A DNA stretch of 35,410 nt. Origin: Acidimicrobiales bacterium. Its GTDB lineage: Bacteria > Actinomycetota > Acidimicrobiia > Acidimicrobiales > Bog-793. Below, in pieces: positions 1 to 35,410 of the stretch. Every line of letters begins with the position of its first letter. The stretch's first letter is position 1. Both the position numbers and the translations under genes were made by a program. Under the pieces are notes generated by a model. It worked only from the letters and a program-made list of their open reading frames with translations, did not search any database and was not told where the DNA came from. The stretch lies in contig DATLTN010000002.1 in assembly GCA_035533595.1 (NCBI GenBank), forward strand, positions 1-35,410, read 5' to 3'.

Positions 1-3000
1 CTCCGGTGCAGGTGAGCAACGTGCCGGTGGTCGCCGGGTTGCCGTTGTAGAAGGCGACCGAGCCGCCGTCAGGCGTCGGGGAGACGTGGGCGACGAACTG
101 GCCCGACTGGCCGGTGTTGAGCGGCGTCGGGTTGGTCGTGATCGAGGTGGTGGTGGACGAGACCCCGGTGCTCACCACGATGTTCGCCGGGCCGGAGGTG
201 GAGGTCGAGAAATTGCTGTCACCGCTGTACTTCGCGTAGATCGGGTAGGTCCCGGCCGTCGGGAATGAGGTGGTGCAGGTCGATTGCGACCCCGAGTTGA
301 CGGTGCCGTCGCCGGTTCCGGTGCAGCTGATCGGCGTTCCCGTCGTCGCCGGGTCGCCGTTGTAGAAGGTGACAGTGCTCCCGCTGTTAGTGGCGGTCGT
401 GTCGACGGGACCCGTGATCGTGGCCACGATCTGCCCGCTCTGATTGGTGTTGAGGGGTGTCGGGTTGGTCGTGATCGCCGTCGTCGTCGATGCGGCGCTC
501 ACCGTCACGGTGTAGGTCTGGCTCGGGTTCACCGTGGTGGAAGGCGAGTAGGTCCCGTCGCCGTTGTACTTCGCGTAGATCGTGTAGGTGCCGGCCGCGG
601 GGAAGCTGGCGTTGCAGGTCGAGGTGGAGGTGACCGCGCCGCTCACGATCCCGTCGGTCGCCCCCGTGCAGCTGAGCTGGGTCCCGCCGGACGCGGGATC
701 GCCGTTGTAGAAGGTGACGGTGCTCGTCGGATTGGAGAGCGTCGTCGGGTCGACGGGGCCGCTGCCGCCCGAGGGCGTGACCACGGTCGCGGTGAAGGTC
801 TCGGCCTGGTTCACCGAGCGGGTCGCGTTCGTCCCGGTGACGCTCGTCCCGGTGGAGGAGGCGCCGGCGACGACGGCGTCGTCGGTGGCCGTGGCCGACG
901 CGGCGTCAGCCGAGGAGGCCGTGGCCGGCTGGGCGATGACCCCGCTCGCGCTGGAGATCGTCACCGGCACGGTGATCTTCGGCAGCGTCGTACCGGGCTC
1001 GATGGGGCTTCCCGCCGAGGCCGGATAGGTGCACTGCACGAGCCCCCCCGAAGGCGCCCCGCAGGACCAGCCGCTGCCCGACGGGGTGCTCGGGGTGACG
1101 TGGCTCGAGTTGAAGTCCATCGACACCGTGACCGGGCTCGTCTCGGCGACGCTCGTCGAGGGCAGCGCCGGGGTGACGACGTAGTTCGCGCTCCCGCTCG
1201 CGGGGAACTGGCCGCCGAGACTGTCCGTGTTGGTGATGGCGAGGGAGGGCACCTGGCCGTTCGCCGTCGTCGAGGCGAAGACGCCCACCTCGTGGACTTC
1301 GACGCTCGCCCCGGTCGAGGCGGTCCAGCCGAGCACGAGCTGCTTGGGGATCCCGGCGGTCGAGCCGATGGTCTGCAGCCACGAGGGGTTCGCCGACTCG
1401 AGGTAGCTGTCGCTCGGGAGGGCGCCCGTGAGGTACACGGGCTGGCCGGTGATCGTCGAGGAGCCGCCAATGATCGAGAGGGGGACCACCTTCACCCCCC
1501 AGCCGACCGAGGGGACCGACGAGGTCCAGCCCGAAGGGGTGAGGGTCGAAGAGGTGTTGGTGTTGATGACGAGCTCGACGCTGACCGGTGTCGCGGGCCG
1601 CGAGCTGGCGCTCGGCGCGTCGAGGGTGTCGCCGAGGGGGAGGTTGGACAGGCCGCCAGAGGGGGTGGTGAAGCTCTGCTGGGTCGATGAGAGGACGCAG
1701 TAGCCGTCGTCCCACTCGCCGTCGGTGCTGTCGAAGCCACCGGGGCCCTTCACCGTCACCGAGCCGGGCTCCTTGTTGTTGGTCCCCTTGTCAGCCAGGT
1801 GGCAGGTGCTGTTGGTTCCGGTCCCCTCGAAGGTCTTCTTCTCGTAGTTACCGAAGACGTCGAGCCCGAGTCCGAGGTAGCCGTTCGGCACGCCCTGGCT
1901 GTCGGTTCCCTGGTCGTAGGAGTAGCCGAGCGAGCCTCCGGCGGGGCCGGTGATCGAGGGCGCGACGGGGTTCGAGGGGTCGACCGCGAGGAGGCTGAAG
2001 CCGATACCGTCACCGCCTGTGCCGTTCCACTGGTAGGTGTTGAACTTGATGTCCAGTCCCTGGGTGGTCGGGAAGCTGGCACCGTAGAGGGTCGAACCGA
2101 CCTCGCCGCACATCGCGGTGTTGCCGCCGGTGCAGAGCGAGGAGTTGTAGTTCGCGGTCGAGTTGTCGGTGAGGCGCAGCGTCCCCGAGCCGCTCGCGTC
2201 GGGTGTGGCGAGGGCGCAGCCCGGGATCGGCGCGCCCGCTGTCGTGGCACCGGCGGTGAGACAGCCGCCCGGCGTGACGCCCGTCCCGGTGTTCGGACCC
2301 TCCGAGCTCGGGGGGATGTACCAGTTTCCGGGCTGGTCGGCGTTCGCGAAGAGCGACTGGTTGAGCGAGGAAAGGCCGACCGGGGCGCTCACCGAGCCGC
2401 TCGAGCTGCCGAAGCTCGAGTTCCCCGTGTAGTCGGCGTAGACGACGTGGGTGTTCGGCGCCGACCACGTCGTCTGGCAGGTCGCCTGACTGGCGCCGCT
2501 CACGTTGGTGAGGCTCACTGCGCTGCACACGACGTCGGAGACGTTGCCGTCGACGTTGTCGTAGAAGGTCACGCTGCCCGCACCGCTCACCTGCGGGGTG
2601 ATGGTGTCGGTGATCGTCGCCGGGACGCCGACGAGGGGTGCGGTCGGCGAAACGCTCACCGCGCTCGCGGTGGCGGTCGCGGCGACGGTCACGGACTGCC
2701 CGCCATTGCTCGAGGCGCTGTAGAGGCCGTCGGCGGGGACGAAATCGGCGTAGATCGTGTGCGCGCCGGTGGTGAGGGCGCTGGTGGTGCAGATCGCCTC
2801 GGTGGCGCTGGTGCTTCCTGTCCCCGGGCCGAAGACGAGGTTCTCGCCGCTCGAGGAGCAGAGGGCGTCGGTGGCGTTGCCGTCGACGTCCTCGTAGAAG
2901 ACGACGGTGCCGTCAGCGTTGTTGGCACCGTCGACGACCGGCCCGTTGGCGTTGGAGGTGTCGACCACGGTGGCGACGAGCGTCGTCGACTGCCCGTTGG

Positions 3001-3184
3001 CCGGGGCGACAGGACTGAGGGCGAGGGTCGTCGCCGTTGCGCAGGCGCTCGAGGTGGTGCAGGTGCTCGCGCTCGCGACGCCGGCGGTCACCGCGACCAG
3101 GCCAGCGCTCCCGGCGAGGGTCGCGAGGAGGGCGATCGCGAGCCCGAGGAGGGGCCGTGTTCTGGAAGTCGGGGCCGAGCTCAA
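1..3184 (-). CDS. Secreted Ig-like repeat protein with L-type lectin-like domain (partial, C-terminus outside window)
   Basis: An open frame of at least 1061 codons runs off the left edge. I chose TTG at 3184-3182 as start: it gives MSSAPTSRTRPLLGLAIALL, a basic n-region plus a long hydrophobic stretch ending near VASAS, which is a Sec signal peptide, and no ATG or GTG lies in frame between it and the leader hairpins. A weak GGCAGGG lies upstream. Two Ig-like units follow (about 45-255). Residues about 275-640 look like a bacterial L-type (legume-like) lectin domain: GDGIGFSLLAVD near 390, GYLGLGLDVFGNY near 435 and LGWTASTGASVEVHEV near 630. From about 760 onward come three Ig-like (Big_3-type) repeats carrying the motif V(T/A)FYNG(D/N)PA. 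Probably an exported adhesin or matrix protein that may bind carbohydrate; the ligand is unknown. Confidence 0.82.
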   Translation of the reverse strand, partial: MSSAPTSRTRPLLGLAIALLATLAGSAGLVAVTAGVASASTCTTSSACATATTLALSPVAPANGQSTTLVATVVDTSNANGPVVDGANNADGTVVFYEDVDGNATDALCSSSGENLVFGPGTGSTSATEAICTTSALTTGAHTIYADFVPADGLYSASSNGGQSVTVAATATASAVSVSPTAPLVGVPATITDTITPQVSGAGSVTFYDNVDGNVSDVVCSAVSLTNVSGASQATCQTTWSAPNTHVVYADYTGNSSFGSSSGSVSAPVGLSSLNQSLFANADQPGNWYIPPSSEGPNTGTGVTPGGCLTAGATTAGAPIPGCALATPDASGSGTLRLTDNSTANYNSSLCTGGNTAMCGEVGSTLYGASFPTTQGLDIKFNTYQWNGTGGDGIGFSLLAVDPSNPVAPSITGPAGGSLGYSYDQGTDSQGVPNGYLGLGLDVFGNYEKKTFEGTGTNSTCHLADKGTNNKEPGSVTVKGPGGFDSTDGEWDDGYCVLSSTQQSFTTPSGGLSNLPLGDTLDAPSASSRPATPVSVELVINTNTSSTLTPSGWTSSVPSVGWGVKVVPLSIIGGSSTITGQPVYLTGALPSDSYLESANPSWLQTIGSTAGIPKQLVLGWTASTGASVEVHEVGVFASTTANGQVPSLAITNTDSLGGQFPASGSANYVVTPALPSTSVAETSPVTVSMDFNSSHVTPSTPSGSGWSCGAPSGGLVQCTYPASAGSPIEPGTTLPKITVPVTISSASGVIAQPATASSADAASATATDDAVVAGASSTGTSVTGTNATRSVNQAETFTATVVTPSGGSGPVDPTTLSNPTSTVTFYNGDPASGGTQLSCTGATDGIVSGAVTSTSTCNASFPAAGTYTIYAKYNGDGTYSPSTTVNPSQTYTVTVSAASTTTAITTNPTPLNTNQSGQIVATITGPVDTTATNSGSTVTFYNGDPATTGTPISCTGTGDGTVNSGSQSTCTTSFPTAGTYPIYAKYSGDSNFSTSTSGPANIVVSTGVSSTTTSITTNPTPLNTGQSGQFVAHVSPTPDGGSVAFYNGNPATTGTLLTCTG
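29..718 (-). repeat. DNA-level repeats encoding consecutive Ig-like units
   Basis: A conserved block of about 28-30 bases, encoding the VTFYNGDPA strand, occurs at 29-58, 344-373 and 691-718, so the periods are about 315 and 345 bases. Linker blocks near 113-145 and 446-478, encoding the TTNPTPLNT segment, are also nearly identical. The copies are in frame and belong to the Ig-like array of the large secreted protein. Confidence 0.75.
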
Positions 3185-3526
3185 CCCATGCCCTGCCGTG
3201 CAGTCGCCACCGTGATCGGCACTCCGCTCCCCAAATTGTCGTGATTCGGCAGTTGGAGGGCTCGGTTTCGCCTTTGCTCCCCGACGGACCATGGATGGCG
3301 ACCAGGTCGTCCGTCGGATCTACGCTGCCCACGACCCGTTTGGAGACGGGCCAGTACCTGTGCTTTCCGGAGAGGCGCTCTCCCCGGCTGTTCACATTGT
3401 TGCTGGTGTGCAAAGGGTACTTTTCACAGGGATCAGCCGCAATGGCGCCGGCGTTACTTGGCCAGATCTTGACCTGCTCTTGATATTCGGCGGCGGGCCT
3501 CGCTCAGCGCCGCGCCGCCGCTCGGG
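3185..3526 (-). promoter_or_regulatory. 342-base gene-free leader/promoter region with several inverted repeats
   Basis: This gap separates era from the large secreted protein and holds no convincing gene. In minus-strand order it contains: an outer pair AGTACC/GGTACT (3416-3421 with 3353-3358) enclosing a GGAGAG-CGC-CTCTCC hairpin (3369-3383); a hairpin with CCCGT/ACGGG arms (3335-3350); and a 9-base perfect stem CCGACGGAC/GTCCGTCGG (3281-3289 with 3309-3317). The density of stems suggests a structured 5' leader of the secreted-protein mRNA. It does not match a riboswitch class I can recall. No clear -35/-10 pair was found. Confidence 0.4.
3488..3520 (-). terminator. Possible terminator after era
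   Basis: A GC-only stem with 8-base arms (CGGCGGCG, 3488-3495, and CGCCGCCG, 3513-3520) begins 7 bases beyond the era stop codon. The sequence after it on the minus strand is AATATCAAG, so there is no real T tract. The position suggests it ends the phoH-era transcript, but it could equally be a chance GC repeat. Confidence 0.35.
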
Positions 3527-4435
3527 TCAGTAGCCGAGCTCTTCGATCATGTCGCGCCGCCGCTGCCAGTCGCGCTCGACGCGCACGTGCAGGTCGAGGT
3601 AGGCACCCGGCGGCAGCTGCGCGCGGGCGGCCACACCGGCCGCCTTCAGGACGGCGCCGTTGCGACCGATGACGATCGACTTCTGGGACTCGCGCTCGAC
3701 GAGCACCTCGCAGCGGATGTAGGGCCACTCCCACTCGGTGACGCGGCAGGCGATCGAGTGCGGCAGCTCCTCCTTCGCGACGCGCAGCAGCTGCTCACGG
3801 ACGAGCTCGGCCACGAAGAAGGCCTCCGGGATGTCGTGCACCATCCCCGAGGGGTAGTAGCGCGGCCCCGGTGGGAGCGCCTCGACGAGGTGCGCGACGA
3901 AGGCGTCGACGCCCCGTCCGGTGCGCGCCGAGACCGGGAAGTACTCGGCCTCGTCGAGCTCGAGCGAGGTCGCCGCCACCTCGAGCTGGCGGAGGACGAC
4001 GGCAGGGTTGGTGGCGTCGATCTTGTTCACCACCACCGTGACGCGCCCCGAGAGGGTGTCGGCGACGAAACGGTCACCGCGGCCGACGGCCGCCGTGGCG
4101 TCGACCACGAGCACGCTGTGGTCGACGGAGTCGATGCTCGCCTCCGCCCGCTCGTTCAGCCGTTCCCCGAGCACCGAGCGGGGCTTGTGGATGCCGGGCG
4201 TGTCCACGAAGACGATCTGGTGGTCGGGGTTGTCGAGGACGCCGCGGATCGCGGTGCGGGTGGTGTTGGGCGAGCGGGAGGTGATCGAGACCTTGGTGCC
4301 GAGGATGCGGTTCAACAGCGTGGACTTCCCGACGTTCGGTCGGCCGACCAGCGCGACGAAGCCCGACCGGAAGCCGGGGTGCCTACCGAGCCCGTCGTCT
4401 GCTCGCGGGGCCTCGGGAGGAGCGCCGCCGCTCAT
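3527..4435 (-). CDS. era: GTPase Era
   Basis: Ribosome-assembly GTPase that binds 16S rRNA near its 3' end during 30S maturation. All G motifs are present: GRPNVGKST (G1, about residues 31-39), a TTRT segment for G2, DTPG (G3), NKID (G4) and SAR (G5). The C-terminal third is the KH RNA-binding domain, with the IVIGRNGAVLK loop. At 302 aa the length is normal. The ATG overlaps the stop of the upstream CorC-type gene by four bases (ATGA), so translation is probably coupled. It is the last gene of the HTH-HIT-phoH-ybeY-corC-era run. In many actinobacteria recO follows era; here a large secreted-protein gene follows instead. Confidence 0.97.
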   Translation of the reverse strand: MSGGAPPEAPRADDGLGRHPGFRSGFVALVGRPNVGKSTLLNRILGTKVSITSRSPNTTRTAIRGVLDNPDHQIVFVDTPGIHKPRSVLGERLNERAEASIDSVDHSVLVVDATAAVGRGDRFVADTLSGRVTVVVNKIDATNPAVVLRQLEVAATSLELDEAEYFPVSARTGRGVDAFVAHLVEALPPGPRYYPSGMVHDIPEAFFVAELVREQLLRVAKEELPHSIACRVTEWEWPYIRCEVLVERESQKSIVIGRNGAVLKAAGVAARAQLPPGAYLDLHVRVERDWQRRRDMIEELGY

Positions 4436-5733
4436 CCTTGGTCCTCGGCCGCTTCGGGGAGGGCCTCGATGCGCACGAGGCGGATACGGCGCCCGACCAC
4501 CCGCTCCGCGGTGAAGCGCCAGCGACCGACCTCGGTCGCGGCACCCTCGGGCGGCAGGTGGCCGAAGCGGTGGAGGAGCAGGCCGGCGACGGTGTCCCAG
4601 TCCTCGTCGGGGAGCTCCTCGTGGAGCAGGTCGCCGACCTCGTCGATGCCGAGCTTCCCGGCGACCACAAAGCCTCCGCCCTCGAGGCGGCGCACGAGCG
4701 GCTCGCTGGCGTCGAGCTCGTCGCCGATCTCCCCGACGAGCTCCTCGACGAGGTCCTCCAGGGTGACGATCCCCGCCGTCCCCCCGTACTCGTCGACCAC
4801 GACCGCCAGCTGGAACTGCTCGGACTGCATCTGCCGGAGAAGGGGCGCGACCCGCTTGGTCTCGGGCACGTAGTGCGCCTGACGCATCATCTCGCGGACC
4901 GGCCGCGCGGCGCTCCCGTGGCGCAGCGCCTCCACGAGGTCGAGCGCGTGCACCACGCCGACGACGTCGTCGACGGACTGCTCGAAGACGGGGAGGCGGC
5001 TCTTGTTTTCGCGCAGCGCGCGGTCGATCGCCTCCGCGACGGAGAGCTCGGCGGCGACCGCGACGACGTCGGTGCGCGGCGCCATCACCTCGCGCACGAT
5101 CGTGTCCCCGAAGTCGATGATCGAGGAGAGCAGCACCCGCTCCTCGTGCTCGATGACGTCAGCCTCGACGGCGACGTCGGCGAAGGCGAGCAGCTCGGAC
5201 TCGGTGACCTCGGGCTGCGGCTCGCCCCCGTCACCACGGAACAGCACCCGCAGGATCACGTGCGCGAAGCCGATGAGGAGCAAGGACACGGCGCGGATCG
5301 GGGGGAAGTGGATGAGGCGGTAGACGACCGGGGCGACGGTGAGCGCGGCGCGGTCGACCTCGCGCACCGCCCACTGCTTGGGGACGGCCTCGAAGAAGAC
5401 GAAGATCACCACCACCTCGAAGGCGGTGGCGATGACGATGCCGAGCGCGCCGAAGAGGCGGTCCGAGACGACCCCGACGAGCGTGGCCGCGACCAGCTGG
5501 CAGACGAGGACGAGGAGGAGGACCGGCGCGAGGAAGCTCTCCGGCTCCTCGACGAGGCGGGCGAGGCTCTGCGCGCCGCGCGCCTTCTGCTCGACGAGCG
5601 AGCGCGCCCGTGCCTTGCTCATCCGCACGAGGCCGGTCTCGGCGAGCGCCAGCAGCCCCGAGAAGGTGAGGAGGACGGCGACCGCGGCGAGCATCCCGAT
5701 GTCGGTGCCCCGCAGCATCACGGCGAGGATCAC
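4432..5733 (-). CDS. CNNM/CorC (HlyC) family membrane protein with CBS pair
   Basis: Integral membrane protein of 433 aa. The N-terminal DUF21/CNNM domain has about four hydrophobic segments (around residues 8-30, 65-87, 97-115 and 143-162). A tandem CBS pair follows (about 215-335, including VREVMAPRTDVVAV and VVDEYGGTAGIVTLEDLVEE), then a C-terminal CorC_HlyC domain. Relatives take part in magnesium/cobalt efflux or its control, but substrate cannot be read from sequence. I chose the GTG at 5733 because it overlaps the ybeY stop as GTGA and follows a G-rich ribosome-binding stretch. Frames extending upstream would overlap ybeY by about 100 bases. It is downstream-coupled to era. Confidence 0.93.
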   Translation of the reverse strand: MILAVMLRGTDIGMLAAVAVLLTFSGLLALAETGLVRMSKARARSLVEQKARGAQSLARLVEEPESFLAPVLLLVLVCQLVAATLVGVVSDRLFGALGIVIATAFEVVVIFVFFEAVPKQWAVREVDRAALTVAPVVYRLIHFPPIRAVSLLLIGFAHVILRVLFRGDGGEPQPEVTESELLAFADVAVEADVIEHEERVLLSSIIDFGDTIVREVMAPRTDVVAVAAELSVAEAIDRALRENKSRLPVFEQSVDDVVGVVHALDLVEALRHGSAARPVREMMRQAHYVPETKRVAPLLRQMQSEQFQLAVVVDEYGGTAGIVTLEDLVEELVGEIGDELDASEPLVRRLEGGGFVVAGKLGIDEVGDLLHEELPDEDWDTVAGLLLHRFGHLPPEGAATEVGRWRFTAERVVGRRIRLVRIEALPEAAEDQG

Positions 5734-6200
5734 GTCGGCCCCCCCGCCCGGAAGTGGAGGGCGAGCAGCTCCTGCTCGCGGGCCTCCATCACCTCGGCCT
5801 CGGCGTCGGCCTCGTGGTCCATCCCGCACAGGTGCAACACGCCGTGGACGACGAGGAGCGCGAGCTCCGCCTCGTAGGTGCCGGCGTGCTCGGGGGCGTT
5901 CGCCGCCGCGACCGCCGGGCAGATGACGATGTCGCCGAGGAGCAGCGGGACCCCACCGGGCGAGCCGGGCGCGAGCGGCTCGCCCTCGATCGGGAAGGAG
6001 AGCACGTCGGTGGCCCCGGGGTGGCCGAGGTAGCCCTCGTTCAACTCGGCGATCCTCTCCTCGTCGACGAAGTGCACCGACAGCTCGACGTCGCCCGAGA
6101 GCCCGACCTCACCGAGCGCCGCGCTCGCGAGCGCCGCCCAGCGCTCGACCTCGACGGGGTGCTCCTCCTGGTCGTCAACGACGAGGACCTCGATCGGCAC
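5730..6200 (-). CDS. ybeY: Endoribonuclease YbeY (rRNA maturation factor)
   Basis: Metal-dependent RNase involved in 16S rRNA 3'-end maturation and ribosome quality control. The zinc-binding signature HGVLHLCGMDH (H-x3-H-x5-H) is complete, and the ATDVLSFP segment is typical of the family. Length is 156 aa. The only plausible start is GTG at 6200, one base after the phoH stop; frames running further upstream lie inside phoH. Its stop overlaps the GTG of the CorC-type gene. The phoH-ybeY-corC-era order is widely conserved and supports the call. Confidence 0.95.
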   Translation of the reverse strand: MPIEVLVVDDQEEHPVEVERWAALASAALGEVGLSGDVELSVHFVDEERIAELNEGYLGHPGATDVLSFPIEGEPLAPGSPGGVPLLLGDIVICPAVAAANAPEHAGTYEAELALLVVHGVLHLCGMDHEADAEAEVMEAREQELLALHFRAGGPT

Positions 6201-6201
6201 C

Positions 6202-7212
6202 TCAGCCGGCAGGGCGGTCGGTGGCGGCGCGCACCGGCACCGGGCGACGGCCGCCGTGGGTCGGGGCGGGGTCGGGGGTGACGGCCTCGTAGGCGGTGAC
6301 GATGTCGCGCACGATCCGGTTGCGCACCACGTCGGACTCGCCGAGGTGCACGAACTCGAGGTCGGGGACGTGGCCGAGGATCGCCTCGAGGCCGACGAGG
6401 CCCGAGCGCCCCCCCTGCACGTCGATCTGGGTGACGTCACCGGTGACCACCGCCTTGGTGCCGAAGCCGATGCGCGTGAGGAACATCTTCGTCTGCTCGG
6501 GGGTGGTGTTCTGCGCCTCGTCGAGGATGACGAAGCTCGAGTTGAGCGTCCGGCCGCGCATGAAGGCGAGCGGCGCGACCTCGATCGTGTTGCGCTCGAG
6601 GAGGCGCTGGGTTCCCTCGGGCTCGAGGATGTCGTAGAGGGCGTCGTACAGCGGGCGCAGGTAGGGGTCGACCTTGGCCATCAGGTCGCCGGGGAGGAAG
6701 CCGAGGCGCTCGCCGGCCTCGACCGCGGGGCGGGCGAGGATGATCCGGCTCACCTGCTTGGCCTGCAGCGCCTGCACCGCGAGCGCCACCGCGAGGTACG
6801 ACTTCCCGGTGCCCGCCGGCCCGATCCCGAAGGTGATCGTGTTGCGGGCGACGGCGTCGACGTAGCGGCGCTGACCAGCGGTCTTCGGGCGCACGGGCTG
6901 GCCGCGCGCGCCGCGCACGATCTCGCCCACCACCTCCGACGGGCGGACGTCCTGGCGGACCATCTCGATCGTGCGGCCGACGTGCGCGGCGTCGAGCCAC
7001 TGCCCCTTCTCGAGCTGCGCGACGAGCTCGTCGAAGACCTTGCCGACGCGCGTCGCGTCCGGCCCGTCGATGGTGATCTCGTTGCCGCGCACACGGATGG
7101 TGGTCTCGTCGAACTCCGCCTCCACGAGGCGGAGGAGCTCATCGCGCTCACCGAGCAGGCCGACCATCAGGTCGTTGCCCGGGACCAGGATCTTGAGCGG
7201 GGTCGACGGCAC
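6202..7212 (-). CDS. phoH: PhoH family ATPase (PhoH-like)
   Basis: Predicted cytoplasmic RNA-linked ATPase of 336 aa. The Walker A motif GPAGTGKS lies near residues 133-140 and the Walker B motif FVILDEAQN near 230. The N-terminal extension with the RGNEITIDG segment resembles a KH-like region seen in PhoH-like proteins. The start is GTG at 7212, with MPSTPLKILVPG as the first residues. The gene sits one base from ybeY, its usual partner, pointing to a role in rRNA or RNA processing rather than phosphate control. The older name (phosphate starvation-inducible) should not be read as function. Confidence 0.94.
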   Translation of the reverse strand: MPSTPLKILVPGNDLMVGLLGERDELLRLVEAEFDETTIRVRGNEITIDGPDATRVGKVFDELVAQLEKGQWLDAAHVGRTIEMVRQDVRPSEVVGEIVRGARGQPVRPKTAGQRRYVDAVARNTITFGIGPAGTGKSYLAVALAVQALQAKQVSRIILARPAVEAGERLGFLPGDLMAKVDPYLRPLYDALYDILEPEGTQRLLERNTIEVAPLAFMRGRTLNSSFVILDEAQNTTPEQTKMFLTRIGFGTKAVVTGDVTQIDVQGGRSGLVGLEAILGHVPDLEFVHLGESDVVRNRIVRDIVTAYEAVTPDPAPTHGGRRPVPVRAATDRPAG

Positions 7213-7264
7213 GGTTACGGCGTGAGGCTACCAGCGGCGGGGAGCCGCCCGGCGCTGTGCGGTC

Positions 7265-7618
7265 TCAGCCCGGCGGCCAGGCGAGTTGGCGGCCGCCCAG
7301 CAGGTGCAGGTGGAGGTGGTCGACGGTGTTCCCGGCGTCCTCGCCGACGTTGAAGACGAGGCGGTAGCCCCCCTCCCCCACTCCCTGCTCGGCGGCGACG
7401 CGCGCGGCGAGGGCGAAGAGGCTCCCGAGGAGCGGGCCGTCGGCGGCAGTGAGCGCCGCCGCGTCGGCGACGTGGGCGCGGGGGACGATCAGGAGGTGGA
7501 GCGGTGCGACGGGCGCGAGGTCGTGGAAGGCAACCGCCTCGTCGTTCTCCGCTGCGACCTCGGCTGGCACCTCACCGGCGACGATGCGGCAGAAGACGCA
7601 GCCGTCGGCGGGGCTCAC
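7265..7618 (-). CDS. HIT family protein (HINT-like nucleotide hydrolase)
   Basis: Small histidine-triad protein of 117 aa. It begins with a CVFCRIVAGEVPAEVAAEND segment, typical of HINT/PKCI-type proteins (the two Cys can bind zinc), and ends with the catalytic triad HLHLHLLGG. Such proteins hydrolyse nucleoside phosphoramidates or adenylylated compounds; the physiological substrate is not inferable. The start is GTG at 7618, whose GTGA overlaps the stop of the HTH gene. A 52-base gap separates it from phoH, so it probably shares the transcript. Confidence 0.92.
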   Translation of the reverse strand: MSPADGCVFCRIVAGEVPAEVAAENDEAVAFHDLAPVAPLHLLIVPRAHVADAAALTAADGPLLGSLFALAARVAAEQGVGEGGYRLVFNVGEDAGNTVDHLHLHLLGGRQLAWPPG

Positions 7619-7833
7619 CGTGCGAGCTGTCGGACCGGCTCCGGGTAGAGGTGCTCGAGCGAACCGGGCGCGATCCGCGCGTGCTCGATGAACTTGTCGA
7701 GGTCGTCCTCCATCAGGCGGATGACCCGGCCGAACTTGTAGGCGGGCAGGCCACCCTCGTCGATGAAGCGGTACAGGGTGCGGAGGTTCACGCCGAGATA
7801 CTCCGACGCCTCCTTGGTGCTCAGCCAACGCAT
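7615..7833 (-). CDS. Small helix-turn-helix (excisionase/MerR-like HTH_17) DNA-binding protein
   Basis: A 72-aa protein beginning MRWLSTKEASEYLGVNLRTL, a winged-helix/excisionase-type HTH of the kind found in Xis, MerR-like and BldC-like proteins. After the HTH come the wing (KFGRVIRLMEDDLDKFI) and a short basic tail. I prefer ATG at 7833, with GGTGA seven bases upstream; a GTG at 7851 would add six residues. No phage or integrase genes are nearby, so a chromosomal regulator is more likely than an excisionase. It opens the HIT-phoH-ybeY-corC-era run and its stop overlaps the HIT start. Its targets are unknown. Confidence 0.85.
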   Translation of the reverse strand: MRWLSTKEASEYLGVNLRTLYRFIDEGGLPAYKFGRVIRLMEDDLDKFIEHARIAPGSLEHLYPEPVRQLAR

Positions 7834-7998
7834 TGTCGTCACCACGAACACTCACAGTAGCAGAATCGCTGACCTTCCATGCTTCTCATGCCATCGGCGT
7901 CCCGAATAACCACTCAACGTAGTGAATCGTCGCGCCCCGTTGCGCGAAATGCCACGTCACTCCGCCACGGGGGGCGGCGCGCTGCCCACGAACAGTGG

Positions 7999-9057
7999 TC
8001 ATCCGCCGACCACGAGGCGCAGCGCGACCTCGTTCGCGAGCAGCCGGCCGCGGGCGCTCAGCACGAGCCGCTCACCCTGCGCGACGAGCAGGCCCCCGAG
8101 GCCCTCGGCGTCGGGGAGGGCGGCGCGGGGGACCCCCTCGCGGGTGCGCAGCCGGAGCTGCAGCGACTCGAGCGCCGCCTCCTCGGCACTGAGGCGCTCC
8201 TCGGCGACGACGACCGGCTCGCCGGCGCCGACGCGCGCCAGGTAGCGGTCGAGGGAGGCGACGTTGCGGAAGCGGCGCCCGCCCACGTGGCTGTGCGCCG
8301 CGCAGCCGAAGCCGAGGTAGTCGGCCTGGGCCCAGCAGGCGCGGTTGTGCCGGCACTCGTGGCCGGGGCGGGCGAAGTTGGAGATCTCGTACCACTCGAG
8401 GCCGGCGCGCCGGAGGCGCTCGTCGGCGTAGAGGTAGCGGTCGGCCTGCGCGTCGTCGTCGGGGTGGCGCGCCCGGTCGGCGGCGAGCGGGGTCCCCGGC
8501 TCGACCGTCAGCGCGTAGGCGCTCACGTGCGGCGGGCTGGGCTCGAGGGCGAGCACCTGTTCCAGGCTCTCGGCCCAGTCGCGGTCCTCCTCCCCGGCGC
8601 CTCCGTAGATGAGGTCGACGTTGAAGTTGGAAAAGCCCGCCTCCCCCACCGCGGCCACCGCCCGGCGGGCCTCGGCGGGGTCGTGCGCGCGCCCGAGGCC
8701 CGCGAGGACGTGCGGCGCGAGGGACTGCACGCCGAGCGAGATGCGGTTCACCCCCGCGGCGCGCAGCGCGCCGAGCAGCGCGAGGTCGGTGCTCTCGGGG
8801 TTGCACTCGACGGTCACCTCCGCCACGCCGTCGGTCCCGAGCGCGTCGAGCAGCCGGCAGAGGGGGGCGGCGCCGAGCAGTGAAGGGGTGCCGCCGCCGA
8901 TGAAGACCGTCTCCAGCCCCTCGAGGTGACCGGCGCGGCGCGCCCGCGTGATCTCGGTGACGACGGCCTCGACGTAGGCCTCGGCGAGGGACTCCCGCCC
9001 CTCCCAGGTCACGAAGGCGCAGTAGTCGCAGCGACGCACGCAGAACGGCACGTGCAC
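7999..9057 (-). CDS. hemW: HemW-like radical SAM protein (coproporphyrinogen III oxidase-like)
   Basis: Radical SAM enzyme of 352 aa. The cluster motif CVRRCDYC (CxxxCxxC) is close to the N-terminus. It is followed by FIGGGTPS, VECNPES, GVNRISLGVQS and the FNVDLIYGG strand, all typical of HemW, a heme chaperone often misnamed HemN. The extra YEISNFARPGHECRHN segment is also typical of the family. The start is GTG at 9057, so the usual first beta strand is short (MHVPFC); no other ATG, GTG or TTG lies between the previous stop and this codon. hemW is often found beside lepA/hrcA; here it is the last gene of the hrcA run, after the BldD-like gene. Confidence 0.93.
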   Translation of the reverse strand: MHVPFCVRRCDYCAFVTWEGRESLAEAYVEAVVTEITRARRAGHLEGLETVFIGGGTPSLLGAAPLCRLLDALGTDGVAEVTVECNPESTDLALLGALRAAGVNRISLGVQSLAPHVLAGLGRAHDPAEARRAVAAVGEAGFSNFNVDLIYGGAGEEDRDWAESLEQVLALEPSPPHVSAYALTVEPGTPLAADRARHPDDDAQADRYLYADERLRRAGLEWYEISNFARPGHECRHNRACWAQADYLGFGCAAHSHVGGRRFRNVASLDRYLARVGAGEPVVVAEERLSAEEAALESLQLRLRTREGVPRAALPDAEGLGGLLVAQGERLVLSARGRLLANEVALRLVVGG

Positions 9058-9088
9058 GTAGGCGCCGAGGCCGAAGGGCGGTCCGACG

Positions 9089-9610
9089 TCAGGGGGCGTA
9101 GAGCAGGCCCAGCGACTCGAGGGTGCGCACCGTCTCGTCGACCCCCATGCCGAAGGTCGCCCCGATGACGCGCAGGTCGTCGCTCCTGATCGTCAGCACC
9201 TGGCCGTTGAAGTCCTGGCGCTCGACCTGGATCGTCGTCACGAAGCGCTGCAGCGCGGCGGCGAGATCGCCGCTCGCCTCCTTCACGGCGCCGAGGTCGA
9301 TGCTCACCCGGCCGCCACCGGAGGTGTCACGCGTCGTCCCGAGACCCGCGCCGTCGCTCACCGCCTCGGGGAGGAGTTGTTCTACGGGGACGTCGTAGAG
9401 GCGCGCGAGGCGCTGCAGGCGGGGCACCGAGATCGCCCGCTCGCCCCGCTCGTAGGCACCGAGGACCGAGGCCTTGAACTCCTGGCCGGAGGCGGCGGCC
9501 ACCGCCTGCAGGGACAGCCGCTTCTGGCGTCTGACCGCCCGCAGTCGTGCCCCGACCACCGTCGCATAGGTGCCGGATAGCTCGTCGGTGTCGGTCGTGG
9601 TGTCCCTCAT
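9089..9610 (-). CDS. BldD-like transcriptional regulator with c-di-GMP-binding signature
   Basis: A 173-aa regulator. Residues about 16-83 form an XRE-type HTH (LRAVRRQKRLSLQAVAAASG, YERGERAISVPRLQRLA) and a linker leads to a C-terminal domain from about 103. Domain order and wording match Streptomyces BldD, the developmental master regulator that dimerises around tetrameric c-di-GMP. The ligand signature RxD-x8-RxxD is intact: R131-Q-D133, eight residues, R142-S-D-D145 (BldD has RGD and RQDD). The start is ATG at 9610, 37 bases after the rsmE stop. Binding c-di-GMP is inferred from these residues. Targets cannot be predicted, and the place at the end of a heat-shock operon is unusual. Confidence 0.9.
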   Translation of the reverse strand: MRDTTTDTDELSGTYATVVGARLRAVRRQKRLSLQAVAAASGQEFKASVLGAYERGERAISVPRLQRLARLYDVPVEQLLPEAVSDGAGLGTTRDTSGGGRVSIDLGAVKEASGDLAAALQRFVTTIQVERQDFNGQVLTIRSDDLRVIGATFGMGVDETVRTLESLGLLYAP

Positions 9611-9647
9611 TCGTGCGGTGCAGCGGACAGCTGGCCGAAAAACTACC

Positions 9648-10400
9648 TCACCGCACCCGGGGCCGGACCACTTCCCCGCCGATTGGGGCGACGAGGCCGG
9701 CACGCGCCGCGGCGAGGAGCGTGCCGGAGACGATCGCCGCGGTCTCGGCGCGCAGCACCGTCTCGCCGAGACCGACGGTCGCCAGGCCGCAGCCGAGCTC
9801 GGCGGCCGACCACCCGCCCTCCGGGCCGACGAGCACCGTGTCGCAGCCCTCGAGGCCTCCGGCGGCGGCGGGCTCGGCGAGACGCGCCGCGCTGCCGAGG
9901 GCCGCGACGAGCTCGTCGAAGGGCTGCGGGTCGGCGACCTCGGGGAGGTGCAGGCGGCGGCTCTGCGCGCCCGCCTCGCGGGCGACCTTGCGCAGCCGCT
10001 CACCGCGGCGGGGGCGCTCGGCGCCGTCCAGGCGGACGACGGTGCGCTCGGAGAGCAGCGGGAGGATCGCGTCCACGCCGAGCTCGGTGAGCTTCTGCAC
10101 CGTCCAGTCGGCGCGGTCGCCCTTTTGCAGCGCGAAGGCGACCGTGAGGCGCGGCGAGGGCGCCGGCTGTGCGGCCCGCTCGCCAGCGGCGCGCAGCACC
10201 ACCTCGGCGCGCCGCCCCGACGCGAGGCGCGCCACGCTGCAGAGGCGGTAGCCGCCGCGGCCGTCGGCGGCGACGACGCGCTCGCCGTCGCGCAGGCGCA
10301 GCACGTCGGCGAGGTGGTGCTCGTCGGCGGGCGAGAGCGCGGGCTCGTCGAGGTCGTCGGTGTAGACGAGCGCCGCCGCCTCGCGCAGCGCCGGGATCAA
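9648..10400 (-). CDS. rsmE: 16S rRNA m3U1498 methyltransferase RsmE
   Basis: SPOUT-class methyltransferase that methylates N3 of U1498 in 16S rRNA using SAM. The 250-aa protein has an N-terminal PUA-like part (HHLADVLRLRDGERVVAADG) and the C-terminal knot signatures LVGPEGGWS and LRAETAAI. I chose TTG at 10400, which overlaps the dnaJ stop as TTGA; longer readings extend antisense-like sequence into dnaJ. dnaJ-rsmE adjacency is common in bacteria and supports the call. Confidence 0.94.
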   Translation of the reverse strand: MIPALREAAALVYTDDLDEPALSPADEHHLADVLRLRDGERVVAADGRGGYRLCSVARLASGRRAEVVLRAAGERAAQPAPSPRLTVAFALQKGDRADWTVQKLTELGVDAILPLLSERTVVRLDGAERPRRGERLRKVAREAGAQSRRLHLPEVADPQPFDELVAALGSAARLAEPAAAGGLEGCDTVLVGPEGGWSAAELGCGLATVGLGETVLRAETAAIVSGTLLAAARAGLVAPIGGEVVRPRVR

Positions 10401-11506
10401 CCGAGGCTCGACCGCAACCGCGAGAAGAGCCCCTCCTCGGGGGCGGCGACGGGCTCCTCGCGGAGCTGCGCGAACTCGCGCAGCAGCTGCTCCTGCTCTT
10501 TGCTGAGCGCGCCCGGGGTGTCGACCAGCAGGCGGACGTGCAGGTCGCCCCGCCCGCGGCCGCGCACGTGCGGGACGCCGTGACCGCGCAGGCGGAGGAT
10601 CCGCCCCGACTCGGTCCCCGCCGGGACCGTGACGTGCTCGGTGCCGTCGAGCGTCTCGACGTCGAGCTCGACGCCGAGCGCCGCCTGGGTCATCGCGAGG
10701 TGCACCGTCGTCACGAGGTCGCTCCCCGAGCGCTCGAAGCGCTCGTGCGGCCGGACGCGGATGCGCACGAAGAGGTCGCCGGCGGCACCACCACGCGGCG
10801 CCGGCGCGCCGCCGCCGGCGACCTGCAGGGTGACGCCGTCGTCGACGCCGGGCGGCACCTCGACCTCGAGCGAGCGGTCGTCGAGGTGGCGCCCCTCGCC
10901 GCGGCAGTCTGGGCAGGGCGTCTCGACGACCTGGCCGAAGCCCCGGCAGCGCGGGCAGGTCGTGGTCGTCACGACCTGGCCGAGTATCGACTGTCGGACG
11001 CGGCGGACCTGACCGAGGCCGGCGCACTCGAGGCAGGTGATCGGGCTCGTCCCCGCCGCCGCGCCGCTCCCCGCGCAGGTCGCGCAGGTGACCACACCGC
11101 GGAAGCTCACCGGCCGGGTCACCCCGAACACCGCCTCCTCGAAGGAGAGCTCGACCGCCACCTCGAGGTCCTCCCCGGTCGGGGCGGCGCCCCGCCGTTG
11201 CTGGGAGAAGCCGGAGCCGCCGAAGAAGGCCTCGAAGAGGTCGCCGAGGCCGCCACCGCCGAAGACGTCACCGGCGCCGGCGCCGCGGGCGCCCTCTGGG
11301 CCGAACATGTCGTAGCGGCGTCGGCGCTCGGGGTCGCGCAGCGTCTCGTAGGCGAACGTCACCTCCTTGAAGCGCGCCTCAGAGGCGGGGTCGCCGCCGT
11401 TCGCGTCGGGGTGGAGCTCGCGCGCGAGCTGGCGGTAGGCGCGCTTCAGCTCCTCCTCAGAGGCGTTGCGGGCGACGCCGAGCAGCTCGTAGTAGTCGGT
11501 CGCCAT
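10397..11506 (-). CDS. dnaJ: Chaperone protein DnaJ (Hsp40)
   Basis: Type I J-protein co-chaperone of DnaK, 369 aa. In order: a J domain with HPD at residues 32-34; a short Gly/Phe-rich linker (about 72-105); four zinc-finger motifs (CATCAGSG, CLECAGLG, CPRCRGFG, CPDCRGEG) binding two zinc ions; and C-terminal substrate-binding domains. It begins one base after the hrcA stop, so it is very likely under the same CIRCE/HrcA control. No dnaK or grpE lies in this window, which fits actinobacteria that carry a second dnaJ copy beside hrcA (inference). Confidence 0.96.
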   Translation of the reverse strand: MATDYYELLGVARNASEEELKRAYRQLARELHPDANGGDPASEARFKEVTFAYETLRDPERRRRYDMFGPEGARGAGAGDVFGGGGLGDLFEAFFGGSGFSQQRRGAAPTGEDLEVAVELSFEEAVFGVTRPVSFRGVVTCATCAGSGAAAGTSPITCLECAGLGQVRRVRQSILGQVVTTTTCPRCRGFGQVVETPCPDCRGEGRHLDDRSLEVEVPPGVDDGVTLQVAGGGAPAPRGGAAGDLFVRIRVRPHERFERSGSDLVTTVHLAMTQAALGVELDVETLDGTEHVTVPAGTESGRILRLRGHGVPHVRGRGRGDLHVRLLVDTPGALSKEQEQLLREFAQLREEPVAAPEEGLFSRLRSSLG

Positions 11507-11507
11507 C

Positions 11508-12512
11508 TCAGCCGCTCGTGAGCTGGCGGGAGAGGCGCTCCCCGACGACCGCCACGGCGGCGAGCGCCTGCGAGTAGTTCATGCGCGTCGGGCCGAGGAC
11601 CCCGATCGTGCCCACCACCTCGTCGCCGACCTCGTAGGGGGCGACGACGAGCGAGCACTCGGCGAGGGACTCCATCCCGTTCTCGGTGCCGATCGATACG
11701 GACTGGCCGTGCGAGACGGCCTCGGAGAGCAGCGAGACGACGACGAAGGACTGCTCGAGGATCGCGAGGACCTCGCGCACGGTGTCGACGGCGCCGAACT
11801 GCTCGGCCATGCGCGCCGTCCCGCCGACGTACACCTCGGCACCCTGTGCCGCCGGCGCCGCCTCGGTGAGCAGCGTGAAGCAGCCGGCCACGAGCTCGTC
11901 GACGGCCTGCTGCCCGCAACCGCCGCTCGGGCGCAGCGAGCCGAACCGCTGGCCGGTGAGCGCCTCGCGCAGGCAGTTGTTGGCGAGGTCGACCTCGTCG
12001 TCGGCGAGGCCCGCCGCGAGCTCGAGCATGTGCTTCTCGACGGCCCCGTTCGAGAGCACGACGAGCAGCAGCGCGGCGCGCTCGCCGAGGCGGGTGAGGA
12101 GCGCGCTGCGCACCGTGAGCACCTCGTGCGACGGCGCGACGACGACCGCCGCCGAGTCGGTGAGCGTCGACAGCAGCCGCGAGGTATCGCGCAGCATCTG
12201 CTCGAGCTCGTGGTGGGCGCGGGCGAAGAAGGCCTGGACCTGCTCCTCGCGGCGCGCGTCGAGGGGGCCTGTCGGGGAGAGCTGGTCGACGAAGAAGCGG
12301 TAGCCCTTGTCGGTCGGGATCCGCCCGGCGCTCGTGTGCGGGTGGGTGAGGTAGCCGTCGCGCTCGAGCGCCGCCATGTCGGCGCGCACCGTCGCCGGGG
12401 AGACGTCGATCGCCGCGTCCCGCACGAGGTGGGCCGAGCCGACGGGCTGGCCCGTCTCGATGTGCTCGGCCACGACCTTGCGAAGAATCGTGGACTTCCT
12501 CGCATCGAGCAT
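11508..12512 (-). CDS. hrcA: Heat-inducible transcription repressor HrcA
   Basis: Repressor of heat-shock genes that binds the CIRCE operator. The 334-aa protein has the N-terminal winged-helix segment (LVRDAAIDVSPATVRADMAA, then SAGRIPTDKGYRFFVD) and the GAF-like C-terminal domain, ending with GVLGPTRMNYSQALA, the family's signature stretch. The start ATG at 12512 is fixed by a strong GGAGG eight bases upstream and the MLDARKSTILRKVV opening. A CIRCE copy lies 60-86 bases upstream, so the gene is probably autoregulated together with dnaJ. Confidence 0.97.
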   Translation of the reverse strand: MLDARKSTILRKVVAEHIETGQPVGSAHLVRDAAIDVSPATVRADMAALERDGYLTHPHTSAGRIPTDKGYRFFVDQLSPTGPLDARREEQVQAFFARAHHELEQMLRDTSRLLSTLTDSAAVVVAPSHEVLTVRSALLTRLGERAALLLVVLSNGAVEKHMLELAAGLADDEVDLANNCLREALTGQRFGSLRPSGGCGQQAVDELVAGCFTLLTEAAPAAQGAEVYVGGTARMAEQFGAVDTVREVLAILEQSFVVVSLLSEAVSHGQSVSIGTENGMESLAECSLVVAPYEVGDEVVGTIGVLGPTRMNYSQALAAVAVVGERLSRQLTSG

Positions 12513-12571
12513 CGGCTGGCCTCCGGGAGCGGTCCGCTCCGTCAGATGTCCGCCCTCCACCGCAGCGGTCG

Positions 12572-12598
12572 TTGGCACTTCATAGTACCGAGTGCTGA
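12572..12598 (-). promoter_or_regulatory. CIRCE operator (HrcA-binding site) upstream of hrcA-dnaJ
   Basis: On the minus strand the site reads TCAGCACTC, nine bases, AAGTGCCAA. Against the consensus TTAGCACTC-N9-GAGTGCTAA this is 8 of 9 matches in the left arm and 7 of 9 in the right, with the exact 9-base spacer. It sits upstream of hrcA and overlaps the last codons and stop of the DUF2236 gene, so repressor could act on a promoter within or just past that gene's end. Confidence 0.88.
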
Positions 12599-13526
12599 TG
12601 CGACGCCGGGGCGGCGACGCGGGCGCGGGCGATCGCCGCCACCGCGGAGGGGCCGACCGACCAGCGCAGGCTGTGCGCGACGACGTTCGCCGCGACGGTG
12701 CTGGCCGGGGTGAGCAGGCCGCGCAGCGGCGAGAAACGCAGCTGGCGACGCGCCTCGGGGGGGAGGAGCGCGACGGCGGCGGCGAGCAGCACCCGGTAGC
12801 CGGCCGCCTCGCCGACCGTCGCGGCGCGTGGGTGGAGGAGGAAGCGGACGGTCTCCTCGGCCTCCGCAGCGAAGGCGAGCTCGGGCGCGACGGCGCGGAA
12901 GTAGTCGCGCACCGCGGCGACGTCGCGCGGCACCCGCTCGGCGCCGAGGCGCTCACCGATCACGGCCACCTCGGCGAGGTAGCGGTCCTTCTCGGCGCGC
13001 ACGAGCGGGCGCGGCGAGTGGCGCTGGTAGGAGCGGAGGAAGGCCCACACCTCGGTGCTGTGCACGAAGGTGAGCAGCGCCGGGTCGCCCGCCGAGTAAC
13101 GGCGGCCGTCCGGGGCGGTGCCGCGCACCCGCTCGTGCACCGCCCGCACCTCGCCCACGAGGCGCTCCGCGAAGGGCGTCGCACCGAAAGTCGTGCCGGC
13201 GATGAAGCGCGCCGTGCGCTGCAGGCGCCCGTAGGGGTCCTCCCGGAAACGCGAGTGGGCGGCCACGCCGGCCATCGCGAGCGGGTGCAGCGTCTGGTGG
13301 AGGAGCGCGGAGAGGCCGCCGATGAGCATCGCCGGGAGATCCGCGTGCACCCGCCAGGCGATCGAGTCGGGGCCGAACAGGCCGGCGTCGCCGGCCGGCT
13401 CGCGGTACTCGTCGAGCTCGCCCGGCGAGGCACCGAGGGCGCGGCGCACCGCGGCCGAGAGGTGGCGGCGCAGCGGCGCGGTGATCGGGTCGGCGAGGGC
13501 CGCGAGGGCCTCGGCGACGGGGTCGC

Positions 13527-13530
<4 letters not shown>
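12580..13530 (-). CDS. DUF2236 (oxygenase MpaB-like/rubber oxygenase-related) family protein
   Basis: A 316-aa protein of the DUF2236 family, which also covers MpaB-type oxygenases and is distantly related to the heme-dependent latex-clearing oxygenases. Typical stretches are [15 protein letters not shown] (about 51-65), [16 protein letters not shown] (about 95-110) and [20 protein letters not shown] (about 145-165), with the usual invariant Arg and His positions. Function is unknown in most members, and heme binding is not assured. The start is GTG at 13530, overlapping the lepA stop as GTGA, so it is translationally coupled to lepA. Its 3' end contains the CIRCE operator of the next gene. 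Confidence 0.88.
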
Positions 13531-15314
<1,784 letters not shown>

Positions 15315-15412
15315 GGGACCATCGTGCCATCCCCGGAACCACCGCCCCGCCGGCGGGAGAGGGCGCGGACCACGACTGCTAACCTGCCCCGGCCGGAAGC
15401 GAAGAGGGATCG

Positions 15413-15691
15413 ATGGCGAATATCAAGAGTCAGATCAAGCGGAACCGTCAGAACGAGGTGCGGCGCGAGCGGAACAAGGCCGTGCGCTCCGAGCTGCGCA
15501 CCCGCACCAAGAACGCGCTCGGCGCCATCGAGGCGGCCGCCGAGGACGTCGGCGAGCTCGTGCAGGCGGCGGCCAAGCGGATCGACAAGGCGGCCACCAA
15601 GGGCGTCATCCACCCGAACCAGGCGGCGCGTCGCAAGTCCCGCCTGATGCGCCACGCCAACGCCGCGAAGGCGGCTGCCGCCGAGAGCTAG
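15413..15691 (+). CDS. rpsT: 30S ribosomal protein bS20
   Basis: A 92-aa basic helical protein of the small subunit that contacts 16S rRNA. The opening [20 protein letters not shown] and the [15 protein letters not shown] segment are diagnostic. ATG at 15413 is preceded by AGAGGG, six bases upstream. It is transcribed divergently from lepA with a 98-base gap that must hold both promoters; a possible -10 for rpsT is TAACCT at 15380-15385, without a good -35. Its TAG stop sits in a CTAG that also carries the stop of the converging GH18-like gene. Confidence 0.97.
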
Positions 15692-16983
15692 GGCGCAGGC
15701 GGGGCGAGCGGGAGCTTCGTCGCCGTCGCGTCGCCGGTGAGCGCGGCGAGCATCGCCGCATCCCCACCCTCCATCCCGAAGGCCCACGCACCCACGCCGA
15801 GCAGGTGGAACTCCGCCGCCAGCGCGCTCTTCGCGGCGAGCGAGAGCGGGTCGTCGTAGAAGGTCTCGTGGTTCACCGCGCCCTCCTTGAACGACGCGTA
15901 CGGCGTGGCCGCGACGGGGTCCCAGCCGGCGGGACGGCCGACGCCGAGCACCGCGTGGTAGGTGACCGCGACCGGGCTCGCCGCCGCCAGTCGTGCCTTG
16001 CTGCCGAGGGTGCGGGTGGTGAAGTCGTAGCCGTAGAAGGGGAGGCCGAGGATCAGCTCCCTCGCGGGCACGATGTGGGTGTACTGGATGAGGCTCTGGG
16101 CCTCGGAGTAGCCGAGGCTGTTCGTCGCGAGCGGGGCAGTCGCCGCCGCGAGGTGTGCGGCCTGCATGTCGTAACCCTCGACGAACAGCGAGTCGACGAG
16201 CGGAGCGAGGCGCCGTACGTCGAAGAAGTCGCGGTTGCCGGCCGACCCGGCGTAGGTGTCGAGCATCAGCTCGCCGCCCGGGTCCGCGGCGCGCAGCGCC
16301 CGTGTGAGCGCCCTCGCGAAGGCGACGTAGCCCTCCCGGTCGCCGGCCCGGCTCCCCTCGACGTCGAGGTTCACCCCGTCGAGGCCGTGCGCGCGCACGA
16401 TCGCCTCGAGCGCGGGGGCGACCTTCGCGGCGGTCGCCGCCGGATCGGCGGTGAGGCCGGCGATCACCTTGTCGTCGGCGCTGGCGAGGGTGAGAAGGAC
16501 GCGCGTGCCCGCGGCGTGGGCCGCCTGCACGAAGGCGTCAAAGGCAGGGGAGGCGAGCGCCGCGGCGGCGTTGCCCCACTCCGGTCCTGACTGGTCGAGG
16601 GAGCCCGACGCGGTCACCGAGACGCCGTAGAAGCAGAGCACCGTCGCGTCGGCGTCGTCGGCGGGGGTGAGCTCGGGGAGGGTCCAGTAGGGGACGAAGC
16701 CCACCACCTGGTGGCTGGCGAGCGGCCGCACGAAGAGCGTGCCGGGGATCGGCGGCTCGGGCGCGCCCGGCCGGGTGGGCAGCGTCGCCGCAACGAGCGC
16801 GAGCGCCCGCTGGGCGTCGCGGCGCTCCGCGGCGAGGAGGCGCCGCTCCCGCTGGGCGGCGATCTCGGCCGGCGTGAGGGGCGCCTTGGAGTGGAAGAAG
16901 CCGCCCGCCGCGAGCGCGAGCGCGCCGCCACCGGCGAGGAGGACGGCCACGAGGAGGAGCGCGATCACCCGACGTCTCCGCAC
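15688..16983 (-). CDS. Membrane-anchored glycoside hydrolase family 18-like protein
   Basis: A 431-aa protein with an N-terminal signal anchor (MRRRRVIALLLVAVLLAGGG, hydrophobic about 6-28) and a charged helical stretch (about 38-65). A GH18-like TIM barrel starts near VVGFVPYW (93-100). The catalytic motif DGVNLDVE is present (202-209), with E209 as the expected acid. The later VEGYDM resembles the family's second active-site motif, and GAWAFGMEGGD the last strand. Such proteins cleave chitin- or peptidoglycan-type beta-1,4 GlcNAc links outside the cell, and some only bind; substrate is not clear. The start is GTG at 16983. It converges on rpsT. Confidence 0.85.
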   Translation of the reverse strand: MRRRRVIALLLVAVLLAGGGALALAAGGFFHSKAPLTPAEIAAQRERRLLAAERRDAQRALALVAATLPTRPGAPEPPIPGTLFVRPLASHQVVGFVPYWTLPELTPADDADATVLCFYGVSVTASGSLDQSGPEWGNAAAALASPAFDAFVQAAHAAGTRVLLTLASADDKVIAGLTADPAATAAKVAPALEAIVRAHGLDGVNLDVEGSRAGDREGYVAFARALTRALRAADPGGELMLDTYAGSAGNRDFFDVRRLAPLVDSLFVEGYDMQAAHLAAATAPLATNSLGYSEAQSLIQYTHIVPARELILGLPFYGYDFTTRTLGSKARLAAASPVAVTYHAVLGVGRPAGWDPVAATPYASFKEGAVNHETFYDDPLSLAAKSALAAEFHLLGVGAWAFGMEGGDAAMLAALTGDATATKLPLAPPAP

Positions 16984-17063
16984 CGCCCGGCACCCTATCG
17001 AAGCGCCGTCCGCCCGGGGGCCCGGTCGCTATGCTGCCGCCACGGCGAGGCGAGGAGGCCCGG

Positions 17064-17258
17064 GTGCACGCAGAGGTGGATTTCGACCGCTGCAAGAGCA
17101 ATGCAGTGTGCATGGAGGTCCTGCCGGAGGTCTTCGAGGTGCGCGATGACGGCTACCTCTACGTCTTGAACGAAGAGCCCGGCGAGGAGCTGCGGGCCGG
17201 CCTCGAGGAGGCCGTCCGCCGCTGCCCGACCGAAGCCATCAGCATCACCGAGGGGTGA
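17064..17258 (+). CDS. Small ferredoxin, 3Fe-4S type
   Basis: A 64-aa ferredoxin. Cysteine pattern: CKSNAVC near the N-terminus (C-x5-C, the middle Cys of a 4Fe-4S motif replaced) and RRCPTEAI near the C-terminus. This is the pattern of single 3Fe-4S ferredoxins that feed electrons to cytochromes P450 and similar oxygenases in actinobacteria. GTG at 17064 is set by GAGGAGG five bases upstream; an ATG at 17031 would add 11 residues but has no comparable site. The stop overlaps the GTG of gltX. No P450 is in this window, so its redox partner is elsewhere. Confidence 0.88.
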   Translation: MHAEVDFDRCKSNAVCMEVLPEVFEVRDDGYLYVLNEEPGEELRAGLEEAVRRCPTEAISITEG

Positions 17259-18661
17259 CCGCAGCCCCGACGGGGCCGCGGGTCCGCTTCGCGCCCTCCC
17301 CGACCGGCTACTTCCACGTCGGCGGCGCGAGGACCGCCCTGTACAACTGGCTCTTCGCCCGCCAGCACGGGGGCACCTTCGTGCTGCGCATCGAGGACAC
17401 CGACCGCGAGCGGAGCGACCCCGCCTGGACCGACGGGATCCTGAACGCGCTGCAGTGGCTCGGCCTCAGCTGGGACGAGGGCCCCCACCGTCAGTCCGAG
17501 CGGCGCGAGGGCTACGAGGCCGCGATCGCGCGGCTGCTCGCCGGTGGCCATCTCTATTACTGCGAGTGCTCCTCGGAGGAGGTGCAGGCGCGCACCCGGA
17601 ACAAACCCGTGCCCGGCTACGACGGACACTGCCGCGAGCGCGGCCTTGTCGCCGGGCCCGGCAGGGCGTTGCGCTTCCGGGTCCCCGAGAGCGGCACCAC
17701 CGTGGTGCACGACCTCGTGCGCGGCGAGGTCGAGTTCGCCAACGCGACGATCGAGGACTTCATCATCGTGAAGTCGAACGGCGACCCGCTGTTCGTGCTC
17801 GCGTCGGTCGTCGACGACATGGCGATGGCCATCACGCACGTGATCCGCGGCGAGGAGCACCTTCCGACGACGCCGAAGGCACTGCTCCTCTACGAGGCGC
17901 TCGGCGCCCCGCACCTCCCCGCCTTCGCCCACCTCCCGGTGCTCGTGAACGAGCGGCGCCAGAAGCTCTCCAAGCGCCGCGACCGGGTCGCCGTCGAGGA
18001 CTACCGGGAGATGGGCTACCTCCCCGAGGCGATGGTGAACTACCTCGCGCTCGTCGGCTGGGGGCCGGGGGACGAGCGAGAGCTGTTCAGCCTGGAGGAG
18101 CTCGTCGGCGCCTTCCGCCTCGAGGACGTGAGCAAGTCGCCGGCCTTCTTCGATGAGAAGCGTCTCCTGCACTTCAACGGCCTCTACCTGCGCGCCCTCG
18201 GCCTCGAGCGCTTCGTCGAGCTCGCCCTCCCCTTCACCGAGGGCGAGCGGGCGCGCTGGACGCCCGCGGCCTTCGACCCCGCGGTGTTCCGCACGGTCGC
18301 GCCCCTCGTGCAGGCGCGCATCGGCGTCCTCGCCGAGGTCCCCGAGTACGTCGAGTTCCTCTTCGCCGAGCCGTTCACCCCCGACCCTGAGGCCGTCGCC
18401 AAGGCGATCGCCGGCGACGAGGGAGCGGGCCAGATCCTCGGCCTCGCGCGGGAGGGCCTCGCCACCGCGGAGTGGAACGCGCCCGCGATCCGCGAGGTGA
18501 TCGAAGGAATCGGCGAGTCCCTCGGGCGCAAGCTCGCCCGCACCCAGGCACCCGTGCGGGTGGCGACGATGGGGCGCACCGTCGGCCTCCCGCTCTTCGA
18601 GTCCCTCGAGGTCCTCGGGCGCGAGCGCACCCTCGAGCGCCTCGCGCGCGCCCGCACCTGA
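17255..18661 (+). CDS. gltX: Glutamyl-tRNA synthetase
   Basis: Class I aminoacyl-tRNA synthetase of 468 aa. The HIGH-type signature is FAPSPTGYFHVGGARTAL, IEDTDRERS follows, and the KMSKS equivalent is KLSKRR. The C-terminal helical anticodon-binding part is complete. The start is GTG at 17255, overlapping the ferredoxin stop (GTGA). tRNA-Gln and tRNA-Glu lie downstream. In most actinobacteria GluRS is non-discriminating and also charges tRNA-Gln with Glu for later amidation by GatCAB; that property is inferred here, not visible in the protein. Confidence 0.97.
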   Translation: MTAAPTGPRVRFAPSPTGYFHVGGARTALYNWLFARQHGGTFVLRIEDTDRERSDPAWTDGILNALQWLGLSWDEGPHRQSERREGYEAAIARLLAGGHLYYCECSSEEVQARTRNKPVPGYDGHCRERGLVAGPGRALRFRVPESGTTVVHDLVRGEVEFANATIEDFIIVKSNGDPLFVLASVVDDMAMAITHVIRGEEHLPTTPKALLLYEALGAPHLPAFAHLPVLVNERRQKLSKRRDRVAVEDYREMGYLPEAMVNYLALVGWGPGDERELFSLEELVGAFRLEDVSKSPAFFDEKRLLHFNGLYLRALGLERFVELALPFTEGERARWTPAAFDPAVFRTVAPLVQARIGVLAEVPEYVEFLFAEPFTPDPEAVAKAIAGDEGAGQILGLAREGLATAEWNAPAIREVIEGIGESLGRKLARTQAPVRVATMGRTVGLPLFESLEVLGRERTLERLARART

Positions 18662-19284
18662 TGTTCTTCTTCCTGAAGCCCATCAAATGGGCCTTCAAGC
18701 TCGTCTCGCTCCTCGTCTTCGCCGCCGTCGTCTTCGTCGTCGTCTCCGCCGTCGGCGTCGTGCACGCCGAGTCCGAAGGCACGCCGCCGGCGGGAGCCAA
18801 GGCGATCGTCGTGACGGGGAGTTCGGTCGTCGGGACCGCGCCGGGCCCCGACCTCCTCGGCCGCCTGCAGGCCGCGCTCACCCTCGCGCGCGCCCACACC
18901 GCCCCCCTGCTCGTCGTCGCCGGCCCCGGTCCGAGCGGGGCGAGCCCCGGCGTGCCGAGTGTCGCCGGCGACTGGCTGCGGGCCGAAGGCGTGAACGGCG
19001 GGCCGTCGAGCCTCGCCGAGGTCGCCACCTCGAACGCCAACGAGTTCTCCGCGGTCGCCCAGCTGCTCGGCAAGGGGCAGCCGATCGTCATCGTCACCGA
19101 CGCGGTGGACGCGCGGTGGGCCCTCAACGCCGCTGCGGCGGCCGGACTGCACGCCAGCGCCTCGATCGTGCCGGGGACGAAGAAGCTCTTCCTCACCGAG
19201 CTCGGCCCGCTCGCCCGCGAGGCGAGCGGCGTCGCCGCCGGCCACCTCATCGGCCCCGAGCACGCCGTCTGGGCCGCCAACTGA
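18661..19284 (+). CDS. DUF218/YdcF-like membrane-anchored protein
   Basis: A 207-aa protein with one N-terminal membrane segment (about 10-35) followed by a Rossmann-like domain outside the membrane. AIVVTGSS, LLGRLQAALTLARAH, PLLVVAGPGPSG and the pattern ATSNANEFSAVA then IVIVTDAVDARWALNAA follow the DUF218 (YdcF/SanA) order of strands and the S/T-N-x-x-E motif. Members are tied to envelope functions, but their reaction is not established. The ATG overlaps the gltX stop by one base (TGATG). Similarity is by pattern and moderate. Confidence 0.65.
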   Translation: MFFFLKPIKWAFKLVSLLVFAAVVFVVVSAVGVVHAESEGTPPAGAKAIVVTGSSVVGTAPGPDLLGRLQAALTLARAHTAPLLVVAGPGPSGASPGVPSVAGDWLRAEGVNGGPSSLAEVATSNANEFSAVAQLLGKGQPIVIVTDAVDARWALNAAAAAGLHASASIVPGTKKLFLTELGPLAREASGVAAGHLIGPEHAVWAAN

Positions 19285-19310
19285 CACCGGACCGCCGCGG
19301 ACGGTGCTGT

Positions 19311-19316
19311 TAGGAT
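19311..19316 (+). promoter_or_regulatory. Likely -10 element of tRNA-Gln
   Basis: TAGGAT, a good actinobacterial -10, ends 14 bases before the mature tRNA-Gln 5' end. No matching -35 is visible at 16-18 bases upstream; a CTGACA lies 24 bases upstream, too far for standard spacing. Confidence 0.4.
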
Positions 19317-19330
19317 CGCCGGACACCCAT

Positions 19331-19402
19331 TCGGGGGTGGTGTAATCGGCAACACGACAGGTTCTGGCCCTGTTATTGGGGGTTCGAGTCCTCCCCCCCG
19401 AG
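19331..19402 (+). tRNA. tRNA-Gln (anticodon CTG)
   Basis: Cloverleaf built by hand: acceptor TCGGGGG/CCCCCGA, D stem GTGT/ACAC, anticodon stem ACAGG/CCTGT with loop TTCTGGC (CTG at 19364-19366), T stem GGGGG/CCTCC with one G-U, T loop TTCGAGT, discriminator G. The 3' CCA is not encoded. The first pair is U1-A72, the identity element bacteria use for amidation of Glu-tRNA-Gln by GatCAB. Confidence 0.95.
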
Positions 19403-19407
19403 CGAGT

Positions 19408-19433
19408 ACGCCCCCCTGTGTCCGGGGGGGCGT
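19408..19433 (+). terminator. Hairpin after tRNA-Gln
   Basis: A 9-base perfect stem (ACGCCCCCC, 19408-19416, with GGGGGGCGT, 19425-19433) and an 8-base loop starts five bases after tRNA-Gln. It is followed by GAATTCG, so no T tract. A terminator or a processing structure. Confidence 0.5.
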
Positions 19434-19452
19434 GAATTCGCAGTACCGTGCT

Positions 19453-19466
19453 GGCGCTTCGGCGCC
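19453..19466 (+). other. UUCG-tetraloop hairpin between the tRNA genes
   Basis: GGCGC-TTCG-GCGCC forms a stable UUCG-capped stem 15 bases before tRNA-Glu. It may mark the boundary for RNA processing or terminate transcripts from upstream. Confidence 0.5.
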
Positions 19467-19480
19467 CGCCGGCGTTCCGG

Positions 19481-19556
19481 GGCCCCATCGTCTAGAGGCC
19501 TAGGACACCACCCTCTCAAGGTGGAGACACGGGTTCGAATCCCGTTGGGGCTGCCA
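19481..19556 (+). tRNA. tRNA-Glu (anticodon CTC)
   Basis: Cloverleaf: acceptor GGCCCCA/TGGGGCT (G1-U72 wobble), anticodon stem CCACC/GGTGG with loop CTCTCAA (CTC at 19515-19517), T arm CGGGTTCGAATCCCG, discriminator G at 19553. CCA is encoded at 19554-19556, unlike in the neighbouring tRNA-Gln. Confidence 0.96.
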
Positions 19557-19612
19557 ACCTCGCAGCCCGCGTCCCGGATCAGCCCGCTCGCAGCGCACGG
19601 CGCGACGCGCCC

Positions 19613-20860
19613 TCAGTGCGCGGCGCGCGGCACCTCGGCGCCGGCCTCGGCCACCACCCCCGCCTCGAGCAGCTCGGCGAACTCGGTCGGGGAGTAGCCG
19701 AGGGAGGCGAGCACCTCGGCGGAGTGCTCACCGAGGCGCGGGCTCGGGAGGCGCATCGGCAGCGCCTGTTCGCTGAAGTACATCGGGTTGCCGAGCTGGC
19801 GGACGGCCCCCGCGCTCGGGTGTTCCGTCTCCTTGAAAAAGCCGCGCGCCGCGAGCTGCGGGTCGGCCGCGACCTCGTCGTAGTGCTGCAGCGCGCTGCA
19901 GGGCACCCCCGCCGCGGAGAGCGTGGCGAGCACCTCGGCGCGCGGCAGCGGGGCCGTCACCTCCTCGATCGCCGCCACGAGGGCGGGGCGGTTCTTGAAG
20001 CGCGCCGCGTTGTTCGCGAAGCGCTCATCGTCGATCAGCCCCTCGAGGCCGAGGGCCTTGCAGAGCCGCTCGAAGAGCCCCTGGTTCGGCGCGCCCGCGG
20101 TGAGGTAACCGTCGGCGGCGCGAAACGCCTGGTAGGGAGCGCCGCTCTGGTGGGCCGAACCGAGCGCGTGCGGCACCTCGCCGGTGCTGAAGTACCGCGC
20201 CGCCTCCCAGACGGTGAGAGAGACGCCCGACTCGAAGAGGCTCACGTCGACGAGCTGGCCTTCGCCGCTCGCATCGCGCGCCCGCAGCGCGGCGAGCGTG
20301 GCGAGGGCGCCGTAGAGGGCGCAGGCGAGGTCGCACACGGGGATCCCCGCCTTGGCGGGGTCGCCCCCCTCGGGGCCGGTGATCGACATGATCCCGCTCA
20401 TCGCCTGCGCCATGATGTCGAGCCCACCGTCGTCTGCGTAGGGGCCGCTGCGCCCCCAGCCCGAGACCGCCGTGTACACGAGGCGCGGGTTGCGGACCGA
20501 GAGCACCGACCAGCCGAGGCCGAGGCGGTCCATGTTTCCCGGGCGGAGGTTCTCGACGACGACGTCGGCACGGTCGACGAGGCGGAGGAAGGCCTCCTTG
20601 CCCGCCTGCTGGCGCAGGTCGAGGGCGATCGAGCGCTTGTTGCGGCCGACGCGCAGGAACACCCCCGCCTCTCCGTTCACGAAGGGGGCGTGGCCGCGCA
20701 TCGAGTCGCCGGCCCCCGGCGCCTCGATCTTGATCACGTCGGCGCCGAGGTCGGCAAGCTGGGTGCAGCAGAACGGGCCGGCGATGTGGCTCCCGACCTC
20801 GAGGACGAGGACCCCGGAGAGAGGGAGTCCCGTAGGGCCCCCGCCGTTTGCTTGCGCCAC
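19613..20860 (-). CDS. CaiB/BaiF (class III) CoA-transferase family protein
   Basis: A 415-aa class III CoA-transferase, which moves CoA between carboxylic acids. The N-terminal block LSGVLVLEVGSHIAGPFCCT, DLGADVIKIEAPGAGDSMRG, NKRSIALDLR and VVENLRPGNMDRLGL are classic. GLDIMAQAMSG holds the conserved catalytic Asp. The start is GTG at 20860 with AAGGAGG six bases upstream; the frame stays open for 1.7 kb more upstream but only as antisense of the next gene. Donor and acceptor acids cannot be assigned. The nearest pathway genes are absent; it stands alone, divergent from a membrane protein. Confidence 0.92.
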   Translation of the reverse strand: MAQANGGGPTGLPLSGVLVLEVGSHIAGPFCCTQLADLGADVIKIEAPGAGDSMRGHAPFVNGEAGVFLRVGRNKRSIALDLRQQAGKEAFLRLVDRADVVVENLRPGNMDRLGLGWSVLSVRNPRLVYTAVSGWGRSGPYADDGGLDIMAQAMSGIMSITGPEGGDPAKAGIPVCDLACALYGALATLAALRARDASGEGQLVDVSLFESGVSLTVWEAARYFSTGEVPHALGSAHQSGAPYQAFRAADGYLTAGAPNQGLFERLCKALGLEGLIDDERFANNAARFKNRPALVAAIEEVTAPLPRAEVLATLSAAGVPCSALQHYDEVAADPQLAARGFFKETEHPSAGAVRQLGNPMYFSEQALPMRLPSPRLGEHSAEVLASLGYSPTEFAELLEAGVVAEAGAEVPRAAH

Positions 20861-20998
20861 GATCGGCCTCCTTCTCACGCCGCCGCCGGAAGGGGGCGGC
20901 CCGCCGAATCTAAGCCCCGCCCGCCGGGCGCGCCCTCGCCCCTGCCATGGGGCGCGCCCCTCGTAGTGTGACGGGCGGGCTGGCCAGGGAGGAGCGGC

Positions 20999-22507
20999 GT
21001 GGACCCGACGGATGCGGAGACAGCTGCGCCAGGCGCCGTCGGCGGGGCCACGGCGCCTGGCGGCGGGCCCGGCGGGCGCGCGCTGGCCCCGGTACCGCTC
21101 CGCGCGCGGCGGAGCTCCGCGGAGCCGCGGGCGTTGCTCTCCCGGCTCACGCCCTTTGCCGGCTACCTCGCCGTGCAGGCGCTCGCGGTCGCCGGGCTCG
21201 TCACCCCGCGCTACCCCGACAGCGCCACCTACCTGCAGCTGAGCTTCACCGGGAACTCGAAGATGCTCCCGACGATCCCCCTCCTCTACAACGTCTTCGG
21301 GAGCGACGCGCAGCGCGTCGCCTTTCAGGTCGTGCTCGCCGCCTTTGCCTGGTGGACCGTCGCCCGCATCGCCGCCACCGCCGTCGAGGACCGGCGCGTC
21401 GCGCTGGCGCTCCGCCTCGTGCTCCTCGCGCTCGGGGTCGTCGGCCCGATCGTGCTGTGGAACTCGGTGATCCTCTCGGAGTCGATCGCCCTCTCGCTCA
21501 CCGTGCTGCTGGTGGCCTACTGGTTCCGCTACTCCCTCGCCCCGAGCTGGCGCCTCGCGCTCCCCGCACTCGTCGTCACGACGGCGTGGATCTTCGCCCG
21601 CCAGGCGCACGTCATCCTCGGCCTGCTCGTCACCGCGGTCGCCCTCGGCGTCGCGCTCCGCCGGCGCAGGCTCCTCGCCTTCGGGATCGCCGGCGCTCTC
21701 TGCCTGGGGTGCGTGCTCGGCCTCGCGATCGTCGGCCGCGACCCCACCCAGAACGTCTCGGTGGGCAACGTCTCGGACACCATCCAGGACCGGATCCTCC
21801 CCAATCCGGGCTGGACCTCGTGGTTCGTGGCCCACGGCATGCCCTACGACGCGACGGTCGCGGCGGCGGCCGGCGGCCCCTACGGGACCGCGCTGCAGAA
21901 CGACCCGATCTTCTTCAGCTGGCTGACGACGAGCGGCACGAGCACCTATCTCCGCTTCGCCTTCACCCACCCCGGCTACCTGCTGTGGGACCCCCTCCCC
22001 GCCTTCACCGGGGAGCTCTCCTCCCTGCACTACGCGCCGACGACGCCGTACCCGACGACCCAGCCCGAGCCGACGGTGTCGATGCTCTCGCCGAACGCCA
22101 ACTGGGGGCGCCACCGTCAGGTCCTCCCGACCGTCGTCGAGGAGCTCGTCTTCCAGCAGGGCCAGGCGGGCGACGTCCTCACCCTCGCCGGGCTCACGGC
22201 CGCCGCGGTGGCGCTCGCCCGGCGCCGGCACGGGGCGGACCGCAGGAGGTGGCTGCCCGGCACCGTCGCGCTCTCGGCGATACCGCAGGGCTACTTCGTC
22301 TGGCTGGGAGGGGGCGAGGGGGAGCTCGACCGGCTCTCGATGGTCCTCGCCGTCTCGGTACGGGTCGGGCTCTGGATGACGCTCGCCTTCGCCGTCGACG
22401 GCCTGCTCACCGGGCGCGCCGGGCGGCCTACCGCGGCGCCCGCGGTCACGGGCGAGGGGGGCGGGGGCGCGCCCGCCGGAGATGTCGCGCCGGGCGGGGT
22501 TCACTAG
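20999..22507 (+). CDS. Polytopic membrane protein, GT-C-like
   Basis: A 502-aa protein with a proline/glycine-rich N-terminus and about nine or ten hydrophobic segments. After the first segment comes RYPDSATYLQL, with P73-D74-S75 in the position where GT-C glycosyltransferases keep an essential acidic residue. The later LWNSVILSESIALSLTVLL resembles the LSE segment of ArnT/PMT-like proteins. I infer a lipid-linked-sugar glycosyltransferase or a relative, without naming a substrate. The start is GTG at 20999 with GGGAGGAG four bases upstream. It is divergent from the CoA-transferase gene, with 138 bases between. Confidence 0.6.
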   Translation: MDPTDAETAAPGAVGGATAPGGGPGGRALAPVPLRARRSSAEPRALLSRLTPFAGYLAVQALAVAGLVTPRYPDSATYLQLSFTGNSKMLPTIPLLYNVFGSDAQRVAFQVVLAAFAWWTVARIAATAVEDRRVALALRLVLLALGVVGPIVLWNSVILSESIALSLTVLLVAYWFRYSLAPSWRLALPALVVTTAWIFARQAHVILGLLVTAVALGVALRRRRLLAFGIAGALCLGCVLGLAIVGRDPTQNVSVGNVSDTIQDRILPNPGWTSWFVAHGMPYDATVAAAAGGPYGTALQNDPIFFSWLTTSGTSTYLRFAFTHPGYLLWDPLPAFTGELSSLHYAPTTPYPTTQPEPTVSMLSPNANWGRHRQVLPTVVEELVFQQGQAGDVLTLAGLTAAAVALARRRHGADRRRWLPGTVALSAIPQGYFVWLGGGEGELDRLSMVLAVSVRVGLWMTLAFAVDGLLTGRAGRPTAAPAVTGEGGGGAPAGDVAPGGVH

Positions 22508-22572
22508 CCTGTCCTCGCCGCAGGATCGCAGCCGGCCGGAGAGCCGTTCGGCAGTCACGGGTGGGTGAGAGC

Positions 22573-25212
22573 ATGGGCTACGTCTACGACTTCGAGCACC
22601 GCCACGAGCGAGCGCCCCGAGAGTTGCGGGCGCTGCTCGGCGGCAAGGGGGCGAACCTCGCCGAGATGACCTCGGTGCTCGGCCTCCCCGTCCCCCACGG
22701 CTTCACGATCTCGACCGACGCCTGCCGTGAGTACATGAAGGCGGGCTGGCCCGAGACCCTGAGCGAGGAGGTCGACGGCCACCTCCGCCTCCTCGAGGAG
22801 CAGATGGGGCGCCGCCTCGGCGACCCAAAGGACCCGCTGCTCGTCTCGGTCCGCTCCGGTGCGGAGATCTCCATGCCGGGGATGATGGACACCGTCCTCA
22901 ACCTCGGCCTCAATGACGACTCGGTGCGCGGCCTCGCGCAGCAGACCAACGACGAGCGCTTCGCCTACGACTCCTACCGCCGCTTCGTGCAGATGTACGC
23001 CCGCATCGTCCTCGCCCTCCCCGGCGAGGAGTTCGACGAGGCGCTCGAGGAGGCCAAGGCGCGCGTCGGCGCGACCACCGACTCCCAGGTCCCGGCCGCC
23101 GAGCTCGCCGCGCTCGTCACCACCTACAAGGCGATCGTCGAGCGCCACACCGGGAGCCCCTTCCCCTCTGCCCCCGCCGACCAGCTGCGCGGCGCGATCG
23201 AGGCCGTCTTCGCCTCCTGGAACGGCCCGCGGGCGGTCACCTACCGCCTGCGGGAGCACATCTCCCACGACCTCGGCACCGCGGTCAACGTGCAGGCGAT
23301 GGTCTTCGGGAACCGCGACGACGACTCCGGCACCGGCGTCGGCTTCACCCGCGACCCGGCGACCGGCGAGAACGTCCCCTACGGCGACTTCCTCACCAAC
23401 GCCCAGGGGGAGGACGTGGTCGCCGGCATCCGCGCCACCGAGCCGCTCGCCGCCCTGGCAGACAAGATGCCCGCCATCCACGGGGAGCTGATGGCGATCT
23501 TCGACCGCCTCGAGGCGCACTACCGCGACATGTGTGACACCGAGTTCACGATCGAGCAGGGCAAGCTCTGGATGCTGCAGACCCGCACCGGCAAGCGCAC
23601 CGGGCGGGCCGCGCTGCGGATGGCGGTCGAGATGGTGGACGACCCGGTGATCTCGCTCAGCCGCGCCGAGGCGGTGGCGCGCATCACCGGCGACCACGTC
23701 GACTCGGTCCTCCACCCGCAGTTCGGTGCGCACTCCCTCCCCCTCCTCACCAAGGGCCTCGGCGCTTCCCCCGGCGCCGCCGTCGGCGAGGTCGTCTTCT
23801 CGGCAGCGGCGGCGATCGCCGCCGCGAAGGAGGGCCGGGCGGTGATCCTCGTGCGCGCCGAGACCTCCCCCGAGGACGTCGAAGGCATGCTCGCTGCACA
23901 GGGGATCCTCACGGCCCGCGGCGGCCTCGTCAGCCACGCCGCCGTCGTCGCCCGCGGCTGGGGGAAGCCGGCCGTCGTCGGTGCCGAGGCGCTGCAGGTC
24001 GGACCCTCCTCCGTGCGCGTCGGCGACGTGGAGCTCCTCGAGGGAGAGGTGATCTCGATCGACGGCGGCACCGGCAACGTTGTGCGCGGCGCCCTCGAGC
24101 TGGCGAGCGCGGAGCCGCCCGCGGAGCTGCAGACGATCCTCGAGTGGGCCGACTTCATCCGCCTCGGCCGCCTCGGCGTGCGGGCCAACGCCGACAACGG
24201 CCCCGACGCCGAGAACGCCCGCTCGCTCGGTGCCGAAGGGATCGGGCTGTGCCGCACCGAGCACATGTTCCTCGCCGACGACCGCCTGCCGATCGTGCGG
24301 CGGATGATCCTCGCCGACAACGACGAGGAGGAGCGTGCCGCGCTCGAGGAGCTGCGCCTCGCGCAGCGCGACGACTTCATGACGATCCTCGAGGCGATGG
24401 ACGGCCTGCCGGTGACGGTGCGCCTGCTCGACCCGCCGCTGCACGAGTTCCTCCCCGACGTCGAGTCCCTCGCCGTGAAGCAGGCGCGCGAGGGCCTCAC
24501 CGAGGAGGAGGAGCGGCTCTTCGCGGCGGCGAAGAGCTGGCGGGAGGTGAACCCGATGATCGGCACCCGCGGGGTGCGCCTCGGGGTCTTGAAGCCCGGC
24601 CTCTACGCGATGCAGGTGCGGGCACTCCTCGAGGCGGCGACCGCACGCGCCGCGGCGGGCGGGCACCCGCTCGTCGAGGTGATGATCCCGCTCATCGTGA
24701 CCCGCGAGGAGCTCGCCCTGGCGCGCTCGTGGGTGCGCGAGGCGATCGACGCCGTCGCCGCCGAGGAGGGCCACCCCGCCCCCGCGGTGCTCATCGGCAC
24801 GATGATCGAGACGCCGCGCGCCGCGATCCGCGCCGACGAGATCGCCGAGGAGGCGGACTTCTTCTCCTTCGGCACCAACGACCTCACCCAGCTCACCTTC
24901 GGCTTCAGCCGCGACGACATCGAGGCACGGCTGATGTCGCGCTATCTCACGCTCGGCCTCCTCCCGGCGAACCCATTCGAGACCGTCGACGTCAACGGCG
25001 TCGGCGAGCTCGTCCGGCGGGCCGCAGCCGACGGGCGCGCCACCAACCCCGCGCTAAGGCTCGGGGTCTGCGGCGAGCACGGTGGCGACCCGGCCTCGAT
25101 CGAGGTCTTCGCCCGCGCCGGCGTGGACTACGTGAGCTGCTCCCCCTACCGGGTGCCGATCGCCCGTCTGGCTGCCGCGCAGGCAGTGCTGCACCTCGAC
25201 GCCAGCGCCTGA
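22573..25212 (+). CDS. ppdK: Pyruvate, phosphate dikinase
   Basis: Interconverts pyruvate, ATP and phosphate with PEP, AMP and PPi. The 879-aa length is normal. The N-terminal ATP-grasp domain begins with LLGGKGANLAEMTSVLGLPV. The swivelling domain carries TARGGLVSHAAVVA with the phosphorylated His at residue 455, the same number as in the Clostridium symbiosum enzyme. The C-terminal PEP/pyruvate barrel includes GIGLCRTEHMF, FFSFGTNDLTQ and GVCGEHGGDP (Cys at 833). I chose ATG at 22573; a GTG at 22561 would add four residues. A GGGTGAG precedes it. Confidence 0.97.
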   Translation: MGYVYDFEHRHERAPRELRALLGGKGANLAEMTSVLGLPVPHGFTISTDACREYMKAGWPETLSEEVDGHLRLLEEQMGRRLGDPKDPLLVSVRSGAEISMPGMMDTVLNLGLNDDSVRGLAQQTNDERFAYDSYRRFVQMYARIVLALPGEEFDEALEEAKARVGATTDSQVPAAELAALVTTYKAIVERHTGSPFPSAPADQLRGAIEAVFASWNGPRAVTYRLREHISHDLGTAVNVQAMVFGNRDDDSGTGVGFTRDPATGENVPYGDFLTNAQGEDVVAGIRATEPLAALADKMPAIHGELMAIFDRLEAHYRDMCDTEFTIEQGKLWMLQTRTGKRTGRAALRMAVEMVDDPVISLSRAEAVARITGDHVDSVLHPQFGAHSLPLLTKGLGASPGAAVGEVVFSAAAAIAAAKEGRAVILVRAETSPEDVEGMLAAQGILTARGGLVSHAAVVARGWGKPAVVGAEALQVGPSSVRVGDVELLEGEVISIDGGTGNVVRGALELASAEPPAELQTILEWADFIRLGRLGVRANADNGPDAENARSLGAEGIGLCRTEHMFLADDRLPIVRRMILADNDEEERAALEELRLAQRDDFMTILEAMDGLPVTVRLLDPPLHEFLPDVESLAVKQAREGLTEEEERLFAAAKSWREVNPMIGTRGVRLGVLKPGLYAMQVRALLEAATARAAAGGHPLVEVMIPLIVTREELALARSWVREAIDAVAAEEGHPAPAVLIGTMIETPRAAIRADEIAEEADFFSFGTNDLTQLTFGFSRDDIEARLMSRYLTLGLLPANPFETVDVNGVGELVRRAAADGRATNPALRLGVCGEHGGDPASIEVFARAGVDYVSCSPYRVPIARLAAAQAVLHLDASA

Positions 25213-25365
25213 GCGCAGCGCCCCGTTGCCGCACCCGCCGCTCTCGGCGCGCCGGGTCAACCTCAGGCGAGGATTTGCCGATTATCTTGCTCGGACAGGC
25301 AACGAAGTCTCAAAGGAGTGGGTGCATTGGTCACCGACGGCGTCATCGCACGACGGAGCAACCGG

Positions 25366-26010
25366 ATGCGGAGGGTCGCCGTCTCGGTCGCGCTCGGTGG
25401 GCTGGCGCTCGCGGCCGCAGCCTGCAGCGGCGGAACGAACCCGACCACCCAGGCGAACACGCTCCTGCAGGCGGGCATCGCGGCGGTGAAGGCCAACGAC
25501 TGCAGCGCGGCGGTCTCCGACTTCAACTCGATCCTGAAGAACGACCCGACCAACAAGGTCGACGACCAGTACGCGTACTACAACCGGGGCCTCTGCGAGC
25601 AGCTGAGCCACTCGACCACGGCGGCGATCAATGACTACCGCAGCTCGCTCGCGCTGAACCCGAACTACGTGCCGGCGCTCTACAACCTCGGGACGGCCGT
25701 CTCGCCCTCGTCGCCACAGGAGGCCGAGAACCTCTACCTGCAGGTGATCGCGATCCAGCCGGGCAACGCGAGCGCCCACCTCAACCTCGGCTACGTGTAC
25801 CAGACGCTCGGCCACAAGGCCTCGGCGATCCAGCAGTTCGCGCTGGCGGTGCACTACCAGCCGGCCTTCATCTCCAACGTCCCCGCCGCCCTGAAGAAGG
25901 CGGTCCAAAAGGCGCTGCCGGCCCTCGCCTCGCCGACCACGACCGGAGGGGCCGGGGCGAACAAGGCGACGACGAAGTCACCAGCGAGCGGGATTTCCGG
26001 GCCTACCTAG
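25366..26010 (+). CDS. TPR-repeat lipoprotein
   Basis: A 214-aa exported protein. MRRVAVSVALGGLALAAAAC is a compact lipoprotein signal with Cys20 as the likely lipidated residue. Residues about 55-165 form three or four TPR units (YAYYNRGLCEQLSHSTTAAI, YVPALYNLGTAV, SAHLNLGYVYQTLGHKASAI), which suggests a protein-binding role at the outer face of the membrane. The tail is Thr/Ala/Gly-rich. Start choice: ATG at 25366 has GGAG seven bases upstream; TTG at 25327 with AAAGGAG eight bases upstream is a real alternative that lengthens the n-region by 13 residues. It precedes the glycosyltransferase run by 62 bases. Confidence 0.83.
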   Translation: MRRVAVSVALGGLALAAAACSGGTNPTTQANTLLQAGIAAVKANDCSAAVSDFNSILKNDPTNKVDDQYAYYNRGLCEQLSHSTTAAINDYRSSLALNPNYVPALYNLGTAVSPSSPQEAENLYLQVIAIQPGNASAHLNLGYVYQTLGHKASAIQQFALAVHYQPAFISNVPAALKKAVQKALPALASPTTTGGAGANKATTKSPASGISGPT

Positions 26011-26072
26011 GGGTTCCCGCGTGGCCAGCGGCGCGGTAGAACTGCTGCGCGACCTAGACCCAGGGTGGTCCG

Positions 26073-27293
26073 TTGACGACAACTGAACTCTCGCAGCCGC
26101 CGGCGACGGAGCCCGCGGCGCTCGGCGAAGGGGAGGCGGGCGGGCTCCGGATCTCGGTCGTGATCCCCTGCCTCAACGAGGAGCGGTCGATCGCGGGCTG
26201 CGTCGACGAGGCCCTCGAGGGGCTGGCGGCGCTCGGCGCGAAGGGCGAGGTCGTCGTCGCCGACAACGGCTCGACGGACCGCTCGGTGGGCCTCGCCACC
26301 GAGCACGGGGCGCGCGTCGTGCAGGTGAGCGCCAAGGGCTACGGCAGCGCGCTGCGCGGTGGCGTCGCGGCGGCCGACGGCGAGCAGATCGTCGCCGGCG
26401 ACGCCGACGGCCAGCACGACTTCCGCGAGCTCGGCCGCTTCGTCGAGAAGCTCGACGAGGGCTTCGACCTCGTGGTGGGCAACCGCTTCGGCGGCGTGAT
26501 CGCCCCGGGGGCGATGAGCTGGAGCCACCGCTACATCGGCAACCCGATGCTCTCGGGCCTGTTGCGGCTGCTCTTCCACCCGAGGGTGCACGACGCACAG
26601 TGCGGGATGCGCGCCTTCACCCGCTCCTCGTTCCAGAAGATGGACACCCGCACGACCGGCTTCGAGCTCTGCCCCGAGATGGTCGTGAAGGCCGTCCGTC
26701 AGCACCTGCGCATCGGCGAGGTGCCGATCACGGTGCGCGCCGATGCCCGGGACCGGCCGCCCCACCTGCGGACGATCCCGGACGGCTGGCGGCACCTCAG
26801 CTTTTTGTTGATGTGCGCACCCAATTACCTGTTCATCGCCCCGGGCGCGCTGCTGTTCGCGGTCGGAGTAGCGATCGTGAGCTGGCTGTTCGTCGGCCCG
26901 CAGCACCTCGGGGGGGTGCCGCTCGACACTCGCGCCGAGCTCTTCGGCCTGGTGCTCGCCTCCCTCGGCTTCCAGATCCTCAGCATCGGCCTCTTCGCCC
27001 GCGTCGTGAGCTACGCGGAGCCACGGCGCGCCCGCTCGCTCGGCCGCTTCTTCAAGTCGCTCCGCCTCGAGCAGGGGCTCGCCGTGGCGGGGCTCCTCAT
27101 CGCCGTCGGTCTGGGCGGCGGCATCACCGAGTACGTCGAGTGGGCGAAGAAGGGCTTCGGGGTGCTGCAGGACGACCGCGCCGTGATCTTCTTCGCGATG
27201 TGGCTCGTCCTCGGCGTCCAGATCGGCTTCGCCTCGTTCTTCCTCAGCATGATCGGGGTCAGTCGCGGCACCTGGCTCGGCGAGCCGACCTGA
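26073..27293 (+). CDS. GT2 family glycosyltransferase with C-terminal membrane domain
   Basis: A 406-aa protein. Residues about 26-240 are a GT-A domain of the polyprenol-phosphate sugar synthase (DPM1-like) type: VVIPCLNEERS, VVADNGSTDRS and the metal-binding DAD at 110-112 in GDADGQHD, then GNRFGG. About four transmembrane helices follow (from around 250 to 400). Such enzymes make polyprenyl-phosphate sugars used as donors by GT-C membrane transferases, which fits the two YfhO-like proteins downstream. The start is TTG at 26073 with AGGGTGG upstream; no better start is close. First gene of the five-gene run. Confidence 0.88.
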   Translation: MTTTELSQPPATEPAALGEGEAGGLRISVVIPCLNEERSIAGCVDEALEGLAALGAKGEVVVADNGSTDRSVGLATEHGARVVQVSAKGYGSALRGGVAAADGEQIVAGDADGQHDFRELGRFVEKLDEGFDLVVGNRFGGVIAPGAMSWSHRYIGNPMLSGLLRLLFHPRVHDAQCGMRAFTRSSFQKMDTRTTGFELCPEMVVKAVRQHLRIGEVPITVRADARDRPPHLRTIPDGWRHLSFLLMCAPNYLFIAPGALLFAVGVAIVSWLFVGPQHLGGVPLDTRAELFGLVLASLGFQILSIGLFARVVSYAEPRRARSLGRFFKSLRLEQGLAVAGLLIAVGLGGGITEYVEWAKKGFGVLQDDRAVIFFAMWLVLGVQIGFASFFLSMIGVSRGTWLGEPT

Positions 27294-27309
27294 CGATGGG
27301 GCCGTCGCG

Positions 27310-29685
27310 ATGAGGAGGAGCCCCTGGAGCGGCGGCGACGTCATCGCCGCCCCTGCCGGGGGCCGCGCGGAGGAGTCGGCAGCGCTCGACGCCCGCGAGG
27401 CCGAACCACCCCTGTCGGAGCCTTTGCCCCGAGTCCCGCGGCCGAGGAGCCTCCACCAACGCCTCGGCCCGCTTGGCCGGGCCTTCGCCGCCGACGAGCC
27501 GCTCCCGGGCGCGCCGTGGTGGTCGCGCCACGGCCACCTGCTGCTCGTCCTCGGAGCGGTGCTCTACGGCCTCATTGCGCTCGAGCCGGAGCGCCTGCAG
27601 GTCGCCTTCCCGAACGACGCGTCGGTCCACCTGCTCACGGTCGCGACCGCGGCGAAGGACATCGCCGCTGGTCACCTGCCCTTCGGGAGCTGGTTCCCCG
27701 ACCTCGCCACCGGCTCGCCCTTCTTCCTCCACTACCAGAGCACCCCCGCGGTGCTCACCGCGCTCCTCGCGAGGCTGATCGGCGTTGCCAGCGCGTTCGG
27801 CATCGTGCAGTGGCTGCTCTTCGCGTTGCTGCCGCTCTCGGTCTTCTGGTCCGGCCGCCTCTTCGGCCTCGGGCGGTACGCGTCGGCGATCGCCTCGGCG
27901 ACCGCGCTCCTCTTCGTGAGCGCCCGCAGCTACGGGGTCGAGCAGCAGAGCTACGACTGGCTCGGGTCGGGGATGTGGACCCAGCTCTGGGGGATCTGGG
28001 TGCTCCCCCTCGCCTGGGGGGCGAGCTACCGGGCGATCAGCCGCCGCGAGTTCCGCGCCCTCGCCGTCGTCCTCCTCGGCGCGACGATCGCCTTCCACTT
28101 CCTCACTGCCTACCTCGCGGGCCTCTCGCTCGTCGTCTTCGTGCTCATCCGGCCGACCCGGATCCTCCGGCGCGCCTGGTGGGCAGCGGTCGTCGGTGGC
28201 GCGGCGGCGGCCCTCACCTTGTACGTGTGGCTCCCCCTCGAGCACTACAGCACCTGGAACGCGGGCAACGAGTTCCAGGTCGGCACCTTCTGGAACGACT
28301 CCTTCGGGGCCCGCACCGTGCTCGGGTGGCTCGTCAGCGGCCGCCTCTACGACAACGGCCGCTTCCCGGTCGTGACGATCCTCGTGGGAGTGGGTCTCGT
28401 CTCCGCGATCGCCCGCTGGCGTCGCGACGAGGCGGCGCGCGCCGTCGTCGGGGTCTGGCTGCTCAGCCTCGCCCTCTTCTTCGGTCGTCCGACCCTCGGC
28501 TTCGTGATCGACCGGCTCCCCGGCAACAGCACGCTCCTGCTCCACCGCTACGTGATGGGCGTCCACCTCGCGGGGATGCTCCTCGCGGGGATGGGCGCTG
28601 TCTCGATCGGCCAGGTCGCGCTGTCGCTCTGGCAACGCCTCGCGGCGCGGCGCGAAACCGAGAGCGGGGCGCGACCGCGGCGCTGGTGGCAGCCGGTGCT
28701 CGCCGCCGCGGTCGTGATCGGCGCGCTCGCCCCGGCGTGGAGCCAGCTCCTCAGCCGCGACCAGGCGAACGCCGCCTCGATCGCGGCGCAGCGGGCGCTC
28801 GACACCACCGAGGGCGCGCAGGTGAATTCCCTCATCGCGACGACCCGCTCGCTCGGTGGTGGCCGCATCTTCGGGGGTCTGCTCGCCGACTCGTGGGAGC
28901 AGACCTTCCGCGTCGGCCAGATCGAGACGTGCATCTACCTCGCCGACGTCGGCGTCGACGCGGTGGGCTTCTCGCTCCGCACGTCGGCGCTGATGAACGA
29001 CCCGGAGGCGGACTTCCAGGAGGCCAACCTCGCCGACTACGACGCCTTCGGCATTCGCTTCCTCATCCTGCCGGCGGGGATGGCGCCGCCGGTCACCGCG
29101 CGCCGCGTCGAGCAGCAAGGACAGTACGTCCTCTGGTCCGTCGCCTCCCACGGCTACGTCCAGGTCGTCGACACCGAGGGGGAGCTCTCGGCGAACGCGA
29201 ACGACCTCGGCGCGCAGACCGTCGGCTTCCTCCGGTCCACCCTCGCCGGCCAGGGGATCTACCCGACCGTCGCGTTCAGCGGGAGCCCCGCGGCGGCCCC
29301 CACCTTCTCCAGCGGCAACCCGGTGGGATCTCCCGGCTCGGTGCTGAGCAGTGTCGACTCCCTCGACTCCGGCGCGTTCACGGCGACGGTGACCGCCAAC
29401 CGCGACGCCGTCGTCCTGCTGAAGGCCTCCTACGACCCGGGCTGGCAGGTGACCGTCGACGGCGTCCCCACAGCCACCGAGATGATCGCCCCGGCCTTCG
29501 TGGGGGTCGAGGTCGCCCCCGGCACGCACCTCGTCAACTTCGTGTACCACGGCTACCCCCACTACAACCTCCTCTTCGCGCTCGACCTCCTGGCGCTCCT
29601 CGCGGTCCTCTTCGGCGCTCACCTCGGCCGGTTGGCCAGTCGTCTCCGGCGCCGCGTCTCCGAGGCGCGGGCGCGCGCCTCGTGA
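27310..29685 (+). CDS. YfhO-like polytopic membrane protein (paralogue 1)
   Basis: A 791-aa membrane protein with a Pro-rich cytoplasmic N-terminus (1-70), about 10-12 hydrophobic segments to about 500, then a large outer-face part. After the first membrane segment, PNDASVHLL (N102-D103) matches the acidic first-loop site of GT-C transferases. The C-terminal block KASYDPGWQVTVDGV...HLVNFVYHG (about 702-745) is the beta-domain typical of YfhO-type proteins, which are linked to glycosylation of lipoteichoic acid or surface polymers. It shares the whole layout with the protein at 32113-34311. The ATG lies 16 bases after the GT2 gene; the stop overlaps the next start. Confidence 0.78.
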   Translation: MRRSPWSGGDVIAAPAGGRAEESAALDAREAEPPLSEPLPRVPRPRSLHQRLGPLGRAFAADEPLPGAPWWSRHGHLLLVLGAVLYGLIALEPERLQVAFPNDASVHLLTVATAAKDIAAGHLPFGSWFPDLATGSPFFLHYQSTPAVLTALLARLIGVASAFGIVQWLLFALLPLSVFWSGRLFGLGRYASAIASATALLFVSARSYGVEQQSYDWLGSGMWTQLWGIWVLPLAWGASYRAISRREFRALAVVLLGATIAFHFLTAYLAGLSLVVFVLIRPTRILRRAWWAAVVGGAAAALTLYVWLPLEHYSTWNAGNEFQVGTFWNDSFGARTVLGWLVSGRLYDNGRFPVVTILVGVGLVSAIARWRRDEAARAVVGVWLLSLALFFGRPTLGFVIDRLPGNSTLLLHRYVMGVHLAGMLLAGMGAVSIGQVALSLWQRLAARRETESGARPRRWWQPVLAAAVVIGALAPAWSQLLSRDQANAASIAAQRALDTTEGAQVNSLIATTRSLGGGRIFGGLLADSWEQTFRVGQIETCIYLADVGVDAVGFSLRTSALMNDPEADFQEANLADYDAFGIRFLILPAGMAPPVTARRVEQQGQYVLWSVASHGYVQVVDTEGELSANANDLGAQTVGFLRSTLAGQGIYPTVAFSGSPAAAPTFSSGNPVGSPGSVLSSVDSLDSGAFTATVTANRDAVVLLKASYDPGWQVTVDGVPTATEMIAPAFVGVEVAPGTHLVNFVYHGYPHYNLLFALDLLALLAVLFGAHLGRLASRLRRRVSEARARAS

Positions 29686-31250
29686 CCGCGCGGCGCTACG
29701 TCGTCGTCGGCGGGGGCCCCGCTGCAGCGGCGGCGGCCGCCGCCCTCAGCGCGAGGGGGGCCGCCGTGCTCGTCGTCGAGCCGGGCCTGCGGCTGGAAGA
29801 TGACCGGGAGGCGAAGCGGCGCCGCCTCGCGATGGCCCCGCCGGAGGACTGGAGCCCGGACGACCTCGAGGTCTTCTCCTACGTGAAGGACCGCGGGGCC
29901 GGTCTCGGCCAGAAGCGCCTCTTCGGCTCCGAGTTCCCCTACGCGGATCCCGGCCAGGCGCCGCGCGCGATCGGGGTGGGCGCCCACCCCTCCTACGCGG
30001 CGGGTGGGCTGAGCAATGTCTGGGGGGCCGGGCTCCTCGCCTACGGGGAGGCGGACCTCGCCGACTGGCCGATCGGCTGGGAGGAGCTCGCCCCTCACTA
30101 CGCCGCGGCCGGCGCGCTGATGCCCCTCTCCGCCGAGCACGACGAGCTGGCGGCGGGCCATCCCCTCTTCCGGGAGCCCGACGGCGCCCTCGTGCGCTCG
30201 GACGAGGGGGAACGCCTCCTCTCGCGCCTGCGCCGTCATCGGAAGCTCGGCGCGCGTGGCTGGACGGTCGGCGCCGCCCGCCTCGCCGTGCGCCCCGGTC
30301 GCCCGGCCCCCGCCTCCGGCTGCGTGTACTGCGGCCGCTGCCTCGAGGGCTGCCCGTACGGCCACATCTACAGCGCCAGCCAGAGCATCGACTCGCTGGC
30401 CAGTTCGGGGGCGATCGAGTACCGCCCCGGGGTGCTCGTCGAACGGCTCTCCGAGGCCGGTGGCGAGGTGCGGCTGGGCCTGCGCGACGCCGCCTCCGGC
30501 GAGCCTTCGGAGCTGGTCGCGGGGCGCGTCTACCTCGCGGCGGGTGCGCTCTCCAGCACCTTCATCCTCCAGCGCTCGGGCATTCTCCCCGAGGCCGTCG
30601 AGCTCCTCGACAGCCAGACGCTCTACCTGCCACTGCTTTGGGCGGGCACCCCAGCCCCACGGCGCGGCGACGATCGCTACGCCCTCGCGCAGGCCTTCTG
30701 CCTGCTCGACAGCCCCGCCGTCTCCCCGCGGACGGTCCACCTCTCCCTCTACGGCTACAGCGCCGACCTCCCCGCACGGGTCCGTGACCTGCGACCGGGC
30801 CTCGCGCGGATGCTCGGACCGCTCCTCGAGCGGGGGACGCGTCAGCTCGTCTTTGCGATCGCCTTCCTGCACAGCGACGACTCGACCCGCATCACCTCAC
30901 GCCTCGAGGGCGAGGGATTCGTCCTCGAGGCAGGGGACCGCACCCGCGCCCTCGCCGCGGTCGCCCGGCTGAAGAAGAAGCTGCTGCACGACTTCACGCC
31001 TCTCGGGATGCTCCCCCTCACCCCCGCCGCGGAGATCGCACTGCCGGGCGCCGGCTACCACTACGGGAGCTCGGTGCCGATGAGCGCTGCTCCGACGAGC
31101 CGCGAGTCGGATCTCGTCGGCCGGCCCTCCGGTTGCGAGCGCGTCCACGTCGTCGACGCCGCCTGCTTCCCGACCATCCCGGGAGGGCCGATCACCCTCT
31201 CGATCATGGCGAACGCCCACCGCATCGCGACCGAGACGGCGGGCTCGTGA
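29682..31250 (+). CDS. GMC-type FAD oxidoreductase with CxxCxxCxxxCP motif
   Basis: A 522-aa flavoprotein. The N-terminal dinucleotide fold is YVVVGGGPAAAAAAAAL (residues 6-22), with VVEPG as the ribose-binding strand end. AGGLSNVWGAG (107-117) and the C-terminal VHVVDAACFPTIPGGP are GMC signatures, and GYHYGSSVPM matches the catalytic-His loop. Odd features: residues 214-225 read CVYCGRCLEGCP, the spacing of a 4Fe-4S cluster, and the position usually holding the second catalytic His/Asn is Gly/Pro. Likely oxidises an alcohol group of a sugar or lipid, or feeds electrons onward; substrate unknown. The GTG at 29682 overlaps the preceding stop. Confidence 0.85.
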   Translation: MTARRYVVVGGGPAAAAAAAALSARGAAVLVVEPGLRLEDDREAKRRRLAMAPPEDWSPDDLEVFSYVKDRGAGLGQKRLFGSEFPYADPGQAPRAIGVGAHPSYAAGGLSNVWGAGLLAYGEADLADWPIGWEELAPHYAAAGALMPLSAEHDELAAGHPLFREPDGALVRSDEGERLLSRLRRHRKLGARGWTVGAARLAVRPGRPAPASGCVYCGRCLEGCPYGHIYSASQSIDSLASSGAIEYRPGVLVERLSEAGGEVRLGLRDAASGEPSELVAGRVYLAAGALSSTFILQRSGILPEAVELLDSQTLYLPLLWAGTPAPRRGDDRYALAQAFCLLDSPAVSPRTVHLSLYGYSADLPARVRDLRPGLARMLGPLLERGTRQLVFAIAFLHSDDSTRITSRLEGEGFVLEAGDRTRALAAVARLKKKLLHDFTPLGMLPLTPAAEIALPGAGYHYGSSVPMSAAPTSRESDLVGRPSGCERVHVVDAACFPTIPGGPITLSIMANAHRIATETAGS

Positions 31251-32116
31251 GGATCGCCGTCACCGGCGCCTCCGGTTACCTCGGAGGACAGATCGTCGAC
31301 CACCTGCGCGGCGAGGGCCACGAGGTGCTGCCGCTCTCGCGCGCCGGCGTGGACGGCCCGCCCTTCTCGCTCGGCGAGCCCTTCCCTGCCGCGTCGCTGC
31401 GGGGGGTCTCGGTGGTCGTGCACGCCGCGTGGGACTTCGCTGCCCGCGACGACGAGGTCCGCACCCGCAACGTCGAGGGGGCGCTGCCCCTCCTCGACGC
31501 CGCCGCGTCGGAGGGCGCCCGCATCGTGCACATCTCGTCGCTCTCGGCGCACCACGGCTGCCGCTCCCGCTACGGGGCGGCGAAGCTCGCGCTCGAGGAG
31601 CTCGTGGCATTGCGCGGCGGCTGCTCGCTCCGCCCCGGGCTCGTCTACGGGCCGACTCTCGGCGGGCTGTTCGGCACCATCGCAGGCGCGGTCGGGCGCC
31701 TGCCGGCGCTCCCGGTGCCGACGGCGCGGCGCGTCTCGCGCATCTTCTTGAGCGACGACCGGACGCTCTCGGCGGTGGTGCTCGCGCTCGCCACCACAGG
31801 GGTGGTGCCGGAGGGTCCGGTCTTCGCCGCGCACGCCAGCCCGCTCACCCTTACCTCGCTCGTGCGGCGCATCGCCGCGGCCCGCGGCCGGCACGTCGCC
31901 ACCGTGCCCCTGCCCTGCGCGACCACCTACCACCTCCTGCACCTGCTCGAGGCGGCGGGCCTGCGGCCGGGCTTTCGCGCCGACAGCCTGCTCGCGATCG
32001 CGGATCCGGTGCCGATCTCCGAGCTGGCGCGACTGTCGCCCTCCCCGGTCGCCTTCGGGGAGCTCGACTTCGCCGCGACGCTCGGGCCGTCCGCCCGCCC
32101 CCCGACCGCGCGATGA
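31247..32116 (+). CDS. NAD-dependent epimerase/dehydratase (extended SDR)
   Basis: A 289-aa short-chain dehydrogenase of the sugar epimerase/dehydratase or 3-beta-hydroxysteroid dehydrogenase type. The cofactor loop VTGASGYLGGQIVDHL lies at the N-terminus, ISSLSAHHG carries the Ser, and SRYGAAKLALEEL the YxxxK pair. RPGLVYGP is the usual following strand. The product could be a modified nucleotide sugar, or a keto group made with the GMC enzyme. The GTG at 31247 and the stop overlap both neighbours by four bases, so it is part of one translational unit. Confidence 0.9.
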   Translation: MRIAVTGASGYLGGQIVDHLRGEGHEVLPLSRAGVDGPPFSLGEPFPAASLRGVSVVVHAAWDFAARDDEVRTRNVEGALPLLDAAASEGARIVHISSLSAHHGCRSRYGAAKLALEELVALRGGCSLRPGLVYGPTLGGLFGTIAGAVGRLPALPVPTARRVSRIFLSDDRTLSAVVLALATTGVVPEGPVFAAHASPLTLTSLVRRIAAARGRHVATVPLPCATTYHLLHLLEAAGLRPGFRADSLLAIADPVPISELARLSPSPVAFGELDFAATLGPSARPPTAR

Positions 32117-34311
32117 CCGCGGGGCTCGCGGCGACCCCGACGGCTGCCGCGCCCTCGTACCGTGCAGGCGGGCGGAGGCGAGCCGACCCCGCCCGCCTCG
32201 GCCCGCTCGCCCTCGTCGCAGCGGTCGTCGCCGTCAACCTCGTCGTCTTGCACCAGGAAGCCTCTGTCGTCTCGACGTTGAACGACAGCTCCTTCCACGA
32301 GCAGATGGTCCGCTACGCGACGCTGCAGTTCGACCGGGGCCACTTCCCCCTCGACGGCTGGTTCCCCTACCTCGGCCTCGGCTCGCCCCTCTTCCTCCAC
32401 TACCAAAGCCTCGGCGCCATGGTGGCGGGCCTTCTCGGTCTCGTGATCGGCCCCGACCACGCCTTCAGCCTGCTGCTCTACCTGCTGCTCTCGCTGTGGC
32501 CGATCTGCATCTACCTCTCGGCCCGCCTGCTCGGCCTCACCCGCTGGCAGGCGGCCGCGGCGGCGCTCGTCTCCCCGCTCCTCACGAGCGTGACGAACGT
32601 CGGCTACGAACAGATCAGCTACCTCTGGGTCGGCTACGGCGTCTGGGCGCAGCTGTTCGGAATGTGGATGCTCCCGCTCTCCTGGGGCTTTTCGGCGCGC
32701 GCCGTCCGCACCGGTCGTGGCTACGCGGTCGCCGTGCTGTTCGCCAGCCTCACCATCGCTAGCCACTTCTTGTCCGGCTACCTCACCGCTGCGCCGCTCC
32801 TCCTCCTCTTGCTCTGCCGGCCGGGGGAGTTCCGCAGCCGCCTCCGGCGAGTGCTCGTGATCGGGATCGGCGCAGCCCTCTCCTGCGCATGGCTGATCGT
32901 GCCGCTCGAGCAGTTCAGCGGCTACGCGTCGGTGAACGAGTTCCTCCAGGGGACCGCGAGCGCCGACTCCTACGGCGCCCGCCAGGTGCTCATCTGGCTG
33001 TTCGACGGCAGCCTCTTCGACTCGGGCCACTTCCTCCCAGTCCTCACGGTCCTCGTCGGCGGCGGCCTGCTGGTCGCGATCCGCAGGTGGAGGGCCGACG
33101 AGACGACGCGCCTGCTCGCGCTGCTCTTCGTCACCTGCCTCGTCCTCTTCTTCGGGCGGCCGACGCTCGGGCCGCTCATCGACGTGCTCCCCGGCAGCCG
33201 CGACCTCTTCCTCCGCCGGTTTCTGATGGGCGTCCAGCTGAGCGGCATCTACCTCTCCGGGGTGGCGATCACGGCGGCCGTGGCGGGGTTACGCAATCGG
33301 CTGGCCCGCACGCCGGCCGCCTTCCTCGCCCGACGGGAGGGCCGCGCCGTCTTCGCCCTCGCCACCGTCGCGCTGGCGCTCACCGTCCTCGCCCCCTCGT
33401 GGAGCGCGCTCTTCGCGAGCGACAGCCGGGACGGGGCCGCCATTCGCCAGCAGATCGCCGCCGACGCCTCCGAGGGTGGGGAGGTCGGCACGCTCGTCGC
33501 GCAGGCGCTCGCCCTCGGTCCCGGCCGCTTCTTCGCGGGGATGCCCAACGACAGCTGGGGGCCGAACTTCGCCGTCGGCGAGGTCCCGGTGTTCAAGTAC
33601 CTGGCCAACTTCGACGTCGACATCGTCGGCTACACCCTCCGCACCGCGTCGCTCATGACCGACCCCGAGGCCTACTTCGACGAGTACGACCCCGGCGACT
33701 ACCCGCTCTTCGGCGTCCGCTACCTGATCCTCCCGTTGGGCCGGCAGCCGAGCCCCTCGGCGAGGCACGTCGCGACCGAGGGCCCCTACGCCCTGTGGGA
33801 GGTGGTCGGAGTCGGCTACCTCCGTGTCGTCGACACGCAGGGGTCGATCGCCGCGAACCGGGCGAACATCGGCGAGAACACCGCCGACTTCGTCCGTTCG
33901 ACGCAGCCCCTCCACGGTCCCTATCCGGTGATCGCCTACGGCGCCACCCCTGTCGCGCCGACGACCGTGTCAGGGGCGGTGCCCTCCGGCGACGCCGGGC
34001 GCGTGCTGAACTCGGAGCCGAACCTCGAGGAGGGGAGGATCACCGGGACCGTCGATGCGATCCGCCCGGCGGTCGTCGTCTTCTCCGCCTCCTTCGACCC
34101 GGGCTGGGTGGCAAGGGTTGACGGCGCTCAGGTCCCCACCGAGATGGTCGCACCGGCCCTCGTCGCCGTGCCCGTGGGCGCCGGCCGGCACCGTGTCTCG
34201 TTCACGTACGCGGCGCCCGGTGACTACCCGCAGTACTTCAGCCTCGCTGGCGTGACCCTCGTCGCGCTCGTCGTCCTCCCTCGCTGGCGGAGGAGGCGCG
34301 CGGCTCGGTAG
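32113..34311 (+). CDS. YfhO-like polytopic membrane protein (paralogue 2)
   Basis: A 732-aa paralogue of the protein at 27310-29685. Shared landmarks in the same order: LNDSSFHE after the first membrane segment (N57-D58), LHYQS, GYEQISYLWVGYGVWAQLFG, HFLSGYL, ALLFVTCLVLFFGRPTLG, FFAGMPNDSWGPNF, GVRYLILP and the C-terminal ASFDPGWVARVDG...HRVSFTYAAPG block (about 657-705). Probably a GT-C-like transferase that uses a lipid-linked sugar on the outer face. The ATG overlaps the SDR stop (ATGA). It is the last gene of the run; 144 bases separate it from the converging collagen-like gene. Confidence 0.78.
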   Translation: MTAGLAATPTAAAPSYRAGGRRRADPARLGPLALVAAVVAVNLVVLHQEASVVSTLNDSSFHEQMVRYATLQFDRGHFPLDGWFPYLGLGSPLFLHYQSLGAMVAGLLGLVIGPDHAFSLLLYLLLSLWPICIYLSARLLGLTRWQAAAAALVSPLLTSVTNVGYEQISYLWVGYGVWAQLFGMWMLPLSWGFSARAVRTGRGYAVAVLFASLTIASHFLSGYLTAAPLLLLLLCRPGEFRSRLRRVLVIGIGAALSCAWLIVPLEQFSGYASVNEFLQGTASADSYGARQVLIWLFDGSLFDSGHFLPVLTVLVGGGLLVAIRRWRADETTRLLALLFVTCLVLFFGRPTLGPLIDVLPGSRDLFLRRFLMGVQLSGIYLSGVAITAAVAGLRNRLARTPAAFLARREGRAVFALATVALALTVLAPSWSALFASDSRDGAAIRQQIAADASEGGEVGTLVAQALALGPGRFFAGMPNDSWGPNFAVGEVPVFKYLANFDVDIVGYTLRTASLMTDPEAYFDEYDPGDYPLFGVRYLILPLGRQPSPSARHVATEGPYALWEVVGVGYLRVVDTQGSIAANRANIGENTADFVRSTQPLHGPYPVIAYGATPVAPTTVSGAVPSGDAGRVLNSEPNLEEGRITGTVDAIRPAVVVFSASFDPGWVARVDGAQVPTEMVAPALVAVPVGAGRHRVSFTYAAPGDYPQYFSLAGVTLVALVVLPRWRRRRAAR

Positions 34312-34455
34312 CGCGGCCCGCCCGGCGTGGCGGCCGAGACGTCAGGAGCGCCATCGGACCCGGTGCGTTCCCCGCGCGCGCCTCGAGATGCCCGATCGCA
34401 ACAGTTGGCCGTCCTGCCAGGCCCTGCGAGCAGCCGTTTGGTTGCCCGAGCCTGC

Positions 34456-35410
34456 TCAGTCCGCGTAGGCGGTGATGACCACCGGCCCGGCGGCGGTCTG
34501 CCCGTTGCCGGTCGGTCCACCGGTGGGCGCGCTCGCGATCACCTGGCCGCTCGAGAGGCCGGAGGTCGCGTTCACGCCACAAGCGAGGTCGAGCTGGAGG
34601 GTCCCGGGGGTCAGGCCCGTGAGGAGGAAGCTCGCGGTGCGGCGCGCCTCGAAGGTCAGCGAGGGCTGGGAGACCGTGTCCAAGAGCTCCGTGAAGCCGA
34701 CCTGAGTCGACGTCCCGTGCTTGACCAGCCCACACGAGACTTCAACCGGGCCGGAGAGGCTCACGAGCGTCGAGACCGAGATGGTGAGGTCGGCATTCAC
34801 GAGCACCCGTCCGGTCGAAGGAACGGTGAGGCTCATCGAGAGGTTGGTCGAGTCCAGCGTGTTCAGGCCGGTGGACAGCGCATAGGTGGCGCCGCCAGTC
34901 GTGCCGTATTGCGTGGCGCCGACCAAGGTGCCGATGCCGATCGTTCCCGTCGGGCCTGTGGCACCGGTGGCACCCAACCCGGTGGCGCCGGTCGCGCCAA
35001 CCCCGGTGGCGCCGGTCGCACCTGTGTTGCCCTGCAGGCCGACGTTGCCCTTTCCGCCTGTCGGGCCGGCTGCACCCGTAGGACCGGCAGCGCCGGTCGC
35101 ACCCGTGTTGCCCTGCAGGCCGACGTTGCCCTTGTTGCCCTGAGCACCAGTGGAACCGACGGCCCCGCTTGCGCCGGCTGGGCCCTGCGGTCCGATCGGG
35201 CCCTGCGGGCCGGTGGTGCCGGAAGCGCCCGTGGCGCCGGTAGCGCCGACCCCGGTGGCGCCGGTCGCACCCGTGTTGCCCTGAAGGCCGATGTTGCCCT
35301 TGGCGCCCTGAGCGCCGGTGGCGCCGGTGGCACCCGTCGGGCCCTGCGGTCCGGTCGGGCCCTGGGCGCCGGTCGCACCCGTGGCACCGGTGGCGCCGGC
35401 GGCGCCGAAC
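34456..35410 (-). CDS. Collagen-like (Gly-X-Y) surface protein, C-terminal part (N-terminus outside window)
   Basis: An open frame enters from the right edge, at least 317 codons. About 145 residues are Gly-X-Y triplets dominated by [12 protein letters not shown] and GNV, with short breaks (GVG, GLG). The last about 165 residues form a beta-rich, non-collagen domain starting near [13 protein letters not shown] and ending VVITAYAD. Bacterial collagen-like proteins with a globular tail fold as trimers and sit on the cell surface or spores. Two Cys (in VSCG and LACG) could pair. The start, signal peptide and anchor lie outside the window. Confidence 0.9.
35011..35301 (-). repeat. 42-base near-identical repeats inside the collagen-like gene
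   Basis: Copies at 35011-35052, 35092-35133 and 35260-35301 differ at only one to a few bases and encode the KGN(V/I)[10 protein letters not shown] segment. Offsets are 81 and 168 bases, both in frame. This suggests recent duplication within the triple-helical part. Confidence 0.8.

Follow-up and report, generated by a model that had tools for sequence, protein, structure and literature searches.

Linkage across phyla of a GMC flavoprotein and an SDR to a predicted polyprenyl-phosphate-sugar synthase, and their place in a possible transmembrane glycosylation operon of an Acidimicrobiales bacterium

Within the window, as we call the whole stretch of 35,410 nucleotides that was analysed, five co-directional genes form a single unit (positions 26073-34311) encoding a GT2, a GMC flavoprotein, an SDR and two YfhO-like membrane proteins. 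The adjacency of the GMC, SDR and GT2 genes exceeds chance and recurs across phyla. The sugar-attaching part of the unit belongs to a known kind of system; for the GMC-SDR redox pair, which is found across many phyla, we came upon no published description. We tentatively read the unit, at somewhat less than even chances, as a transmembrane glycosylation operon of the multi-component kind that includes its own GMC-SDR pair for sugar remodelling.

The five genes are separated by one 16-base gap and joined by three 4-base overlaps (Table 1); the exact frames determined from the sequence agree on this point with an earlier sequence-only reading of the same DNA. The families assigned in that reading (TPR, GT2, two YfhO, GMC, SDR) were likewise borne out by Pfam/NCBIfam profile searches, as was the membership of both membrane proteins in the PF09586 YfhO family. 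Four terminator-like sites were found inside the unit, which is no excess over the 2.1 +/- 1.7 expected from shuffles. The TPR lipoprotein-like protein encoded upstream, whose gene ends 62 bases 5' of the GT2 start, probably lies outside the core module. Its ATG at 25366 is one candidate start among several, and a TTG at 25327 has a better-placed AAAGGAG.

Table 1. Coordinates of the five-gene unit and of neighbouring genes in the window.
Feature	Coordinates	Strand	Start codon	Remarks
502-aa membrane protein	20999..22507	+		phmmer 1.1e-9 to L096:12709-14307; no Pfam match
TPR lipoprotein-like protein	25366..26010	+		Pfam TPR
GT2	26073..27293	+	TTG	Pfam Glycos_transf_2, 86.5 bits
YfhO-like 1	27310..29685	+	ATG	after 16-base gap (27294-27309); PF09586 above curated cut-off
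GMC flavoprotein	29682..31250	+	GTG	4-base overlap with YfhO-like 1; GMC_oxred_C 29.5 bits, above cut-off
SDR, 289 aa	31247..32116	+	GTG	4-base overlap with GMC; PF01370 Epimerase, 42 bits
YfhO-like 2	32113..34311	+	ATG	4-base overlap with SDR; PF09586 above cut-off
Collagen-like protein, Thr-rich Gly-x-y repeats	34456..35410	-		PF01391 Collagen 8e-17

The gene neighbourhoods of related loci were then compared. An SDR gene lies directly 3' of the GMC gene in 43 of 80 loci belonging to many phyla, with a median gap of about 5 bases, and the two are fused in one case (L085); no SDR is found directly downstream in the other 37. A close GT2 homologue, nearly always single-copy, is present in 22 of 35 GMC genomes, and in 14 loci it lies less than 9 kb from the GMC gene (chance below 1e-17). 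The GT2 also goes together with the SDR: 19 of 32 genomes that have an adjacent SDR contain it, vs 6 of 31 without (P 0.0012). In L106 (Catelliglobosispora koreensis, a cultured relative) the genes for a membrane protein, the GMC, the SDR and the GT2 overlap one another. Since GMC and SDR also occur together in polysaccharide-type loci lacking a close GT2, and the GMC without adjacent SDR in alphaproteobacteria, they may in fact act on a nucleotide sugar or on another compound. Among the neighbourhoods compared, the exact five-gene set was recovered in this genome only, out of 395 of the class, and the idea that the five genes are conserved as a set was rejected on that count. The conserved neighbourhood that the sequence-only reading proposed to look for holds for the GT2-GMC-SDR core, which is linked across phyla, but not for the full set.

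The GMC flavoprotein exhibits the N-terminal FAD motif (G10/G12), the His/Asn pair and the GMC fold. The predicted catalytic pair H460/N511 is kept in 80 of 81 sequences. Its relatives share a near-invariant CxxCxxCxxxC motif, here C214, C217, C220 and C224; C217 is present in 79 of the same 81 sequences, and C214, C220 and C224 in all of them. The AlphaFold model (pLDDT 91.7) is closest in fold to FAD-glucose dehydrogenase (Z 32.4), fructose dehydrogenase (Z 31.5) and pyranose 2-oxidase (Z 30.2) within a range of Z 28-32 for GMC enzymes, cholesterol oxidases being also near (Z 29.3), and the sequence profile has FAD-GDH as first match (4e-18). The 3Fe-4S ligands of BcGDH sit in the loop that matches the Cys loop of our protein (PMC6719666). 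The four near-invariant Cys in this ligand loop suggest that the GMC protein may carry an Fe-S cluster, and it is predicted to be cytosolic. An identification with DprE1 was considered and rejected: the protein is a GMC by both Pfam and fold. DprE1 belongs to a different flavoprotein family.

The SDR motifs, namely the NAD motif TGxxGxxG and residues S97, Y109 and K113, are conserved in 45 sequences. The solved relatives nearest to its profile include sugar-type SDRs, such as GalE and RmlD relatives; similarity extends, however, to SDRs that act on lipids, OleD among them, and the protein matches HpnA and 3beta-HSD-like models. We predict that it is a ketosugar reductase partnering the GMC protein.

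The GT2, with 4-5 C-terminal TM segments, is a predicted membrane-anchored polyprenyl-phosphate-sugar synthase, as the sequence-only reading had proposed; in comparisons of its profile with the PDB, the best matches were ArnC (9e-21) and dolichol-phosphate-mannose (DPM) synthase (1.5e-18). It resembles the AglJ, PpgS and PgfS models with scores under the equivalog cut-offs, and all 12 of the 12 module GT2s match the AglJ, dolichyl-phosphate hexose transferase and PpgS models.

The two YfhO-like proteins are paralogues (44% identity), and both match PF09586 through their C-terminal domain only. YfhO-like 1 has about 11 TM segments followed by a C-terminal beta domain. PF09586 is present in 11 of 11 family members, and an Asp/His pair (D58/H62) in the first external loop is invariant across the family. 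From their sequences we consider both proteins candidate GT-C transferases. A search of PDB sequences with the 11-member YfhO profile gave no match, and the AlphaFold (AF2) model of YfhO-like 2, built from only four sequences, was discarded (pLDDT 44). GT-C-family proteins adjoin the module in other loci (L106, L110, L086); hhalign found no match between the YfhO profile and three module membrane proteins, and so gave no sign that the GT-C candidates of different modules are related by descent. Upstream of the unit, the 502-aa membrane protein has its sole clear homologue in related loci next to GT2, GMC and SDR genes (in L096) and is possibly a third transferase. No flippase of the GtrA, SMR or MATE families is encoded within the operon, and two GtrA-family genes score above the cut-off elsewhere in the genome. 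On the other side, the collagen-like gene is convergent with the operon and truncated by the contig end; we regard its product, speculatively, as a candidate glycosylation acceptor.

The earlier view that this set of genes is undescribed was only partly borne out by comparison with the literature. The protein-glycosylation operon pgfS-pgfM1-pgfE-pgfM2 of Streptococcus mutans (PMC5856776), which branches off within the multi-component transmembrane glycosylation systems, has counterparts of four of these five genes in unchanged order, namely a GT2, a membrane GT, an SDR and a paralogous membrane GT, and because of it a wholly undescribed combination is rejected. Multi-component transmembrane systems, some of them with auxiliary epimerases, had moreover already been published (PMC8035078, PMC11127046). 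The present operon differs from pgf by the GMC gene, absent there and inserted here before the SDR, by its tight 4-base overlaps, and by an SDR that is no clear GalE; the PgfS, PgfM1 and PgfM2 equivalog models score 32, 14-30 and 16-22 bits, respectively, against cut-offs of 500, 1400 and 1500. The pgf targets are Thr-rich adhesins, and here a Thr-rich collagen-like gene adjoins the operon. With CsbB-GtcA-YfhO and its relatives (PMC8035078) the unit shares a predicted GT-A polyprenyl-phosphate-sugar synthase and a YfhO-family candidate transferase, but its operon holds two YfhO-like proteins and a GMC-SDR pair; GtrA-type genes, as candidate flippases, lie here elsewhere in the genome.

Epimerases are absent from the text of the review of these systems (PMC8035078). 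Precedents for the epimerisation of polyprenyl-phosphate sugars are DprE1/E2 and Citrobacter ORF13; auxiliary epimerases are reported as a means of diversifying lipid-linked pentofuranoses, in a paper whose authors were aware of no others in O-antigen side-chain systems (PMC11127046). The mycobacterial DprE1/DprE2 and the three-component pentofuranose systems (PMC11127046, PMC9993113) would by analogy resemble the present unit in the proposed succession of flavoprotein oxidation, SDR reduction and GT-C transfer, but here the flavoprotein is a GMC and the donor synthase a GT2 instead of a phosphoribosyltransferase. The Fe-S GMC sugar dehydrogenases (Burkholderia cepacia FAD-GDH, Gluconobacter fructose dehydrogenase; PMC6719666) share the GMC fold, the Cys-cluster loop and membership in a sugar-oxidising family. 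They differ from our protein, to which they are 14-18% identical, by its four Cys with ferredoxin-like spacing and predicted cytosolic location, and they work with hitchhiker and cytochrome c subunits where the GMC here has an SDR partner. A literature search, mostly without subscription journals, found no description of a bacterial GMC-SDR glycosylation pair.

In the scheme that we propose, whose substrate, product and acceptor are all putative, the GT2, judging from its family, would charge polyprenyl phosphate, on the inner side of the membrane, with a sugar taken from a nucleotide donor. The cytosolic GMC would oxidise a hydroxyl of the lipid-linked sugar to a ketone, with electrons passing from FAD via the predicted Fe-S cluster to an acceptor, and the SDR would reduce this ketone with NAD(P)H to give the epimer. 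The lipid-linked sugar would then be flipped, perhaps by one of the two unlinked GtrA proteins, and one or two acceptors outside the cell would receive it from the two YfhO-like GT-C candidates. GMC and SDR would together alter a stereocentre in two steps, an oxidation and a subsequent reduction, as a non-homologous analogue of DprE1/DprE2; the oxidation or epimerisation step suggested in the sequence-only reading is plausible for these two enzymes. The broader proposal, in which GMC and SDR epimerise polyprenyl-phosphate sugars as an undescribed flavin/Fe-S pair that is widespread and serves GT2 and GT-C systems in many phyla, seems to us possible rather than probable.

Several other readings have to be weighed against this scheme. 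GMC and SDR could work ahead of the GT2 on a cytosolic nucleotide sugar (or a soluble one), the remainder being ordinary Pgf-like glycosylation. The nucleotide-sugar SDRs among the solved relatives of the SDR profile speak for this, as do the polysaccharide-type clusters containing the pair, in which donors are normally nucleotide sugars, and PgfE of the pgf operon, a predicted UDP-glucose 4-epimerase. We nevertheless consider it the less likely of the two: a flavin/Fe-S oxidase with a reductase is unusual for such an epimerisation, for which a single NAD enzyme is normally enough, and the specific linkage to the polyprenyl-phosphate GT2 favours a lipid-linked sugar. The product might also be an oxidised or otherwise modified sugar and no epimer, with the ketosugar kept or its keto group used by another enzyme, as could be expected from the sugar oxidation carried out by FAD-GDH and fructose dehydrogenase, to which the GMC is structurally closest, and from the 37 loci without SDR directly downstream. 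The tight coupling of the SDR, fusion included, argues for oxidation then reduction here and makes this reading improbable.

It is more doubtful still that the substrate of GMC and SDR is a lipid alcohol, be it an isoprenoid, a hopanoid or a sterol-like compound, which the glycosyltransferases then glycosylate; the HpnA, OleD and 3beta-HSD-like matches of the SDR and the fold proximity of cholesterol oxidases are consistent with such a substrate, but the GMC structures and profile nearest to our protein are those of sugar dehydrogenases. Finally, the five genes could be a local assembly, co-transcribed without further joint function, given that the set occurs in this one genome of the class and that YfhO homologues elsewhere in the order are solitary in the other genomes examined. 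The translational overlaps between the genes and the significant GT2-GMC-SDR linkage across phyla make this very unlikely indeed.

Extracytoplasmic glycosylation normally uses the sugar as supplied by the cytosolic donor. If our reading of a sugar-remodelling pair within a transmembrane glycosylation operon is true, the conserved association of GMC and SDR with a polyprenyl-phosphate GT2 would extend the epimerisation of lipid-linked sugars, probably to hexose-type donors. The surface glycans of the phyla harbouring GMC-SDR have been little studied, and the enzyme pair is directly assayable.

The coordinates bore out exactly the five-gene unit proposed by the sequence-only reading (GT2, a first YfhO-like gene, a GMC flavoprotein, an SDR and a second YfhO-like gene): a 16-base gap separates the GT2 gene from the first YfhO-like gene and the remaining three joints are 4-base overlaps. 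The families assigned with Pfam and NCBIfam also agreed with those it had named. The two YfhO-like membrane proteins are paralogues (44% identity over ~670 residues). A TPR gene lies 62 bases upstream, with no tie to the module, and the window flanks carry genes of housekeeping appearance, as judged by eye.

Coordinates of the operon and of single genes in the window and in related loci
Feature	Location	Strand	Remark
Five-gene operon	window 26073-34311	+	
502-aa membrane protein	window 20999-22507	+	No Pfam match
Thr-rich collagen-like protein	window 34456-35410	-	Convergent with the operon; gene cut by contig end
Second GMC of the same family	L028:1817-3394		Contig C67 (4.7 kb) of the window's genome; ~39% identity; in divergent orientation to a gene encoding a distant GT2 domain
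Third YfhO-like paralogue	L072:8669-10954		Own genome, contig C47; 58-59% identity to YfhO-like 2; stands alone
GMC and SDR in a single 834-aa reading frame	L085:8998-11502		Pedosphaera MAG

Weak NCBIfam matches of the window proteins to PgfS, PgfM1 and PgfM2 pointed to the Streptococcus mutans protein-glycosylation operon pgfS-pgfM1-pgfE-pgfM2, whose products are, in order, a membrane GT2, a membrane protein annotated as GT-C-type, an SDR epimerase and another membrane protein akin to the earlier one (PMC5856776). The window operon has these functions in identical order but carries an extra GMC gene before the SDR, and its proteins score far under the NCBIfam Pgf equivalog cut-offs, so that it is Pgf-like by layout and no Pgf orthologue. 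The skeleton is therefore of an already known kind (PMC5856776), contrary to the earlier claim that the whole combination was undescribed. Modification of the adhesin Cnm depends on the pgf operon, the predicted site being its Thr-rich region (PMC5856776). Because streptococcal Pgf targets are likewise Thr-rich surface proteins, the collagen-like protein beside the operon is a possible acceptor of its glycosylation.

Relatives of the GMC were found at 80 loci by scanning the genome collection with two peptide patterns, neither covering the CxxCxxCxxxC motif, which makes the conservation of this motif informative: C214, C220 and C224 were present in 81/81 sequences and C217 in 79/81, with the catalytic pair H460 and N511 in 80/81. 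The AlphaFold model was good (pLDDT 91.7), and Foldseek with VIA-align placed Burkholderia FAD-glucose dehydrogenase (Z 32.4) and Gluconobacter fructose dehydrogenase (Z 31.5) on top, followed by pyranose 2-oxidase (30.2), cholesterol oxidase (29.3) and C-glycoside oxidase (29.0). The equivalent loop of the Burkholderia enzyme contributes three Cys that hold a 3Fe-4S cluster (PMC6719666), and we predict an Fe-S cluster in the window GMC. Since no signal peptide was seen by eye in the window protein, whose FAD motif starts at residue 5, it would be cytosolic.

An SDR akin to that of the window lies directly 3' of the GMC in 43 of the 80 loci, the median gap being ~5 bases and several pairs overlapping by 4 bases; the Pedosphaera reading frame is a natural fusion of the two, if not an assembly error. 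Fourteen loci have a homologue of the window GT2 no more than 9 kb from the GMC, a few of these genes being shorter or clipped by a contig end. These 14 loci come from Verrucomicrobia, Planctomycetes, Acidobacteria, Chloroflexi, Actinobacteria, Cyanobacteria, Melainabacteria and Bdellovibrionota. In whole-genome searches, this GT2 occurred in 22 of 35 GMC genomes, almost always as one copy, and lay close to the GMC in 14 of them (P < 1e-17, assuming a generous 2.5% chance per genome). It was present in 19/32 genomes with an SDR at the GMC versus 6/31 without (Fisher P 0.0012, a guide only, the genome sets being chosen by us and phylogenetically non-independent). The GMC tree required at least 10 changes for GT2 proximity and 9 for SDR adjacency, so the linkage was repeatedly gained or lost.

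Co-occurrence thus held across phyla for GMC-SDR-GT2 but not for the full five-gene set. GMCs of this kind are rare in the window's class (7/395 genomes), and the set was absent from the other examined GMC-bearing genomes of the class (one contig being just 3 kb). YfhO-like homologues occurred at nine places, one in the window's own genome, without GT2, GMC or SDR. Actinobacterial GMC-SDR loci without this GT2 nearby (L132, L137, L138, L143, L144, L148-L150, L157), some mycobacterial, were also seen; several have in common cluster 12 (another GT2-type gene), cluster 20 (a multi-TM protein) or cluster 31 (small secreted proteins). An alphaproteobacterial clade of the same GMC has no adjacent SDR (L103, L104, L113-L115, L118-L120, L122-L124, L127, L128, L131, L133, L140, L152). 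The Caulobacter genomes of loci L084 and L087 carry the GT2 homologue far from the GMC, with an in-frame TGA within both matches.

Membrane proteins accompany the module elsewhere. Multi-TM neighbours in loci L106, L110 and L086 match Glyco_transf_22/PMT, PTPS_related and PMT_2; those in L094, L096, L098, L141 and L153 are predicted to have 9-14 TM segments and have no match in Pfam, and by eye their first external loop contains an acidic residue. L110 comes nearest to the window in gene arrangement: a GT-C candidate, GT2, another multi-TM protein, GMC and SDR follow one another. Profile comparison with three module membrane proteins detected no homology to the YfhO-like family of candidate GT-C proteins, in which D58 and H62 are invariant in the first external loop, as would be expected of a catalytic GT-C. 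The 502-aa membrane protein has a single clear homologue among the related loci, a 532-aa protein adjoining GT2, GMC and SDR in L096; a PPDK-like gene stands between its gene and the pathway genes, and it is possibly a third transferase of the pathway.

As to mechanism, we infer that the GT2 would produce a polyprenyl-phosphate sugar and that, in the simplest reading, the GMC and SDR would oxidise and then re-reduce one sugar carbon. The proposed logic is that of mycobacterial DprE1 and DprE2, which oxidise and re-reduce decaprenylphosphoryl ribose (PMC9993113). The gene linkage, the conserved motifs and the GMC model are observed, whereas the step given to each enzyme is proposed. Three-component systems vary lipid-linked pentofuranoses through epimerases, and the authors were aware of no other epimerase examples in O-antigen side-chain systems (PMC11127046). 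The operon is real and mostly of a known kind, its new element being the recurrent GMC-SDR redox pair, which is apparently undescribed.
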